Of a stretch of DNA of 64,000 bases, positions 1-64,000 are shown piece after piece. The translations under genes were made by a program, and so were the position numbers. The stretch comes from Aliarcobacter sp. Its GTDB lineage: Bacteria; Campylobacterota; Campylobacteria; Campylobacterales; Arcobacteraceae. Location of the stretch: contig JAQVBE010000005.1 in assembly GCA_028690445.1 (NCBI GenBank), forward strand, positions 1 to 64,000, given 5' to 3'. Under the pieces are notes generated by a model that was not told the origin of the DNA, searched no databases, and saw nothing but the letters and a program-made list of their open reading frames with translations. Each line of letters begins with the position of its first letter. The stretch's first letter is position 1.

Positions 1-2
1 AA

Positions 3-509
3 ACAAGAACAAAATTACACACTAAAATAAGAAGTAAAGGCGGAGCTGTTGGTATTGGATGTCACTATATAGATAATGACCCAGAGATTCAAAACCTTAT
101 GACTTCAACGGTTTATGCTTATTTTATCTTTTCAATAAAAAACGAAAGAACAAAACAATGGATTGAAAATTCAGTAGTGGGGAAAAGACAATATAAGGTT
201 ATTGAGAAAAATCCTAAAGGTGAAATGGTTGAAAGAACTGTTGAAAATCCTTTGATTCAATGGGAAGATATGAACGAGCTGAAAAAAGATTATTTACATC
301 TTACAGTTATTCCTGAGAGTAATACTCTTTATGTTGGAAAGTCTGATTATGTGGATTTACCTGAAAAAGTTGAGCCATTTATTGAAGAAGATTTAACACC
401 GTTCTATATTAATTTAAATTCTGATTTTAGGAGTAGTTTAAATAAATTTTCTACTACAAAAGCAGCAGCTGAAAAATATAAAAAAGGGGACAAAAAGAAA
501 GAGAATTAA
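3..509 (+). CDS. Unrecognised protein, 5' end cut by the window edge
   Basis: The reading frame is open from the first complete codon at position 3 to the TAA at 507-509, so the gene is truncated at its 5' end; an internal ATG at 99 is unlikely to be the true start because the frame upstream is fully open. The visible 168 residues are hydrophilic, end in a lysine-rich tail (KKGDKKKEN), and show no signal peptide, membrane segment or motif I recognise. It lies within the ssrA-integrated island, followed by about 530 non-coding bases, so it is probably an accessory or mobile-element gene. Function unknown. Confidence 0.6.
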   Translation, partial: TRTKLHTKIRSKGGAVGIGCHYIDNDPEIQNLMTSTVYAYFIFSIKNERTKQWIENSVVGKRQYKVIEKNPKGEMVERTVENPLIQWEDMNELKKDYLHLTVIPESNTLYVGKSDYVDLPEKVEPFIEEDLTPFYINLNSDFRSSLNKFSTTKAAAEKYKKGDKKKEN

Positions 510-639
510 ATCTCTTTCTTATTTATAAAATACAATAAAGCTTTTTCTTGCTATCCGTTTAAAATCTTCACTATCGTTACGATTACACTACTATCAAGGC
601 TATTTAATAGGGATATTGAAAAATAGATAAACTATTTTA

Positions 640-985
640 TATATTAACTCTTCTTTACTTTTTAATTTTTTGCTACGCACCAGAAGAAAAACTTATTTAT
701 TCTCTTTTTCTTTAAAAATTTAATAAACACTTCATTAGTTTTGCTTTTTAAAGTTTTAAGTGTGATGTATATATTCTTACTTTACACTGAAACTATTTAA
801 ATATGAGCATATACTCACTTCGTTCCGTTATCCCTCCTATTTAAATATTTTAAGCTCCAACCAAGAAAATATACATCTTGCCACACTTAATAAAAAGCCC
901 GAAAACTAACGAGAGTGAAAAATTTTTGATTAAAGAAAAATAGATAAGTTTTTTTAATCTTCTTAAAAATTAAAAAAGAAGAGAA
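640..985. repeat. Large imperfect inverted repeat in a gene-free stretch (510-1037)
   Basis: Positions 510-1037 hold no credible gene. Within them two arms are inverted, gapped copies of each other. Matching blocks from outside inward: CTCTTCTTT..TTTTAATTTTT (648-671) with its complement at 962-983; AACTTAT..TTTTTCTTTA..AAATTT (688-721) with its complement at 919-951; TTAGTTTT, GCTTTTTA, TTAAGTGTG and ATGTATAT (735-773) with complements at 868-909 in the mirrored order. The centre (about 785-857) carries two TATTTAAATA blocks. This could be a structured RNA, a replication or transfer origin, or two diverged repeat copies; the sequence does not decide. Confidence 0.6.
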
Positions 986-1037
986 AAAGACAAACCCTCA
1001 AATCTTCAAAAATGAAATTATTTTAAAGGACAATAAG

Positions 1038-1231
1038 ATGACAAGAGAAGCAATTTTAAATGAGTTTAAAGAAGTTACAGGAATTAATGAAGCTAAAAAG
1101 ATTTATTAAATGCAATTTACAATGATTTAATTGAGCTTGTAGGTTCTTGGGTTTGGGTTTGTAGAGATACAAAAGAGAAATACGGAAGTGAAACTTTAAA
1201 AAGTGATAAAAAAGAAAAAATAGCAGGTTGA
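1038..1231 (+). pseudogene. Small frameshifted gene (about 64 residues if restored)
   Basis: An ATG at 1038 preceded by AAAGGA reads 23 codons (MTREAILNEFKEVTGINEAK..) to a TAA at 1107. The -1 frame then stays open from about 1100 to the TGA at 1229-1231 with protein-like sequence (LLNAIYNDLIELVGSWVWVC). Adding one A to the run of five A at 1095-1099 would join the two into one roughly 64-residue protein. It is therefore a decayed gene, a sequencing error, or a frameshifted small protein. No family recognised. It sits 38 bp before the small membrane protein at 1270, so they may form a unit. Confidence 0.45.
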
Positions 1232-1269
1232 TAACTTGCTATTGATTTAAAAAATTAAAAGGAAAAAAA

Positions 1270-1458
1270 ATGGCAAATAATGCAATTGGGAATATGTTTA
1301 TATTAGGATTAGTTTTAATTTTCTTCGCAAGTGTTGATTTAGGATTAAAAAATTTAGGGTCGCCTTTTGGTGCAGGAGTTCATGCTATCGTTAGTTGTGT
1401 TCTTTTATATTTTCTTTACAAAAATGGAAAGAAAAAAGAAGAGAATAATAAAAAATAA
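1270..1458 (+). CDS. Small membrane protein, unknown function
   Basis: A 62-residue protein begins 7 bases after AAAAGGA (ATG at 1270). It has two probable membrane helices (about residues 8-24 and 34-50) separated by a short glycine-rich turn, and a strongly basic tail (KNGKKKEENNKK), which predicts a hairpin with the C-terminus in the cytoplasm. No family recognised. It lies in the ssrA island next to a frameshifted small gene, so it is accessory; small two-helix proteins of this kind occur in phage, plasmid and toxin contexts, but nothing here identifies one. Confidence 0.55.
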   Translation: MANNAIGNMFILGLVLIFFASVDLGLKNLGSPFGAGVHAIVSCVLLYFLYKNGKKKEENNKK

Positions 1459-1527
1459 GACAGAAAAAGCCTATTGATATTTTTGCTAATTTGAAATCTT
1501 AAAAATATTTTCATAGGTATAAATTCT

Positions 1528-3039
1528 TCAACTTTCATTTTCTAATCTTATTAATTCTTCTTTTAAGAATTCTTTATCAATTTTATCTGAGTATTCTTTT
1601 GATTTTATTGACATTTTTTTACTAGAGTATAAAGAACTAAGTTGTAAACATATAAAGTTATATTCTTTTTTATCATTTTCAGAAAATTTTTTTAATTCAT
1701 TTTCAAAATAAGAAATGGATTGTTCTATATTTCCTTGAATTTCATATATTTCTGCAATTAACGCATAAATTTTTTCTTTATATATGTTGTTATCTTTGTC
1801 TAAATTTTCTTGAACTAAAAGAGACTTTTTATACATATCTAAAGCATAGTTATATTTTTTTGTTTCAAAATATAAATTTCCTAATTCCAAATAAATATCA
1901 GATACAATGTAATGATTTCTTTCAAAAATAAGTGTTGCTAATTCAAGTGACTTTTTATAATATTTTTCTGCATCAATATAATTGCCTAATGCTATATATA
2001 CTTGACCAATATTCTTATTAGTTATAGCTATATAATAATGCTTTTTGTTAATGGTATCTAGTATATCAATAGCTTTATTGTAATATGTAATCGCTTTTTC
2101 ATAATCAGTTTGATAGTAATAATTTAAACCAATACTATTGTATATAATTGCATAATCAATATGATTTTCATTTAAATTATTATTAATTAGTATATTTAAT
2201 GATTTCTTATATAAATCTAAAGCTTTTTTATATTCTTTTTCTTCTTGATATATACCACCTAAATTATTATAAAAAGAGAATAAATTATAATTATTTTTGG
2301 AATTTTGATTTTCAAATAATTCTATCACTCCTTCTAAAATTCTTTTAGTTTCTTGAATATTTGATTTATTTGAATAAATAAGATGTTTATTATTTAATGT
2401 TGATAAGAATATTCCAATATCATCAAGAGGATGATTGTTTTCCAAACTTAAATTATAATATTTTAATGCTTCTTTATAGTATCCTATATGAAAATATGAG
2501 TTTGCAATAGTGTTATAATACTTGGGATTTTTATCTAGTTTATACGCTATTTCAAAAGTTTTTATAGCATCCATATATGAACCTTGAGCATTTAATAAAT
2601 TAGCTATAGAATAATGTGATTCAGCAATAACTTCATCATTTTTATTAAAAATTAGATATTTAATTTTTAATGCTTTTTTTTCAAAATCTAATGCTTCATC
2701 ATATTTTGCTTCTTTTAAATACAGATTCGATATTTTGATATAAGTATCAATTACAAGTTTATGTTCTTCTTCAACAGTGTCTAATAAAATTTTTAGATAT
2801 TTTTCTAAATAAATATGTGCTTGTTCATAATTATTATTTTCAATTGCTTTTTGTGCTAAGGAATATTCTTCTTTACCTATGTTAAAAAAATTTAGATAGT
2901 AATCTGTTTTTTTTATATATTTAATTGATTTATCAAAGAAAGGTGCGAATAAAAAGAGTATTATTAAACTTCCAATTATTGTATTAAAAAGAAATTTGTT
3001 TATTTTATTATCTGGATTTATTAAATCTTTTATTTTCAA
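1528..3039 (-). CDS. Membrane-anchored tetratricopeptide-repeat protein
   Basis: A 503-residue protein with one N-terminal membrane helix (about residues 17-36) followed by about ten tetratricopeptide repeats covering residues 50-490, recognisable from repeated Y..A...Y..AL and N.A..Y...G.Y..A patterns, for example GLNYYYQTDYEKAITYYNKA and GNLYFETKKYNYALDMYKKS. TPR arrays bind other proteins; this one would be tethered to the membrane. It is divergent from the metallophosphoesterase operon at 3191, with 151 bp between the starts, so a shared control region is possible. It belongs to the island cargo. No catalytic domain is visible; the partner and role are unknown. Confidence 0.75.
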   Translation of the reverse strand: MKIKDLINPDNKINKFLFNTIIGSLIILFLFAPFFDKSIKYIKKTDYYLNFFNIGKEEYSLAQKAIENNNYEQAHIYLEKYLKILLDTVEEEHKLVIDTYIKISNLYLKEAKYDEALDFEKKALKIKYLIFNKNDEVIAESHYSIANLLNAQGSYMDAIKTFEIAYKLDKNPKYYNTIANSYFHIGYYKEALKYYNLSLENNHPLDDIGIFLSTLNNKHLIYSNKSNIQETKRILEGVIELFENQNSKNNYNLFSFYNNLGGIYQEEKEYKKALDLYKKSLNILINNNLNENHIDYAIIYNSIGLNYYYQTDYEKAITYYNKAIDILDTINKKHYYIAITNKNIGQVYIALGNYIDAEKYYKKSLELATLIFERNHYIVSDIYLELGNLYFETKKYNYALDMYKKSLLVQENLDKDNNIYKEKIYALIAEIYEIQGNIEQSISYFENELKKFSENDKKEYNFICLQLSSLYSSKKMSIKSKEYSDKIDKEFLKEELIRLENES

Positions 3040-3156
3040 TATATGTCCCTTTTTTTAATTGTAACAATTAAAATATACAAGGTAAATTAGTTATTATATT
3101 TTATAAAGTTACTCAAGATAATTTTCTTCTTTCAATACAATCTTATCATATTTAAG

Positions 3157-3162
3157 TATAAT
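3157..3162 (+). promoter_or_regulatory. Probable -10 box of the nucleotide operon
   Basis: TATAAT at 3157-3162 lies 28 bp before the ATG at 3191, with the ribosome-binding site AAAGG at 3180-3184. No clear -35 box is visible, which is usual for Campylobacterota vegetative promoters. Confidence 0.45.
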
Positions 3163-3190
3163 ACATATTTATTGAATATAAAGGTTCTTA

Positions 3191-4009
3191 ATGCATTTAC
3201 TACATATTTCTGACCCACATTTTTCAGCTGAAAAATATAATATTGAACCTCATAAAGCTTTTGAAGGTTTAGTAGAATTAATTAATAAAAAAAATGAAAA
3301 AGAAGATTTTTTTATACTCTTAACCGGAGATATAACATCTAAAGGGAATAAAAAAGGTTTTGACAAAGCTAATGAATTTTTTACTTTATTATTTGAGAAA
3401 ACAGGTATTAATCCTAAAAATTTTATATTGTGTCCTGGAAATCATGATTATGATAAAGAAAAACAGTTTGAAGATTTTAATAATTTTGCTTATAGTATAA
3501 GAAGAGATAGTGAATTTAAGTTTGACACAACAAATTCTAATAGAATTTATATAAAAGATGATATTTGTTTTTTATCAATTAATACTGCACATCATCTTGA
3601 AAATACAAATGGAAAAATTAATATTGACAATTTGCAAACTTTATTAAAAGAAAAATTTCAGGAAATAGAGAAAACAAAAATTAAAATTATATTATGTCAT
3701 CATCATATATTAAATTTATATGATAGTGATAGCTCTGGCATTAAAAATTCATATCAATTCGTTGAGTTGTTGAAACAATATAATTTTCATTTTTTATTTC
3801 ATGGGCATCAACATTCAAAACAAGTGTTTAAAATAAATGATATGCAAGTTAATAGTATTTCTTCATTGTTAGAAACTAGAGCAATATCAAATTTAATTGC
3901 TTATTATGAAATAAGAGACATAGATGATTTTGCAAAAGAAGAATATACATTTTTAAGAGATGAAACAAATTCAGAAGGTATACAAGGGAGTTATAGAAAA
4001 TTATGTTAG
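3191..4009 (+). CDS. Calcineurin-like metallophosphoesterase
   Basis: A 272-residue protein with the complete metal-binding set of the calcineurin-like superfamily: D8-x-H10 (SDPH), D47 (TGDIT), N84-H85-D86 (CPGNHD), an HHH at 170-172 and GHQH at 205-208. This fold hydrolyses phosphomono- or phosphodiesters, commonly with two metal ions; the layout resembles CpdA-type cyclic-nucleotide phosphodiesterases and other small nucleotide hydrolases, but the substrate cannot be read from sequence. It is the first gene of a five-gene operon: its end overlaps the next start by 7 bp. No signal peptide, so cytoplasmic. Confidence 0.8.
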   Translation: MHLLHISDPHFSAEKYNIEPHKAFEGLVELINKKNEKEDFFILLTGDITSKGNKKGFDKANEFFTLLFEKTGINPKNFILCPGNHDYDKEKQFEDFNNFAYSIRRDSEFKFDTTNSNRIYIKDDICFLSINTAHHLENTNGKINIDNLQTLLKEKFQEIEKTKIKIILCHHHILNLYDSDSSGIKNSYQFVELLKQYNFHFLFHGHQHSKQVFKINDMQVNSISSLLETRAISNLIAYYEIRDIDDFAKEEYTFLRDETNSEGIQGSYRKLC

Positions 4010-4629
4010 GTAAATTTATAGTGTTTGAGGGGATAGATGGTTCAGGAACTAGTACACAATCTGAACTTTTAAAGGATTTTTTGTTAGATAATAATATTAA
4101 TGCTGTTACTACTTGTGAACCATCAAGTGGTCCAATTGGAAATATGATTAGAGAGGGTTTTAAAAAAAGGTTGTCTTTTGTGAGTAATGAAAAATTATTT
4201 GATGAGCAAATGGCATATTTATTTGCAGCTGATAGGCATGACCATATTCACAATGAAGTAGATGGTATTTATTATTTAAATAATAAGGGTATTACCACAA
4301 TAAGTACTAGATATTTCTTTTCATCACTTGTTTATCATGTAAATAATGAAGATGAATATAATTTTGTTAAAAAACTTAATGAAAAATTTCCTTTACCTGA
4401 TTTAACTATATATATTGATAATCCAGTTGAAGTTTCTTTACAAAGAATTTCTTTAAGAGCTCACAGAGATGCATATGAAAATAAAGAAAAATTAGAAAAA
4501 GTAAAGCATAATTATAAAAGAGTTTTTGAGGAATATAGTGAAAACTTATTAGTTATAGATGGTTCAAAATCTATAAATGAAATTCATAATGAAATAAAGA
4601 AAAGGGTGGTAAATTTATATGGTATATGA
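4003..4629 (+). CDS. Thymidylate-kinase-like P-loop protein
   Basis: A 208-residue protein with thymidylate kinase family architecture: a P-loop region at residues 9-19 (EGIDGSGTSTQ), a CEPSSG motif at 38-43 like the TREPGG loop, the base/phosphate-binding AADRHDH at 76-82, and STRYFFSS at 101-108. Canonical family members phosphorylate dTMP to dTDP. The position usually held by the Walker A lysine is threonine (T16), so activity is uncertain, although I recall Tmk relatives carrying Thr here. It overlaps the phosphoesterase by 7 bp and the next gene by 11 bp. A chromosomal housekeeping tmk would be expected elsewhere, so this is an extra, island-borne copy. Confidence 0.75.
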   Translation: MLGKFIVFEGIDGSGTSTQSELLKDFLLDNNINAVTTCEPSSGPIGNMIREGFKKRLSFVSNEKLFDEQMAYLFAADRHDHIHNEVDGIYYLNNKGITTISTRYFFSSLVYHVNNEDEYNFVKKLNEKFPLPDLTIYIDNPVEVSLQRISLRAHRDAYENKEKLEKVKHNYKRVFEEYSENLLVIDGSKSINEIHNEIKKRVVNLYGI

Positions 4630-5536
4630 AGAAATTACAGATTTAGAAGATATTTCGATTAAAGCTAAAGAAAAAATTGGGTCAGATGCATATTTAATAA
4701 ATTTTGATTTAAAAGTTACTTTTAAGAAAAACTTAATAAATAATTGTATGAGTAGTGTTTATCAAGATGCTCTTGATTTTCAAAATCCTGTTCGTCCTGA
4801 TACATTACATATGAATCATGGGGAATACATACATAAATGTGGTGATGGAATAAATAATGTTATTAATCAATTAAAAGAAAAACATGCTAGTAATAGAGCT
4901 ATTATTTCTTTGATAAATCAAGAAAATATTATGGAGAGCAAAGATACACCTATTCCTTCATTTATGATTCTTCAATTTTCTATAGAAGATGGTACTAAAT
5001 TATATCTTACAACTTATTTTAGAGCATTAGAAGTAAGTAAATTTTTAAGAATTAATACTGAAGAAATTAGACAAATTATTGAAAAAATATTAGCTAAGAA
5101 TATACAATTAAATGAAATTTATTTGAATATATTTGCTTTTAGAGCATATATTGATTTAGATATTAATCCTTTGAAAAAACCAAAAATTGATACATATGAT
5201 AAGCAAGATATTTTGAAATATTTATTAAAAGAGCAATCTAATTTAAATGAATTAATAGATTTATTAAATGAAAAAAATACTTCATCAACTGTAATCAAAT
5301 ATCTTTCTTTTCAGAATATTATAGATTGGATTAATGATAGTAATTTTAATTCAATAATTCACTCTGACTTAAAAAAACCATTAGTTAATCAATATTTGAA
5401 AGAAATAGTAGATATATTAGTAGAATTAGAAAAATTAAGAGAACAAACTTCTCACAATGAGTTAATAGATGAAAAACAAAAATTATATAAAAATAATTTA
5501 AATCAATTAATAAAGGTGTTAAGAAATGACTCTTGA
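4619..5536 (+). CDS. Thymidylate-synthase-like protein lacking the catalytic cysteine
   Basis: A 305-residue protein whose middle part (about residues 60-180) follows thymidylate synthase order: HGEY, a helix, SNRAIISL (like the SRR segment), a linker, then PIPSFMILQF where functional enzymes have PC....QF, then a strand and YFRALEV where enzymes have the RS.D motif. The nucleophilic cysteine position is Ser114, and the second arginine and the RSxD aspartate are also not conserved. It is therefore probably not a methylating synthase; a binding, regulatory or altered catalytic role is inference. The C-terminal 110 residues are helical and unknown. Overlaps both neighbours by 11 bp. Confidence 0.55.
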   Translation: MVYEEITDLEDISIKAKEKIGSDAYLINFDLKVTFKKNLINNCMSSVYQDALDFQNPVRPDTLHMNHGEYIHKCGDGINNVINQLKEKHASNRAIISLINQENIMESKDTPIPSFMILQFSIEDGTKLYLTTYFRALEVSKFLRINTEEIRQIIEKILAKNIQLNEIYLNIFAFRAYIDLDINPLKKPKIDTYDKQDILKYLLKEQSNLNELIDLLNEKNTSSTVIKYLSFQNIIDWINDSNFNSIIHSDLKKPLVNQYLKEIVDILVELEKLREQTSHNELIDEKQKLYKNNLNQLIKVLRNDS

Positions 5537-5864
5537 TGAAATAAAAGAATTTCAGAAAAAGTTTGATTTACAATTTAAAGGAAATATTGAATTTCATGAA
5601 GAAATAGATGAAACAAATATTGAGCCATTGGAACATTTAATAGTTTGTATGTTAGGTGAATTTGGTGAATTCTCAAATTTAGTAAAAAAAGTTAAGAGAG
5701 GGGATTTTACCTTAAATGAAGTTAAAGGGGAAATTAACGAAGAATTTATAGATATATTTATTTATCTAATAAAAGTTGCTAATCAATTAGATATAAATAT
5801 AGAGAATGAATATTTAAAGAAAATGTCAAAGAATAAACTTAAGTTTGAAAAGTTCTTAAAATGA
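5526..5864 (+). CDS. MazG-like nucleotide pyrophosphohydrolase
   Basis: A 112-residue all-helical protein with the MazG/all-alpha NTP pyrophosphohydrolase signature: E45-F-G-E48 on one helix and E72-E73-F-I-D76 on the next, followed by the usual DINIE...K...NK.KF ending. Such enzymes split (d)NTPs to (d)NMP and pyrophosphate with Mg2+. Length fits single-domain members. It overlaps the preceding gene by 11 bp and the thymidylate synthase by 4 bp (ATGA). In this operon it could supply dUMP/dTMP or remove a particular dNTP; the substrate is not readable from sequence. Confidence 0.75.
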   Translation: MTLDEIKEFQKKFDLQFKGNIEFHEEIDETNIEPLEHLIVCMLGEFGEFSNLVKKVKRGDFTLNEVKGEINEEFIDIFIYLIKVANQLDINIENEYLKKMSKNKLKFEKFLK

Positions 5865-7195
5865 TTTATATTAGTGAAAATAGTTTTAATGCACTTTATT
5901 ATAAGTTGTTACAAATAGCATATAATAAAGATATCCAATATTCAGATTCTCGTGTGGGCAATGTAAAAGATTTAGGAAAAGTTGTTTATCAAATAAAAAA
6001 TGATTCATTTAGGTTATGTTTTTTAAAAGAGAGAAATATTAATCCATTTTTTGCTTTGACCGAATTTTCTTGGATTATAGAAGGTAGTAATTTAGTTAAG
6101 CCTTTACAATATTTTATTAAAGATTATGATAAATTTTCTGATGATAATGAAACGTTAAATGGTGCATATGGATTTAGACTTCTAAAATATTTTAAGATTA
6201 ATCAATTAGAAAAAGCTATATCAGAATTAAATGAAAATAGAGAATCTAGAAGAGTAGTTCTAACTATGTATTCACCTAATGATTTAAATAAAACTTCAAA
6301 AGATATTCCCTGTAATACTACTATATATTTAAAAATTAAAGATAATAAATTAGATATAACAATTTTAAATCGTTCAAATGATTTATATCTAGGGGTACCT
6401 TATAATGTTTTTATTTTTTATTTATTACAACTTTACATAGCAGAAAAACTAAATTGTGATATTGGAACACAAACACATTTCACAGATTCTCTACACCTTT
6501 ATACAAAAGATTTAGAAAAAGTAGAAAAAATCATTAATAATAATTCATTAGAAGAGATAGAATATATTGAAAATAATATAGGGAAATTTGATATTAGTCA
6601 GTATATTTCTGAAAATCATAAAAAAATTTTAGAAAAAGATTATTGTAATTTGAATTTAGATATATTTAAAGAAATTTTTAAAATAATAGAAGATGTTAAA
6701 AATAATCATAATATCAATTTTTATACAATTCCTGAAAATCTGATGGGTTATGTTGTATATAATTGGTTAAAACAAAAAAAAGATATAAATTTCCAAACGA
6801 TGGATTATTTTGAAAATATTAACAAAAGGATAGAATTGAAAAATACACAATTATTAGAATCTCTAAAGACAAAAGAAAAGAGTGAAATTATAAATGTTGT
6901 AGATAAATTAAATAACGAGTTATTGCCTAACTTTTCATATTTAAAGAATGTAATTGCATGTAAGCAAGGTATTTTTTCTTTAGATTTGAGTAATGAAAGT
7001 AAAATTATTAATATTGCTTTATTTGTTATTATAATAGAAGGAGTAGCTGAATATATTTATGACAGAGAAGTTAGAGAATCTTTAATGAAAAAAATTAAAG
7101 GTGTAATGTCAATATATGAAATAGACTTGGAAGAAGTTAGCTATTTTAATAAGTATGAAGAGGAAATAAGAAATTTTATAAACTCAGAAAAATAG
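5861..7195 (+). CDS. Thymidylate synthase family protein with long C-terminal extension
   Basis: A 444-residue protein. Residues 1-225 align with ThyA landmarks: R31, E68 (TEFSW), YG at 103-104, ESRR at 128-131, catalytic C151 in IPCN, RSND at 171-174, GVPYN at 178-182 and HLY at 212-214. N182 is the residue favouring uracil over cytosine, so dUMP is the likely substrate rather than dCMP. Either methylation or hydroxymethylation is possible in this family. Residues 235-444 are a mostly helical extension that I do not recognise and that replaces the normal short C-terminal tail. Last gene of the operon; ATGA overlap with MazG; a terminator hairpin follows. Confidence 0.75.
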   Translation: MIYISENSFNALYYKLLQIAYNKDIQYSDSRVGNVKDLGKVVYQIKNDSFRLCFLKERNINPFFALTEFSWIIEGSNLVKPLQYFIKDYDKFSDDNETLNGAYGFRLLKYFKINQLEKAISELNENRESRRVVLTMYSPNDLNKTSKDIPCNTTIYLKIKDNKLDITILNRSNDLYLGVPYNVFIFYLLQLYIAEKLNCDIGTQTHFTDSLHLYTKDLEKVEKIINNNSLEEIEYIENNIGKFDISQYISENHKKILEKDYCNLNLDIFKEIFKIIEDVKNNHNINFYTIPENLMGYVVYNWLKQKKDINFQTMDYFENINKRIELKNTQLLESLKTKEKSEIINVVDKLNNELLPNFSYLKNVIACKQGIFSLDLSNESKIINIALFVIIIEGVAEYIYDREVRESLMKKIKGVMSIYEIDLEEVSYFNKYEEEIRNFINSEK

Positions 7196-7210
7196 CTAAT
7201 ATTTTAAGAA

Positions 7211-7240
7211 AATAGAGAAAAAGAGTTTCTTTTCTCTATT
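7211..7240. terminator. Bidirectional terminator between the operon and the integrase
   Basis: AATAGAGAAA at 7211-7220 pairs with TTTCTCTATT at 7231-7240; further A/T pairs close a short loop around 7224-7227. It lies between the convergent thymidylate synthase and integrase genes. Confidence 0.6.
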
Positions 7241-7248
7241 AGTGTCTA

Positions 7249-8514
7249 TTATAAAATATTTTTATCTAACCAATCAGCCCACCAATGCATCAATTCTTTT
7301 TTTTCTTCAAAATATTTCATTTTAGAACTTCTATTATAAGAGGCTTTAACTTGATTTCGTTCCACATGTGCTAAACAAGATTCAATAATATCACTGTTAA
7401 ATCCATGTTCTTTTACTTTTTCATGACATATTGTTGAAAATGTAGACCTAAATCCATGTGTACAATGTCTATTTTTATATCCTAACTTCATCAAAGAATG
7501 ATTTAATGTTGCAGTATTGATACATTTAAGATTTGAAGTAGGAGAGGGGAATACATATTTACTTTTATGTGCTGAAAAAGGCTCAATACTTTTTAATATT
7601 TCAATAGCTTGTTTAGACAGAGGCATAATAAAATCTTTTTTAGTTTTCATTTTATTAGCTGGAATATCTAATGTTTCTGTTTCAAAATTTATTTCTTTCC
7701 ATTGAAGTGAACATAAATTAAAAGGTCTTAGAGCAATATATGGAGCTAAATTTAAAGCTATAATTGTTGTTATATCTGCTTTAAATAAATCTTCAAAAGC
7801 TTTAATATCTTGCATTAGTTCTTTTGTTTCATTTTCATTTGTAATAGCATTATAATGATTATCTTTTGTAGATATAAGTATGTTTTTTTTATCAATATCT
7901 GCAATGATATTATGTTTTACATAGTTATAAGTAACTGCAAATTTATATATTCTATTAAAATTACCCATTAATTTTTCAGTGGAACCAAAAAGTTCTTTTT
8001 GATTCATTCTATCAATGATATTTAAAATATCACTTATTATAATAGTTTCTATAGGTTTATTTCCTATATATGGATAAGCATGATTTTCAATTAGATTTAT
8101 AACTTTTTTAAGAGTTGTTTCTTGCCATTCAATTTTCATTCGAGAAAGCCATTTTTCACAAATATTTTTAAATGTGTTATCAGTATTTATATTTGATAAA
8201 TTTTTATCAATAATAGGATTTATTTTTTGTTTTAAAAGTTCTCTTGTTTTATCTCTTAGAGTTCTAGCTTCACTTAATGATGTTTCAGGATAAACACCAA
8301 AACTCATAGATTTTCTTTTGTTTTCAAAAGTAAAGTCAAATCTAAAAAATTTTGTACCATTTGTTTTTACAACTAAATATAAACTTTGTCCGTCACTTAA
8401 TTTATATTCTTTTTCTTTTGGTTTAGATGCTTTAATTTCTTTATCAGTAAGGGGTTTTACAACTTTTGGCATTTTTACGGTATCACTTTTAAATAAATTG
8501 TTTAGTACCGTCAA
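7249..8514 (-). CDS. P4-type tyrosine integrase (site-specific recombinase)
   Basis: A 421-residue recombinase with the DUF4102-type N-terminal arm domain (LTDKEIKASKPKEKEYKLSD, then LYLVV...KFFRFDF), a core-binding domain, and a catalytic domain with R263 (ALRPFNL), a lysine at about 288-293, H353-GF-R356, H383 (LAHVERN) and nucleophile Y393 (ASYNRS). All catalytic residues are present, so it is probably active. It ends the mobile island and lies 123 bp from the 3' end of ssrA, a classic target for this family. A downstream ATG (MPKVVK, residue 15) is an alternative start. Confidence 0.92.
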   Translation of the reverse strand: MTVLNNLFKSDTVKMPKVVKPLTDKEIKASKPKEKEYKLSDGQSLYLVVKTNGTKFFRFDFTFENKRKSMSFGVYPETSLSEARTLRDKTRELLKQKINPIIDKNLSNINTDNTFKNICEKWLSRMKIEWQETTLKKVINLIENHAYPYIGNKPIETIIISDILNIIDRMNQKELFGSTEKLMGNFNRIYKFAVTYNYVKHNIIADIDKKNILISTKDNHYNAITNENETKELMQDIKAFEDLFKADITTIIALNLAPYIALRPFNLCSLQWKEINFETETLDIPANKMKTKKDFIMPLSKQAIEILKSIEPFSAHKSKYVFPSPTSNLKCINTATLNHSLMKLGYKNRHCTHGFRSTFSTICHEKVKEHGFNSDIIESCLAHVERNQVKASYNRSSKMKYFEEKKELMHWWADWLDKNIL

Positions 8515-8582
8515 GATTACCGTAAAAAATCTTAGAAAGTATTAAATTTGATAAGAACACTGTAGAATGATTTGGAATATTA

Positions 8583-8602
8583 AGCTTCGATAAAATCGAG
8601 CT
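8583..8602. other. Hairpin between the integrase and the ssrA 3' end
   Basis: AAGCTTCGAT at 8583-8592 faces ATCGAGCTT at 8596-8604 across AAA, giving an 8-9 bp stem with one mismatch. It is not followed by a T-run on either strand, so it is not a textbook terminator. It could aid ssrA 3' processing, or be a recombinase or excisionase binding site. Confidence 0.4.
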
Positions 8603-8637
8603 TCTTAGATGAATTTGGAAGTTATAATTATAAGTAT

Positions 8638-9023
8638 TGGTGGAGAAGACGGGAATCGAACCCGTGTCTTAAAATATCTGACTTTAATATCTATACATGC
8701 TTTTTAGTAGTTTGATTTAATTTAAATAAAGTACAACTAAACTTTAAATAAACGATCTTTTATTTATTGGTCCTGACTTAAAAGATAATTATCAAGATAT
8801 ATCTGTTTGTTTTGTTATACTTCAAACCCTACTCTAACAGCTAATCTGTAGGTGAAGCAGAACCCGTTTCGATTAAGAAACGAGGGGAGCTTTACGCTGC
8901 AACCCTCATAGGAACATAATTGCTATTATTTGCATTTAAACATTTTTTTGAGCCGCTTAACGATATGCTCAGACCGACATGCAACTAAAATCAAAATACT
9001 CTAATCGAAGCCAAAACTTCCCC
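8638..9023 (-). ncRNA. ssrA: Transfer-messenger RNA (tmRNA)
   Basis: Read on the minus strand, the RNA starts GGGGAAG at 9023 and ends CTTCTCCACCA at 8638; these ends pair as a tRNA-like acceptor stem with one G-U, and GGGTTCGATTCCC near the 3' end forms the T-arm. A tag frame follows: GCA at 8931-8933 through TAA at 8892-8894 encodes ANNSNYVPMRVAA. tmRNA with SmpB frees stalled ribosomes and marks the incomplete protein for proteolysis; ClpP is encoded at 15283. The encoded CCA and 3' end face the integrase, so the island is integrated at this gene's 3' end. Confidence 0.95.
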
Positions 9024-9042
9024 ATAAGTATTTAGATTTGGA

Positions 9043-9048
9043 ATTATA
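9043..9048 (-). promoter_or_regulatory. Probable -10 box of ssrA
   Basis: On the minus strand TGATTATAAT (an extended -10 element) ends 19 bases before the mature 5' G. This distance fits a short leader removed by RNase P. Confidence 0.45.
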
Positions 9049-9210
9049 ATCATTTAATATTAAAAGCATATTTAAATTCTTGAACACAATCAGTTAAAAT
9101 TAATGTTAATTGTAATCAAATTGTTACTAAATGGTAATTTTAAACCGTTTTATCCATTCTTATATTTAAAAATAGTACAATGAATACATAAAAATATATC
9201 GGAGTGAATA

Positions 9211-10404
9211 ATGAGCAAAAAAGGTATTTTAATTATTGGGGCAGGTGGAGTAAGTAGAGTTGCAACTGTTAAATGTGCAATGAATATTGACACTTTTGAA
9301 AAGATTACATTAGCATCAAGAACAGTTTCTAAATGTGAATCTATGGCTGCTGATATTTTAAAAAATCAAGGTGTAAAAATAGATGTAGCTAGCGTTGATG
9401 CTGACAATGTTGATGAATTAGTAAAATTAATAGAAAAAGTAAATCCAAAATTAGTATTAAATGTAGCGTTACCTTATCAAGATTTAACAATTATGGACGC
9501 TTGTACAAAATGTAAAGTTGATTATGTAGATACTGCAAACTATGAACATCCAGATGAAGCTAAATTTGAATACAAATTACAATGGGCTAGAGATAATCAA
9601 TTTAAAGAAGCTGGAATTATGGCTCTTTTAGGTTCAGGTTTTGACCCAGGTGTAACAGGAGTATTTTGTGCATATGCTCAACAAAATCTTTTTGATGAAA
9701 TTCATACAATAGATATTATGGATTGTAATGCAGGGGACCATGGTTATAAATTTGCTACAAACTTTAATCCAGAAATCAATTTAAGAGAAGTATCTGCAAA
9801 TGGTAGATATTGGGAAAATGGACAATGGATTGAAACAACCCCATTAGAAATCAGAGTTGACCATGATTATCCTGAAGTTGGTGTTAAACCATCATATTTA
9901 CTTTACCATGAAGAGTTAGAATCATTAGTTAAAAATATCAAAGGATTAAAAAGAATTAGATTCTTTATGACATTTGGTGATGCTTATATTCAACATATGA
10001 ATTGTTTACAAAATGTTGGAATGTTAGGAATTGAGCCAGTTATGCATAAAGGTGTAATGATTACTCCAATCGAATTTTTAACTACATTATTACCAGATCC
10101 TGCAAGCCTTGGGCCAAGAACTGTTGGTAAAACAAATATTGGTTGTATCATTGAAGGTATCAAAGATGGAAAACCAAAAAAAGTTTACATCTATAATATT
10201 TGTGATCATCAAGAGTGTTATAAAGAAACAGGAGCACAAGCTGTAAGTTATACAACAGGAGTTCCAGCAATGATTGGTTCTAAATTACTTTATAAAGGTA
10301 TTTGGAAAAATCAAGGTGTATTTAATATCGAAGAATTTGATGCAAAACCATTTATGGATGAATTAATGACTCAAGGTCTTCCTTGGAAGATTTTAGAACT
10401 GTAA
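9211..10404 (+). CDS. Carboxynorspermidine dehydrogenase (saccharopine dehydrogenase-like)
   Basis: A 397-residue protein with an N-terminal Rossmann fold ([11 protein letters not shown], residues 5-15) and the saccharopine dehydrogenase catalytic domain ([24 protein letters not shown]). In Vibrio and Campylobacterota this family (CANSDH, Lys1-like) joins aspartate semialdehyde with a diamine, using NADPH, to make carboxynorspermidine or carboxyspermidine. The decarboxylase for that product is two genes downstream, which supports the assignment. SD CGGAG precedes the ATG. A strong hairpin covers the stop codon. Cytoplasmic. Confidence 0.88.
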
Positions 10405-10417
10405 TCTAGTTCTAAAA
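10391..10417 (+). terminator. Hairpin over the dehydrogenase stop codon, possible attenuator
   Basis: TTTTAGAACT at 10391-10400 and AGTTCTAAAA at 10408-10417 form a perfect 10-bp stem with a 7-base loop containing the TAA stop. There is no T-run after it, so full termination is doubtful; partial attenuation or mRNA stabilisation upstream of the rubredoxin gene is more likely. Confidence 0.4.
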
Positions 10418-10435
10418 TCTATAAAGAGATTTAAA

Positions 10436-10600
10436 ATGCAAAAGTATATTTGTACAATTTGTGATTATATTTATGACCCAGCATTGGGTGATCCAGATTC
10501 TGGAATTGTTGCAGGAACTGCATTTGAAGATTTACCGCAAGATTGGGAATGTCCAACTTGTGGTGTAAAAAAAGAGGATTTTGAGCCACTTGAAGACTAA
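10436..10600 (+). CDS. Rubredoxin
   Basis: A 54-residue protein, [15 protein letters not shown].., with two CxxC knuckles: C6-x-x-C9 and C39-PT-C42 followed by GV.K..FE. The four cysteines bind one iron atom; rubredoxins carry single electrons in the cytoplasm, often to oxygen- or peroxide-reducing enzymes. Length and spacing are exactly those of the family. It lies 31 bp after the carboxynorspermidine dehydrogenase and its 3' end overlaps the start of nspC, so it is part of the polyamine operon. No functional link between rubredoxin and polyamine synthesis is evident from the sequence. Confidence 0.93.
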
Positions 10601-11738
10601 TAATTTAATAGTAGATAGTTTTGACAAACTACCAAGCCCAAGTTATGTATGTGAAGAAAAACTTTTAGAAAATAATTTAAAACTTCTAAAAAGAATTCAA
10701 GATGAAGCAGATGTAAATATTCTTTTAGCATTAAAAGGTTTTGCATTATGGTCAACTTTTGATTTATGTAAAAAATATTTAAAAGGTTGTTGTGCATCTG
10801 GACTTCATGAAGCAATTTTAGCAAAAGAAGAGTTTGGAGGAGAAGTTCACACTTATTCTGCTGCTTTTAAAGATGATGAAATTGATGAAATTATTTCATT
10901 ATCAAACCATTTGGTTTTTAACTCATTTAATCAACTAAAAAGATATAAAGATAAAGCTTTTGGAAAAGTATCTTTAGGAATTAGATTAAATCCTGAATAC
11001 TCAAGCGTTGAAGTTGATTTATATAATCCTTGTGCACCATTTTCAAGACTGGGAACTACGAAAGCAAATTTTGATGAGTCTTTATTAGAATATTTAGATG
11101 GTTTTCATTTTCATGCACTTTGTGAACAAAATGTTGACGCTTTAGAGGGTGCTTTAGCTGCATTTGAAAAGAATTTTTCTCAATATTTTGATAAGTTAAA
11201 ATGGGTAAATTTTGGTGGTGGACATCATATTACAAGAGCTGATTATGATGTTGAGGGCTTAATTAAACTTCTAAAAGATTTTAAATCAAGATACCCTCAT
11301 TTAAAAGTTTATTTAGAACCTGGTGAAGCTGTTGGTTGGCAAACAGGTTATTTAGTAGGAACTGTACTTGATATTATAAATAATGGTATGAATTTAGTTA
11401 TTTTAGATACAAGTGCAGAAGCTCATATGCCAGATACTCTTGCAATGCCTTATAGAGCGATGATTAGAAATTCAGCCCTTGCACTTGAAAAAAAACATAC
11501 TTATAGACTTGGTGGAAATACTTGTTTAGCTGGTGACATTATTGGAGATTACTCTTTTGATGAGCCTTTAGAAGTTGGAGATAAAATCATTTTTGAAGAT
11601 ATGATTCATTATACGATGGTAAAAACAACTACATTTAATGGGATAAAATTACCATCAATTGTGATAAAACATGATGAAAATAGTTATCAAATTGTAAAAA
11701 ACTTTGGTTATAATGATTACAAAATGAGACTTTCATAG
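10581..11738 (+). CDS. nspC: Carboxynorspermidine/carboxyspermidine decarboxylase
   Basis: A 385-residue fold-III PLP decarboxylase: PLP lysine K52 in [20 protein letters not shown], the FGGGHHI phosphate-binding loop, the LEPGEA motif, and CLAGD near the second active-site half. It removes CO2 from carboxynorspermidine or carboxyspermidine to give norspermidine or spermidine. Start: no ATG is usable; TTG at 10581 overlaps rubredoxin by 20 bp, and TTG at 10590 is better spaced from AAAGAGGA at 10571. Either start implies translational coupling. With the dehydrogenase at 9211 it completes the alternative polyamine pathway. Confidence 0.9.
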
Positions 11739-11746
11739 GAGATTGG

Positions 11747-12691
11747 ATGACGGGGCACGAAAGAAATATTATTGATCACGAATTTTCAGACATGGAAGTA
11801 ATTGATAGTAAAAAATCGATAAAACATGATTATAAAGATAAAAGTAGAAAAAGAGAAAAGTTAGAAAAAAAAGAAGAAGATGGGACTAAAAAAGTTCAGA
11901 TTTGGGTTAGAGAAGAGACTTTAGAATATGAACAAGAGTTGACAAAACTTCAAATTGAACTTTTAAAACTTCAAAATCATGTAAAAGAAGAAGGTTTAAA
12001 AGTTTTGATGATTTTTGAAGGTAGAGATGCTGCTGGAAAAGGTGGAACTATAAAAAGAATTACAGAACATCTTAATCCTAGGGGTGCTAGAGTTGTTGCT
12101 TTAGAAAAACCAAGTGATATAGAAAGAACTCAATGGTATTTTCAAAGATATACTCAATATCTTCCAAGTGCTGGTGAAATAGTTTTATTTGATAGGTCTT
12201 GGTACAACAGAGCTGGAGTTGAGCCTGTTATGGGATTTTGTACAACAGAAGAACATCATGAATTTTTAAGAGAAGTTCCTGAATTTGAAAAGATGTTAGT
12301 AAAATCTGGAATTATTTTGTTTAAATTTTATTTTTCAGTATCAAAAAAAGAGCAAGCAAAAAGATTTAAAAAAAGAGAAATAGATCCTTTAAAACAGTAT
12401 AAACTTTCTCCTGTAGATAAAGAATCACAAAATTTATGGGATAAATATACAATTGCCAAATTTTCTATGTTAATGGCTTCAAATACGGACAATGCCCCTT
12501 GGACAATAATTAAAAGTGATGATAAAAAAAGAGCTAGATTAAATTGTATAAGACATATTTTATCAAATCTTGAATATGAAAAGAAAACTGAAAGTAAAGA
12601 TTTTTTTAAAATTGATAAAGATATTTTGATAAGTGGTACACAAGAGATAGAGAATATGGAACATGATCATAAATTAGAGAAGGTATATTAA
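11747..12691 (+). CDS. Polyphosphate kinase 2 family protein
   Basis: A 314-residue PPK2: a charged N-terminal region (about 1-60), then the P-loop kinase core with Walker A GRDAAGKGG at 92-100, EKPSDIERTQWYFQRY, the lid and Walker B segment VLFDRSWYNRAGVEPVMGF, and RFKKREIDPLKQYKLSP. PPK2 enzymes move phosphate between polyphosphate and nucleoside di- or monophosphates, mostly toward NTP synthesis. Eight bp after nspC with SD AGGAG, and immediately followed by a second PPK2, so all may be cotranscribed. The direction and nucleotide preference cannot be read here. Confidence 0.92.
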   Translation: MTGHERNIIDHEFSDMEVIDSKKSIKHDYKDKSRKREKLEKKEEDGTKKVQIWVREETLEYEQELTKLQIELLKLQNHVKEEGLKVLMIFEGRDAAGKGGTIKRITEHLNPRGARVVALEKPSDIERTQWYFQRYTQYLPSAGEIVLFDRSWYNRAGVEPVMGFCTTEEHHEFLREVPEFEKMLVKSGIILFKFYFSVSKKEQAKRFKKREIDPLKQYKLSPVDKESQNLWDKYTIAKFSMLMASNTDNAPWTIIKSDDKKRARLNCIRHILSNLEYEKKTESKDFFKIDKDILISGTQEIENMEHDHKLEKVY

Positions 12692-12692
12692 T

Positions 12693-13823
12693 ATGAATTT
12701 AGGTGATTTTGAAAAAACAAATATTAGTGGATTATATATTTCAAAAGAGAATCATCCTGAATTTGGTAATAAATATATAGCTAGATTTCAACATGATAAA
12801 AAGAGATATGTAAAGGTTTTAGGTTATACCAATAAGGATAACTTAACTAGAAAAGATGCTATTGAGTTATTTAAAGAGTTTAAAGATTCTATCGTATCAA
12901 AATCTGAAGTGAAAATTGAAGAAAGAGTAGAGGAAAAAAAATTGCTGATAAAAGATAAAGATAATGAAATTTTAAAAACATTAAAAGAAGAAAATGACTT
13001 TTTAAAATCAATTTTAGGTAATTATGAGAAATTAAATCCTCATGTTTTATCAGAGGGAATTCAGAAAATTTATGATTTGGAAGCTTTGAAAAAATATCAA
13101 ATTGAATTAATAAAGCTTCAAAATTATTTAGAAAAAGAAAATAAAAGAATGATTATTATTTTTGAAGGAAGAGATGCTTCTGGAAAAGGTGGTGCTATTA
13201 GAAGAATTACTAGATATATGAATAATAAACATTATAGAGTAGTAGCTTTAGGAAAACCGACAGAAACGCAAAAAAACCAATGGTTTTTACAAAGATATAT
13301 CACTCATTTCCCAACAGGTGGAGAAGTGGTTTTATTCGATAGAAGCTGGTATAATAGAGCTATGGTTGAGCCAATTTTTGGATTTTGTACACATGAAGAA
13401 CATGAAATTTTCATGGAAGATGTCGTTAATTTTGAACAAGATTTAGTAAGACAAGGAATGGTTTTAATTAAACTTTATTTTTCAGTTTCTAAAGAAGAAC
13501 AAAAAAGAAGATTTGAAAGAAGAATTGAAGATCCTTTGCGACAATGGAAATTCTCAGAAGTTGATATGCAAGCTCAAGATTTATGGGATGAGTTTTCAGA
13601 GAAAAAATATGAGATGTTAAGACGAACTACTTCAAGAAGTGCACCTTGGCATATTGTAAGAAGTGATGATAAACATAAAGCAAGACTTGAAGCTATGAAA
13701 ATTATTTTAAATTCTGTTGATTATGATGGAAGAAATTATTCATTAGATTTTGATGCAAATGAAGAGATTAATATTTCTGTTCAAAAAGAACTTCTACAAA
13801 TGAGAAAATCAAAAGATTATTAA
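12693..13823 (+). CDS. PPK2 family kinase with integrase-arm-like N-terminal domain
   Basis: A 376-residue protein in three parts. Residues 1-65 (ISGLYI...NKYIARF...KRYVKVLGY..LTRKDAIELFKEFK) look like the AP2-type arm DNA-binding domain found at the N-terminus of tyrosine integrases. Residues 70-112 are a charged coiled coil. Residues 125-350 are a PPK2 core with Walker A GRDASGKGG (159-167), VLFDRSWYNRAMVEP and RRIEDPLRQWKFSE. The kinase part parallels its upstream neighbour, so the pair probably arose by duplication. The extra domain suggests nucleic-acid or protein binding, which is inference. Confidence 0.85.
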   Translation: MNLGDFEKTNISGLYISKENHPEFGNKYIARFQHDKKRYVKVLGYTNKDNLTRKDAIELFKEFKDSIVSKSEVKIEERVEEKKLLIKDKDNEILKTLKEENDFLKSILGNYEKLNPHVLSEGIQKIYDLEALKKYQIELIKLQNYLEKENKRMIIIFEGRDASGKGGAIRRITRYMNNKHYRVVALGKPTETQKNQWFLQRYITHFPTGGEVVLFDRSWYNRAMVEPIFGFCTHEEHEIFMEDVVNFEQDLVRQGMVLIKLYFSVSKEEQKRRFERRIEDPLRQWKFSEVDMQAQDLWDEFSEKKYEMLRRTTSRSAPWHIVRSDDKHKARLEAMKIILNSVDYDGRNYSLDFDANEEINISVQKELLQMRKSKDY

Positions 13824-13964
13824 ATCTCTTGATTTTTCATATAAAAAAACTAATTTAAACATACAAATTTCCTCACAGCTTTTTTTCAAATCGGCGTTTT
13901 ATAAAAACCTTAGTAATTTTTAGATAAAATCAGCGTTAAAATTATAACAATCGGAGTGAATTTA

Positions 13965-15266
13965 ATGGAATTTAGCGCAAATAAAGTTGATGGTGCAAAT
14001 GCTGTAATAACTGCAACTATCGCAAAAGAAGTAGTAGAATCAAATTTAGATAAAGTAGCTAAACAAGCTGCTAAAACTATGAATGTTCAAGGTTTTAGAA
14101 AAGGAAAAGTTCCTGTAGCTGTAATAAAACAAAGATTTGCTGATAAATTAAGAGAAGATGCAGAATCAGAAGCTTTAAGAAAAGTTTTAGGTGAAGCTTT
14201 AAAAGAGTTGAATATTTCAAATGCAGAGTTAATTGGTGAACCAATAATTTCAAAATTTGATAAAAAAGAAGATGGTTCTATTGATTTAGAAATTTTAGTT
14301 GCTTGTAAACCAACTATTGATTTAGGTGATTATAAATCATTACTTCCATCTGTTGTTGAAAAAGAAGTAGATGCAAAAGAAATTGATGCAAGATTAGAAG
14401 AGATTGCTAAATCATCTGCTCCTTTAGAAAAACTTGCTAAAAAAAGAGCTGTAAAAGATGGAGATCATGCTGTTATTGATTTTGAAGGTTTTGTTGATGG
14501 TCTTGCATTTGAAGGTGGAAAAGCTGAAAAATATCCATTACATATAGGTTCAGGTTCATTTATTCCAGGATTTGAAGAACAAGTTATTGGTATGAAATAT
14601 GAAGAGCAAAAAGATATTCTTGTAACTTTCCCTGAATCTTACCAAGCTAAAAACTTAGCTGGAAAAGAAGCTACATTTAAAGTAACTTTACATGAAATCC
14701 AAGAAAAAGTTGCAGCTGAATTAAATGATGAATTTGCACAAAAAATGTTACCTGGTGAAGAAAATGTAACAATTGATACTTTAAGAGAAAAAATTAAAGA
14801 ACAATTCAAAGCAGAAGCGATGAACAAATACTATAGAGAAGAGTTAAAACCTGCATATTTAGAAACTTTAGTTGAAAAATTACAATTTGCTTTACCAAAT
14901 TCTGTAGTTGATCAAGAAATTAACTATGCTTTAAATAATAAAGTAAGAACAATGAGCGAAGACGAAATTACAACTTTAAAAGAAAATGAATCAAAAGTTG
15001 AAGAAATCAGAAATGAATTAAAAGAAGATGCAGTTAATTCTGTAAAAGCTACATTTATTATTGATGCACTTGCTAAAGCTGAAAATATTCAAGTTTCAGA
15101 TCAAGAAGTAATGCAAGTTTTATATTATGAAGCAATGCAAATGGGACAAAATCCACAAGAACTTGTAAAACAATATCAAGAAGCTGGATACCTACCTGCA
15201 ATTAAAATGTCTATGATTGAAGAAAAAGTTATATCTAAATTATTAGATGAAAAATTAGGAAAATAA
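13965..15266 (+). CDS. tig: Trigger factor (ribosome-associated chaperone/prolyl isomerase)
   Basis: A 433-residue trigger factor: an N-terminal ribosome-binding domain with the signature [16 protein letters not shown] (about residues 43-58), a central FKBP-type PPIase domain ([30 protein letters not shown]), and a helical C-terminal chaperone domain. It binds at the ribosomal exit tunnel and shields nascent proteins. ATG at 13965 is chosen because GGAG (13953-13956) lies 8 bases upstream; a GTG at 13956 overlaps that site. Followed by clpP and def, a common grouping for protein maturation and turnover. Confidence 0.96.
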
Positions 15267-15282
15267 TAAGATAGGATTGATT

Positions 15283-15867
15283 ATGAGTTATATACCATAT
15301 GTAGTTGAGAAAAGTGGAAGAGGGGAAAGAAGTTACGATATTTATTCAAGACTTCTTAAAGATAGAATTATTATGTTAAGTGGAGAGGTAAATGATGCTG
15401 TAGCTTCAACTATTGTTGCTCAGTTACTTTTTCTTGAAGCTGAAGATCCAGATAAAGATATCTATTTATATATCAACTCTCCAGGTGGAGTAATTACTAG
15501 TGGTATGTCAATTTATGATACTATGAATTATATCAAGCCAGATGTTTGTACTATTTGTATAGGTCAAGCTGCATCTATGGGAGCATTTTTATTATCAGCT
15601 GGAACAAAAGGTAAAAGATACTCTTTACCAAATTCTAGAATAATGATTCACCAACCATCAGGTGGGGCGCAAGGTCAATCAACTGATATTCAGATTCAAG
15701 CTAAAGAAATTCAAAGAATGAAAGATAGTTTAAATGCGCTTATTGCAGAACAAACAGGTCATGATGTTTCAAAAATTGAACAAGATACTGAGAGAGATAA
15801 TTTCATGAGTGCTGATGAAGCTTGTACTTATGGATTAATTGATGAAGTTATAGCAAAGCATAAATAA
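15283..15867 (+). CDS. clpP: ATP-dependent Clp protease proteolytic subunit
   Basis: A 194-residue ClpP with the full catalytic triad in context: Ser in [10 protein letters not shown], His in [10 protein letters not shown] and Asp in [11 protein letters not shown]. It assembles as a 14-mer barrel that works with ClpX or ClpA, degrading among others tmRNA-tagged proteins. The ATG at 15283 is preferred over TTG 15277 because AGGA at 15273 gives normal spacing. Sixteen bp after tig, ten bp before def. Confidence 0.97.
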
Positions 15868-15877
15868 GAAATTTTTT

Positions 15878-16393
15878 ATGATTAGAGAAGTTATAACTTA
15901 TCCAAATAAACTACTTCGAGTAAAATCAAAAGATGTGGAGCAATTCAATTCAGAATTGCACACTCTTTTAGAAGATATGTATGATACGATGATTGCAGAA
16001 GCTGGTGTTGGATTGGCTGCAATTCAAATAGCAATACCTTTAAATGTTTTGATTATAAATATTCCAAATGAAGAAGATATTCAAGAAAAAGACGAATTAA
16101 TAGAAGCAATAAACCCTGTTGTAACGCACAAAGATGGAACTCAAATATTTACTGAAGGTTGTTTAAGTGTTCCTGGTTTTAATGAAGATATAACAAGAGC
16201 ACAACATATTATCGTTGAATATTTTGATAGAAATGGAAATAAAAAAACTATGGAATGTGAAGATTTTTTAGCTGTTGCCTGGCAACATGAAATGGAACAT
16301 CTTGCAGGTCATTTGTTTATTGAAAATTTATCAATAATAAAAAGAAAAAAATTCGAAAAAGAGTGGAAAAAAAAGATAAAAGATAAAAATTAA
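15878..16393 (+). CDS. def: Peptide deformylase
   Basis: A 171-residue deformylase with the three family motifs: GVGLAAIQI (motif 1), EGCLSVPG (motif 2, metal-binding cysteine) and WQHEMEHLAGHLF (motif 3, HExxH). The usual HExDH aspartate is glutamate here, a conservative change next to the metal ligands. It removes the formyl group from the N-terminal methionine of new proteins at the ribosome, matching its position after trigger factor and clpP. No strong ribosome-binding site is seen, so translation may be coupled to clpP. Confidence 0.95.
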   Translation: MIREVITYPNKLLRVKSKDVEQFNSELHTLLEDMYDTMIAEAGVGLAAIQIAIPLNVLIINIPNEEDIQEKDELIEAINPVVTHKDGTQIFTEGCLSVPGFNEDITRAQHIIVEYFDRNGNKKTMECEDFLAVAWQHEMEHLAGHLFIENLSIIKRKKFEKEWKKKIKDKN

Positions 16394-16408
16394 TCTTTAT
16401 CTTTTTTA
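16372..16408. terminator. Bidirectional terminator after def
   Basis: AAAGATAAA-AGAT (16372-16384) pairs with ATC-TTTATCTTT (16393-16404) with a single bulge, followed by a T-run. It overlaps the def stop and serves the convergent gene at 16411. Confidence 0.6.
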
Positions 16409-16410
16409 TT

Positions 16411-16791
16411 TTATGCTTCAAAACCCTTTCTTAAAACACTAATAATCATTGAAAACAATAAACTGTTTGATAAAATCCAAATAAACCAAAAGAATATTTT
16501 TTCAAATTTACTAAAAAGAATATTTTTAAATAATAATGGGCAAGATTTGATTGCTAAATAAAAAAATATAGCAATTCCTAGATACATTGTATATTTATTT
16601 TGAGAAGCAAATAGTATTGTAATAAAAGAGATAAATGGCACAAAAATAGTTAAAGCAAAAAATTTACCATAAATTTTTCTTTTTTTATCTCCATCAAAAT
16701 ATCCAATGGTATGCCCACATTCGGGACAAACTGTTCCTAATCTTGATAATATTTCATGGTTACAGTCGGGGCAGTTTATAAGTGATGACAT
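16411..16791 (-). CDS. Zinc-ribbon membrane protein, unknown function
   Basis: A 126-residue protein. The N-terminus is a zinc ribbon (CPDCNHEIL..., then CPECGH, residues 8-27), followed by three probable membrane helices (about 44-62, 67-85 and 97-117). Zinc-ribbon plus membrane-helix proteins are common and poorly characterised; no enzyme motif is visible. It stands alone, convergent with def and divergent from comM. Confidence 0.7.
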   Translation of the reverse strand: MSSLINCPDCNHEILSRLGTVCPECGHTIGYFDGDKKRKIYGKFFALTIFVPFISFITILFASQNKYTMYLGIAIFFYLAIKSCPLLFKNILFSKFEKIFFWFIWILSNSLLFSMIISVLRKGFEA

Positions 16792-16912
16792 TGTTAAAAT
16801 TCCTAGATTTTTTTGCTTATTATAGCGAGTGTTGTTAAAAGAAGAGTCAATTTAGTTTTTAATATAAATAAAGATAATATATTAATTTATTACATTATTA
16901 AATGGTGAATTT

Positions 16913-18424
16913 ATGAAAATTATTAAATCAGCTTGTCTTGATACCTTGGATGCAATTAGCATAGATGTTGAATCAACTTTTACACGTGGCTTGCCAACAT
17001 TTACAATTGTTGGAATGATAAGTACGAGTATTAGTGAGTCAAAAGATAGAGTAAAATCAGCCCTTCTTACAAATGGCTTTAAATTTCCTCCTTTAAAAAT
17101 TACAGTAAATCTTTCACCTTCTGAAATAAACAAAAAAGGAACACATTTTGATTTAGCAATTGCTTTACAAATTGCACTTTTTGAAGAAAAAAATATTGAT
17201 TTTGAAGATACTTATTTTTTTGGTGAATTAGCACTTGATGGAAATATAAAAGATACAAATTCAATTTTTCCGATTGTCTTATCTTTGGTAAAACAAGGAT
17301 TACTTAAAAATGTTTTGGTTTGCAATGAAAGTGCAGAAAAACTATCAAATATTCATAATTTAGAAATTTATAGAGTAAAAAATTTAGATGAGGCGATATT
17401 ATTTGCTAAATCAAAAAATAAAGAGAATTTTTTGTATGAAAAAAAGATTTTTGAGTATAAATCTTTAGTTATAAATAATGAAACTTTTTATTATGAAATA
17501 AAGTACAAAAATGATTTTAGTGATGTTATTGGACAAGATATGGCTAAATATGCTGCAATGATTAGTGCTGCTGGAAATCACAATATAATTTTTGAGGGAA
17601 GTCCTGGTTGTGGAAAATCTATGATTTCAAAAAGGTTGCAATATATAATGCCACCTATGGATTTGGAAGAGATTTTAGAAAAAGCAAAACTTCAAGCCTT
17701 GGATTACAAGGAGATAGATTTTTCTCCAATTAGAGCCTTTAGGTCGCCACATCACTCAAGTACAAAATCCTCAATATTTGGAGGTGGAAGCTCAAATGCA
17801 AAGATGGGTGAAATTGCTTTAAGCAACAATGGAATTTTGTTCTTCGATGAATTACCTCATTTTTCTAAGTCAATTTTAGAAGCATTAAGAGAACCACTCG
17901 AAGATAATAAAATATTAATTTCAAGGGTAAATAGTAAAACTATGTACGAAACAAAATTTATATTTATTGCAGCCATGAATCCTTGTCCTTGTGGAAATTT
18001 ACTTTCAAGTTTAAAAGAATGTAGATGTAATGAACTTGAAATTCAAAGATACAAGAATCGTTTATCAGAGCCATTCTTAGATCGTATAGATTTATATGTG
18101 GTTATGAATGATAGTTTTAGTGATAATAAAAATATTGTAAGTTCTAAAGAACTTCATGAAAATGTAATAAAAGCTTTTATTAAACAAAAAAGTAGAAATC
18201 AAAAAGAGTTAAATGGAAAATTATCAGAAGAAGAGATAAAAAAATATTGTATTTTAGATGAAGAAGCAAAAGAAATTTTGGAAAAAGCAAGATTAAATTA
18301 TCAATTAACTTTTAGAAGTATAAATAAAGTTTTAAAAGTTGCTAGAACAATTGCTGATTTAAATGATAATGAAATTATTAGTAAAAATGATTTGCTCAAA
18401 AGCTTAAATTTTAGAAGAAGATAA
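16913..18424 (+). CDS. comM: ComM/YifB family AAA+ ATPase
   Basis: A 503-residue protein with an N-terminal Lon-substrate-like domain (residues 1-170: STFTRGLPTFTIVGM, VNLSPSEINKKGTHFDLAIA), a Mg-chelatase-type AAA+ core with Walker A GSPGCGKS, Walker B GILFFDELPHF and FRSPHHSSTKSSI, plus a CPCG...CRC cysteine group (about residues 358-371), and a C-terminal helical domain. ComM is a hexameric helicase that promotes branch migration during natural transformation in Vibrio. The competence-like operon at 19548 lies close by, which fits. Cytoplasmic. Confidence 0.93.
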   Translation: MKIIKSACLDTLDAISIDVESTFTRGLPTFTIVGMISTSISESKDRVKSALLTNGFKFPPLKITVNLSPSEINKKGTHFDLAIALQIALFEEKNIDFEDTYFFGELALDGNIKDTNSIFPIVLSLVKQGLLKNVLVCNESAEKLSNIHNLEIYRVKNLDEAILFAKSKNKENFLYEKKIFEYKSLVINNETFYYEIKYKNDFSDVIGQDMAKYAAMISAAGNHNIIFEGSPGCGKSMISKRLQYIMPPMDLEEILEKAKLQALDYKEIDFSPIRAFRSPHHSSTKSSIFGGGSSNAKMGEIALSNNGILFFDELPHFSKSILEALREPLEDNKILISRVNSKTMYETKFIFIAAMNPCPCGNLLSSLKECRCNELEIQRYKNRLSEPFLDRIDLYVVMNDSFSDNKNIVSSKELHENVIKAFIKQKSRNQKELNGKLSEEEIKKYCILDEEAKEILEKARLNYQLTFRSINKVLKVARTIADLNDNEIISKNDLLKSLNFRRR

Positions 18425-18526
18425 ATTAAACTTGTCATAGTTTTTAAAAAGTATATTTTTATTGTATAATGTATAAAATTTAGATTTTACGAAGGAAAGT
18501 TTCGTACTGATTACAAAGGGATGAAA

Positions 18527-19411
18527 ATGACAAAATGCGGATATGTATCAGTAGTAGGAAGACCAAATGCAGGTAAAAGTTCACTTTTAAATTGGCTTGT
18601 TGGTGAAAAAATTGCGATGGTCTCACATAAAGCTAATGCTACAAGAAAAAGATCAAATATTATTGTAATGCACAATGATGATCAAATTGTATTTGTGGAT
18701 ACTCCAGGTATTCATGAAACGGAAAAACTATTAAATCAATTTATGCTTGATGAAGCTTTAAAAGCTATGGGTGATTGTGATTTAATTCTATTTTTAGCCC
18801 CAATTACTGATAAAATTTCACACTATGAAGATTTTTTAGTAAAAAATAAAAAAGGTGTAAAACATATTTTATTACTTACAAAAATAGATTTTGTATCAAA
18901 TGCTGAGGTTTTAGAAAAAATAAAAGAGTATGAAAAATATAATGATAAATACGAAGCTATTATTCCAATTTCAATTAAAAAACAAACAACTCAAGCTGAT
19001 ATTTTAAATGATGTTGTAAAACATTTACCAGTTCATCCATATTTGTTTGATCCAGAAATTATGACAACAGAACATTTAAGAGACCTTTTTAAAGAGTTTA
19101 TTAGAGAGTCGATTTTTGAAAATATTAGTGATGAAATACCTTACGAAACTGATGTTATGATAAATAAAGTTGATGAAAAACCAGGTGTTGATGTTATTAA
19201 AGCTACAATAATTGTACAAAAAGGTACTCAAAAGGGTATGATTATTGGAAAAGATGCAACTGCAATTAAAAGAATTGGAAAAGATGCAAGACTTAAAATA
19301 GAAAAATTAACTGGCAAAAAATGTTATCTTGAACTTTTTGTTTCAATCAAAAAAGGGTGGACAAAAAACAGACAAGGTCTAAAAGAACTAGGTTATGATA
19401 TTACTTTTTAA
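18527..19411 (+). CDS. era: GTPase Era (16S rRNA/30S assembly)
   Basis: A 294-residue GTPase with G1 GRPNAGKSS, the switch I region SHKANATRKR, G3 DTPGIHE, G4 TKID and a C-terminal KH domain containing MIIGKDATAIKRIGKDAR. Era binds the 3' end of 16S rRNA and checks 30S maturation. ATG at 18527 is preferred since AAAGGG (18515-18520) directly abuts the earlier ATG at 18521. A perfect terminator hairpin follows. Confidence 0.95.
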   Translation: MTKCGYVSVVGRPNAGKSSLLNWLVGEKIAMVSHKANATRKRSNIIVMHNDDQIVFVDTPGIHETEKLLNQFMLDEALKAMGDCDLILFLAPITDKISHYEDFLVKNKKGVKHILLLTKIDFVSNAEVLEKIKEYEKYNDKYEAIIPISIKKQTTQADILNDVVKHLPVHPYLFDPEIMTTEHLRDLFKEFIRESIFENISDEIPYETDVMINKVDEKPGVDVIKATIIVQKGTQKGMIIGKDATAIKRIGKDARLKIEKLTGKKCYLELFVSIKKGWTKNRQGLKELGYDITF

Positions 19412-19437
19412 AAGAGAAGATTTTCTCTTTTAAAATT
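19406..19437 (+). terminator. Intrinsic terminator of era
   Basis: TTTTAAAAGAGAA (19406-19418) and TTCTCTTTTAAAA (19423-19435) form a perfect 13-bp stem with a GATT loop; the stem overlaps the era stop codon. Confidence 0.65.
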
Positions 19438-19547
19438 CTTATTAAAAATACACATAAAATAAATAATCATAAATTTTATTTATAGTTTAAGGTTAATTAA
19501 GTATACTTATTTAAATAATATAATAAATTATAATATGGACTATATTT

Positions 19548-20435
19548 ATGTCAAATTATGCATTGAATAATGAAATAAAATCGCTATTAATTGATGTTTC
19601 TGAAGAAATTGAAAATAAAAATCTTAAGAAATTTATTTTTACTTCTTTAAAACTAAATAATTTTGAAATTAGTAAAAATGATTTTATGAATATAAATTTT
19701 ATTTCTGAATTAAAACAATACCAAGTTTTAACTTTTCCAAATTATTATAAAAATAGTATTTTTCAGATATTTGAACTATATTATTTAAATAAAAAAGATT
19801 TGAATAAATTTGATTTATATTTTTGCGATGATTTTTTTTGTTTATATAAAAATGGGAAATTTTATTATTTCCAAAACCTTCAAACTGAAATTGATATTGA
19901 TGATTTAATCGAATATATAAATAAAAAGTTTTCCATAATACTTGATAGTTTTAATGTTATTCAAAAAGAATCCTATGAAAATTTAAAAAAAGAATATTTA
20001 GAAAAAGCTTTTAAAAACAAACTTGAAAACTTCAATATAAAGAATGATTATAGTTTCAAAATTTATTTATTTTATATATTAATTATTATTTCTTGTTTTA
20101 CTTTTTATTTATACGATAATCAAATAAACACTGAAGAAAATGAAACTAGAATAATAGAAGAAAATCAAGTTGACAAACTAAAAAGAGAGCATTTTTTTAC
20201 TTCTATTTTTTTTGACTTTAATAATATAATAGAATTATTAGAAAAATATAACTTAAATTTAAAATCATTTGAATACAAAGATAATAAACAAAAAATAATA
20301 TTTTCATCTTATATAAAAGCTGATATTTACTCTTTCTTTAATGAATGTAAAAATAACTTAATTACTCAAGAAGTTAATTATTTTGAGAATGAAAAAAAAT
20401 ATGAAGCAGTGATTTATGTTAAATTATCTAAATAG
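19548..20435 (+). CDS. Unknown bitopic membrane protein of a T2SS/competence-like operon
   Basis: A 295-residue protein with a cytoplasmic N-terminal part (1-170), one membrane helix (about 171-189, IYLFYILIIISCFTFYLY) and a periplasmic C-terminal part (190-295) with an alternating pattern that could be a small ferredoxin-like domain. This layout matches GspL/PilM-N-type assembly platform proteins, though I see no clear sequence match. It overlaps the next gene by 20 bp and starts the operon that encodes the secretion ATPase and platform protein. Very AT-rich. The assignment to assembly-platform type is from context. Confidence 0.55.
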   Translation: MSNYALNNEIKSLLIDVSEEIENKNLKKFIFTSLKLNNFEISKNDFMNINFISELKQYQVLTFPNYYKNSIFQIFELYYLNKKDLNKFDLYFCDDFFCLYKNGKFYYFQNLQTEIDIDDLIEYINKKFSIILDSFNVIQKESYENLKKEYLEKAFKNKLENFNIKNDYSFKIYLFYILIIISCFTFYLYDNQINTEENETRIIEENQVDKLKREHFFTSIFFDFNNIIELLEKYNLNLKSFEYKDNKQKIIFSSYIKADIYSFFNECKNNLITQEVNYFENEKKYEAVIYVKLSK

Positions 20436-21114
20436 AAAATTTATAGATAGCTCGTTAAAAACTAAGATAGAAGTATATTTACTTCCTTTATTGCTTTTGT
20501 ATCTTTGTTATTTTTTTTTAGGCTTTAATTTAAATAAAAATTCAGAAAATGAAGAAATAAAAGCAAAAGTTGATTTAAACTATTCAAACAAAGAATTCAA
20601 AAACTCATTTTTAGATTTATCTTCAAATCTTGAAGAATATGCTTCAAAAAATCACATAATAATTTTTACTCTGACAAATAATAAGAAAGTTTTTAATATA
20701 AAAGCAAAAGCAAATTTAATTAGAATAGAAAATTTTATTAAAAAAATTGAAAATTTAAATAATTTTTCAAAAATAAAAACTTTGACTCTAAATAAGGTTG
20801 ATTTGGATAATTATCTATTTGAAATAGAAGTTGATTTTAATAAATTTTATATCAAAAAAATAGAAAAAGATGAAGATACTCAAGAAATAAAACAAAAGAT
20901 AATACTTACAAAGGATGAAAAAACAAAAGAGTATAAAATAAATGGAATTATCTCAGAATATGCTTTTATAAATGAAAATTGGCTTAAAAAAGATGAAAAG
21001 CTTGATGATTTAATACTTACAAAAATTGAAAAAGATTTTGTAGTATTAGAAAATGAAAATAAAAAAATAATATTAGAGTTAAACAATGAAAAATATATTA
21101 AAAACCTTAATTGA
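20416..21114 (+). CDS. GspM/PilO-PilP-like membrane protein
   Basis: A 232-residue protein with one N-terminal membrane helix (about 20-38), a periplasmic region with a PilO/GspM-like pattern (45-150), and a C-terminal segment (about 175-228: INGIISEYAFINENWLKK.., then ILTKIEKDFVVLENENKKII) that resembles the small HR/PilP-type beta domain of GspC and PilP, which contacts the outer-membrane secretin. It would be a fusion of inner-membrane alignment components. Campylobacter ctsX is a possible counterpart, judged only by position. Overlaps the ATPase gene by 29 bp. Confidence 0.55.
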   Translation: MLNYLNRKFIDSSLKTKIEVYLLPLLLLYLCYFFLGFNLNKNSENEEIKAKVDLNYSNKEFKNSFLDLSSNLEEYASKNHIIIFTLTNNKKVFNIKAKANLIRIENFIKKIENLNNFSKIKTLTLNKVDLDNYLFEIEVDFNKFYIKKIEKDEDTQEIKQKIILTKDEKTKEYKINGIISEYAFINENWLKKDEKLDDLILTKIEKDFVVLENENKKIILELNNEKYIKNLN

Positions 21115-22447
21115 TTATTCTTTATTTGAAAAATATGATAAAGATTATTTTATAAATAATAAGATTTTGCCACTTTTTGAAAATGATATAAGCATAAAAA
21201 TGGCTGTTTGCAAAAATTCAAAATTAGAAACTATAAAAAATGATTTTAATAAAGTGATTAGTTTTCTTGAGATTGATGAGTTGGAACTTCTTTTTATGAT
21301 AAGCCATATTGATCAAAAAACTTTATTATATTCTATAGCATTAAAAGCAATTTCACAAAACAGTTTTGAAAAATATATAGACAAATTTTTGCAAGAATTA
21401 TTATCTTTTTCTATAAACTTAAGAGCAAGTGATATTCATATAGAACAATATAAAGATGTAGTTTTATTTAAATTTAGAATTGATGGAAGATTAAAAACTT
21501 TTTTTACTTTTAATAGTGAGTTTTTTAAACTAATTTCATCATATATAAAATTGATTTCTACTTTAGACATGACGCAGATTCGTTTGCCACAAGATGGAAG
21601 ATTTACATTAAATATAGAAGATAAAAAGTATGATTTTAGAGTTTCAATAATGCCAACGCTTGAAGCTGAATCAATAGTTTTAAGAATTTTAGATAACAAA
21701 AATATAAATAAAAATCTTCAAACTTTAGGAATATCTTCAAATTTATTTGAGATTTTAATCCAAGCATTAAAATTAACCCAAGGTTTGATTTTGATTTCAG
21801 GACCTACTGGAAGTGGAAAAACTACGACTTTATATTCAATCTTACAAGAGTTAAATTGTGAAGAGAAAAAGATAATTACCGTTGAAGACCCAATAGAATA
21901 TAAAATTGATTCAATTTGCCAAATTCCCATAAATAATAAAATAGGTCTTAGTTTTGAATTGGTGCTAAAAAATATTTTAAGACAAGATCCTGATATTATT
22001 TTTATAGGAGAAATAAGGGATAAATTTTCTTTAGATATTGCCTTACAAGCCTCATTAACAGGACATTTAGTGATTGCTAGTATTCATGCAAATAATGCAG
22101 TAGAAACGATTTTAAGACTTATAGATTTACAAGCTGATCCTTTTTTAATATCAAGTACTTTAAAACTTGTGATGGCTCAACGATTGGTTTTAAATTATTG
22201 TAATTTTTGTGCTTCACAAGGGTGTCCAAAGTGTAATTATACAAAATATTATGATAGAACGATTATTTCTGAGATTTTAAAAATAGATGAAAAAATATCT
22301 TCGATGATATTTAAAAAATCAGATATAAATGAACTAAAAGATTATCTTGAAAAAATAAATTTTAAGACAATAATTGATGATGGAAAGCAAAAAGTAAAAC
22401 AAAATCAGACCTCTTTAGAAGAAGTCTATAAAGTAGCTAGTTTTTGA
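21086..22447 (+). CDS. GspE/PilB-family secretion ATPase
   Basis: A 453-residue type II secretion/type IV pilus ATPase: the N2 domain motif LRASDIHIEQ, IRLPQDGRF, Walker A GPTGSGKTTTLYS, VEDPIEY (Asp box), Walker B IIFIGEIRD, His box TGHLVIASIHANN, and a zinc-binding loop CNFCASQGCPKC. The hexamer drives pseudopilus extension from the cytoplasm. The N1 domain is short. It is followed by the GspF/PilC partner (1-bp overlap). The ComM gene upstream and the minimal gene set suggest DNA uptake as in Campylobacter ctsE, which is inference. Confidence 0.92.
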   Translation: MKNILKTLIDYSLFEKYDKDYFINNKILPLFENDISIKMAVCKNSKLETIKNDFNKVISFLEIDELELLFMISHIDQKTLLYSIALKAISQNSFEKYIDKFLQELLSFSINLRASDIHIEQYKDVVLFKFRIDGRLKTFFTFNSEFFKLISSYIKLISTLDMTQIRLPQDGRFTLNIEDKKYDFRVSIMPTLEAESIVLRILDNKNINKNLQTLGISSNLFEILIQALKLTQGLILISGPTGSGKTTTLYSILQELNCEEKKIITVEDPIEYKIDSICQIPINNKIGLSFELVLKNILRQDPDIIFIGEIRDKFSLDIALQASLTGHLVIASIHANNAVETILRLIDLQADPFLISSTLKLVMAQRLVLNYCNFCASQGCPKCNYTKYYDRTIISEILKIDEKISSMIFKKSDINELKDYLEKINFKTIIDDGKQKVKQNQTSLEEVYKVASF

Positions 22448-23637
22448 TGAAAAAATATAAAATAAAATATCAAGATAAAAATGAAATAAAAGAGTTAGTT
22501 TTTGAAACAAAAAATTTATTAAATGAAAAGTTACCTTCAAATATTATTGAAATAAAAGAGTATAAAAACTATTTTGATTTTACATTATTTAGAAAAAAAA
22601 GAGTAAATGACAAAAAATTAAATCTACTTTTTTATGAATTAAATTTGATGTTACAAGCAAATATAAATCTTAGTGATGCTCTTGATATTTTGATTAAAAA
22701 TAAAAAAGATAAAAATATTATTGTCTTTTTAGAAGTTATAAAATATAGTTTTTCAAATGGAAAACCAATAGAAAAAAATCTTGATGAATTTTATATAAAC
22801 CATTTAGTTATATCATTTCTAAAAATATCACAAGATAATGGAAATATTGCTTTAAATATCAAAGCTTTAAGTAATTTATTACTTGAAAATTATGAGATAA
22901 AAAAAGCATTTATAAAAGCTATTTCTTATCCAATCCTTTTGATTATAAGTTTTATTTTATCTTTAGTATCAATTTTTCTTTTTGTTATTCCAAAGTTTAA
23001 AATGATTTTTAGTCAAACTTCTACTGAGCTTCCCTTAGCTACGAAAATATTATTAGAAACTCAGTATATATTAGAAAATTATTTTGCAGTAATAGTTTTA
23101 TTTTTTTGCTCTTTAATTATTCTTTTTTTGTATTTATATAGACATCATAAAAAGTTTAGTTATTTTATAGACAAGTTTTTAATAGAAAATATATTTCTTG
23201 TCAAAGATATTTATTTAAATATGCAATTGTATAAACTCTTTTTAGTTATAGATATTATGTTGAAATCAAATTATGAATTTCACAAAGCTTTTATTTCTTC
23301 AAAACTTTTATTAAAAAACAAATATTTATTAGATAAAATGTATCTAATTGATAATTTATTGCAAAACGGAAAAAGTATCAATGACTCTTTTTTAAAAACA
23401 CAAATATTTGATGATATTGTTTTGAATTTAATAAATACAGGAGAAGTTTCAAACTCTTTGTGTATTACGATAGAGGAAATAAAAAAGATTTATAAAAATA
23501 GATTTAATGATAAAATGAATTTGCTAACATCATTGATACAACCCATATTTTTGATTGTGATAATGGGTTTAATACTTTGGATTGTATTAGCAATTTTTAT
23601 GCCTATATGGGATATGGGAAATATGATAAAATTTTGA
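22447..23637 (+). CDS. GspF/PilC-family inner-membrane platform protein
   Basis: A 396-residue protein with the two-repeat GspF fold: cytoplasmic helical bundles (about 60-150 and 260-360), two membrane helices after the first bundle (about 158-183 and 206-230) and one at the C-terminus (365-390). It anchors the GspE ATPase in the membrane. ATG at 22447 overlaps the ATPase stop as TGATG; a TTG one codon earlier is possible. The usual neighbours (pilin, prepilin peptidase, secretin) are absent here and must lie elsewhere. Confidence 0.88.
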   Translation: MKKYKIKYQDKNEIKELVFETKNLLNEKLPSNIIEIKEYKNYFDFTLFRKKRVNDKKLNLLFYELNLMLQANINLSDALDILIKNKKDKNIIVFLEVIKYSFSNGKPIEKNLDEFYINHLVISFLKISQDNGNIALNIKALSNLLLENYEIKKAFIKAISYPILLIISFILSLVSIFLFVIPKFKMIFSQTSTELPLATKILLETQYILENYFAVIVLFFCSLIILFLYLYRHHKKFSYFIDKFLIENIFLVKDIYLNMQLYKLFLVIDIMLKSNYEFHKAFISSKLLLKNKYLLDKMYLIDNLLQNGKSINDSFLKTQIFDDIVLNLINTGEVSNSLCITIEEIKKIYKNRFNDKMNLLTSLIQPIFLIVIMGLILWIVLAIFMPIWDMGNMIKF

Positions 23638-23649
23638 AAAGGAGTTACT

Positions 23650-24603
23650 TTGATTAACTGCTATGTTAAAATAGGAAATAGACTTAATGTTCTTGAGGGT
23701 ATTGAAGCCCTTGAAAGTAACGAAGATAGAAATAGTGTAATTTGGATAGATATGCTTCTTCCAACGCTTCAAGAAATAAGAGCTGTTGAAAAGATGTTTG
23801 ATATGCAATTTCCCACAAAACAAGAAACAGAAGAAATTGAGCTAAGTTCTAGATACTGGGAAGAGAATAATAGAATTGAAATAAACAGTTATTTCTTGAT
23901 AAATGATAATAACTCAGCATTTAATGAAACGGTATCGTTCATACTTCAAGGTAATCTTTTAATATCAGTTAGATATAAAAAATTACAAAGTTTCGATACC
24001 TTTACCAAAAAACTTTTGATTTCACCAAGAGAGTTTAAAACAGGTTATTCTATTTTTTGTCAAATTATTGATATTAGAATTGATGCTGATGCTGATACTA
24101 TTGAAAATTTATCAAAAGAGATTACAAAAATTAGAAAACACGTATTTACAGATTATTCAAATGATGATGAAGAGATTCTTGAAAAAATCTCTACATTTGA
24201 AGATTTGAATATGAAAATTAGAGAGAATTTAACGGATAAACAAAGAATATTAAGTTCCCTTTTAAAATCACAAAAATTTGTAGATGATAAACAAGAATTA
24301 CCTATTATGCTTAAGGATATTAAGTCATTAATAGAGCATACTAATTTTAATTTTGAAAGATTAGATTATTTACAAAATATCTTTATTGGTATATTAAATA
24401 TTGAACAAAATAAGGTTATAAAAATATTTACAATTGTAAATGTTATATTTTTGCCACCAACACTAATAGCTAGTATATACGGTATGAATTTTGAAATTTT
24501 ACCTGAATTAAAATGGGAATATGGATATTTGTTTTCAATAGTATTTATGATTGCATCTTCAATTACGCCAATCTTAATTTTTAAGAAAAAAGGTTGGATT
24601 TAA
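23650..24603 (+). CDS. corA: CorA-family divalent metal transporter
   Basis: A 317-residue CorA: a cytoplasmic alpha/beta domain, a long stalk helix (about 140-250), then two C-terminal membrane helices (about 256-275 and 290-309) joined by the pore signature YGMNFE. It forms a pentamer importing Mg2+ and sometimes Co2+ or Ni2+. It starts with TTG at 23650 after AAAAGGAG; it follows the GspF gene by 12 bp and may be read through from that operon. A basic C-terminus (KKKGW) is typical. Confidence 0.93.
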   Translation: MINCYVKIGNRLNVLEGIEALESNEDRNSVIWIDMLLPTLQEIRAVEKMFDMQFPTKQETEEIELSSRYWEENNRIEINSYFLINDNNSAFNETVSFILQGNLLISVRYKKLQSFDTFTKKLLISPREFKTGYSIFCQIIDIRIDADADTIENLSKEITKIRKHVFTDYSNDDEEILEKISTFEDLNMKIRENLTDKQRILSSLLKSQKFVDDKQELPIMLKDIKSLIEHTNFNFERLDYLQNIFIGILNIEQNKVIKIFTIVNVIFLPPTLIASIYGMNFEILPELKWEYGYLFSIVFMIASSITPILIFKKKGWI

Positions 24604-24646
24604 TATTTGTGTAAAATAATTAAAAATTTAAAAGGATAATAGTTTT

Positions 24647-25219
24647 ATGAGTAGTGAAACAGAATTTGAAAATGCTGTAAAAAAAATGCTAGAGCATATT
24701 GGAGAAGATGTAACTAGAGAAGGTCTAGTTGATACTCCAAAAAGAGTGAGAAAAGCTTATGAATTCATGTGTAGTGGATATAATCAAGACCCAAAAGAGA
24801 TTATTCAAAAAGCTTTGTTTACTTCAACAAATGATGAAATGGTTGTGGTGAAAGATATAGAATTTTACTCTTTTTGTGAACATCATATGTTGCCTATTAT
24901 TGGAAAAGCTCATGTGGCATATATTCCAAATGGAAAAGTTATTGGACTTTCAAAAATTCCTAGAGTTGTAGATATATTTGCAAGAAGATTACAAATTCAA
25001 GAACAATTAACTGAGCAAATTTGTGATGCTTTAAACGAGCATTTAAAACCAAAAGGTGTTGCAGTTATGATTGATGCAAGACACATGTGTATGGAAATGA
25101 GAGGAGTTGAAAAGATTTGTTCAACTACTGTAACTTCAGCTTTAAGAGGATTATTTAAATCAAATAAGGGAACTAAAGATGAGTTTTTATCTATAGTTGC
25201 TCAATCACTTCATAAATAA
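24647..25219 (+). CDS. folE: GTP cyclohydrolase I
   Basis: A 190-residue FolE with zinc and catalytic residues in place: C77 and H79-H80 in [21 protein letters not shown], and H146-x-C148 in [12 protein letters not shown]. It converts GTP to 7,8-dihydroneopterin triphosphate, the first step of tetrahydrofolate and queuosine precursor synthesis. SD AAAGGAT precedes the ATG. A short terminator follows. Confidence 0.96.
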
Positions 25220-25220
25220 G

Positions 25221-25247
25221 TCAATAGAATTTTCTATTGATTTATTA
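25221..25247 (+). terminator. Terminator after folE
   Basis: TCAATAGAA (25221-25229) pairs with TTCTATTGA (25232-25240), followed by TTTATTATTT. It lies between convergent genes and probably acts on folE. Confidence 0.55.
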
Positions 25248-25248
25248 T

Positions 25249-26436
25249 TTAAAAAATATTAATTTCACTTTTATCTGTAGTTCTTTCTAACCTTGTAGGA
25301 ACCCTTCTCTTTTCTTTTTTTAGTTCATTATCAATCTTTTGTTGATAGTTTTTACTAACTGCTAAAAAGGCAACTCTTTCTTTATTGTCTAAGCCATCAC
25401 TAGTTGGTTTATTAATAACCGTAAGAGGATCAATAGCAGTTCCGTTTCTATATAAACCTAAGTGTAAATGTGGACCTGAACTTAATCCAGTATTCCCAAC
25501 ATAGCCTATTAATTCACCCTTTTTAATATTAATACCTTGTTTAACACTTTTTGCAAAATCACTTTGATGTGCATATAGTGTTTTATATCCATTATTATGA
25601 TTTATAATGGTAGTTTTTCCATAACCACCTTTTATTCCGAGAAATTCTATTTTTCCATCTGCTGCTGCGTATATGGTTCTTCCAACGGGCGCCGAAAAGT
25701 CTGTTCCTAAATGCGCCCTATATCTTTGTAAAATAGGGTGCCATCGTTTATTTGTAAATTCACTTGATATTCTATTAAAAGTTATAGGAACTTGAAAAAA
25801 ATAAGATTTTGTAAATCCTGTACCTTTTTCATCATAATATTTGTCATCTTTTGGATTTTTAAATCTAAAATAAGAAGTTCCGTCTATTTGAACCATTGCA
25901 GCTTTTAAATCGGGCATTCCAAGTGGCCGTCCAAGATAAGCTTTTTGAGAATACTCTAGGGCAATAAAATCACCTTTTTTCATTTTTCTAAAATTCACAC
26001 CTTCTGTAAAAATAGATTTTAAAAGGGCTGCTAATGTTACATCACCTGTTGCTTTTGAAATATCATAAGACACAGATTCTGTAATCTCAATAGCTACTGT
26101 TTCTGTATATTCTGTGTAGTTTATAGGAAGAGTTTGAAATCTATATTTATTATTACTATCTTTAAAAATATGAAGTTGTATATCATCTGAAACAGGTATT
26201 AAAACTTGATTTAATTTACCATCATCATCTGTGTATAAATAGAATCTTCTATCGGCAGTTATTTCAGAACACAGCTCTTGGTCTTCTTTCTCTAAATCAA
26301 AATATAATTTTTGAGGAATAGAATATTTTTCTAAAAAAGTTAAAAAAGTCTCACCCCTTGACCAATTTAGCTCTTCTACTTGTGCTGAATATAAGAAATT
26401 AAAAAAAATAATAATTGATAAAAAAATTCTTCTCAT
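25249..26436 (-). CDS. M23 zinc peptidase, Csd3/Pgp3-like cell-shape hydrolase
   Basis: A 395-residue exported protein: signal peptide at residues 1-17, an N-terminal regulatory region with AALLKSIFTEGVNF, and a C-terminal LytM/M23 domain with zinc ligands H242 and D246 (HLGTD), H290 (YAHQS) and H323-x-H325 (GPHLHLG). Such enzymes cut peptidoglycan cross-links. Length and domain order resemble H. pylori Csd3 (HdpA), a D,D-endopeptidase/carboxypeptidase needed for helical shape. It is divergent from the L,D-peptidase gene at 26504, which is the kind of partner seen in the shape-determining set. Confidence 0.88.
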   Translation of the reverse strand: MRRIFLSIIIFFNFLYSAQVEELNWSRGETFLTFLEKYSIPQKLYFDLEKEDQELCSEITADRRFYLYTDDDGKLNQVLIPVSDDIQLHIFKDSNNKYRFQTLPINYTEYTETVAIEITESVSYDISKATGDVTLAALLKSIFTEGVNFRKMKKGDFIALEYSQKAYLGRPLGMPDLKAAMVQIDGTSYFRFKNPKDDKYYDEKGTGFTKSYFFQVPITFNRISSEFTNKRWHPILQRYRAHLGTDFSAPVGRTIYAAADGKIEFLGIKGGYGKTTIINHNNGYKTLYAHQSDFAKSVKQGINIKKGELIGYVGNTGLSSGPHLHLGLYRNGTAIDPLTVINKPTSDGLDNKERVAFLAVSKNYQQKIDNELKKEKRRVPTRLERTTDKSEINIF

Positions 26437-26503
26437 AGTTTATCCACTTTTTTATTTAATAATTAGGGCAAACATTATACAATGCAACAACTTAAAGAAT
26501 AAC

Positions 26504-27477
26504 ATGGAGGAATATTTGTTTAGATTTATAATTTTTTTATTACTTGCCCTTAATATGTGTATGCTGCTGACCTAGTAACATTATACAGATATGAAGGAAT
26601 TAATTCTGTCGAAAAAGAGATAGAAAATAAGTTAAAAGATGCTACCTATTGGCAGGAATACTTAAAAGACAAAAATGTAGATTTTGGTTATTATGAATTT
26701 AAAAGATATGTACTTGTTACACAAAAGAATCAATCAGAGATCGCTGTTTATCAAAAAGTTGATAATGATTATAAATTAGTCTCAAAAAGTAGTGTAATAG
26801 TAGGTGAGAATAAAGGTGATAAATATACAGAAGGTGATAAAAAAACACCAGAAGGTGCTTATGAATTAGTTCAAAAAAGAGTTGGACTTGATAGTTTTTA
26901 TGGACCTTTTGCCCTTGTAACTTCATATCCAAATATTTTTGATCAAAGTTTAGATAAAAAAGGTTCTGGAATTTGGATTCACGGGATGCCTCTTTATTCA
27001 GATAGAGAAAATTTCACAAAAGGTTGTATTGCTCTTAATAATAGTGAACTTGAAACTTTAGAGAAAAGTATAGATTTGAATAAATCAGTTTTATTAACTT
27101 ATGGAAATGATTTTAAAAAAGTAACAAAAGATGAAATAGCATTGGTTTTAAGTAGTATTTATAAATGGAAAGATGCTTGGAAAACATCTGATATTGATGG
27201 ATATTTATCTTTTTATTCTAATAATTTTAAAAGATCAAATAAAACAGATTTTACTCTTTTTAAAGAACAAAAGAAATCGGTATTTGCTAAAAAAGAACAA
27301 AAAAGTATTAAATTTATAAATATAGATCTTTCTCCTTATCCAAATTCACTAGGAAAAAATATGTTTAAAGTTTTAATGGATGAAGAATATACAAGTCCAA
27401 GTGTAAAATTTAATGGGAAAAAAGAGTTATTTTTAGAAATAGCAAATAATCAAGTAAAAATTCTATCTGAGGATTAA
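26504..27477 (+). CDS. L,D-transpeptidase-fold protein (Csd6/Pgp2-like), signal peptide out of frame
   Basis: From GTG at 26557 the frame gives 306 residues: a YkuD catalytic domain with H142 in WIHGMP and C157 in KGCIAL, then a C-terminal NTF2-like domain (about 205-305). This is the architecture of H. pylori Csd6 and C. jejuni Pgp2, L,D-carboxypeptidases that trim peptidoglycan tetrapeptides. That frame has a TAA just upstream (26551) and no signal peptide. One is present in the -1-related frame: from TTG 26516 (SD GGAGG) or ATG 26504 it reads LFRFIIFLLLALNM to the GTG, where VYAADL would form a cleavage site. One base near 26557 appears to be missing. Confidence 0.8.
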
Positions 27478-27500
27478 AATAAAATTTAACTCTTTTTAGA

Positions 27501-27537
27501 TATAATCGCCTTAATTTAACAACCATATTTTAAGGCG
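27501..27537 (+). promoter_or_regulatory. purL -10 box and 8-bp inverted repeat covering the SD
   Basis: TTTTTAGATATAAT places a -10 box at 27501-27506. Immediately after it CGCCTTAA (27507-27514) and TTAAGGCG (27530-27537) are perfect inverted repeats with a 15-base spacer; the right arm contains the AAGG ribosome-binding site of purL (ATG 27542). This could be a repressor operator or an RNA hairpin. Confidence 0.5.
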
Positions 27538-27541
27538 AAAG

Positions 27542-29755
27542 ATGCAAAAAAAAGAGATGAACCTTCAAGAGATAGCACTTGCTCACTCTTTAACACTTGA
27601 AGAATTTGAAAATATTAAAGAAATTTTAGGAAGAGAACCAAACTATGTTGAAATTGGTATCTTCTCTGCCATGTGGTCTGAGCACTGCTCATATAAATCA
27701 AGCAAAAAATATTTAAGTGGTTTTCCTACAAAAGCTCCTTGGGTTATTCAAGGTCCTGGTGAAAATGCTGGGGTTATTGACATTGGTGATGGATATGCTG
27801 CTGTATTCAAAATGGAATCACACAATCATCCATCGTTTATAGAGCCTTATCAAGGTGCTGCAACGGGAGTTGGAGGAATTTTAAGAGATGTATTTACAAT
27901 GGGTGCACGTCCAATTGCAAATATGAATTCAATTAGATTTGCTTCAATCGAGGGAGATAGTGAAACTGCAAAAAAACATAGATTTCTTTTAAGAGGTGTA
28001 GTTGCTGGTATTGGTGGATACGGTAACTGTATGGGAGTTCCAACAATTGGTGGAGAAACTACTTTTGAAGAATGTTATGCTGGAAATAATCTTGTAAATG
28101 CATTTACAATTGGACTTGCAAAATCTGATGAAATTTTCTTAGGAAAAGCTGAAGGTTTAGGAAATCCTGTAATGTATGTTGGAAGTAAAACTGGTCGTGA
28201 TGGACTTGGTGGTGCGGTTATGAGTTCTGCTGCTTTTACAGAAGATTCTGAATCAAAAAGACCAACTGTTCAAGTTGGAGATCCATTTACTGAAAAACTA
28301 CTTTTAGAAGCTTGTTTAGAACTATTTAAAGCAGATTTAATCATTGGTATTCAAGATATGGGTGCTGCTGGACTTACTTCTTCTTCATTTGAAATGGCTG
28401 GAAGATCAGGTTCAGGTATGATTATGCATTTAGATAAAGTACCTGCACGAGAAGAAGGAATGACTCCTTATGATTTCATGCTTTCAGAATCTCAAGAAAG
28501 AATGCTTATTTGTGCTAAAAAAGGTTGTGAACAAGCAATTATTGATATTTTTGAAAAATGGGAATTAGATGTTGCTGTTATTGGTGAAGTAACAAATACT
28601 GGAAATATGGAATTATTCTGGCATGGTGAAAAATGTGCTGAAGTTCCAGTTCAACCTGTATCTGAGCAAGCTCCTGTTCTTGATAGACCTACGAAAAAAC
28701 CAGCATATTTAGATGGAATTGAAAACATTTCTTTAGACAAAAAAATTTCAAATCAAGCTGCTTTTGATGATTTATTTTCTGATATGGAAGTTGTTGATAA
28801 ATCTTGGGTTTACTCTCAATATGATTCAATGGTTCAAACAAATACAATCAAAGGTCCAGGGAAACTTGATGGTTCAACAATTAGAATCAAAGAAACTGGA
28901 AAAGCATTATCTATGAGTGCTGATTGTAATACTAGACTTTGTTATATTAACCCTGAACTTGGAGCATCAGCAGCTGTTATGGAATCTGGAAGAAATGTTG
29001 CAATGACTGGTGCAGTTCCAAAAGCAATCACAGATTGTTTAAATTTTGGAAATCCTACAAATCCTGAAGTTATGTGGCAATTTGCAGCTTCTTGTGAAGG
29101 TATCAAACAAGCTTGTAGAGAGTTAAATACTCCAGTAATTGGTGGAAATGTATCTTTATATAATGAAACAAATGGAGTTGGAGTTTTCCCAACACCTTCA
29201 ATTGCAATGGTTGGAGTAAATGAAGATGCTAATAAAGTATTACCATCTTGTGTGCAAGAAAATGGAAATATTTTATATATTTTAGGTGAAACAAAAGGCG
29301 AATTTGGTGCTTCTTTATATATGAAAAAAATGTATGGAAAAGTTGCAGGTGTTCATCCTGAGGTTAATTTTACAAAAGAGCTAGCTTTATGGAAGACAGT
29401 AATTGAAGCAAATAAACTTGGATTATTAAAATCTGCAAAAGATGTAAATATTGGCGGAATAGCAATTAGTGCAGCTAAAATGGCAGTTGTAGGTAATAAA
29501 GGAATAGAAATTTCTATTTCATTAAATGATTCAAAAGATATTTTTTCTGAGTCTCTAAGCAGGGCAATTGTTGAATTAAAACCTGAAAATTGTCAAGCAT
29601 TTGAAGAAGTTGCAAAATCATTTAATATTGAATATACAAGAATAGGTCAAGTTGGTGGGGATAAAATTTCTATAAATGATATTTATAAAGATTTAGATAA
29701 AGCTAGTTTTGTTTATTTTAATAGATTCAAACAAGTAATTGAACAAGACTTATAA
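27542..29755 (+). CDS. purL: Phosphoribosylformylglycinamidine synthase II
   Basis: A 737-residue small-type Pur[16 protein letters not shown] (residues 43-57), [22 protein letters not shown] with the active-site His, and the two PurM-like ATP-binding halves ([25 protein letters not shown]). It converts FGAR to FGAM in purine synthesis, using ATP and ammonia from PurQ with PurS; those subunits are not in this window. Single gene with its own promoter and terminator. Confidence 0.97.
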
Positions 29756-29788
29756 TAAAAAGGATTTTTTCCTTTTTATTATTTTTTA
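29754..29788. terminator. Bidirectional terminator between purL and nosL
   Basis: AATAAAAAGGA (29755-29765) pairs with TCCTTTTTATT (29770-29780), followed by ATTTTTTAG. It separates convergent purL and nosL. Confidence 0.6.
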
Positions 29789-30228
29789 GTTTCCAAAATT
29801 CTTTTTTTCATCTCTTCATAATTAATAATCTCTAATCCAGCTTGGATATCTTCTTTTTGCTCATGTGCCCCAAAACCGTAAGCCATTGGTGTAACATTCA
29901 TTGAGTCATAAAATGCTGTTTTTGCATTTATCCATTTTGCTGTTTTTATATCATTTATCCATATTATTGCTTTATCTTGCCAGTTTATATTTTGGTCTTT
30001 AAACCATAAAATTGCACAACCAATATCGTCAAAAACATGAGTTTTACCATCACTAGGATTTGTTACTTGTACGGTTTGATTTCTATCACTAACGACCATA
30101 ACGCATCTAGTACACATGTCTCTATCCCAATGAATCTCTTTGACTTGCGTTGAAATCTTTTTTTCACAAGAACTTAGACTCATTATAATAAAAATGAAGC
30201 TTAATAATTTTATAATATTTGAATACAT
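29779..30228 (-). CDS. nosL: NosL copper-binding lipoprotein
   Basis: A 149-residue lipoprotein when started at 30228: hydrophobic signal with the lipobox SLSSC, then the NosL core MCTRCVM (CxxC-M copper site), HVFDDIGCAILWF and AKTAFYDS. NosL delivers Cu(I) for assembly of the CuZ centre of nitrous oxide reductase in the periplasm. ATG 30228 begins one base after the nosF stop (TAAaATG), so an earlier in-frame ATG at 30255 inside nosF is less likely. Last gene of the nosB-nosL unit. Confidence 0.9.
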   Translation of the reverse strand: MYSNIIKLLSFIFIIMSLSSCEKKISTQVKEIHWDRDMCTRCVMVVSDRNQTVQVTNPSDGKTHVFDDIGCAILWFKDQNINWQDKAIIWINDIKTAKWINAKTAFYDSMNVTPMAYGFGAHEQKEDIQAGLEIINYEEMKKRILETKK

Positions 30229-30229
30229 T

Positions 30230-30877
30230 TTAAGCCTTTTTAACAATTTCATCACTTATAATTTTTCCTAAATCCATATAAACTTGACGATTAACAATAT
30301 CTTTTATTTCATCAAGTCTATGAGTAACAAATAATAAAACCCTATCATCTTCATTTTGCTCTAAAAGTCTATAAAAATCATCCCTAGCTTTTGGATCTAA
30401 ATTAGCTGTTGGTTCATCATAAATTATTATATTACTCTTTTTTGCCAATGATATGGCAATTAGCATTTTTTGTTTCATTCCTCCACTTAGTTTAAAAAAT
30501 GATTTATTTAAATTTGCTGTAATATCCAATTTCATTTCATTTGCATAATGCATAATAAGTTCTTTATTTACATTTGAACTAGCTTGTATATATTGCATTA
30601 GTTCATTAATACTTAATTTTATTGGAGGTGGAAGTTGGGGAACAAAAGATATATGTTCTAATACCTTAACTCTATCTTTAATAGGATTTAATCCATTTAT
30701 TAAAACTTCACCACTATTTGGATGATAATATCCTAATATTGAGCGAATAAGTGTAGTTTTTCCTGCACCATTTGGTCCCATAAGTGCAATATATTCATTT
30801 TTTTTAAACTCTATATTCACATTATCAAGTGAAATATGCGAAGAGAATTTTTTTGTTAAATTTCTAACTTCAATCAT
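30230..30877 (-). CDS. nosF: NosF ABC-transporter ATPase
   Basis: A 215-residue ABC ATPase: Walker A GPNGAGKTT, Q-loop FVPQLPPP, signature LSGGMKQK, Walker B IIIYDEPTANLDP and H-loop VTHRLDE. With NosY and NosD it forms the complex that loads or matures the copper centres of NosZ. It shares one base with nosH and nearly touches nosL. Its membrane partner NosY is not adjacent but lies at 39001. Confidence 0.93.
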   Translation of the reverse strand: MIEVRNLTKKFSSHISLDNVNIEFKKNEYIALMGPNGAGKTTLIRSILGYYHPNSGEVLINGLNPIKDRVKVLEHISFVPQLPPPIKLSINELMQYIQASSNVNKELIMHYANEMKLDITANLNKSFFKLSGGMKQKMLIAISLAKKSNIIIYDEPTANLDPKARDDFYRLLEQNEDDRVLLFVTHRLDEIKDIVNRQVYMDLGKIISDEIVKKA

Positions 30878-31782
30878 TATACTAAGCCTTTTATTCTAAA
30901 GTCAAATTTTAATGCATCTGAATGACAAACATCAACGCATCTTCCACAAAGTGTACAATCAGCTCCCGTTACATATTGAGTTTTTATACCTTTTTCTTTT
31001 CTTTCTTCATCATATTTAGCTTTTGTTAAATCTAATACTTGATTTTCAAAACATACATCATGACAAACCATACAATGATCACAATTATCATTCCATTGAA
31101 TTCTTAAAGCACTAACTTTCCCAATATATCCATAAGTTGTACCAATTGGACAAAGATATGTACACCAAGCACGACGCGAAAAAAATACTTCTATTAAAAA
31201 TACTGCAAGAACCCAAACAAGTGCTAAACTCCAACCATAAGTAATAAATCTACTCATTATTCCAACTACATTAAATGTTTCAAAAACTAAATATCCACTA
31301 CTAAATGCAAGTATCATAAAAATAAACCAAAATATATGTCTGATTCTATGGTCAAACTTTCTTTCTTTTATAATTTTTTTTGTTACCAAACTATTATGTA
31401 ATTTTTCTCCTATTTCACTTAATAATCCATATGGACAAACCCATGAACAATAAGTTCTTCCACCTATAAAAAGATAAAATAATATAATAGTTACAGTTCC
31501 AATAATTATATTTATAGGTAAATGATAAGTTGCTAAAAACATTTGAATAGTTGTAAATGGGTCAATTAAGTGAAAACCTAAAAATCTTGAACCATTAAGT
31601 GTTCCTTCAAGTGTTTGAATATCTATATGAAATGATAGAAAAAATAATAAATGAATTGAAATTATTATTATCCATCTTTTCATTCTATAAGAAAACTTGT
31701 TTTTACCATCTTTTGTCTTATCAAAAAAAGTTGATATAAAACTTGTATTTTTTATAGTTGCTCTAGTATTCCATTTATCCAT
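30877..31782 (-). CDS. nosH: NosH, NapH-type membrane quinol/iron-sulphur protein
   Basis: A 301-residue protein with four or five membrane helices, two CxxxCP motifs in membrane loops (CSWVCPYG, CTYLCPIG), and two C-terminal 4Fe-4S clusters (CDHCMVCHDVC; CTLCGRCVDVC). NapH/NosH proteins are proposed to take electrons from menaquinol and pass them to the NosG ferredoxin. Order nosG-C1-C2-H is as in Wolinella. The ORF ends directly at the nosF start. Confidence 0.9.
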   Translation of the reverse strand: MDKWNTRATIKNTSFISTFFDKTKDGKNKFSYRMKRWIIIISIHLLFFLSFHIDIQTLEGTLNGSRFLGFHLIDPFTTIQMFLATYHLPINIIIGTVTIILFYLFIGGRTYCSWVCPYGLLSEIGEKLHNSLVTKKIIKERKFDHRIRHIFWFIFMILAFSSGYLVFETFNVVGIMSRFITYGWSLALVWVLAVFLIEVFFSRRAWCTYLCPIGTTYGYIGKVSALRIQWNDNCDHCMVCHDVCFENQVLDLTKAKYDEERKEKGIKTQYVTGADCTLCGRCVDVCHSDALKFDFRIKGLV

Positions 31783-31800
31783 TTTATTTTCCTTTTTTGG

Positions 31801-32301
31801 CTACTTAGTTAAAGCTTCTTTTTTATCTTTGAATCCTGCTATTTCTTTTGCAAAGTTTTTTAAATCTTCATCTTCAAGATGAATTAGTAATCCTTTCATT
31901 ATAAGGTTTTCTTTTCTTCCTGCTTTAAAATCAACTAAATTTTTGTATAAAATAGCTTCTTCTTGACCAAATAATTGGGGACCCATTAATTTTTTCCCAT
32001 TTTGCATTCCAGAGCCATCAGCTCCATGGCAAGAAGCACATTTACTTTTATATTCATTTGAAACTTCAAATGTTAAAGAGTTACCTGCTTTATCTTTTAG
32101 AGTATTTAATTTTTCTTCATCTTCATTTTTCTGTTCTTGTTTCTCATTTGTAGTTGTATGAATAGAAGTATCTTTTATATACTTTATATCTTCAATAATA
32201 TTTCCAGCTTCTCCACCTTGAAATGCTCTACCAATTAATAATGTATAAGTGATAAGACCTAGAATGATTATCGTAAAAATAATAGCTAATATATTTTTCA
32301 T
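31801..32301 (-). CDS. nosC2: NosC2 monohaem cytochrome c
   Basis: A 166-residue membrane-anchored cytochrome: N-terminal helix (residues 3-22), a charged linker, one haem-binding CASCH with GADGSG, and MGPQLFG as probable methionine-ligand region. It belongs to the electron chain to NosZ in Campylobacterota nos clusters. Overlaps nosC1 by 4 bp. C1/C2 names follow the gene order in Wolinella. Confidence 0.85.
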   Translation of the reverse strand: MKNILAIIFTIIILGLITYTLLIGRAFQGGEAGNIIEDIKYIKDTSIHTTTNEKQEQKNEDEEKLNTLKDKAGNSLTFEVSNEYKSKCASCHGADGSGMQNGKKLMGPQLFGQEEAILYKNLVDFKAGRKENLIMKGLLIHLEDEDLKNFAKEIAGFKDKKEALTK

Positions 32302-32873
32302 CTCATTTCCTTAATCTGTTTATTAAATTCAGAAATTTCATCTGCTAATTTTTTTATATTTTCATCTGACATTTGTTTTACTAAATCACTCATAAGTACA
32401 TTTGCATTTTTGTCACTTTTAAATTTTTGAATTTGATTATAAATAAAATTTGCATCTTTATTTAATAATGATGGTCCAATAATTCCATTTGCATAGTCAT
32501 TATGACAAGCAGAACATTTAACGATAAACTCTTTACTTAAACTTTTTACTAGTAATGAAATTTGAACTTTTTCATAAGGACTTCTTACATTTAAATTTGC
32601 ATCAATACTAGTTCTTGTTTTTTCTTTTATCCTTGTCTCTTCATTTGTAGGTTTTACATTATAATCATAATAATAAGATTCTGATTTAGTATTCGTTTTT
32701 TCTTTTTCCAACACTTTTATTTCTTTTGAATTTGCATTCTCTTCTATTTCGATTTTTAAAGGAGCTTGTGTATTTTTAATTTTTGCTGAATTAGTTTTTT
32801 CTTCTTGTTTTTTATTGTCGCAGCCACTTATTAGTATAATTAATGCTGTACTTAATATAATCTCTTTTATCAT
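32298..32873 (-). CDS. nosC1: NosC1 cytochrome c lipoprotein
   Basis: A 191-residue lipoprotein with lipobox ILISGC, a long charged linker (25-95) and a C-terminal monohaem domain with CSACH; NGIIGPSLLN follows. Presumed periplasmic electron carrier to NosZ together with NosC2. It overlaps nosG by 4 bp and nosC2 by 4 bp, indicating translational coupling. Confidence 0.85.
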   Translation of the reverse strand: MIKEIILSTALIILISGCDNKKQEEKTNSAKIKNTQAPLKIEIEENANSKEIKVLEKEKTNTKSESYYYDYNVKPTNEETRIKEKTRTSIDANLNVRSPYEKVQISLLVKSLSKEFIVKCSACHNDYANGIIGPSLLNKDANFIYNQIQKFKSDKNANVLMSDLVKQMSDENIKKLADEISEFNKQIKEMR

Positions 32874-33601
32874 GATTTTATTCCTTTAATATAATAATCT
32901 TCGTAAGTTAATCTAGGTTTTATAACAATTGCAGCTTCAAAAGCTGGACATAATTCTTCACAAGCTCCACATCCAATGCATTTATCATAAATTTCAGGTT
33001 TCATTCCATTTCCAGATGTAACCATTAAAATAGCGCTACTTGCATTTGGAATAGGACACATATCGGCACAAATGGTACAAGGTTTACCTTCAAATTTATC
33101 CAATTTATTTAAAATATCCTGTTCTAATTGTCTACTATTTGGATGAGAATGAATTCTTGCTATTTGCTCTTTTGTTACTAATTCATTTGTTATTGCTATA
33201 CATTTATTTGGAAATTCTAATACAGCAATTCCCATTTTAATATCTTCTGGTTTTTCACAAGAGTGATTAAGTGCACCACTTGGACACGCAAGTACACATG
33301 GAACTGCACTACAAGCATAACAGCCTCTTTCTCGTGCGTCAATATAAGGAGTTCCTATTCCATGTCCTTTTGCCATATCTGCTAATTTGATAGAATGATA
33401 TGGACAAACTTGTAAACATTGACCACACTTAATACATAAAGCTAAAAATTCTTTTTCACTAACAGCTCCAGGAGGTCTTAACTTCATTTGAGCTTGTAAA
33501 GCATGTGGTGAAATTATAATTCCTGTTCCAAGTGTTAAGCCTAAAATTCCTAATGTTGAGAATTTTATAAAATCTCTTCTATCTTTTTGTAATTCTTTCA
33601 T
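32870..33601 (-). CDS. nosG: NosG, NapG-type periplasmic ferredoxin
   Basis: A 243-residue protein with a twin-arginine-type signal (DRRDFIKFS then a hydrophobic stretch) and four 4Fe-4S cysteine groups: CIKCGQCLQVCPY; CYACSAVPCVLACP; CTICADMCPIP; CIGCGACEELCP. It should accept electrons from NosH and pass them to the c-type cytochromes. Exported folded by Tat. Located as in Wolinella between nosD and nosC1. Confidence 0.92.
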   Translation of the reverse strand: MKELQKDRRDFIKFSTLGILGLTLGTGIIISPHALQAQMKLRPPGAVSEKEFLALCIKCGQCLQVCPYHSIKLADMAKGHGIGTPYIDARERGCYACSAVPCVLACPSGALNHSCEKPEDIKMGIAVLEFPNKCIAITNELVTKEQIARIHSHPNSRQLEQDILNKLDKFEGKPCTICADMCPIPNASSAILMVTSGNGMKPEIYDKCIGCGACEELCPAFEAAIVIKPRLTYEDYYIKGIKS

Positions 33602-33610
33602 TTTAAATCC

Positions 33611-34822
33611 TTAGATTTTTAACTTAGGTTCTTTATCACTCATTAGAAAAACAGGCTGTGAAAAAGGTGCTAGTTTTGCTAAAAAATTTAAAAGTGAAAT
33701 TACAGGAGAACCATAGAAAAATTTTACATTTGGATTATATACCCATAATTGATCTGCATACTGAAAAACTTTATGAGGTGTATCACCTATATTGTCCCCA
33801 TTTTTATCAAACCCTTCATAATTATCCCAATAATTATTTACTATTTCATTTTTATCTGTTTTAGAACCTCTACTATCATTTATTACATCTTCTATATTTC
33901 CTAAAATATTATTTCCTTTAATTACATTATTTTCACTTAATGAGTGAAAATGTAATGCTTCAGCGTTATATAAGATTTTATTATTTTCAATCCAATTTTT
34001 TGTATCTGGTTCAAAAGGAGAGTGATCTATATATATTCCTTGTGCGCAATAAATTACAGTATTATCTTTTAAAGTGAAGTTTGATACATCTTTTAGTCCT
34101 ATTCCCATTCCTGTTGCACCTAAAGAGCTCTTTATAATATTCCCTGTTGCAAGAGTATCTTTACTATACATAAAAAATATTCCAACAGAATTAAATTTAT
34201 AAGTGTTATTTTTTACGTAATTTTTACCTGCATACATAAAATGAAGAGAATATCTGTTGTTTTCTCCATAATTCTCAGAAATTTCATTTCCATGAGAATA
34301 CCAAACTATCATATCTCTTGAATTTATAAGTTTATTTTTACTCACGATATTGTCATTTGAATACCAAAGTCTAAGACCATCCCCTCTTAATCCTAAATCT
34401 AAATCTTTTGATGTGATATAATTATTTGATATGATAGAATTATTAGTCATAGAAACATCAATACCAAAAAGACAATCTTTGATTATATTATCAGAGATTT
34501 CAGATTGTTTAGAGTTTGAAATTTTTATTGCGGCATCTAACTTATCATGTCTTTCTCCACTACCAATAATAGTTAAGTTTTTGATAGTAACATATGGACT
34601 ATTTATTTCAATTACAGTTCCTTCTCCTAACCCATCAATTATCACTCCCTCTTCTTTCCCAATAATAGAAATAGGCTTATTTATTTTTATTGAACCTTTA
34701 TAAATACCTTTAGGAACTTTTAAAATAGAACCTTCTTTTGCATTATCAATTGCATCTTGTAAAATATTTGCATTTAATAAATTATAAAAAATAAAGAAGA
34801 AAAGAATAATAATTTTTGACAT
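33611..34822 (-). CDS. nosD: NosD periplasmic copper-centre assembly protein
   Basis: A 403-residue protein with a cleavable signal (residues 1-19) and a right-handed beta-helix of repeated I.NN.I..n..GI-type turns (for example ISNNYI, IVSKNKL, LATGNII, IENNKI). NosD works with the NosFY transporter in making the tetranuclear copper centre of NosZ. Ten bp after nosB on the same strand. Confidence 0.93.
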   Translation of the reverse strand: MSKIIILFFFIFYNLLNANILQDAIDNAKEGSILKVPKGIYKGSIKINKPISIIGKEEGVIIDGLGEGTVIEINSPYVTIKNLTIIGSGERHDKLDAAIKISNSKQSEISDNIIKDCLFGIDVSMTNNSIISNNYITSKDLDLGLRGDGLRLWYSNDNIVSKNKLINSRDMIVWYSHGNEISENYGENNRYSLHFMYAGKNYVKNNTYKFNSVGIFFMYSKDTLATGNIIKSSLGATGMGIGLKDVSNFTLKDNTVIYCAQGIYIDHSPFEPDTKNWIENNKILYNAEALHFHSLSENNVIKGNNILGNIEDVINDSRGSKTDKNEIVNNYWDNYEGFDKNGDNIGDTPHKVFQYADQLWVYNPNVKFFYGSPVISLLNFLAKLAPFSQPVFLMSDKEPKLKI

Positions 34823-34831
34823 TTCGTAACC

Positions 34832-35614
34832 TTATTTACTTGATTCTTTTATTGCTTTATTTCTTGCAAGTATTGCAAGAAGACTAAAAATCCCTATTAA
34901 TAAAAGCATATAAAATCCAATTGTTGGATATGAATGGGTTGTAAACTGTGCAATTTTCCCATCACCAAAAACTGTTGGCATAAATGGTTTTATTTTAAAA
35001 GCTCCCCAATCATGAAGATTATGTCCAAACCAATATAACCAATATGAATAATCAGCGACAAATAACAATGGTAAAGATGCTGGAATAATCATTATATAAG
35101 TTAATATTTTTTTATTAAATAAAATAAAATAAATCATAAATAATGATAATCCTAATAAGGCATAAATACCAATTTCTCTTTCAATTTGACCACCTCTCCA
35201 CATAGGATCCATTCCAACATAGTGGTTTATTGTGTTCATTTCATGAACTTCACCTGAAAATCCATCAAAATGAAAAAATACAGGAATTCCCTCAGGAAAA
35301 GCTATTTTAGGGTAGTTTGGAGCTTCTAGTGAACAAGACCAAATAGGAAGAGAAGCTACTCCAATTTCAGATGATGTTTTAATCATCTCTTTTAGATCAT
35401 TTTGTGCTTCAGGAGGAGTAGTTGTACTTTTATATCTTCCTTGATTATAAAAATTCCAAACTTTTATAGCTAAAGTAGATATCTCTTCTTTTTTATCATC
35501 ATGAATTTTATTTAATGTTCCATGAAAAGCTATCATGGGAAAAGTAAAAGATAAAGTCATAATTAGTAGTGCAAGAGAAGCAAATATTTTTGATTTTAAA
35601 AAACTAGGATGCAT
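34832..35614 (-). CDS. nosB: NosB-like integral membrane protein
   Basis: A 260-residue protein with an N-terminal helix (9-30), a periplasmic domain (35-150) and three C-terminal helices (about 150-166, 172-192 and 230-248). It is the gene that directly follows nosZ in clade II nos clusters and is called nosB in Wolinella; its role is unknown but conserved with this type of NosZ. First gene of the second nos unit, preceded by an FNR-type palindrome. Confidence 0.8.
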   Translation of the reverse strand: MHPSFLKSKIFASLALLIMTLSFTFPMIAFHGTLNKIHDDKKEEISTLAIKVWNFYNQGRYKSTTTPPEAQNDLKEMIKTSSEIGVASLPIWSCSLEAPNYPKIAFPEGIPVFFHFDGFSGEVHEMNTINHYVGMDPMWRGGQIEREIGIYALLGLSLFMIYFILFNKKILTYIMIIPASLPLLFVADYSYWLYWFGHNLHDWGAFKIKPFMPTVFGDGKIAQFTTHSYPTIGFYMLLLIGIFSLLAILARNKAIKESSK

Positions 35615-35693
35615 TAGAAATTCCTTTCTTTGAAGTTTAAAAATATAATTTAAACTTATAATAATAGTAGAATAACATAATTAAATTTTTTTT

Positions 35694-35713
35694 ATATTGA
35701 TGTTTATCAATAT
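35694..35713. promoter_or_regulatory. FNR/CRP-type palindrome upstream of nosB
   Basis: ATATTGAT-GTTT-ATCAATAT is a perfect 8-bp inverted repeat matching TTGAT-N4-ATCAA, 80 bp upstream of the nosB start. It lies just beyond the nosZ terminator, so it most likely controls the nosB-nosL unit. Confidence 0.7.
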
Positions 35714-35714
35714 A

Positions 35715-35743
35715 AAAAAGGAAGAATAAAATTCTTCCTTTTT
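35715..35743 (-). terminator. Terminator of nosZ
   Basis: AAAAAGGAAGAAT (35715-35727) and ATTCTTCCTTTTT (35731-35743) form a perfect 13-bp stem with a 3-base loop; on the minus strand a T-run follows. It should end most nosZ transcripts before nosB. Confidence 0.75.
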
Positions 35744-35763
35744 ATTATCAAACTAAATAAATC

Positions 35764-38361
35764 TTAGAAAAGATTTGCATTTTCCTCAACCCATTTAAGG
35801 TATTCAATTATATCTTTAGTTTCTTTTTCACTCATATGTTGATTAGGCATTTTTAGATTAAAGAAATCAATCATACCTTTTACATAAGGATCTGTATACA
35901 TTTTTTCAGGGTCTAAAATAAAGTTAGTAACCCATTTCTCACCATTTTCATGTCTTTGTAGAACTCCAGTTAAATCAGGTCCTGAAGAAACTTTTCCAAT
36001 AACATGACAACCATTACATCCACCTTCTGCAAAAGTTTTTTCTCCTTTTTCTGCTGCTGGACTTTGTGGTGTTGCAATAATTCTTACAAGAGAATCTTTT
36101 GCTCTAATTCCAACATCGGCTGTTTTAACCATCAATTGCCAAATCATATTTTCAAAAAGAACAGCTTTTTCTAGATCTCCTTTTGCAACTGCTTCATCAG
36201 ATAGTTTTTTCTGAGCAGGAATTTGATTATATTGATCAAATGCATCTGTAACTAAATCAGCAACTACTTTATGGTTTTGGAATTTATTGTCTTTTAAGAA
36301 CTTAACAACACTTTGAATTACAGCATCAGTTGCACTATTTACTGCAACAGTTTTATCATATTCAGCTTTTAATTGCTCAGGAGTCATTGTTTGCATTTTA
36401 ACTTTTTGAGCACTTTCATATTTTTTATTTGGGTCTTTAACCATTAAATACCCCATCATTTCTAAGTGAAGTGCTGAACAAAACTCTGTACAATAATAAG
36501 GGAAAACACCTTCCCTATCAGCTGTAAATTCTAATGTTACTGTCTCGCCTGGTTCTAGGGATGCATGTAGATTATAGTTGTCAATTGTAAATCCATGTGT
36601 TTCATCTTGCGCTCTTTCAAGATTTGTCATATGAAGTGTAACTTTATCACCTTTATTTACAGTAATTCTTTCAGGATTGATATGTGATCTTACAAGCGTT
36701 GAATAAATAGTTACATTGTTACCATTTCTTTCTATTCTCTCTTGCCCTGCAAGTGTTTTACCAATATGTTGTTCCCCTGTTTTACTATTTGTACCCATTT
36801 CATATCTAACATGTGGATGTAGTTTTTCTGCTCTTATTCCAACAGCATTATGTGGTTCACCTAATGGTATAGGCATATCAACAAGTAAATCCATTGTTTT
36901 ACCAGAAATATCAATTAATTGGTGATTTTGAGGATGAAGTGGTCCTACATTTTGAAATCTATCTATTGCTAATTTATTTAAAGCAATAATATATTTTCCT
37001 TGTGGATCTGCACTTTCACTTTCCATCCCAGCTAAATGCCCAATATTGTAATGTACATTTTCTTTATCAAGAATTTTTAGATCTTTAAAATTCCATTTTA
37101 CAACTTGAGAATCAACATATAATGAAGTATAAATTTCTCCATCTACAGGTGAAAATTGACTATGTAGAGGGCCAAGTCCTAATTCTAGTTGTCCATGTAA
37201 GGCTTTTTTCATATCTAAAATAGGAACACCATAAGGGTCTTTCGCTGTATATTCTTTATTTTCAATTAATTTTGTAATTTTTTTGAAATCATAAACTGAG
37301 GCATGAGTATCTAATTTCCCACAAACGACAATATATTGTCCAGTAGGATCAACATCAACTCCATGTGGTGATTTTGGTTCTGGAATTAAAAATAGTGCAT
37401 CATTTTTAACTGCAACTTCCATAGAAATTACTTTATGATTATTAATGATTTTTACATTTTTAGGATCTTTAGATAATTCATATAATTTTTTCCAGTTATA
37501 AATATGTAAAAAGTCAGTATCATTTCTACTCATACCTGCTTCATTTGGTGGCATACCAACTTCTATTCCACCTGTATACATTTCTGAGTTAAATGAGTTC
37601 GTAAACCCCCATCCATCACTCATATTTTTACCAGAATCTGATAAATCTTGCATGTAAGGAGGCATTTCTAGTGTAAATGAATCTTTTTCTTGAATTCTTC
37701 CTTTTTTAGGATCAAATTTCCATATTGTAACACCACCTCTGTAAACTTCTTTATAGTCTTCTATTGAATGATAGTTATTATCAAAAGGAGCTGCATATTG
37801 TGCTGCTTCTATAATATGTTCTGAATTTGGTGTGAAAAATGAACCGCCATGTGCAGATTTAAAGATAGGGTTTACAACTATTTGTTTTGTTTCAAAATCT
37901 TCTAAATCAATGATAGCAATTCTAGGATTAGCTTTATCGTTAATAGCTAACCATTTTCCATCATATTTTGCGTTTGTTTCTGAAAGACCTGGATGGTGTG
38001 TATCTCCCCAGTTAATCTCTTTTTCTCTAATATTACCTTGTCTTAAAACAGCTAATGAATCTTTATCATATCCATATCCTTGCCAAGGTTCAGGGGTAAA
38101 TACTCCAATATACTTTAAAATTTTCATTGATGGAACACCGTAAACAATAACTTGTCCACTTTGTCCACCAGAACTAAATACTATAAATTCATCTTTTACC
38201 CCAGTAGGGTTGTATGTTTTTGCGGCACGAATTATATCGATTTCCGATAAACCTCTATTCTTCATAATTTTTGAAAGTTCACCTTCATTCGCAACAAGAA
38301 CACTTGTCATAAGTGTTGTTCCCAAAAGTAAAGATGAGATTCTACCAAGTACAGGTTTCAT
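35764..38361 (-). CDS. nosZ: Nitrous oxide reductase, Sec-type with C-terminal cytochrome c
   Basis: An 865-residue NosZ. The signal (1-24) has no twin arginine, so it is Sec-exported (clade II). The propeller supplies CuZ histidines H122, H123, H171, H333, H400, H442 and H504; the cupredoxin domain has the CuA site C624-xxx-C628-xxx-H632-xx-M635 with H589. A C-terminal extension carries a haem-c motif CNGCH (782-786), the cNosZ form known in Wolinella. It reduces N2O to N2 in the periplasm, last step of denitrification. Own promoter region with an FNR-type box at 38450 and own terminator. Confidence 0.97.
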   Translation of the reverse strand: MKPVLGRISSLLLGTTLMTSVLVANEGELSKIMKNRGLSEIDIIRAAKTYNPTGVKDEFIVFSSGGQSGQVIVYGVPSMKILKYIGVFTPEPWQGYGYDKDSLAVLRQGNIREKEINWGDTHHPGLSETNAKYDGKWLAINDKANPRIAIIDLEDFETKQIVVNPIFKSAHGGSFFTPNSEHIIEAAQYAAPFDNNYHSIEDYKEVYRGGVTIWKFDPKKGRIQEKDSFTLEMPPYMQDLSDSGKNMSDGWGFTNSFNSEMYTGGIEVGMPPNEAGMSRNDTDFLHIYNWKKLYELSKDPKNVKIINNHKVISMEVAVKNDALFLIPEPKSPHGVDVDPTGQYIVVCGKLDTHASVYDFKKITKLIENKEYTAKDPYGVPILDMKKALHGQLELGLGPLHSQFSPVDGEIYTSLYVDSQVVKWNFKDLKILDKENVHYNIGHLAGMESESADPQGKYIIALNKLAIDRFQNVGPLHPQNHQLIDISGKTMDLLVDMPIPLGEPHNAVGIRAEKLHPHVRYEMGTNSKTGEQHIGKTLAGQERIERNGNNVTIYSTLVRSHINPERITVNKGDKVTLHMTNLERAQDETHGFTIDNYNLHASLEPGETVTLEFTADREGVFPYYCTEFCSALHLEMMGYLMVKDPNKKYESAQKVKMQTMTPEQLKAEYDKTVAVNSATDAVIQSVVKFLKDNKFQNHKVVADLVTDAFDQYNQIPAQKKLSDEAVAKGDLEKAVLFENMIWQLMVKTADVGIRAKDSLVRIIATPQSPAAEKGEKTFAEGGCNGCHVIGKVSSGPDLTGVLQRHENGEKWVTNFILDPEKMYTDPYVKGMIDFFNLKMPNQHMSEKETKDIIEYLKWVEENANLF

Positions 38362-38449
38362 TTAAACTCCTTTCTTTATGTATTAGATTTTTTAATATCT
38401 AACTTATTAAATATTCAAAACATTTTAACACTTAGGAAAGTTTATAAAA

Positions 38450-38463
38450 ATGATACATATCAA
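38450..38463. promoter_or_regulatory. FNR/CRP-type box upstream of nosZ
   Basis: ATGAT-ACAT-ATCAA matches TTGAT-N4-ATCAA except for the first base; it is about 89 bp upstream of the nosZ start. Confidence 0.6.
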
Positions 38464-38508
38464 GAAATTGTTAATTATTTGTTAATTCTATTATAATAAT
38501 TTAAATTA

Positions 38509-38991
38509 TTAAATTCTTCCATTTAAGAGTCTAACTAATGAATTCTTTACTTCATCAAAACTAAATATCCTTTTTCCATTATTATTTTGTAAATAATTAG
38601 AAGCATCTTCCTTTGATTCAAAAGCTACTAAATCATCACCAGCTGGAGAAATTTTACTTGAGCCATATACAAAAAATGCTTTTTTAGCATCAACTATTTT
38701 TGATGTTTTATAATCAGTAATAAGAATATTTGTAAAATCTGATAGGCTTTGTATTTCAAAAGTTTTCCATTTTTCTTCATTAAAATAAAATTCAAACATT
38801 GATTTTGGAGAACAAAAAAAAGCATTCTTCCCATTTTTAAATTCAATTTTACTAGCCCAAATTGGGTTTTGATAAAGTTTTATTTTTCGTATTTCACAGC
38901 TTGTATCTTTTGTAAAATTCATATCAAATTTGATTTCGTTTGCAAACAAACAAGATATAAAAAATAGAACACCTAACATAATTTTTTTCAC
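38509..38991 (-). CDS. NosL-like periplasmic protein
   Basis: A 160-residue exported protein with a signal peptide (1-17, ending LFANE). The pattern KNAFFCSPKSMFEFYFN...ITDYKTSKIVDAKKAFFV.. resembles the second half of NosL (DDIGCAILWF..IKTAKWINAKTAFY), but the CxxC-M copper motif is not present in the same form; C32 and C59 remain. Likely a NosL paralogue helping copper supply or maturation. Placed between nosY and nosZ, ten bp after nosY. Confidence 0.65.
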   Translation of the reverse strand: MKKIMLGVLFFISCLFANEIKFDMNFTKDTSCEIRKIKLYQNPIWASKIEFKNGKNAFFCSPKSMFEFYFNEEKWKTFEIQSLSDFTNILITDYKTSKIVDAKKAFFVYGSSKISPAGDDLVAFESKEDASNYLQNNNGKRIFSFDEVKNSLVRLLNGRI

Positions 38992-39000
38992 ATGAACTCC

Positions 39001-39834
39001 TTAAACTAAATCTTTTTTTGAAAAAATTCTATATCCTAAAATAGCAAATATTATTCCTAAAATAATTGGATATAAAATTGAAAATATTATAAAAGTAGAT
39101 TGTTTGAATGTATCTAAAATATAAAATGCAACTGGTCCCATAACTGTTAATTCTGGATCAAATAATGAAATTGCTGCAACTCTAAAAATTTCCATTGGAT
39201 TTGTGAGTGCTATACCAATAATCATAGATTCTTCAAATCTATTTTGCATCATAAGGGAAATTAGCGCAATATCAATAAATGCTAACAGTAGTATCCATAC
39301 GAAGAATGAAATTCCAAGGGCAACTTCACTTGATTTTACAAAAGAAGATATAAAAAATGCAATACCTAAAAATGCTGATGATAAAGCGAATAATAATCCA
39401 GAATATAAAAAAAATATTCCCCAAGGAATTTCTGCTTTAATAGCAGCTCCATAAATAATTGCAAAAAACATTGCAAAAAATACTGGTAAAAATACAGTTA
39501 CAAATCTTCCTACTATTTTTCCCCAGTAATATTGTTTTAGGGAAATGGGAAAAGAAAGCATATACTCTAAGATATGATTATCTCTGTCTCCCGAAATAGA
39601 TCTTACTGTTGTTATAAGAATAAATATAGGCAAAATAACAATTGTAATTTGAATATACATAAGTAACAATCTACTTAATCCACTAAATCCCATTACTTGT
39701 GATTGCGTAACACCCGTGATAAAAAATATAGCAATCATTCCACCAAAAATCAAGGAATAAACAACAAACCATTTTGCTCTAATAGACTCTTTTAAATCTA
39801 AATATGCAATTAGCATTAAATTTTTCATATACAC
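39001..39834 (-). CDS. nosY: NosY ABC-transporter permease
   Basis: A 277-residue protein with six membrane helices and the ABC-2/NosY motif SISGDRDNHILEYMLSFPIS after helix 2. It partners NosF. In Wolinella nosY sits between nosF and nosL; here it is about 8 kb away, at the head of the cluster. Start ATG 39834 (a second ATG, residue 3, is possible). An FNR-type palindrome lies 48 bp upstream. Confidence 0.9.
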   Translation of the reverse strand: MYMKNLMLIAYLDLKESIRAKWFVVYSLIFGGMIAIFFITGVTQSQVMGFSGLSRLLLMYIQITIVILPIFILITTVRSISGDRDNHILEYMLSFPISLKQYYWGKIVGRFVTVFLPVFFAMFFAIIYGAAIKAEIPWGIFFLYSGLLFALSSAFLGIAFFISSFVKSSEVALGISFFVWILLLAFIDIALISLMMQNRFEESMIIGIALTNPMEIFRVAAISLFDPELTVMGPVAFYILDTFKQSTFIIFSILYPIILGIIFAILGYRIFSKKDLV

Positions 39835-39881
39835 CTACCTTATTATTTGGGCATTCTATCATATAATAATTACTTATAAAA

Positions 39882-39895
39882 TTGATGTATATCAA
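39882..39895. promoter_or_regulatory. FNR/CRP-type palindrome upstream of nosY
   Basis: TTGAT-GTAT-ATCAA is a perfect match to the FNR/CRP-family consensus layout. It is 48 bp from nosY and 115 bp from divergent purH, so nosY is the likely target. Confidence 0.7.
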
Positions 39896-40009
39896 TAGAT
39901 AATTTTATTGTAAAAGCTATCCCTAACTAATTGTTTTATATAATCCAATTTATCAAATCAAATAAATTACTTTATAGTGATTAAATACATTATCAAAAGG
40001 TATCCATAT

Positions 40010-41542
40010 ATGAGAGCATTAATTAGTGTTAGTGATAAAAGTGGTGTTGAAAATTTTGCCAAAGAGCTTATATCTTTAGGATATGAAATAATTTCAACAG
40101 GTGGAACATATAATAAATTAAAAGATGCAGGAATTGCAGTAATTGAAGCAAATGAAGTTACAAAATTTCCTGAGTGTTTTGAAGGAAGAGTTAAAACTTT
40201 AAATCCATATATTCATGGTGGAATTTTACATAGACGAGATAAACAATCTCATCTTGATCAAGCACGTGAATTGGGTGTTGAAGGTATTGATTTAGTTTGT
40301 GTAAATCTTTATCCTTTTAAAGCAACTATTGAAAAAACAGATGATTTTGAAGAAATTATTGAAAACATTGATATTGGTGGACCAGCGATGGTTAGAAGTG
40401 CTGCTAAAAACTTTGATTCAGTAATTATTGTTACTGATGTAATTGATTATGATTTAGTTTTGCAAAATCTTAAAAATAACACAAATACAGTTGAATTTAG
40501 AAGAGATATGATGATTAAAGCTTATGAACATACAGCGGCTTATGATTCAATGATTGCAAATTATATGAATAAAAGATTTAATGGTGGATTTGGAGCAAAA
40601 CAATTTATTGTTGGTTCAAAAGTATTTGATACAAGATATGGTGAAAATCCTCATCAAAAAGGTGCTTTATATGAGTTTGATACACAATTTTCAAACAAAT
40701 TTAAAACTATAAAAGGGGAAGCTAGTTTCAATAATATGGGTGATATTTCAGGAGCTGCAAAAATTGCTGCTGCATTTGGAAAAGATAAAGCTGTTTGTAT
40801 TGTAAAACATGGAAATCCTTGTGGATTTGCTATTAAAGATACATTATTAGACTCTTATGTTGAAGCGCTTAAATGTGACCCAGTTTCTGCATTTGGTGGA
40901 GTTGTTGCAGTTAATGGATGTGTTGATAAAGAACTTGCAGTTAAAATGAATGAAATTTTCTTAGAAGTTGTATTTGCTGCTAGTTTCACAGATGAGGCAG
41001 TTGCTGTATTTGAAAGCAAAAAAAGAATTAAATTATTTGAACAAGGAACACAATATCTTGAACTTGCAAATGATGCTATTGACTTTAAAAGAGTTGATGG
41101 TGGATTTGTATTCCAAGACGCTGATAAAGTGGCAGAAGATGAAGTTAGAAATTCAGAATTAAAATCAACAAGAATTGCAACTGAACAAGAAGTAAAAGAT
41201 ATGGAAATAGCTTATAAAATTGCTTCATTAACAAAATCAAATTGCGTAGTTTATGTAAAAGATTCTGCAATGGTTGCTGTTGGTATGGGTATGACTTCAA
41301 GGGTTGATGCATCTAAAGCTGCTTTAAGAAAAGCAGAAGATATGGGAATAGACGTTACGGGTGCTGTATTAGCTTCAGAAGCATTTTTCCCATTCAGAGA
41401 TAGCATTGATGCTGCAGCTGAAGCGGGTGTTAAATGTGTAATCGAACCGGGTGGTTCAATTAGAGATGATGAAATTATTGAAGCTGCAAATGAATATGAT
41501 ATGGCTTTATATTTCTCAGGAATCAGACACTTTTTACACTAA
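40010..41542 (+). CDS. purH: AICAR transformylase/IMP cyclohydrolase
   Basis: A 510-residue bifunctional enzyme. The N-terminal MGS-like cyclohydrolase domain begins [17 protein letters not shown] and contains STGGTYNKL and [14 protein letters not shown]; the transformylase domain has KHGNPCGFA and SAFGGVVA and ends with [20 protein letters not shown]. It catalyses the last two steps to IMP. ATG 40010 is chosen because AAAAGG at 39995-40000 gives 9-base spacing; the earlier in-frame start at 39977 adds a non-family tail. Confidence 0.96.
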
Positions 41543-41555
41543 AATATAACAAAAT

Positions 41556-41595
41556 AACATCATAGATTTATTTAAATTTATGATGTTTATTATAT
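41556..41595 (+). terminator. Terminator after purH
   Basis: AACATCATA (41556-41564) pairs with TATGATGTT (41579-41587), followed by TATTATATG then TTTTT. Confidence 0.5.
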
Positions 41596-41659
41596 GTTTT
41601 TCTCATATATTTTTAATTCTTTTTAGATATACTTTAACAATTTCATAAAGAGGATTATC

Positions 41660-44257
41660 TTGAATTATTCAAAAAAAATCAGAACTATATTCATACTAAT
41701 AATCTTACTTTCTCATACTTTATTTGCAAAAGAATTAAAAAAAGTTACTCTTCAATTATCTTGGTTAGACCAATTTCAGTTTGCTGGTTATTACATGGCA
41801 AAACAAAAAGGTTTTTATGAAGAGTTAGGTCTTGATGTTGAAATAAAACCTTTTTCTTTTGATGTTGATATTCCAAAAGAAGTAAATGATGGAAAAATTG
41901 ATTTCGCGGTAGGTCGCGAGACTTTAATTCTTGAAAAAATCAAAAATCCTAATATTGTGGCTTTGTATGCACTTTTCCAGTCAACTCCTTTGATTTTAAT
42001 GAGTACTAAAGAATCACAAATTAATACTATAAATGATTTCTCAAATAAAAAAATAATGACAACAATTGATGATGCGAGTGAAGTATCATTAAAAGCAATG
42101 ATTAGTTCAAATAAAATCAAACCAGAAAATTTAACTTTTCTAAAACATACACACAATATTGATGATTTAATAAATAAAAATACTGATGTGATTTCTGCAT
42201 ATATTTCTAAATCTCCATATGTTTTACAGAAAAAAGGTATTGAATATAATATTTTTGATCCTAAAAAATATGGTTTTGATATGTATAGTGATTTATTATA
42301 TACAAATCAAAATCTTATAACTTATGATTTAAATACTGTTTTATTATTTAAAAAAGCCTCTTTAAAAGGATGGGAATATGCCTATTCAAATATGGAAGAG
42401 AGTGTTGATTTAATACTTAAAAATTATAATTCTCATAAACTAGAAAAAGAAGAGTTGTTATATGAAGCAAATGAACTAAAAAAACTTTCTTATTTTAAAA
42501 CTGCAAATTTGGGAGAAATTAGAAAAGATAAAATTCAAAGAATTTATGATTTATATAATGTTATGGGATTAGTATCATCTCCTATAAATTTAGATAAATT
42601 TGTTTTTGATATAAATAATTTAAATAGTTTTACTTTTTCTTCAACAGAAATAAAATATATTGAAGAAAAAGATAATATAAAAATGTGTGTAATGCCAAAT
42701 GCAATGCCCTATAGTGATATAAAAGATGGAAAATTTACGGGATTTGTTGCTGATTATATAGCATTAATAGAGAAAAAGATAAAAAAACCAATAATTTTAA
42801 TTCCTACAAAAAGTTGGACAGAGTCTTTAGAATTTGCTGTAAATAGACAATGTGATATTTTATCAACTGCAATGTGGACAAAAGAGAGAGAAAAAGATTT
42901 TAATTTTACAAAAACATATATGGATATACCTTTTGTACTTTTAACAAAAAGTGGAACATCATTTATTAATAATTTATCTTCTTTAAAAGATAAAAAAATC
43001 TCTATAGTGGAGAGTTATGCGATTATAGAGACTTTAAAAAATAAGTATAAAGATATTGAGTTTGTTACAGTAAAAACTATTGATGAAGGTTTAGAAAAAG
43101 TTTTAAATAAAGAGACTTTTGGTCATATAGATACTATTTCAACTGCTTGGTATAAATTGCAGATAAAATATTTGACTCAACTTTCAGTATCTGCAAAATT
43201 AGATGAAGTTTCAAAACTAAGTATTGCAACAAGAAGTGATGATGCTATTTTATATGATATTTTTCAAAAAGCAGTTTCAAGTATAGATGATTTTGAAAAA
43301 AATGAAATGCTTAATAAATGGGTTTCTGTTGAATATAAAAAAGAGTTTGATTACTCTATTTTGTGGAAAGTATTTTTTGTTCTTTTTTTAATTATTATAG
43401 CTGTTATTTATAAACAAATACTTTTAAGAAATGTGAATAACTCTTTAAAAGAAAAAGTAGAGGAAAAAACAAAAAAATTAAGACAGATAAATAATGAACT
43501 AGAAATAAGAATAAAAGAAGAAGTAGAAAGTAACTTAAAAAAAGACAGACTTTTATCTCAACAACAAAAAATGGTTTCTATGGGGCAAATGATTGAAAAT
43601 ATCGCCCATCAATGGAGACAACCTTTATCTTTGATTACTACAAGTGCTAGTGGAATAAAATTAAAAAAACAAATAAATGATTTAGATGATGAATTTTTAG
43701 ATAAAACATTGGATTCTATAATGAATACATCAAAATATTTATCAAATACTATTGATGATTTTAGATATTTTTTCAAACCACAAAAAGAAAAGGAGGATTT
43801 TTATTTAGAAAATTGTTGTAATAAAACCGTTGATTTATTGAATTCAAATTTCTTAAGTAAAGATATAAAAATTATTAATAAAAGTGAAGATATAAAAATT
43901 TTAGGATATGAAACAGAATTGATTCAAGTTTTAATAAATATTTTAAATAATTCTAAGGATGCATTAGAGTTTTCAAAAGAGAAAGATAAATTAATTTTTA
44001 TAGATATTTTTAGAGATAAAGACAAAGCTATTATTGAAATAAATGATAATGCAGGGGGAATTGATGAGTCAATAATTGATAAAATATTTGAACCATATTT
44101 TACAACTAAACATCAATCTCAAGGAACAGGTATTGGATTATATATGTGTCAAGAGATTATTCATAAACATATGAATGGGAAAATCGATATTTCAAATGTA
44201 AATTATGAATATAATAATAAACTTTATAAAGGTACTTTAGTAAGAATAACTTTATAA
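41660..44257 (+). CDS. Sensor histidine kinase with NMT1/THI5-like and SBP3-like periplasmic domains
   Basis: An 865-residue kinase. After a signal/anchor (8-24), residues 28-280 match the NMT1/THI5 substrate-binding fold (LQLSWLDQFQFAGYYMAKQK). Residues 330-560 match a family 3 solute-binding fold (MCVMPNAMPYSDIKDGKFTG). A membrane helix follows (about 570-590), a coiled coil, then the HisKA box GQMIENIAHQWRQPL (His about 650), N-box LNILNNSKDAL, DNAGGI and GTGIGLYMCQ. It probably senses small periplasmic ligands, perhaps thiamine-precursor-like or amino acids (inference). TTG start after AGAGGA. No response regulator is adjacent. Confidence 0.88.
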   Translation: MNYSKKIRTIFILIILLSHTLFAKELKKVTLQLSWLDQFQFAGYYMAKQKGFYEELGLDVEIKPFSFDVDIPKEVNDGKIDFAVGRETLILEKIKNPNIVALYALFQSTPLILMSTKESQINTINDFSNKKIMTTIDDASEVSLKAMISSNKIKPENLTFLKHTHNIDDLINKNTDVISAYISKSPYVLQKKGIEYNIFDPKKYGFDMYSDLLYTNQNLITYDLNTVLLFKKASLKGWEYAYSNMEESVDLILKNYNSHKLEKEELLYEANELKKLSYFKTANLGEIRKDKIQRIYDLYNVMGLVSSPINLDKFVFDINNLNSFTFSSTEIKYIEEKDNIKMCVMPNAMPYSDIKDGKFTGFVADYIALIEKKIKKPIILIPTKSWTESLEFAVNRQCDILSTAMWTKEREKDFNFTKTYMDIPFVLLTKSGTSFINNLSSLKDKKISIVESYAIIETLKNKYKDIEFVTVKTIDEGLEKVLNKETFGHIDTISTAWYKLQIKYLTQLSVSAKLDEVSKLSIATRSDDAILYDIFQKAVSSIDDFEKNEMLNKWVSVEYKKEFDYSILWKVFFVLFLIIIAVIYKQILLRNVNNSLKEKVEEKTKKLRQINNELEIRIKEEVESNLKKDRLLSQQQKMVSMGQMIENIAHQWRQPLSLITTSASGIKLKKQINDLDDEFLDKTLDSIMNTSKYLSNTIDDFRYFFKPQKEKEDFYLENCCNKTVDLLNSNFLSKDIKIINKSEDIKILGYETELIQVLINILNNSKDALEFSKEKDKLIFIDIFRDKDKAIIEINDNAGGIDESIIDKIFEPYFTTKHQSQGTGIGLYMCQEIIHKHMNGKIDISNVNYEYNNKLYKGTLVRITL

Positions 44258-44301
44258 GATATTTTTGATAAAACTTTATTCGTTCTGCAATAATCTTTAG
44301 A

Positions 44302-44307
44302 TATAAT
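44302..44307 (+). promoter_or_regulatory. Probable bioA -10 box
   Basis: CTTTAGATATAATC gives TATAAT 31 bp before the TTG start at 44338; the same TTTAGATATAAT form precedes purL. Confidence 0.4.
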
Positions 44308-44337
44308 CATGTCAATAAAATATAATTAGGAATACTA

Positions 44338-45609
44338 TTGACTTGGCTAGAAATCGATACAGAACATGTATGGCATCCATATAACTCACTTCCATCTAAA
44401 ACAAAAATATTACCAGTTGTTTCTACAAATAAAACTTCAATTTTTTTAGAAACAGGAGAAGTTTTAATTGATGCTATGAGCTCATGGTGGAGTGCAATTC
44501 ATGGATATAATCACCCAAAATTAAATAATGCTTTAAAAAAACAAGTTGAAATCATGCCTCATATTATGTTTGGTGGATTAGCCCACGAACAAGCTAGCTT
44601 ACTCTCTAAAAAATTAGTAGATTTAACAGGACTTCATAGTGTTTTTTTATGTGATAGTGGTTCGGTTAGTGTTGAGGTTGCACTCAAAACAGCAATTCTT
44701 TATCAAAAAGCTAAGGGTTTAAAAAAATATAAATTTTTGGCTCTTGAACACGCTTATCATGGCGATACTTTGGGAGCTATGAGTGTTTGTGACCCAGAAA
44801 ATTCTATGCATAGTATTTATGGTTCATATTTGAGCGAAAATATTTTTGTTAAAGCTCCAAAATTAGGCTTTTTAAGTGATAATAAGGAAGAGATAAAAGC
44901 TTTAGAAGAAATATTTGAAAAACACCATGAAGAAGTTGCTGCTTTTATAGTTGAACCAATTGTTCAAGGTGCAGGTGGAATGAGAATTTATAATCCAAAA
45001 TATTTGAAAAAAGCACGAGAATTATGTTCAAAATATGATGTGTTATTAATAGTAGATGAAATAGCAACAGGTTTTGGACATACGGGCAAAATGTTTGCTT
45101 GTGAACACTCAAATATAAAACCAGACATCATGACTATTGGAAAAGGACTAACTGGTGGTTATATGACAATGGCTGCTATGGTTACTTCAAGAAATGTGAG
45201 CGAAATTATATCAGATAGTGAAATTGGTGTTTTAATGCATGGACCAACATTTATGGCAAATCCTTTAGCTTGTAGTGTTGCAAATGCTAGTATTGATTTA
45301 CTTCTTGAAAGTAATTGGCAAGAAAATGTAAAGAATATTGAAAGTATTTTTACTCAAGAGTTACAAAATGCAAAAGATTTGGAACTTGTAAAAGATGTAA
45401 GAAATATTGGAGCAATAGGAATTATTGAGTTAGTTGATGATTGTTATGCACAAAAAGTTCAAGATTATTGTGTGAAAAATGGAGTTTGGATAAGACCATT
45501 TGGTAAACTTGTTTATTCAATTGTTGCATATACAATAACTGAAAAAGATTTAAGAAAAATAGTAAAAACAATGATAAATGCAATTAAAGAAATAGAAGAA
45601 AATATATGA
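44338..45609 (+). CDS. bioA: Adenosylmethionine-8-amino-7-oxononanoate aminotransferase
   Basis: A 423-residue class III PLP aminotransferase: HVWHPYNSL near the start, MSSWWSAIHGYNHP, HAYHGDTLGAMSV, the LLIVDEIATGFGHTGKMFACE motif and PLP lysine in TIGKGLTGGYMTMAA. It makes 7,8-diaminopelargonate in biotin synthesis. It begins with TTG at 44338 and ends with an ATGA overlap with the Nudix gene; no other biotin gene is next to it. Confidence 0.95.
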   Translation: MTWLEIDTEHVWHPYNSLPSKTKILPVVSTNKTSIFLETGEVLIDAMSSWWSAIHGYNHPKLNNALKKQVEIMPHIMFGGLAHEQASLLSKKLVDLTGLHSVFLCDSGSVSVEVALKTAILYQKAKGLKKYKFLALEHAYHGDTLGAMSVCDPENSMHSIYGSYLSENIFVKAPKLGFLSDNKEEIKALEEIFEKHHEEVAAFIVEPIVQGAGGMRIYNPKYLKKARELCSKYDVLLIVDEIATGFGHTGKMFACEHSNIKPDIMTIGKGLTGGYMTMAAMVTSRNVSEIISDSEIGVLMHGPTFMANPLACSVANASIDLLLESNWQENVKNIESIFTQELQNAKDLELVKDVRNIGAIGIIELVDDCYAQKVQDYCVKNGVWIRPFGKLVYSIVAYTITEKDLRKIVKTMINAIKEIEENI

Positions 45610-46262
45610 AAAAAGATAATTTAAAAAAATTAGTATCAAATTTACCAAAACACCCAAATGTTTTGGGAAGAGATAGATTTTTTAATAGTGCGGTATTAAT
45701 TCCCCTTGTAAAAATCAAAGGTGAATATCATCTATTATTTCAAAAAAGAGCAGCAACTATTAGACAAGGTGGAGATATTTGTTTTCCTGGTGGCGGTTTT
45801 GAAGCAGGTGTTGATAAAAGTTTCAAAGATACTGCTTTAAGAGAAACTTTTGAAGAGTTAGGAATCCAAAAAAAAGATATAAAAATTTTAGGACAGCTGG
45901 ATACTTATGTAGCTCCTATTGGTGCAATTATTGAATCTTTTGTTGCAAAAGTAAAGAAAAAAGCTTATAAAAAGATGAATATAGATTTTAATGAAGTTGA
46001 AAAAACTTTACTTATTCCCCTTTCATTTTTCAAAGAACATGATGCTCAAGAATATACTTTAGCACAAGAAATTCAACCTTATAAAATTAATGAAAATGGT
46101 GAAAAAGAGATTTTTTTTCCTGTTGAAGAACTAGGGCTTCCTGATGCTTATAAGAAACCATGGGGAAATAAAAGACATAAAGTTTGGGTTTATAAATATG
46201 AAGGTGAGGTTATTTGGGGAATCACTTCTGTGATTATAAAAGATTTATTGGAAAAATATTAA
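45606..46262 (+). CDS. Nudix hydrolase, CoA pyrophosphatase-like (NudL type)
   Basis: A 218-residue Nudix protein with the box GGGFEAGVDKSFKDTALRETFEELG (residues about 61-85) and upstream LLFQKRAATIRQGGDICFPGG, the arrangement typical of CoA diphosphatases. Expected to split CoA or a related dinucleotide to 4'-phosphopantetheine and 3',5'-ADP. Substrate assignment is by similarity only. Overlaps bioA by 4 bp. Confidence 0.85.
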   Translation: MKKDNLKKLVSNLPKHPNVLGRDRFFNSAVLIPLVKIKGEYHLLFQKRAATIRQGGDICFPGGGFEAGVDKSFKDTALRETFEELGIQKKDIKILGQLDTYVAPIGAIIESFVAKVKKKAYKKMNIDFNEVEKTLLIPLSFFKEHDAQEYTLAQEIQPYKINENGEKEIFFPVEELGLPDAYKKPWGNKRHKVWVYKYEGEVIWGITSVIIKDLLEKY

Positions 46263-46363
46263 AATGAATAAAATTTCATTTGAAAATAAAAATACTCTTC
46301 TCAAAGATAAAAAAATGGAATAAAGTATATAATAAGATTTGATAAATAAAAGGAAAATATATA

Positions 46364-46726
46364 ATGAAATTTAATGAATTAAATGATGAAGAAAAAAATG
46401 TAATAGAGAATAAAGGCACAGAATATGCATTTTCTGGGAAATATAATGATTTTGAAGAAAAGGGGATTTTTACTTGTAAAAAATGTGATGCACCACTTTA
46501 TAAATCAGAAGATAAATTCAAATCCGGTTGCGGATGGCCTAGTTTTGATGATGAAATACAAGGCGCTATAAAAAGAGTTCCTGATAAAGATGGAAGAAGA
46601 ATGGAAATTGTTTGTTCTTCTTGTGGTGGACATTTAGGACATGTATTTGAAGGTGAAAGATTGACTTCAAAAAATACAAGACATTGTGTAAATTCTATTT
46701 CTTTAAATTTCCAAGCAAAAATATGA
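46364..46726 (+). CDS. msrB: Peptide methionine-R-sulfoxide reductase
   Basis: A 120-residue MsrB with a catalytic C108 in NTRHCVNS, zinc cysteines C38/C41 and C84/C87, and SGCGWPSF. It repairs methionine-R-oxide in proteins. No signal peptide, so cytoplasmic. It overlaps the NYN-LOTUS gene by 4 bp (ATGA), and msrA follows that gene. Confidence 0.96.
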   Translation: MKFNELNDEEKNVIENKGTEYAFSGKYNDFEEKGIFTCKKCDAPLYKSEDKFKSGCGWPSFDDEIQGAIKRVPDKDGRRMEIVCSSCGGHLGHVFEGERLTSKNTRHCVNSISLNFQAKI

Positions 46727-47460
46727 TTATCCCTCAAATAAATATTGCAATGCTAATAGATTGTGATAATGTAAGTTCTAAATATATTGATAGTATTATA
46801 AATGATTTATCAAAATATGGAACTATAAATATTAGAAATGCCTATGGAAACTGGAAAGATAAAAGACTTCAAGGCTGGGAAGATGTTTTACATAAATATA
46901 ATATAAAACCAATTCAACAATTTGCTTACACAAAAGGTAAAAATGCAAGTGATATTGCAATGGTTATTGATATTATGGATTTATTATATACAAAAGATTT
47001 AGGCGCTATTGCCCTTGTAACAAGTGATAGTGATTTTACTCCAGTGGTTTCAAGGATTTTATCAAATGGAATTACAGTTTATGGATATGGAGAAGATAAA
47101 ACTCCTGAATCATTTGTAAATGCTTGTTCACAGTTTATTTATGTGGAAAAACTTTTTGACTATACAAAAGAAGAGGATACTGCAAGTATTAATTCAAATC
47201 ATAAATTAACAAAAGTACAATTAAGAAAAGATACAAAACTTGTAGCACTTTTAAGAAAAGCAGCAGAACAAACCTCAGATGATAGTGGTTGGTCAAATAT
47301 TGCTGCTGTTGGTTTGTATATCAATCAAAATTCATCTTTTTCTCCTATTAATTATGGATATAAAAAATTAGGTGAATTAATAAAGGCCACTGAATTATTT
47401 GATGTAAAAATATTAGGTGAAAATAAAACTGTTATGTTAATAAGAGATAATAGGAATTAG
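46723..47460 (+). CDS. NYN-domain (PIN-like) ribonuclease with C-terminal LOTUS/OST-HTH domain
   Basis: A 245-residue LabA/DUF88-type protein. The NYN domain (7-150) carries acidic metal-binding residues in MLIDCDN (D13, D15), NASDIAMVIDIMDLL and LVTSDSDFTPV. The C-terminal domain (about 175-243) has a LOTUS/OST-HTH pattern (LVALLRKAAEQTSDDSGWSN, YGYKKLGELIKA). NYN domains are RNases and LOTUS domains bind RNA, so RNA cleavage is likely. ATG 46723 is set by the ATGA overlap with msrB. Confidence 0.88.
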   Translation: MIIPQINIAMLIDCDNVSSKYIDSIINDLSKYGTINIRNAYGNWKDKRLQGWEDVLHKYNIKPIQQFAYTKGKNASDIAMVIDIMDLLYTKDLGAIALVTSDSDFTPVVSRILSNGITVYGYGEDKTPESFVNACSQFIYVEKLFDYTKEEDTASINSNHKLTKVQLRKDTKLVALLRKAAEQTSDDSGWSNIAAVGLYINQNSSFSPINYGYKKLGELIKATELFDVKILGENKTVMLIRDNRN

Positions 47461-47461
47461 A

Positions 47462-47956
47462 ATGCAAAATGAAAATATTAAAAAAGCATATTTCGCAGCG
47501 GGGTGTTTTTGGGGTATAGAATATTTTTTTGAAAAATTAAATGGTGTAATATCTGCAATTTCTGGTTATATGGGAGGACATATTGAAAATCCAAGCTATC
47601 AAATGGTTTGTACAGGATTTTCAGGTCATTTAGAAGTTGTGGAAGTAACATTTGATGAAACAATTGTTTCTTTTGAAATTTTGGCGAAATTATTTTTTGA
47701 AATTCATGATTTTACTCAAATAAATGGTCAAGGTCCAGATATTGGAAATCAATATTTATCTGCAATTTTTTATGTGGATGAAGAGCAAAAAAATATAAGT
47801 GAGAAATTGATTTTGGAGCTGGAGAGCAAGGGTTTTAAAGTGGCAACTTCTTTATATGAATTAGTGCCATTTTATGAAGCAGAAGAATATCATCAAGATT
47901 ACTATGAAAGACACCAAAAGGTGCCTTATTGTCATAGTTACAAAAAGATATTTTAA
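47462..47956 (+). CDS. msrA: Peptide methionine-S-sulfoxide reductase
   Basis: A 164-residue MsrA with the active-site motif AAGCFWGIE (C15), GYMGGHIENPSY and HDFTQINGQGPDIGNQYLSAIFY. It reduces methionine-S-oxide in proteins. It starts one base after the NYN-LOTUS stop, completing an msrB-NYN-msrA operon, and its end overlaps the convergent gene by 4 bp. Confidence 0.96.
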   Translation: MQNENIKKAYFAAGCFWGIEYFFEKLNGVISAISGYMGGHIENPSYQMVCTGFSGHLEVVEVTFDETIVSFEILAKLFFEIHDFTQINGQGPDIGNQYLSAIFYVDEEQKNISEKLILELESKGFKVATSLYELVPFYEAEEYHQDYYERHQKVPYCHSYKKIF

Positions 47957-48291
47957 ATAGTTCCTAAAATATAATAGATATGTTTATTATCTAATCTTTC
48001 AAGTTTTATATTGTATTTTTCAGCCCAATGTGAAACTTCTTGATGAAATTCTTCTAAGATTTCAGTCGAATCATTTTCATCACATTTAATTTTTAAATGA
48101 TTAGTTTTGTTAGATAGTCCTACATAAGCATTCATTTTTTTTAGGTGATCATTTAGTGTAAAAATATGTTTTGCAAATTTGTCAAAATTTGTTGTTGACT
48201 CCATCATTTTTTCGGCTTGGTTTAGTGATGCTTCACTTTTTGAATATCCTAATTGAGATAATATTACTTCAGCAGATACTTCTAATTGCAT
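47953..48291 (-). CDS. Hypothetical small soluble protein
   Basis: A 112-residue, mixed helical protein (MQLEVSAEVILSQLGYSKSE..) with no signal, cysteine cluster or catalytic motif that I recognise. A good ribosome-binding site (AAAAGGA) precedes it. It is convergent with msrA and upstream of nothing on its strand. Function unknown. Confidence 0.65.
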   Translation of the reverse strand: MQLEVSAEVILSQLGYSKSEASLNQAEKMMESTTNFDKFAKHIFTLNDHLKKMNAYVGLSNKTNHLKIKCDENDSTEILEEFHQEVSHWAEKYNIKLERLDNKHIYYILGTI

Positions 48292-48380
48292 TTTAATCCT
48301 TTTATTTAATTATAATATATGTTATCAAAATTAGTTTGAATTATAAGTAAAAAAACAATAATAAAAAACTTTTAAAATAG

Positions 48381-48953
48381 TTAAAATAAACTTTTTTGAG
48401 TTCCAATATTATCTTCTCCTAAAGCTTTTAATCTAAAAGTATATCTATGTTCACTGCTTCTTCCAAATTGTTTTATAGCTTCAACATGAGCCTTTGTTCC
48501 ATAACCTTTATGTTTGGCAAAATTATAATTTGGAAAATCATTTGAGATATTTAACATATATCTATCTCGACTTACTTTTGCTAAAATGGAAGCAGCACTA
48601 ACTTGTGGAACTGAGGCATCAGCTTTTATTTCGCAAGTTAAATCTGATATTCCAAAAGTTGTATTTCCATCCATCAAAAAAGAATAACAATCATTTCTTA
48701 AATTTTTCATAATTTCCATAATAGAATTTTTAAGGCAAAAACTTAAGCCTTTTTCATCAATTTTTTTTGCATTTGTAAAAACTATATGATATTTTGATTT
48801 TATTATTATCTCTTCAAAGAGTTTTTCTCTTTTTTTTTCACTTAAAACCTTTGAATCATTTAATCCTATTATCTCTTCCAGTAAAACAGCTCCTGCTACA
48901 ACTAAAGGACCAGCTATTGGACCTCGTCCTGCCTCATCAATACCACATAACAT
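48381..48953 (-). CDS. rnhB: Ribonuclease HII
   Basis: A 190-residue RNase HII: GIDEAGRGPIAGPL with D6 and E7, FLMDGN with the third acidic residue, and VSRDRYM with the fourth; the HKGYGTKAH motif follows. It removes RNA from RNA-DNA hybrids and nicks at misincorporated ribonucleotides. Confidence 0.95.
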   Translation of the reverse strand: MLCGIDEAGRGPIAGPLVVAGAVLLEEIIGLNDSKVLSEKKREKLFEEIIIKSKYHIVFTNAKKIDEKGLSFCLKNSIMEIMKNLRNDCYSFLMDGNTTFGISDLTCEIKADASVPQVSAASILAKVSRDRYMLNISNDFPNYNFAKHKGYGTKAHVEAIKQFGRSSEHRYTFRLKALGEDNIGTQKSLF

Positions 48954-49040
48954 TAAACTTCCTTTTAAAATATAATTTATTATAACATTTATAGAAAAAA
49001 ATTATATAATGATGGACAAAAGTTAATAAGTGGGATTATA

Positions 49041-50144
49041 ATGAAAAAGTTTTATATAGTACTTGCAATTATTTTAATACTAGTTGTTTATTTTTTTTAT
49101 TTTTTTAAAAGTTCAAAAGAACTTATTAAAATAGGTTTTGTAGGAGCTTTAACTGCAAAATATTCAGATTTAGGAAATCCTATGATGAATGGAATAATTT
49201 TAGCCTTTGAAGAAGAAGGATATGAAATTAATGGAAAAAAAATCGAGCTAATATTTAAAGATGATAAAAAAGATGAGCAAGTAAATAGAGAAATTGTAAA
49301 TGATTTTATAGCCCAAGGGATAAAAATAGTCATGGGAAATGTGACAAGTAGTATGTCAAAAATTTCTATGTCTATTATTAATGAGCATAAAGATATGTTT
49401 ATGATTTCAGCGGCATCTGCTAGTAATGAATTTTCAGGAATTGATGACCAATTTTTCAGAGTTCATGTGGCAAATAATGCTCAAAGATTTGATAGTTTTA
49501 CTAAATATATAATAAATAATAATCATAAAAAAGTTTATGGAATTTATGATCCTGGAAATATTACTTATACAAAAGATTATTTAGAAAATTTTGAAAAAAG
49601 TTTTATATCTAATGGTGCTGATAGTTTTATAAAATATGCAAAAACAGATGAAAATTTGGATGATTTAGTTTCTGATATAAATAGTTCAAAACCTGATTTA
49701 ATTTTAATTTGTGCAAATTCAGTTGATGCAGCAAGGGTTGTTCAATATCTAAAAATGAAAAATGTTCAAACCCAAATTGCCTCTTCTGAATGGGCTATGA
49801 CACCTGCATTTATTGAAAATAGTGGAAAATATAGTGAAGGAATTATTTTTAATATAGATTATGATGAACATTCTAAAAATGAAGATTTTATTAACTTCTC
49901 GAATAAATTTAGACAAAAATATCAAATGGAACCATCGTTATTTGCTTCAAAAGGATACGAATTAGCAAAAGTCATAATAGAACTTCTTAAAATGGGCAAT
50001 CAAACTGAACTTAAAAAAAATTTGTTAATAAAAAAAGAGTTTAAAGGTTTACAAGATACTATTATTTTTGATCAATATGGAGATGTAATTAGAAGATTTA
50101 ACACATTTAAAGTAATAAATGGAAAGTTTGAAAAAGTAGAATGA
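49041..50144 (+). CDS. LivJ-like type 1 periplasmic binding protein, membrane-anchored
   Basis: A 367-residue protein with an N-terminal hydrophobic helix (4-22) not followed by a clear cleavage site, then a branched-chain amino acid binding protein fold (IKIGFVGALTAKYSDLG..., DLILICANSVDAARVVQYL, ASKGYELAKVIIEL). It overlaps the sensor kinase by 4 bp and no ABC permease is near, so it probably presents a ligand to that kinase rather than serving transport. Confidence 0.85.
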   Translation: MKKFYIVLAIILILVVYFFYFFKSSKELIKIGFVGALTAKYSDLGNPMMNGIILAFEEEGYEINGKKIELIFKDDKKDEQVNREIVNDFIAQGIKIVMGNVTSSMSKISMSIINEHKDMFMISAASASNEFSGIDDQFFRVHVANNAQRFDSFTKYIINNNHKKVYGIYDPGNITYTKDYLENFEKSFISNGADSFIKYAKTDENLDDLVSDINSSKPDLILICANSVDAARVVQYLKMKNVQTQIASSEWAMTPAFIENSGKYSEGIIFNIDYDEHSKNEDFINFSNKFRQKYQMEPSLFASKGYELAKVIIELLKMGNQTELKKNLLIKKEFKGLQDTIIFDQYGDVIRRFNTFKVINGKFEKVE

Positions 50145-52291
50145 AAAAAGAAAAAAGTTTAAAAAAACAGATTTTAATAATCTTAATATCTTTTTCGATT
50201 TTTATAGCAATCAGCATTGGATTAATTGCTATGGTTAATTTTTATTTATCTAAATTAACTATTATTCAACATAATCAAAAACAAGTTTTATATCAAATTG
50301 AATCTGAAATGGATAAATTTTTATCTAAAATATCTAAAATATCTTTTTATATAAAAGGCAATTATCATCAAGATAATGTCATTTTACTTAAAAATATTGT
50401 TGATACAAATACAAATATTTCAAGCATCTTAGTTTTAAATAAAGATGGAGTTATTGAAGATTTTTATGCTGCAACAAATATAAAAATTTATAAAGGTTTT
50501 GATTATTCTAATCAAGAGTATTTTAAAGGTATCAAAGAAAATGATGATTATTGGTCAAATGTTTTTTTATCAACAGTTGATGAAGAAGCTGCCATTTCAT
50601 ATAGTTTTAGATTAGAAGATAAAGTAGTTGTTTTAATGGTTCAATTAAAAGAGATTTCAGATTTTATATCAAGATTTAAAAATCAAGATAATACTCATAT
50701 GGTAAAAATCTTTGATAGTAGTGGAACTGTAATTTTAAATCCAAATAATCCAGATTTAGTTTTACAAAGGTTTAATGAAAAGAGTCAAAAAGTATTTACA
50801 CATTTAATAGATATTTTAAAACCCTATGAATTCACAATATTTTATTCAAATTCTTTTGACGAAGAACAATACGGAACATATACTTCTATTGAAAAAACAG
50901 GTTGGAAAATTGTTGTAAGAGAGAGTTATAAATTAATTTTAAAATCTTTAAATAGTATTATTTTTGGGATGATTTTTAGTATTATAACTTTTATTATTGT
51001 TGCAGTTTTATTATCTTTAAGAATATCAAGAAGAATTTTTAGGTCTTTAGATGATTTACAACAAACAACTACAAGTATTGCAAATGGAAATTATAATATT
51101 GAGATACGAAAATCATATTATGGCGAGTTTAACCTTCTTTTAAATAGTTTTAATAAAATGAAAATAGAAATTGATAAAAGAGAAGATTCATTGGAAGCCT
51201 CATTACATAGTTTTAAATCTTTATTCAATTCAACTATGGAAGTTATAGTGATACATGATAAAGGTATTTGTATTGATGCAAATAATATTGCAGTGAAGTT
51301 TTTAAAATTTAGTGATAAAAAAGAGCTAATAGGCAAAAATTTATTAGATTTTGTTGATAATAAATACAAAGAATTATTAGTAAAAAACTATAAGAAAAAT
51401 ACTTTACCTTATGAGTTTGATATTATTATAAATGACCAAAAACATACTTGTTTAGGACAGGGAAAGTTTATTAAATTAAATGGTAAAAAAGTAAAACTTT
51501 CAACACTAATTGATATTACAGAATTAAAAGCAAAAGATAGATTACTTTTTCAACAATCAAAAATGGCATCAATGGGAGAAATGATTGGAAATATTGCCCA
51601 TCAATGGAGACAACCATTAAGTGTAATTAGTACTTGTGCAAGTGGTATAAAACTTGAAAAAGAAATTAATGATATTAAAGATGAAAGATTATATGAAGCA
51701 TTGGATTTAATAGTTGAAAATACACAATATTTATCAAAAACTATTGATGATTTTAGAAACTTTTTTAAAGCAGATAAAATAATAGAGGATTTTTGTGTAA
51801 ATGATAGTATTTTTAAAGTTTTAAAACTTTTAAAATCAAGTATTCAAAATCACAGTATTCAAATTGAAACCTATCTTGATGGAGACTTAATAATAAATGG
51901 TTATCCAAATGAATTTTTACAAGTTTTAATAAATGTTTTAAATAATGCAAAAGATGCATTAATTACTCAACCAAAAAATGCAAGATTTATAAATATCAAA
52001 ACATCAATTGAAAATAAAAAATGTATTGTTGAAGTGAATGATAATGGAGGAGGTATTAATGAAACTATTATTTCAAAAATATTTGAACCATATTTTACAA
52101 CAAAATATAAATCACAAGGAACAGGAATTGGTCTTTATATGTCCCATCAAATAGTAGTTGAACACATGAAAGGTTCTATTTCTGCAAAAAATACAGAAAT
52201 GATAAAAGATGGGAATATATATAAAGGCTGTTCATTAGTTATTGTATTACCAATAAAAGAAAATCAAAATTTAGAAGATTATATTATATAA
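50141..52291 (+). CDS. Sensor histidine kinase with periplasmic (Cache-like), HAMP and PAS domains
   Basis: A 716-residue kinase: first membrane helix (10-32), periplasmic sensor with a dCache-like pattern (about 50-265), second helix (270-294), HAMP (295-350), PAS (about 360-465), HisKA GEMIGNIAHQWRQPL (His about 487), N-box LINVLNNAKDAL, DNGGGI and GTGIGLYMSHQI. The kinase half closely parallels the one at 41660. Its partner binding protein is encoded just upstream. No response regulator is adjacent. Confidence 0.9.
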   Translation: MKKEKSLKKQILIILISFSIFIAISIGLIAMVNFYLSKLTIIQHNQKQVLYQIESEMDKFLSKISKISFYIKGNYHQDNVILLKNIVDTNTNISSILVLNKDGVIEDFYAATNIKIYKGFDYSNQEYFKGIKENDDYWSNVFLSTVDEEAAISYSFRLEDKVVVLMVQLKEISDFISRFKNQDNTHMVKIFDSSGTVILNPNNPDLVLQRFNEKSQKVFTHLIDILKPYEFTIFYSNSFDEEQYGTYTSIEKTGWKIVVRESYKLILKSLNSIIFGMIFSIITFIIVAVLLSLRISRRIFRSLDDLQQTTTSIANGNYNIEIRKSYYGEFNLLLNSFNKMKIEIDKREDSLEASLHSFKSLFNSTMEVIVIHDKGICIDANNIAVKFLKFSDKKELIGKNLLDFVDNKYKELLVKNYKKNTLPYEFDIIINDQKHTCLGQGKFIKLNGKKVKLSTLIDITELKAKDRLLFQQSKMASMGEMIGNIAHQWRQPLSVISTCASGIKLEKEINDIKDERLYEALDLIVENTQYLSKTIDDFRNFFKADKIIEDFCVNDSIFKVLKLLKSSIQNHSIQIETYLDGDLIINGYPNEFLQVLINVLNNAKDALITQPKNARFINIKTSIENKKCIVEVNDNGGGINETIISKIFEPYFTTKYKSQGTGIGLYMSHQIVVEHMKGSISAKNTEMIKDGNIYKGCSLVIVLPIKENQNLEDYII

Positions 52292-52321
52292 CTTGACAAT
52301 CATTGACTCAAGTGCTATAAT
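52292..52321 (+). promoter_or_regulatory. clpB promoter overlapping a HAIR-type HspR operator
   Basis: TTGACA (52293-52298) and TATAAT (52316-52321) are consensus -35 and -10 boxes with a 17-bp spacer. CTTGACA-N7-ACTCAAG (52292-52312) lies across the -35 and spacer; it matches the HspR operator CTTGAGT-N7-ACTCAAG in 12 of 14 positions. Repression by HspR with release on heat shock is the known model in Helicobacter, Campylobacter and actinobacteria. Confidence 0.75.
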
Positions 52322-52354
52322 TTTATTAGCAGTTAAATTAAAGGAGTGCCAGAT

Positions 52355-54931
52355 ATGAATAAAATTTTTGAAAAACTAACAAATCAACTTACAGAAACAA
52401 TAGACTCAAGTGTAGCTTTAGCTTTACACAATAAAAATCAAGAGGTTGAGGTAATACATTTACTTTGGGCATTATTATCAAATACAAATTCGGTTTTAAA
52501 TCAGTTATTAAATAAAATGAATGTGAATAAAGTAGCAGTTGAACTTGAAGCAAAATCATACGCTTCAAAACTTCCAAGCGTTTCAAGTGTTACAAAAGAG
52601 AGTATAAAATTATCAAGAAATCTTCTTTCTTCATTACAAAGTGCAGAAGGATTAATGGCAAGTTTTGGAGATAAATTTATAGCTGTTGATACTTGGCTTA
52701 TTTCAAATCTTGATTCTTCTGTGATTAAAGATGTATTAGGAAAATATGTAGATTTAAAAGAAGCAAAAAAAGAGCTAGAAGCAATGCGTGCTGGAAAAAC
52801 GATAGATAGCAATAGTGGTGATGAAAATCTTGAAGCTTTAAATAAATACGGAATTGATTTAAATAAAAAAGCAATTGATGGACTTCTTGACCCAGTTATT
52901 GGAAGAGATGAACAAATCAGCAGAATGATGCAGATTTTAATTAGAAAAACAAAAAATAACCCAATTTTAATTGGAGAACCAGGAACTGGAAAAACAGCAA
53001 TCGCTGAAGGACTAGCACAAAAAATAGTAAATAAAGATGTTCCTACATCACTATTAAATAAAAGAGTAATTACTTTAGATATGAGTTCAATGATTGCAGG
53101 GGCAAAATATAGAGGTGAATTTGAAGATAGATTAAAATCAGTTATTGATGAAGTGAAACAAGCTGGAAATATAATTTTATTTATTGATGAAATTCATACA
53201 ATCATTGGAGCAGGTGCAAGTGAAGGTTCTATGGATGCAGCAAATATCCTAAAACCATCATTAGCTAGGGGTGAATTACATACTATTGGTGCAACAACAT
53301 TAAAAGAGTATAGAAAGTATTTTGAAAAAGATACTGCAATGCAAAGAAGATTTCAACCAATAAATGTAAATGAACCTAGCGTTAATGAAGCTTTACAAAT
53401 ATTAAGAGGTATAAAAGAAAAACTTGAAACTCACCATAATGTAACTATAAATGATAGTGCATTGGTTGCAGCTGCAAAATTATCAAATAGATATATTACA
53501 GATAGATTTTTACCAGATAAAGCAATAGATTTAATAGATGAAGCAGCAGCAGAACTAAAAATGCAAATTGAGAGTGAACCAAATGCCTTATCTTCTATAA
53601 AAAGAGAGATTCAAACTTTAAATGTTGAAAAAGAAGCTCTAAAAATGGAAGAGGGTAAAAAGAATGAAGAGAGAATTATTCAAATAGAAAAAGAACTTGC
53701 AGATAAAAATGAAGAAAAACAAAATTTAGAAGCAAGATTTGCAAATGAAAAAGAGACTTTTAATACTACAAGTGAATTAAAAGTAAAAATTGAAGAACTT
53801 AAAAATAGAGCAAATATTGCTAAACGAGAATCAAACTTTGAAAAAGCAGCTCAAATTGAGTATGGAGAAATTCCAACTTTAGAAGCAAAAATTAAAGAGA
53901 ATGAAGAAAAATGGAAAAGAATGCAAAAAGAGGGAACTCTTTTAAGAAACTCAGTTGATGAAGAAGCAATTGCAAGTATTGTTTCAAGATGGACAGGAAT
54001 TCCTGTTAATAAAATGATGGATAGTGAAAAACAAAAAGTTTTAATGGTTGAAGAAGTTCTAAAAAAAGATGTAATTGGACAAGATGAAGCATTAAAAGCT
54101 ATTAGTAGAGCTATAAAAAGAAATAAAGCAGGATTAAGTGAAACAAATAGACCAATAGGAAGTTTCTTATTTTTAGGACCAACTGGAGTTGGAAAAACTG
54201 AAAGTGCAAAAACTTTAGCAAAATTCTTATTTGATGACCCAAAATCACTTATTAGATTTGATATGAGTGAATATATGGAAAAACACGCTGTTTCAAGACT
54301 TGTAGGAGCAGCACCAGGTTATGTTGGATATGAAGAAGGTGGACAATTAACAGAAGCGGTAAGAAGAAAACCTTATAGTGTTATTTTATTTGATGAGGTT
54401 GAAAAAGCTCATCCTGATGTATTTAATATTTTATTGCAAGTTTTAGATGATGGAAGATTAACTGATAATAAAGGTATTACAGTTGATTTTAAAAATACAA
54501 TTATTATTTTGACTTCAAATATTGGAAGTGCAAGAATTATTGAAATAAGTGATAAAGAAGAAAGAAGAAAAGCTGTTTTAGATGAGTTGAAATCTCATTT
54601 TAGACCAGAATTTTTAAATAGACTTGATGATATTGTTATTTTTGAACAATTAAATTTAGAAGCAATTACAAATATTGTAGATATTTTATTTAATAATATT
54701 AGGAAAAAAGTTGAAGAAAAAGATATAAAAATTTCTTTAACATCAAATGCAAAAGCATATATTGCGAAAATAGGATTTGATCCAGTTTATGGTGCAAGAC
54801 CTTTAAAAAGAGCCATTTATGAGATAGTTGAAGATAAATTAGCTGATTTAATTTTAGAAGATAAAATAGGTGAGGGAAGTAATATTGAGTTTGATGTTGT
54901 GGATAATGAAGTAATTGTTAAAATAAACTAA
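52355..54931 (+). CDS. clpB: Disaggregase ClpB
   Basis: An 858-residue ClpB/Hsp104: N domain (1-140), first AAA+ ring with Walker A GEPGTGKT and [12 protein letters not shown], a coiled-coil middle domain (about 395-520), second ring with [12 protein letters not shown] and [14 protein letters not shown], and a C-terminal domain with GARPLKRAI. It resolves protein aggregates with DnaK. ATG 52355 is chosen because AAAGGAG at 52340-52346 overlaps the GTG at 52346. Confidence 0.96.
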
Positions 54932-54996
54932 AGAATATTTAAGCAAAATTTAACTATAATCCCCAACTTATTTAGTGAATATAGAGGAAATCTAAA

Positions 54997-55131
54997 ATGA
55001 AAAGAACGTATCAACCGCACAATACTCCAAGAAAAAGAACTCACGGGTTCAGAGTAAGAATGGCTACAAAAAATGGTAGAAGAGTTATTAACGCAAGAAG
55101 AGCTAAAGGTAGACATAAATTAGCTGTTTAA
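54997..55131 (+). CDS. rpmH: 50S ribosomal protein L34
   Basis: A 44-residue L34: [19 protein letters not shown].., ending [11 protein letters not shown], exactly the family sequence and length. SD GAGGAAA precedes the ATG. Its 3' end overlaps the proposed rnpA start by 13 bp, a head-to-tail pairing conserved in bacteria. Confidence 0.98.
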
Positions 55132-55454
55132 ATAAAGAACATCGACTTAACAGTTCGAGAGACTTTAACAAACTATATAAAAGCGGCAAAAGATGGCATA
55201 CTACCAGCTTTGTCGCTTTTTTTAGTTCTAGCACTACACTAAAAGCTGCTTTTGTTACTTCAAAAAAAGTAGGAAATGCAGTAAACAGAAATAAAGCAAG
55301 AAGAAGAATGCGTGCTTTATTTGCTTCTTATGAAAAACAATTATTAGTTGGTAATTATATATTTGTTGCTAAAATAGAACTACATAATAAAGACTTTTTA
55401 CAGTTAAAAAAAGATTTTGATTTCGCATTAAAGAGATTAGAAGTTTTAACATGA
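55119..55454 (+). CDS. rnpA: Ribonuclease P protein component, apparent ATT start
   Basis: The frame gives [40 protein letters not shown] (the RnpA RNA-binding motif), ending ALKRLEVLT; the stop TGA is 55452-55454 and overlaps yidD as ATGA. There is no ATG, GTG or TTG between the in-frame stop TAA at 55116 and the conserved N-terminus. ATT at 55119 lies 9 bases after AAAGG (55105-55109), giving a 111-residue protein, so an AUU start like that of infC is my best reading; a sequencing error is the alternative. The protein aids tRNA 5' processing. Confidence 0.88.
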
Positions 55455-55798
55455 AAACTATTTTTAAATATTTTATAAGATTTTATCAAAAATATTTAAC
55501 AATTTTATCTTTTGGATCATGTAGATATTATCCCTCATGTTCTCAATATGCATTATGGCAATTGGACAATAATACTTTTTTTAAGGCGATTTATTTTACA
55601 ATAACGCGAATATTAAAATGTAATCAACTTTTTGCAGGTGGATTTGATTATCCAACCATCAAGTTAAACGCAAATCAAAATATCAATTTTGAAAAAATCA
55701 AAATAAAATATTGGTATATTCCATTGAAAAATGGTAAGTATTTAGTAGTAAAGAATCGGGAGTGGAAAAAAAAGAATGAACAACATGAATCAAAATAA
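55451..55798 (+). CDS. yidD: Membrane protein insertion efficiency factor YidD
   Basis: A 115-residue YidD: an amphipathic N-terminus (FKYFIRFYQKYLTIL), then SCRYYPSCSQYA with the three conserved cysteines, ILKCNQLFAGGFDYP. It supports YidC in inserting inner-membrane proteins. Overlaps rnpA by 4 bp and yidC by 23 bp. The C-terminus is longer than usual and ends in a charged tail. Confidence 0.93.
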   Translation: MKTIFKYFIRFYQKYLTILSFGSCRYYPSCSQYALWQLDNNTFFKAIYFTITRILKCNQLFAGGFDYPTIKLNANQNINFEKIKIKYWYIPLKNGKYLVVKNREWKKKNEQHESK

Positions 55799-57383
55799 CG
55801 GTATGCAAAAACGAATGTTAATTATGACATTGATAGTTTTTGTATTTTTCATAGCTTATGAGTTTTTGGTTTTAAAACCACAACAAGAAGCTAAAGCAGC
55901 TCTTGTTAAGCAAGAACAAGAACAAAAGCAAAATGTTGCACCTGATGTAAAAACAGCAATAACAGATGCTAATAGTAGTCCAGCAAGTGCATTTAACTCT
56001 GCCGATGCTTTATCATCAAAGTCGATAGGAAATGTACAAACTGTTTCTACAATTAAAACAGCTAAAAATATTATAGAAATTGATACTTTAGGTAGAATTG
56101 CTCAAGTTACGTTAGTTGAAGAAAAATATAGAAATGAAAATGGTAATCAAATTAAATTATTTGAAGCAAACCAATTAAGACCACTTGAAGTTAGATTTGC
56201 AGATGTAAATATTAATGCAGAAGCATTTAAAGTTTCAGTAGTTGCAAATTCTGCAAATATTGATGCTACAACATCTGCACAAGAATTAATTTTAACTCAA
56301 AATCTGAATGGAACAGTTTTAACTAAAAAATTAACTTTTTATCCTGATGGACATTACGATTTAAATGTTAGTACTACAAATGAGAAAGAGTTTTTTATTA
56401 CAAATGGATTTAGACCAAATGTTTTAGCTGATATGTATGCTGTTCATGGATTTATTTCAAAATTAAATGATAATTCATTAAAAACAATTGAAGATGGAAA
56501 ATTAGATAAAAATCAAGATATTGTTGGAGCAAAGTTTATATCTAGTTTTGATAGATATTATACAACTGTAATTTATAATTTTGAAAAATCATTAAGTATA
56601 ACGCTAATGCCAGATACAAAATCTGATCCTCAAGGATTTATTCATGGAGGAAATGCTGTAACTTTTTCAGGTTTTATTGGACCCAAAAATCATAGAGATT
56701 TAGCAGCATTAAATCCTGAATTAATTGATGTAATTGATTATGGTTGGTTTACATTTATTGCAAAACCAATGTTTTTATTATTACAATTTATCCAAGGTTA
56801 TGTTGGAAATTGGGGTTGGACAATTGTTATTTTAACAGTCTTAATTAAATTAGTTCTTTTCCCGTTATCATTCAAAGGAATGGTATCGATGCAGAAATTA
56901 AAAGATTTAGCTCCTAAAATGAAAGAAATTCAAGCTAAATATAAAGACGATAAACAAAAACAATCAATGCATATGATGGAACTTTATAAAAAACATGGTG
57001 CAAACCCAATGGGTGGATGTTTACCGTTAATTTTACAAATTCCAGTATTCTTTGCAATATATAGAGTTTTGTTAAATGCAATTGAATTAAAAGGTGCTCC
57101 TTGGATGTTCTGGGTACATGACTTAGCTGAAATGGATCCTTATTTTGTTTTACCTATTTTAATGGGTATAACAATGTTTTTACAACAAAAAATTACACCA
57201 AATACAATGCAAGATGAAATGCAAAAGAAAATATTTCAATTTTTACCAGTTATTTTCACATTCTTTTTCTTATGGTTCCCGGCAGGACTTACGTTATATT
57301 GGTTTATAAATAATCTATTTACAATCGGTCAACAATACTATATTAATAGTGTATTTGAAAGAAAAAGAGCTGAGAAAAATTAG
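55776..57383 (+). CDS. yidC: Membrane protein insertase YidC
   Basis: A 535-residue Gram-negative-type YidC: first helix (about 14-31), a large periplasmic beta domain (60-315), then five C-terminal membrane segments with the positively charged cytoplasmic loop (LKDLAPKMKEIQAKYKDDKQ). It inserts proteins with or without SecYEG. ATG at 55776 is used; a second ATG lies three codons later (55785). Confidence 0.95.
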   Translation: MNNMNQNNGMQKRMLIMTLIVFVFFIAYEFLVLKPQQEAKAALVKQEQEQKQNVAPDVKTAITDANSSPASAFNSADALSSKSIGNVQTVSTIKTAKNIIEIDTLGRIAQVTLVEEKYRNENGNQIKLFEANQLRPLEVRFADVNINAEAFKVSVVANSANIDATTSAQELILTQNLNGTVLTKKLTFYPDGHYDLNVSTTNEKEFFITNGFRPNVLADMYAVHGFISKLNDNSLKTIEDGKLDKNQDIVGAKFISSFDRYYTTVIYNFEKSLSITLMPDTKSDPQGFIHGGNAVTFSGFIGPKNHRDLAALNPELIDVIDYGWFTFIAKPMFLLLQFIQGYVGNWGWTIVILTVLIKLVLFPLSFKGMVSMQKLKDLAPKMKEIQAKYKDDKQKQSMHMMELYKKHGANPMGGCLPLILQIPVFFAIYRVLLNAIELKGAPWMFWVHDLAEMDPYFVLPILMGITMFLQQKITPNTMQDEMQKKIFQFLPVIFTFFFLWFPAGLTLYWFINNLFTIGQQYYINSVFERKRAEKN

Positions 57384-57392
57384 GAACTTAAT

Positions 57393-58271
57393 ATGAAAAA
57401 GTTTGAATCGAATTGCCTAGAAAAGGTTTATGAATTAGCCACAGCAGAGTTTAATTGTTCTATTACTGAATTAGAAATAGAAGTTATCCAACAACCAAGT
57501 AAAGGTTTTCTTGGTTTTGGAAAAAAAAATGCAATTATAGAAGTATGTTTTAAAGATAATTGTAAAAAATATGTTCAGGAAACTAAATCATTTAGAAATA
57601 AAGACGTTAGAATTCAAGAAGTTTCAGAAAGAATTGAATACTCAAATCAAAAAGAAGAAAGAAATCTTTCTCAGCATCAACATGAAGATGAAATTGAATC
57701 TTCATCTTGTGTTCCTAAGGTTGACTCAAAAGATAAAATTTTTGATAAATTTTATCATGAAGAATCACAAGGTGAGATTTCAAAAATAATTATTAAAAAA
57801 GATAAAGAAAAAATTTTAAAAGAAGTACAAGAGGGTATTCATTTATTATTTGATAATACTTGTTATTGTCTTGATAAAATTAATGTTGAATTTTACGATG
57901 AAGAAACTTTGTATGTTGAGTTTTTAGGTGAAGATTCTGCTTTGTTAATAGGAAAAGAAGGCTACAGATATAAAGCATTATCTTATATTTTATTTAATTG
58001 GATTAATGAAAAATATGGTTTAATGCTAAGGCTTGAAGTTGCACAATTTTTGAAAAATCAGGAAGAAGCAATTTATACATATCTTGAACCAATTATTGAA
58101 ATAATTAAAGAAAAAGGTACTTTTAAAACAAAACCACTTGATGGTATTTTAGTTCATATTGCTTTAAAAAAATTAAGAGATGAATTCCCTGATAAATATG
58201 TTGCTGTAAAAACAAATATCAGAGGTGACAAATATGTACTTGTTAATGAATATAGAGCAAGAGAAATTTAA
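57393..58271 (+). CDS. jag: Jag (SpoIIIJ-associated) KH-R3H RNA-binding protein
   Basis: A 292-residue protein with the Jag N-terminal domain (PSKGFLGFGKKNAIIEV, 30-50), a charged linker (65-145), a KH domain (LIGKEGYRYKALSYILFNWI) and a C-terminal R3H domain (VHIALKKLRDEFPDKYVAVK). It binds RNA and travels with YidC in many bacteria. Nine bp after yidC, two bp before mnmE. Confidence 0.93.
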   Translation: MKKFESNCLEKVYELATAEFNCSITELEIEVIQQPSKGFLGFGKKNAIIEVCFKDNCKKYVQETKSFRNKDVRIQEVSERIEYSNQKEERNLSQHQHEDEIESSSCVPKVDSKDKIFDKFYHEESQGEISKIIIKKDKEKILKEVQEGIHLLFDNTCYCLDKINVEFYDEETLYVEFLGEDSALLIGKEGYRYKALSYILFNWINEKYGLMLRLEVAQFLKNQEEAIYTYLEPIIEIIKEKGTFKTKPLDGILVHIALKKLRDEFPDKYVAVKTNIRGDKYVLVNEYRAREI

Positions 58272-58273
58272 TC

Positions 58274-59614
58274 TTGTTTGATAATGCTACAATTGTTGCA
58301 ATTGCAACAGCCAATGGAATTGGCTCTATTTCTATAGTTAGAATTTCGGGGGTAAATGCTCTTGAAATTGCTACAAAAATTTCAAAAAAAACAACTTTTC
58401 AACCAAGACTTGCAACTCTTTCTTCTTTGTATGATTTTAATAGTGAAGTAATAGACGAAGCTTTAATTTTATATTTTAAAGCACCTTTTTCTTTTACTGG
58501 TGAAGATGTTATTGAATTCCAATGTCATGGTGGAGTTGCAATTGCAAATATGCTTATAAATGAAGCTTTAAAATATGGAGCTAGAATCGCAAATCCAGGC
58601 GAGTTTTCAAAACGAGCTTTTTTTAATAATAAGATAGATTTAACAAAAGCAGAAGCAATTTCAAAAATTATTGAAGCAAGAAGTGAAGATGCTGTAAAAT
58701 TATTAGCTCGACAACTAAAAGGTGAACTTACAAATTTTGTAAATGAAATTAGAGAAGATTTACTTTTTATGTTAGCTTATACTGAAGTTTCAATTGATTA
58801 TGCAGAAGATGATTTACCAAGTGATATTTTTGCTCAAATCAAAAATAAAATGGAGAACATTATTGTAAAACTATCTAATACTTTAGATGCAAGCCGTAGA
58901 CGAGAAGGAATGATTGAAGGCTTTAAAGTTGCAATTATTGGTAAACCAAATGTAGGGAAATCTTCACTTCTAAATAAACTTCTAAATTATGATAGAGCAA
59001 TTATTTCAGATATTGCAGGAACTACAAGAGATACGATTGAAGAGTCTGTACGAATTGGAACACATATTATAAAAATAGTTGATACAGCTGGAATTAGAGA
59101 TGCAAGAGATGTTATAGAAAGAATTGGGATTGAAAAATCTATCGAAGCTATAAGTGAAGCAGATATTGTGATAGCTTTGTTTGATAATGGTAAAGTTTGT
59201 GATGATGAAGATTACAAAATAATCCAATTAATAGATGAAAATTCAAATAAAGAGATATTAAAAGTATTAAATAAATCAGATTTACAAAATTATTTTGATA
59301 AAACTAAGATAGATGATTTTATTGAGTTATCAACTAAAGAAGATATTAATCCATTAATTAAAAAAATTGAGATGATTTTAGATTCAAATACTCATAGTGA
59401 TGAAATGACATTAATATCAAAAAGACAAATTTTATCTGTTGAAAATACACTTTATAGTATAAATTTATCTAAAAATCCACTTGAAACTGGTGAATTAGAA
59501 TTCTTTGCACATTATATAACAGAAGCATTAGAACAAATTTCATCAATTACAAGACCTTATGAAAATGACCAAATGTTGGATGTAATGTTTGGTGAATTTT
59601 GCCTAGGTAAATAG
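58274..59614 (+). CDS. mnmE: tRNA modification GTPase MnmE
   Basis: A 446-residue MnmE: N-terminal folate-binding domain (IVAIATANGIGSISIVRISG), central helices, inserted G domain (G1 GKPNVGKSS, DIAGTTRDTIEE, G3 DTAGIRD, G4 NKSD) and the C-terminal CLGK with the conserved cysteine. With MnmG it modifies wobble U34 of certain tRNAs. It starts with TTG at 58274, 2 bp after jag. Confidence 0.95.
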   Translation: MFDNATIVAIATANGIGSISIVRISGVNALEIATKISKKTTFQPRLATLSSLYDFNSEVIDEALILYFKAPFSFTGEDVIEFQCHGGVAIANMLINEALKYGARIANPGEFSKRAFFNNKIDLTKAEAISKIIEARSEDAVKLLARQLKGELTNFVNEIREDLLFMLAYTEVSIDYAEDDLPSDIFAQIKNKMENIIVKLSNTLDASRRREGMIEGFKVAIIGKPNVGKSSLLNKLLNYDRAIISDIAGTTRDTIEESVRIGTHIIKIVDTAGIRDARDVIERIGIEKSIEAISEADIVIALFDNGKVCDDEDYKIIQLIDENSNKEILKVLNKSDLQNYFDKTKIDDFIELSTKEDINPLIKKIEMILDSNTHSDEMTLISKRQILSVENTLYSINLSKNPLETGELEFFAHYITEALEQISSITRPYENDQMLDVMFGEFCLGK

Positions 59615-59632
59615 ATTTAAATTAGGAAAAAA

Positions 59633-60055
59633 ATGAAAAAATATTTTGTGTTAATTTTATTATTTATAAGTTTTGGTATTACTAATTTGTTAGCAGATCA
59701 ATGGGATGGCTTTTTCAAAGCAACAGGATTTCCTCGAAAAGTAGTTGATAATGGTTCAGTTGTAACTGGAAAAATCTATGATGCAGCTGTTACATATCAA
59801 ATTTCTAATAATGATGGAATTAAAGGAAATTTTGAGAATAGTGATAGTGCAAAAGTTACAATTACTAATAAAAAGGGAAAAATAATTTCTACTAAGAAAT
59901 TTATGACAACAATTGAATTAAGAACTTGGGCAAGAGAAAATTTTACAGATATTTTTAGTTCAATAATTGGAGATAATCCTCAAATAACATCAGAGAATAT
60001 AAAAGAATTAACGCAACTAGCTTCAGTTGTACTTTTAAATAAAAATTTAGATTAA
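59633..60055 (+). CDS. Exported hypothetical protein
   Basis: A 140-residue protein with a clear signal peptide (1-21, ending LLADQW) and a mature part rich in beta-type sequence (GSVVTGKIYDAAVTYQIS) followed by helices. No family recognised. It is 18 bp after mnmE and may be transcribed with it. Periplasmic location is inferred. Confidence 0.7.
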   Translation: MKKYFVLILLFISFGITNLLADQWDGFFKATGFPRKVVDNGSVVTGKIYDAAVTYQISNNDGIKGNFENSDSAKVTITNKKGKIISTKKFMTTIELRTWARENFTDIFSSIIGDNPQITSENIKELTQLASVVLLNKNLD

Positions 60056-60084
60056 ATAATAAAGTTTTTTCAACTTTATTATTT
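60054..60084. terminator. Bidirectional terminator
   Basis: AAATAATAAAGTT (60054-60066) and AACTTTATTATTT (60072-60084) form a perfect 13-bp stem with a 5-base loop, between the convergent exported-protein gene and the sixA-like gene. Confidence 0.7.
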
Positions 60085-60561
60085 ATTTGGATAATCATAG
60101 CAAATTAATTTTGCATTCTCTTTACAAATATCAATCCATGAATTACAATCAAACTCTATTTCCATAATTGCACCCATTTGAAATTTCTCTTTAAATCCAA
60201 CAAGTGTAATTGCAAGTGCTGTTAATGATGGATTATGTCCTACTAAAAGTATTGAATCAACTGTATCAAAAGTGTAACTTATAGTTTCTATTAACTCATT
60301 AACAAAAGCCATATATAAAACTTCATTTAACATTATAGTTTTGTTATATTTTAATGCTTCAGCAAAGATTTCAGCAGTTTTTTTCGTTCTAGCTGCTGGA
60401 CTTGCAACTATTAAATCAATAGGTAGATTTTTTAATGCAAAAAAATTTGCCATATTTTGCGCGTCTCGAATCCCCTCTGGACTTAATTCTCTATCATAAT
60501 CATCTTGTTCTAATAATTCATTTTCTTTTTGTGCATGTCTTACAATGTAAAGTTTTTTCAT
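60079..60561 (-). CDS. sixA: SixA-like phosphohistidine phosphatase
   Basis: A 160-residue histidine phosphatase family protein: the N-terminal RHA motif (YIVRHAQKE, H9), SPAARTKKTAE and LLVGHNPSLT with the second histidine. SixA removes phosphate from phosphohistidine in phosphotransfer proteins; other small family members act on other phosphoesters, so the substrate is not certain. Confidence 0.85.
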   Translation of the reverse strand: MKKLYIVRHAQKENELLEQDDYDRELSPEGIRDAQNMANFFALKNLPIDLIVASPAARTKKTAEIFAEALKYNKTIMLNEVLYMAFVNELIETISYTFDTVDSILLVGHNPSLTALAITLVGFKEKFQMGAIMEIEFDCNSWIDICKENAKLICYDYPNK

Positions 60562-60707
60562 TTTTCCTCTAGAGTTATATATAATAAGTTATTCTAAGTT
60601 ATTTTTACTTTTCTTTATATAAAATATAGAGTTTATTTTAAATAATATATAGTTTAATTTTTATTAACTAATATTTGTTAGAATATATGAAAATTTAGGA
60701 GAATTAA

Positions 60708-61559
60708 ATGGAACAAATTAAAACAGTCTTTTTACTTACTTTCCTTACAGTTTTGTTTGTGTCTATAGGTTATTCTTTCGGTGGAACAAATGGGATGCTC
60801 ATAGCATTTCTAATGGCAGGTGGAATTAACTTTTATGCATATTATTATTCAGACCAACAAGTTTTAAAACATTATGATGCAACACTTCTTGAAGATGCAA
60901 GACATCCTATTTATAAGATTACTCAAAAATTAACACTTAAAGCTGGACTTCCCATGCCAAAAGTTTATTTAATACCTGACCATACTCCAAATGCTTTTGC
61001 AACAGGAAGAAACTATGAATATGCAGCTGTGGCTGTAACTATGGGTTTATATGAAATGTTAAATGAAAAAGAACTTGAAGGAGTAATTGCCCATGAGTTA
61101 TCTCACATAAAACATTATGATATTTTAATTGGCACAATTGCAGCTGTTTTTGCAGGAGCAATTTCAATGATTGCAAATATGATGCAATTTGGAGCTATGT
61201 TTGGTGAAAATAATAATAGACAAGGTTCTAATCCAATTATGATGATTGTAATGGCAATATTATTACCACTTGCAGCTTCAATTATTCAAATGACTGTAAG
61301 TAGAAGTAGAGAATATATGGCTGATGAAGAATCTGCTAGAATGACTGGAAATCCATCTGGTTTGCAATCTGCACTAACAAAATTAGAAAATTATGCAAGA
61401 AGTGGACATCAAATTCATAATGCAACAGAACAAACAGCCCATATGTTTATTATTAATCCTTTTTCAGGTTTTAAATCAACTTTTGGGAATTTATTTAGAA
61501 CCCATCCTACGACTGAAGATAGGATTTTAAGGCTTGAAGAATTAAAAAAAGAGATTTGA
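60708..61559 (+). CDS. htpX: HtpX-type M48 membrane metalloprotease
   Basis: A 283-residue protease: two N-terminal helices (6-22, 26-46), zinc motif H129-E130-LSH133, two further helices (about 141-160 and 176-195) and the third-ligand helix [13 protein letters not shown]. It degrades misfolded inner-membrane proteins and is often stress induced. Stands alone with its own promoter region. Confidence 0.94.
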
Positions 61560-61632
61560 AGATGTAGGAATAATGTATTATTTGATATAATATATAAAAT
61601 TGAACTCGATATAAATATAAAGGAAATTAAAT

Positions 61633-62130
61633 ATGATAAAAATTATTTCATCAGTAGTAGCAGTAGGATTTTTAATTGTTGGATGTGCTTCAAAACAGGT
61701 AGATACAGGACCAAAATATAGTATTGATATAATCAAAAAAAATAGTGAATATATTATAAAACCTTTACAATATACATCTGCAAAATTAATTTCAGGTATT
61801 AAAAGTTTAAATAATGATTCAACACCTATAATTTTAGGAACGGATAATTGTAGAATTTTAGGTGAAGCAAAATCAGTAGATAAATATGTTGCAAATACAA
61901 AAATTCTAAAAGTTAATTGTACTATTGATGGGGAAGAGTATGAATCAAGAGATATAAAAGCTTGGTTAATGAAAGATAATTATGTAGGAATTGATTTATC
62001 TAAGAAAGAAGTTGATAAAAGAGATGATCAAAAGATAAATGAAACAGATAATAAACAAAGTTTATATGGCTTAAATCCAGGTCAAGAAGTAAAGATTTTT
62101 ATTGAAGAGGGTTCTTTAACAAAAATTTAA
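61633..62130 (+). CDS. Hypothetical lipoprotein
   Basis: A 165-residue protein with a lipoprotein signal (MIKIISSVVAVGFLIVGC, lipidated C18). The mature part holds two further cysteines (TDNCRILG and KVNCTID) that could form a disulphide, and an acidic tail. No family recognised. Confidence 0.7.
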   Translation: MIKIISSVVAVGFLIVGCASKQVDTGPKYSIDIIKKNSEYIIKPLQYTSAKLISGIKSLNNDSTPIILGTDNCRILGEAKSVDKYVANTKILKVNCTIDGEEYESRDIKAWLMKDNYVGIDLSKKEVDKRDDQKINETDNKQSLYGLNPGQEVKIFIEEGSLTKI

Positions 62131-62224
62131 TATTAGTTTTAGTTATTGTAAAATTGTAACATTAAGTTATAAGATATTTTTTTAACATTTTTTATTAAAT
62201 GTAATTTTCAAATTAGGTTGTATT

Positions 62225-63028
62225 ATGAGATTTTTTTTAGCAGTTTTATGTTTTATGTTTATTCCGACTTTAGTATTTTCAGATAGTTCAGAAGTTTTTC
62301 ATAAAATTGAAAAAGATTTAGATTCTATAATTATTAAAGATTTAAATAAAAAAAGATTGATATTTACAAAAGGTGAAAATCAAAGATTAAGTCCAGCTAG
62401 TTTGACTAAAATTATGACTGCCATACTTGCAATTGAAAGTGGAAATATGAATAGTATTGTTACAATTACACCTGAAATGAAAAAAGTTGAACCTACTATT
62501 GCAAATTTTCAAGTTGGTGAAAAATTTTATTTAAAAGATTTAGTACATGCTGCTTTGATTAGATCTGCTAATGATGCAGCAAATTCTATTGCAATTTATT
62601 TAGGAAAAGGAAATAAACAATTATTTGTAAATATGATGAATATTAAAGCAAAACAATTAGGTATGACAAATACAAATTTTACAAATCCTTGTGGTTTTGA
62701 TGCGGGAAATCATAGATCTACAGCTAGGGATTTATTGGTTCTTACCGAATATGCAATAAAAAATCCAACTTTTAATTCTATTGTAAAACTAGATAAATAT
62801 TCTTTTTCTGCATTAAATACAAATAAGAAATATTTTTTCACAACAAGTAATAAACTTTTAAAAGATGAGCCATATATTATTGGTGTTAAAACAGGGTATA
62901 CAAATAAAGCGGGAGCTTGTTTAATTGCTAGAGCTAAAAAGGGTAATCAAGATATTTTGATGGTTATGTTAAATGCTCATAACAGATGGCCAAATGCTAA
63001 AAAAGCTTTAGATTCAATTATGGATTAA
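62225..63028 (+). CDS. D-alanyl-D-alanine carboxypeptidase (low-mass PBP)
   Basis: A 267-residue exported enzyme: signal peptide (1-19), catalytic S59-LT-K62 (PASLTKIM), S114-A-N116 and K222-TG. It trims the terminal D-alanine of peptidoglycan pentapeptides. It lacks the C-terminal beta domain and amphipathic anchor of PBP5/6, so it is a short, probably soluble periplasmic form. Confidence 0.92.
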   Translation: MRFFLAVLCFMFIPTLVFSDSSEVFHKIEKDLDSIIIKDLNKKRLIFTKGENQRLSPASLTKIMTAILAIESGNMNSIVTITPEMKKVEPTIANFQVGEKFYLKDLVHAALIRSANDAANSIAIYLGKGNKQLFVNMMNIKAKQLGMTNTNFTNPCGFDAGNHRSTARDLLVLTEYAIKNPTFNSIVKLDKYSFSALNTNKKYFFTTSNKLLKDEPYIIGVKTGYTNKAGACLIARAKKGNQDILMVMLNAHNRWPNAKKALDSIMD

Positions 63029-63039
63029 TTGAAATAAAA

Positions 63040-63068
63040 AAAGCAACCCTTGACCAAAGAGTTGCTTT
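63040..63068 (-). terminator. Terminator of aroC
   Basis: AAAGCAAC (63040-63047) and GTTGCTTT (63061-63068) form an 8-bp stem; on the minus strand it is followed by TTTTTTT. It may also act weakly on the carboxypeptidase gene. Confidence 0.6.
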
Positions 63069-63105
63069 AAGTTGAAAGTATATATAAAAAACTTTAAACG
63101 AATCT

Positions 63106-64000
63106 TTATTTAGAGTAGACTTTTTTAACATTTTCCATTTTAGAAGACATATTTAGTAAAACCATATCTGCAAGTACTAAAGCTATCATTGATTCAGCAA
63201 CAACACTTCCCCTAACTGCTACACATGGGTCATGTCGTCCTTTTAATTGACAATTTACTTCATCATTATGTATATCTATTGTTTCTTGTTCTATAAAAAT
63301 AGAAGGAGTAGCTTTGAAATAAACTTTTACATTTATATCATCACCATTTGAGATACCACCTAAAATTCCACCACTATGATTTGTTTTAAAGCCATCTTTT
63401 CTTATTTGGTCATTATTATCATAGCCTTTTACTTTTGAAGCTAGAATACCATCTCCAATTTCAACAGCTTTTACAGCATTTATACTCATCATTGCATTTG
63501 CTATTTGAGAATCAAGTTTAAAATATAAAGGTTCTCCAAGCCCAATTGGAGCATTTTTTACATTTATTAAGGCAACTCCACCAACACTATTATGTGAGTT
63601 CTTTGCCTCTAAAATAGCATCTTTTTGAGCTTGTTCAACGTTTAAATCAAGAGCAAAAATTTCAGATTCACTAACTTTTGAAAAATCATAAGTTGTTGCT
63701 TTTATTCCATCAATCTCAGAAATTCCACTTTGGATAGTTATATCAAGTTCATTTAGCATAAGTTTTGCAATTGCACCAGCGGCAACCCTTGCTGCTGTTT
63801 CTCTTGCGCTACTTCTTCCTCCACCTCTATAATCTCTAATTCCATATTTATTAAAATAAGTAAAATCAGCATGACCAGGTCTGAATAAATCTTTTACATT
63901 TGAATAATCACCACTTTTTTGATTTTCATTAAAAATAATCATTGAAATAGAAGTTCCAGTAGTAAATCCTTCAAAAATTCCTGAAAGAATCTCTACAACA
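63106..64000 (-). CDS. aroC: Chorismate synthase, N-terminus beyond the window
   Basis: The frame stays open to the window edge ([20 protein letters not shown] upstream of [13 protein letters not shown]), so about 298 residues are visible of an expected 360. Signatures include the AroC motif [39 protein letters not shown]-type sequence, [13 protein letters not shown] and [15 protein letters not shown]. It makes chorismate from EPSP with reduced FMN. The AroC start is to the right of the window. Confidence 0.95.

Follow-up and report, generated by a model that had tools for sequence, protein, structure and literature searches.

What is a tightly overlapping set of pyrimidine-nucleotide genes doing on an island beside the ssrA gene of Aliarcobacter sp.? 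We addressed this in a window of 64,000 nt, the whole stretch of DNA analysed (assembly GCA_028690445.1, contig JAQVBE010000005.1, positions 1–64,000, forward strand), in which the five overlapping reading frames reported in an initial annotation were confirmed, with overlaps of 7, 11, 11 and 4 bp. The features discussed below are:

3191..4009, + strand: calcineurin-like metallophosphoesterase (MPE), 272 aa; Pfam Metallophos 3.9e-19
4003..4629, + strand: thymidylate-kinase family protein, 208 aa; Thymidylate_kin 1.8e-43, TIGR00041 1.9e-48; spirochaete type
4619..5536, + strand: thymidylate synthase (TS)-fold protein without the catalytic Cys (Ser114), here degTS, 305 aa; weak Thymidylat_synt match 1.5e-4; helical C-terminus
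5526..5864, + strand: MazG-type nucleotide pyrophosphohydrolase, 112 aa; dUTPase_2 1.7e-3 and MazG-like 1.2e-2, both below cut-off
5861..7195, + strand: TS-superfamily enzyme, predicted dUMP 5-hydroxymethylase, 444 aa; Thymidylat_synt 8e-32
7249..8514, - strand: tyrosine integrase of the island; Phage_integrase 2.5e-19, Arm-DNA-bind_3 4.6e-22
8638..9023, - strand: ssrA (tmRNA gene), found by ARAGORN; its 3' end is the likely attachment site

Conservation and mobility of the operon

The full five-gene order recurs, with near-identical overlaps, in a Spirochaetia MAG contig (L044), and a four-gene core lacking the kinase is present on two E. coli plasmids and in five of 5,426 E. coli genomes. 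The gene set is therefore more than a chance assembly, and a search for conserved gene order outside this genome has proved positive. The operon is very rare (one genome among 397 in one phylum and one among 345 in another), and the seven E. coli copies all look like a single recent lineage. These copies may be damaged, since their TS gene ends at a mobile-element remnant; a fragment downstream of it, considered as a lost fifth gene, is that remnant and was rejected. All operon genes that were measurable are under purifying selection by rough dN/dS estimates (approximately 0.09 for the kinase and 0.36–0.49 for MPE, degTS and the TS enzyme, the fastest-changing proteins of the set).

The proposal that the operon sits on a mobile island is supported here by the integrase, which adjoins the 3' end of ssrA, and elsewhere by carriage on plasmids and in E. 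coli chromosomes, with copies in three distant lineages. A second ssrA 3' end, expected as the other att copy, was not found at up to 3 mismatches, and the far end of the island lies off the contig. The genome carries a separate tmk (on C17) and thyX (on C24), so that this host does not depend on the operon alone for dTMP and dTDP and, as had been suggested, the operon is not a housekeeping set. Given the copies in L044 and E. coli and these host genes, the five genes are neither confined to this genome nor always the only tmk/thyA of their host. The single promoter and single terminator attributed to the operon were not borne out: promoter-like sites number 47 against a shuffled expectation of 41, no standard terminator was found, and an AT-rich hairpin at about 7211–7240 is no more stable than expected by chance (z -1.26).

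Two thymidylate-synthase-like proteins and a spirochaete-type kinase

The last gene had been described as a full-motif thymidylate synthase. The catalytic residues are indeed kept, with catalytic C151, phosphate-binding R130, R131 and R171, and N182 (equivalent to ThyA N177) all present, but the active-site pattern is that of a dUMP hydroxymethylase. Relative to ThyA, L143 is replaced by D, H147 by N and Q165 by N while N177 is kept, as in SPO1 gp29, an annotated dUMP hydroxymethylase, and in PaMx11; the position of ThyA W80 is Tyr in the operon enzyme and Met in both SPO1 gp29 and PaMx11. N177 sets the specificity for dUMP over dCMP (PMC8670742). In a phylogenetic tree the three operon TS sequences are sister to the clade of phage dUMP 5-hydroxymethylases, joined to it at 99/99. 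In view of this residue pattern and sister position the enzyme probably makes 5-hydroxymethyl-dUMP from dUMP, a prediction to be read with the published warning that sequence cannot surely separate a hydroxymethylase from a synthase (PMC5977210). A modified-pyrimidine role, one of the two models initially offered, fits this enzyme well. Residues ~290–444 form an extension.

The best solved relative of the enzyme is the CMP 5-hydroxymethylase MilA (PDB 5jnh, 5b6d; 4e-25, compared to 1e-22 for true thymidylate synthases), which differs in its cytosine-nucleotide substrate and has Asp where the operon enzyme has Asn182. Plasmids of Rhizobium, Pantoea and Leptospira (L040, L041, L039) likewise carry a hydroxymethylase-type TS gene, in operons with aGPT-PPlase3 and ImmA/IrrE genes; the TS there has cytosine-type residues (Asp at 177), and the partner genes differ from those of the present operon. 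With the phage pathway (SPO1 gp29, phiW-14) the operon TS shares its residues at ThyA positions 143, 146, 147, 165 and 177 in addition to its place in the tree, and that pathway is a precedent for the enzyme set in combining a hydroxymethylase with nucleotide-pool enzymes; infection by phiW-14, for example, introduces both a 5-hydroxymethyl-dUMP synthase and a dTTPase (PMC5977210). The operon departs from the phage pathway in belonging to bacteria, in being mobile and in encoding two further proteins, an inactive TS-fold protein and a phosphoesterase. A phage origin of the whole set was rejected, as the partner genes are absent from viral TS loci (no degTS, MPE or MazG of the operon kind in the stretches fetched from 80 viral contig loci with a related TS) and nothing in phage records matches degTS; a scan of viral contigs with degTS, MPE, MazG and the kinase also gave no matches.

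A predicted dUMP hydroxymethylase, a kinase and a MazG protein are also the toolkit with which phages replace thymine. The operon might therefore equip the host's DNA, or that of the element, with 5-hydroxymethyluracil, and the phosphoesterase might be a nuclease able to tell whether DNA is modified, in the manner of a restriction-modification system that relies on a replaced base; the MPE profile does match Mre11/SbcD nucleases weakly (2e-5). However, any replacement would be partial in a host that keeps thyX and tmk, no hydroxymethyluracil DNA kinase, transferase or aGPT-PPlase is encoded among the five genes, and the conserved inactive TS protein is left unexplained, and we consider base modification unlikely.

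That third protein was noted to lack the catalytic Cys, and a Ser occupies that position in each of the three copies. Its helical C-terminus contains an Rx4H motif (R274-x4-H279), invariant in the three divergent copies and located at the predicted junction of helices 3 and 4 in a low-confidence model. In HEPN RNases an Rx4-6H motif lies at the end of helix 3 (PMC3710099), and the C-terminus of degTS is perhaps HEPN-like. If so, degTS could be the toxin of a toxin-antitoxin or abortive infection system, an RNase restrained by its TS-fold domain, with the nucleotide enzymes making or destroying the controlling ligand. The invariant motif and the rapid change of degTS, MPE and TS agree with such a system, but no HEPN profile in Pfam matches the degTS C-terminus, the residue following the Arg is unconserved (Cys in L044), and the model is of low confidence, with only three divergent copies to compare, so that we think a toxin unlikely. 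The AlphaFold models of degTS and the TS enzyme (pLDDT 45 and 39) were too poor to serve as a source of detail. A match to degTS in locus L163 was dismissed as chance, the reading frame there suggesting an unrelated helical protein, and the RB69 homologue of 5-hydroxy-dCMP synthase was dismissed as kin of degTS, since both have the TS fold but the RB69 protein retains the Cys.

The kinase had also been regarded as degenerate. The change from Lys to Thr in its Walker A motif (P-loop) is real, but P-loop Thr is carried by the housekeeping tmk of several spirochaetes too and is a normal trait of this parent clade; it is therefore no sign of inactivity, and was discarded as evidence. The protein scores 164.8 bits against TIGR00041, above the cut-off of 83.25, is 82% identical to the L044 kinase and is placed as spirochaete type by a tree, and it derives from spirochaete kinases. 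There is no support for the kinase gene having recently been exchanged on its own: at synonymous sites it has diverged as much as the neighbouring genes, while its protein is conserved.

Phosphoesterase, MazG protein and a possible defence setting

MPE keeps D8, H10, D47, GNHD at 83–86, H170–172 and HGHQH at 204–208, all invariant in the three copies. It matches the anti-phage phosphoesterase profile DS9_1 at 2.7e-24, below the cut-off, and scores 85.9 bits against the NCBIfam equivalog for DS-9 (NF053862, cut-off 420 bits), making it related to that family but not a member. It is of the same subfamily as DS-9A and also resembles DS-8, both of which need an intact phosphatase site to protect E. 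coli; these systems differ from the operon in that the DS-8 phosphatase is fused to a NACHT domain and that of DS-9 is paired with a HAD phosphatase (PMC13092281), a partner for which no gene is found among the five. The MazG protein keeps E45, E48, E73 and D76, and its nearest solved structures are 2q73 and dCTP pyrophosphatase 1. SPO1 gp22.1 was rejected as a relative by BLASTP, and an operon on a Priestia plasmid (L166) shares the MazG subfamily (3e-23) without the other parts.

Nucleotide-based defence has been described before, and one such system contains a TS. A TS domain was validated in anti-phage defence in a 2026 screen (DefensePredictor; PMC13092281); the figure legend for that system lists a dNMP kinase, a 5-hmdU DNA kinase and NMAD rather than MazG and an inactive TS, which sets it apart by description only. 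Like the operon, nucleotide-centred conflict systems gather nucleotide enzymes (Burroughs 2015, as reported by PMC13092281). The five-gene set is absent from the literature searched, where the TS system of PMC13092281 was compared through its description. None of the PADLOC models covers degTS, MazG or TS, and the PADLOC matches to MPE and the kinase are partial or weak. The operon copies do lie in mobile-element or defence-island settings: the ssrA island with its integrase, plasmids, and E. coli copy L042, which is adjoined by fragments of the defence gene Avs2 in the one chromosome checked. The L043 copy has a PDC-S50 candidate in its vicinity. This genomic context, together with a phosphoesterase of the DS-8/DS-9 kind, leads us to favour, with modest confidence, an anti-phage role.

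The operon could instead be cargo of metabolic use, serving the element or host in pyrimidine salvage or in balancing nucleotide pools and having no part in defence. Every family represented is a nucleotide enzyme, and the same-subfamily MazG gene on the Priestia plasmid occurs together with a dCTP-deaminase/dUTPase-like gene. However, tmk and thyX are already present in the host, residues that mark a true thymidylate synthase are missing from the operon TS, and the set includes a conserved inactive TS protein and a DS-9-like phosphoesterase. It is moreover rare and mobile, and one of its E. coli copies adjoins Avs2 fragments; taken together, this makes metabolic cargo unlikely.

A candidate nucleotide-based defence system

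The gene set, its conservation and mobility, the residue pattern and the tree positions are computed observations. The explanation that we think fits them best, at about even chances, is that a dUMP 5-hydroxymethylase lies at the core of a mobile nucleotide-based system, one most likely aimed at phages. In such a system the TS-family enzyme would convert dUMP to 5-hydroxymethyl-dUMP, which would be phosphorylated towards hydroxymethyl-dUTP by the kinase of the operon or, in E. coli, by the tmk of the host, and the MazG protein would degrade pyrimidine dNTPs, whether dUTP, dTTP or surplus modified dNTP. The outcome would be either to disturb the dTTP pool on which a replicating phage depends or to feed the phage an abnormal pyrimidine nucleotide. 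As a switch, degTS might bind a pyrimidine nucleotide or pair with the active TS enzyme, and the phosphoesterase, possibly together with the HEPN-like end of degTS, might be the effector. This assignment of switch, effectors and order of events is tentative.

More doubtful still is the fullest form of the proposal, a bacterial immune system that makes 5-hydroxymethyl-dUMP, known mainly from phages, as a poison or signal, in which degTS with its RNase-like tail reads the pyrimidine pool and the phosphoesterase carries out the response or resets it. In the literature searched, 5-hydroxymethyl-dUMP synthesis, an inactive TS-fold protein and a phosphoesterase are not brought together in any system. 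The operon is a defined set of four to five genes that can be cloned directly, and the prediction names the reaction to assay. If true, it would mean that bacteria have taken over the modified-pyrimidine pathway of phages as a mobile system, probably directed against phages, and would give the inactive thymidylate-synthase fold a possible role as a nucleotide switch.

The operon, its island and its relatives

As the initial annotation stated, the window carries five overlapping open reading frames on the + strand (3191–7195), with overlaps of 7, 11, 11 and 4 bp; the single promoter and terminator it assigned to them are indistinguishable from chance. A tyrosine integrase lies after the operon in the opposite orientation, immediately next to the 3' end of the tmRNA gene ssrA; a second copy of this 3' end was searched for and not found. 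Contig C15 begins at window position 1, so the sequence lacks the left part of the island. One further gene inside the island is transcribed away from the operon:

1528–3039 (-): large protein with TPR repeats and a hydrophobic stretch at its N-terminus

The view that the operon is not housekeeping is borne out, as the genome has its own tmk with a normal P-loop (contig C17) and its own thyX (contig C24). Its only ThyA-type genes are those of the operon.

All five genes recur in the same order on L044, a 5.7-kb contig of a Spirochaetia metagenome-assembled genome (MAG), with overlaps of 7, 5, 11 and 4 bp, the second depending on an assumed start codon. Two E. coli plasmid records, one of them typed (IncHI1B), hold the same order without the kinase, and GC content is 33% in the plasmid operon against 48% in the surrounding plasmid stretch. 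This four-gene set was also found in 5 of 5,426 E. coli genomes, in every case chromosomal and sharing 99.8% identity or more with the copy on the plasmid. Directly downstream of one E. coli operon (L042) lie two open reading frames that are fragments of the defence gene Avs2, and an open reading frame near another (L043) matches the defence candidate PDC-S50.

Genes of the operon in order, with protein identity to the window copy
Calcineurin-like phosphoesterase (MPE): L044 44%, E. coli 32%
Thymidylate-kinase family protein: L044 82%, E. coli absent
Thymidylate synthase (TS)-fold protein without the catalytic Cys (degTS): L044 52%, E. coli 40%
MazG-type pyrophosphohydrolase: L044 74%, E. coli 54%
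TS-superfamily enzyme with long C-terminal extension: L044 52%, E. coli 44%

Whole-genome scans of 397 genomes from the window's phylum and 345 from that of the MAG revealed no more copies, nor did scans of 399 genomes at order level and 395 at class level, a lone match in which was dismissed as chance. Among 104 genomes of the window's family the only full-length match to the TS was the window's own; the organism itself is probably an Arcobacter-like member of the Campylobacterota. Comparisons draw on three divergent copies, of which the E. coli copies represent one recent lineage and L044 is a short contig.

Between the window and L044 all genes appear to be under purifying selection, although the ratios are rough since synonymous sites are near saturation (dS 0.9–1.5 where estimable). 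MPE, degTS and TS, in our view the specific core, evolve fastest (dN 0.42–0.47; kinase 0.14, MazG 0.20), a pattern expected for the components of an arms race.

A predicted dUMP hydroxymethylase

The TS had been described as full-motif. This is accurate for the catalytic residues, as alignment with E. coli ThyA shows Cys146, the Arg residues, Asn177 and His207/Tyr209 retained, but positions 143, 147 and 165 follow phage dUMP hydroxymethylase rather than ThyA. The replacements are W80 to Tyr, L143 to Asp, H147 to Asn and Q165 to Asn. At 143, 147, 165 and 177 the operon enzyme has the residues of SPO1 gp29, annotated as a dUMP hydroxymethylase, and of the PaMx11 phage TS, both of which have Met at position 80. 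Thr147, Met165 and Asp177 are found instead in T4 dCMP hydroxymethylase and in the aGPT-PPlase-linked plasmid TS. Position 177 sets uracil versus cytosine specificity, and 147 is the other site separating the TS of contigs with modified and unmodified DNA (PMC8670742). When 43 sequences are placed in one tree, the operon enzymes of all three copies form a single clade (100/98), which groups at 99/99 with the uracil-type enzymes of phages and separately from canonical TS. Among solved relatives a CMP 5-hydroxymethylase ranks best. Taking residue pattern, tree, solved relative and the two diagnostic positions together, we consider it quite probable that the enzyme makes 5-hydroxymethyl-dUMP.

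The helical C-terminal extension (window 6722–7195, residues about 288–444) is common to L044 only, and a family search with it gave no convincing match. The E. coli TS may be truncated, since it stops at a mobile-element remnant (L036:12918–13064; L042:18027–18171) where the other two copies have the extension.

Other TS-family genes were observed on plasmids:

L040:5001–8116 (Rhizobium), L041:4824–7797 (Pantoea), L039:6034–9834 (Leptospira): operons of a cytosine-type TS-superfamily enzyme and aGPT-PPlase3, ImmA/IrrE peptidase nearby
L037:3781–9743 (Geobacillus), L038:5715–9399 (Streptococcus salivarius): clusters with two TS-family genes, one divergent, and thymidylate-kinase-like and PqqD-like proteins, QueA-like genes close by

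The accompanying proteins

Alignment confirms that the third protein lacks the catalytic Cys, and its N-terminal TS segment is also missing. Its matches to TS families are weak but consistent. Its profile scores 20.8 bits against a Cys146-to-Ser E. coli TS chain and about 18 against wild type, and a low-confidence model matches almost only TS folds (top match phage dCMP hydroxylase, borderline E-value 9e-4). Across roughly 115 C-terminal residues the three copies all agree at only some ten positions, including R274, S278 and H279. An Rx4-6H motif at the end of helix 3 is a trait of HEPN RNases (PMC3710099), and R274...H279 falls at that position in the low-confidence model. Given a single invariant Arg and a single invariant His among about 115 positions, the two would stand 5–7 apart in this order by chance with a probability of about 0.03, calculated post hoc. 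The profile search yielded nothing to support HEPN.

The altered P-loop residue of the kinase, read initially as decay, is no such thing: Lys to Thr is common to a spirochaete kinase clade within which the operon kinases nest (97/94). That clade also includes the MAG's own tmk, and together these positions make a spirochaete-like source of the gene likely. In a spirochaete clade (L047, L066, L070–L074) even the housekeeping thymidylate kinases have this Thr for the Walker A Lys, in a motif reading GAGTTTQ or similar, an odd trait in a P-loop kinase that is essential.

The metal-ligand motifs of MPE are retained, and its nearest curated families are DS-9A and DS-8, defence systems whose protection needs their phosphatase sites (PMC13092281). 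MazG is nearest to the small MazG-like proteins 2q73/2q5z and dCTP pyrophosphatase 1. A MazG of the same subfamily also occurs in a plasmid operon:

L166:4208–6468 (Priestia megaterium): MazG, FMN oxidoreductase and a dCTP-deaminase/dUTPase-like protein containing a hydrophobic segment

A possible role against phages

Gene order, conservation, mobility and residue patterns are established for the operon, and we infer that its TS makes 5-hydroxymethyl-dUMP and that the system acts against phages. TS is listed among ten newly validated defence domains in a recent screen, and the figure in which TS is shown has dNMP kinase, 5-hmdU DNA kinase and NMAD in its legend as well (PMC13092281). The operon may overlap this TS-containing system, although in the available parts of that paper MPE, MazG and inactive TS are not given as one system. 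There is precedent in phage phiW-14, in which 5-hydroxymethyl-dUMP synthase and a dTTPase jointly remodel the nucleotide pool (PMC5977210). In the mechanism we propose, the kinase and MazG would steer the TS product and the dTTP/dUTP pools, degTS would be a switch reading nucleotides, and MPE, perhaps together with the degTS tail, would be the effector.
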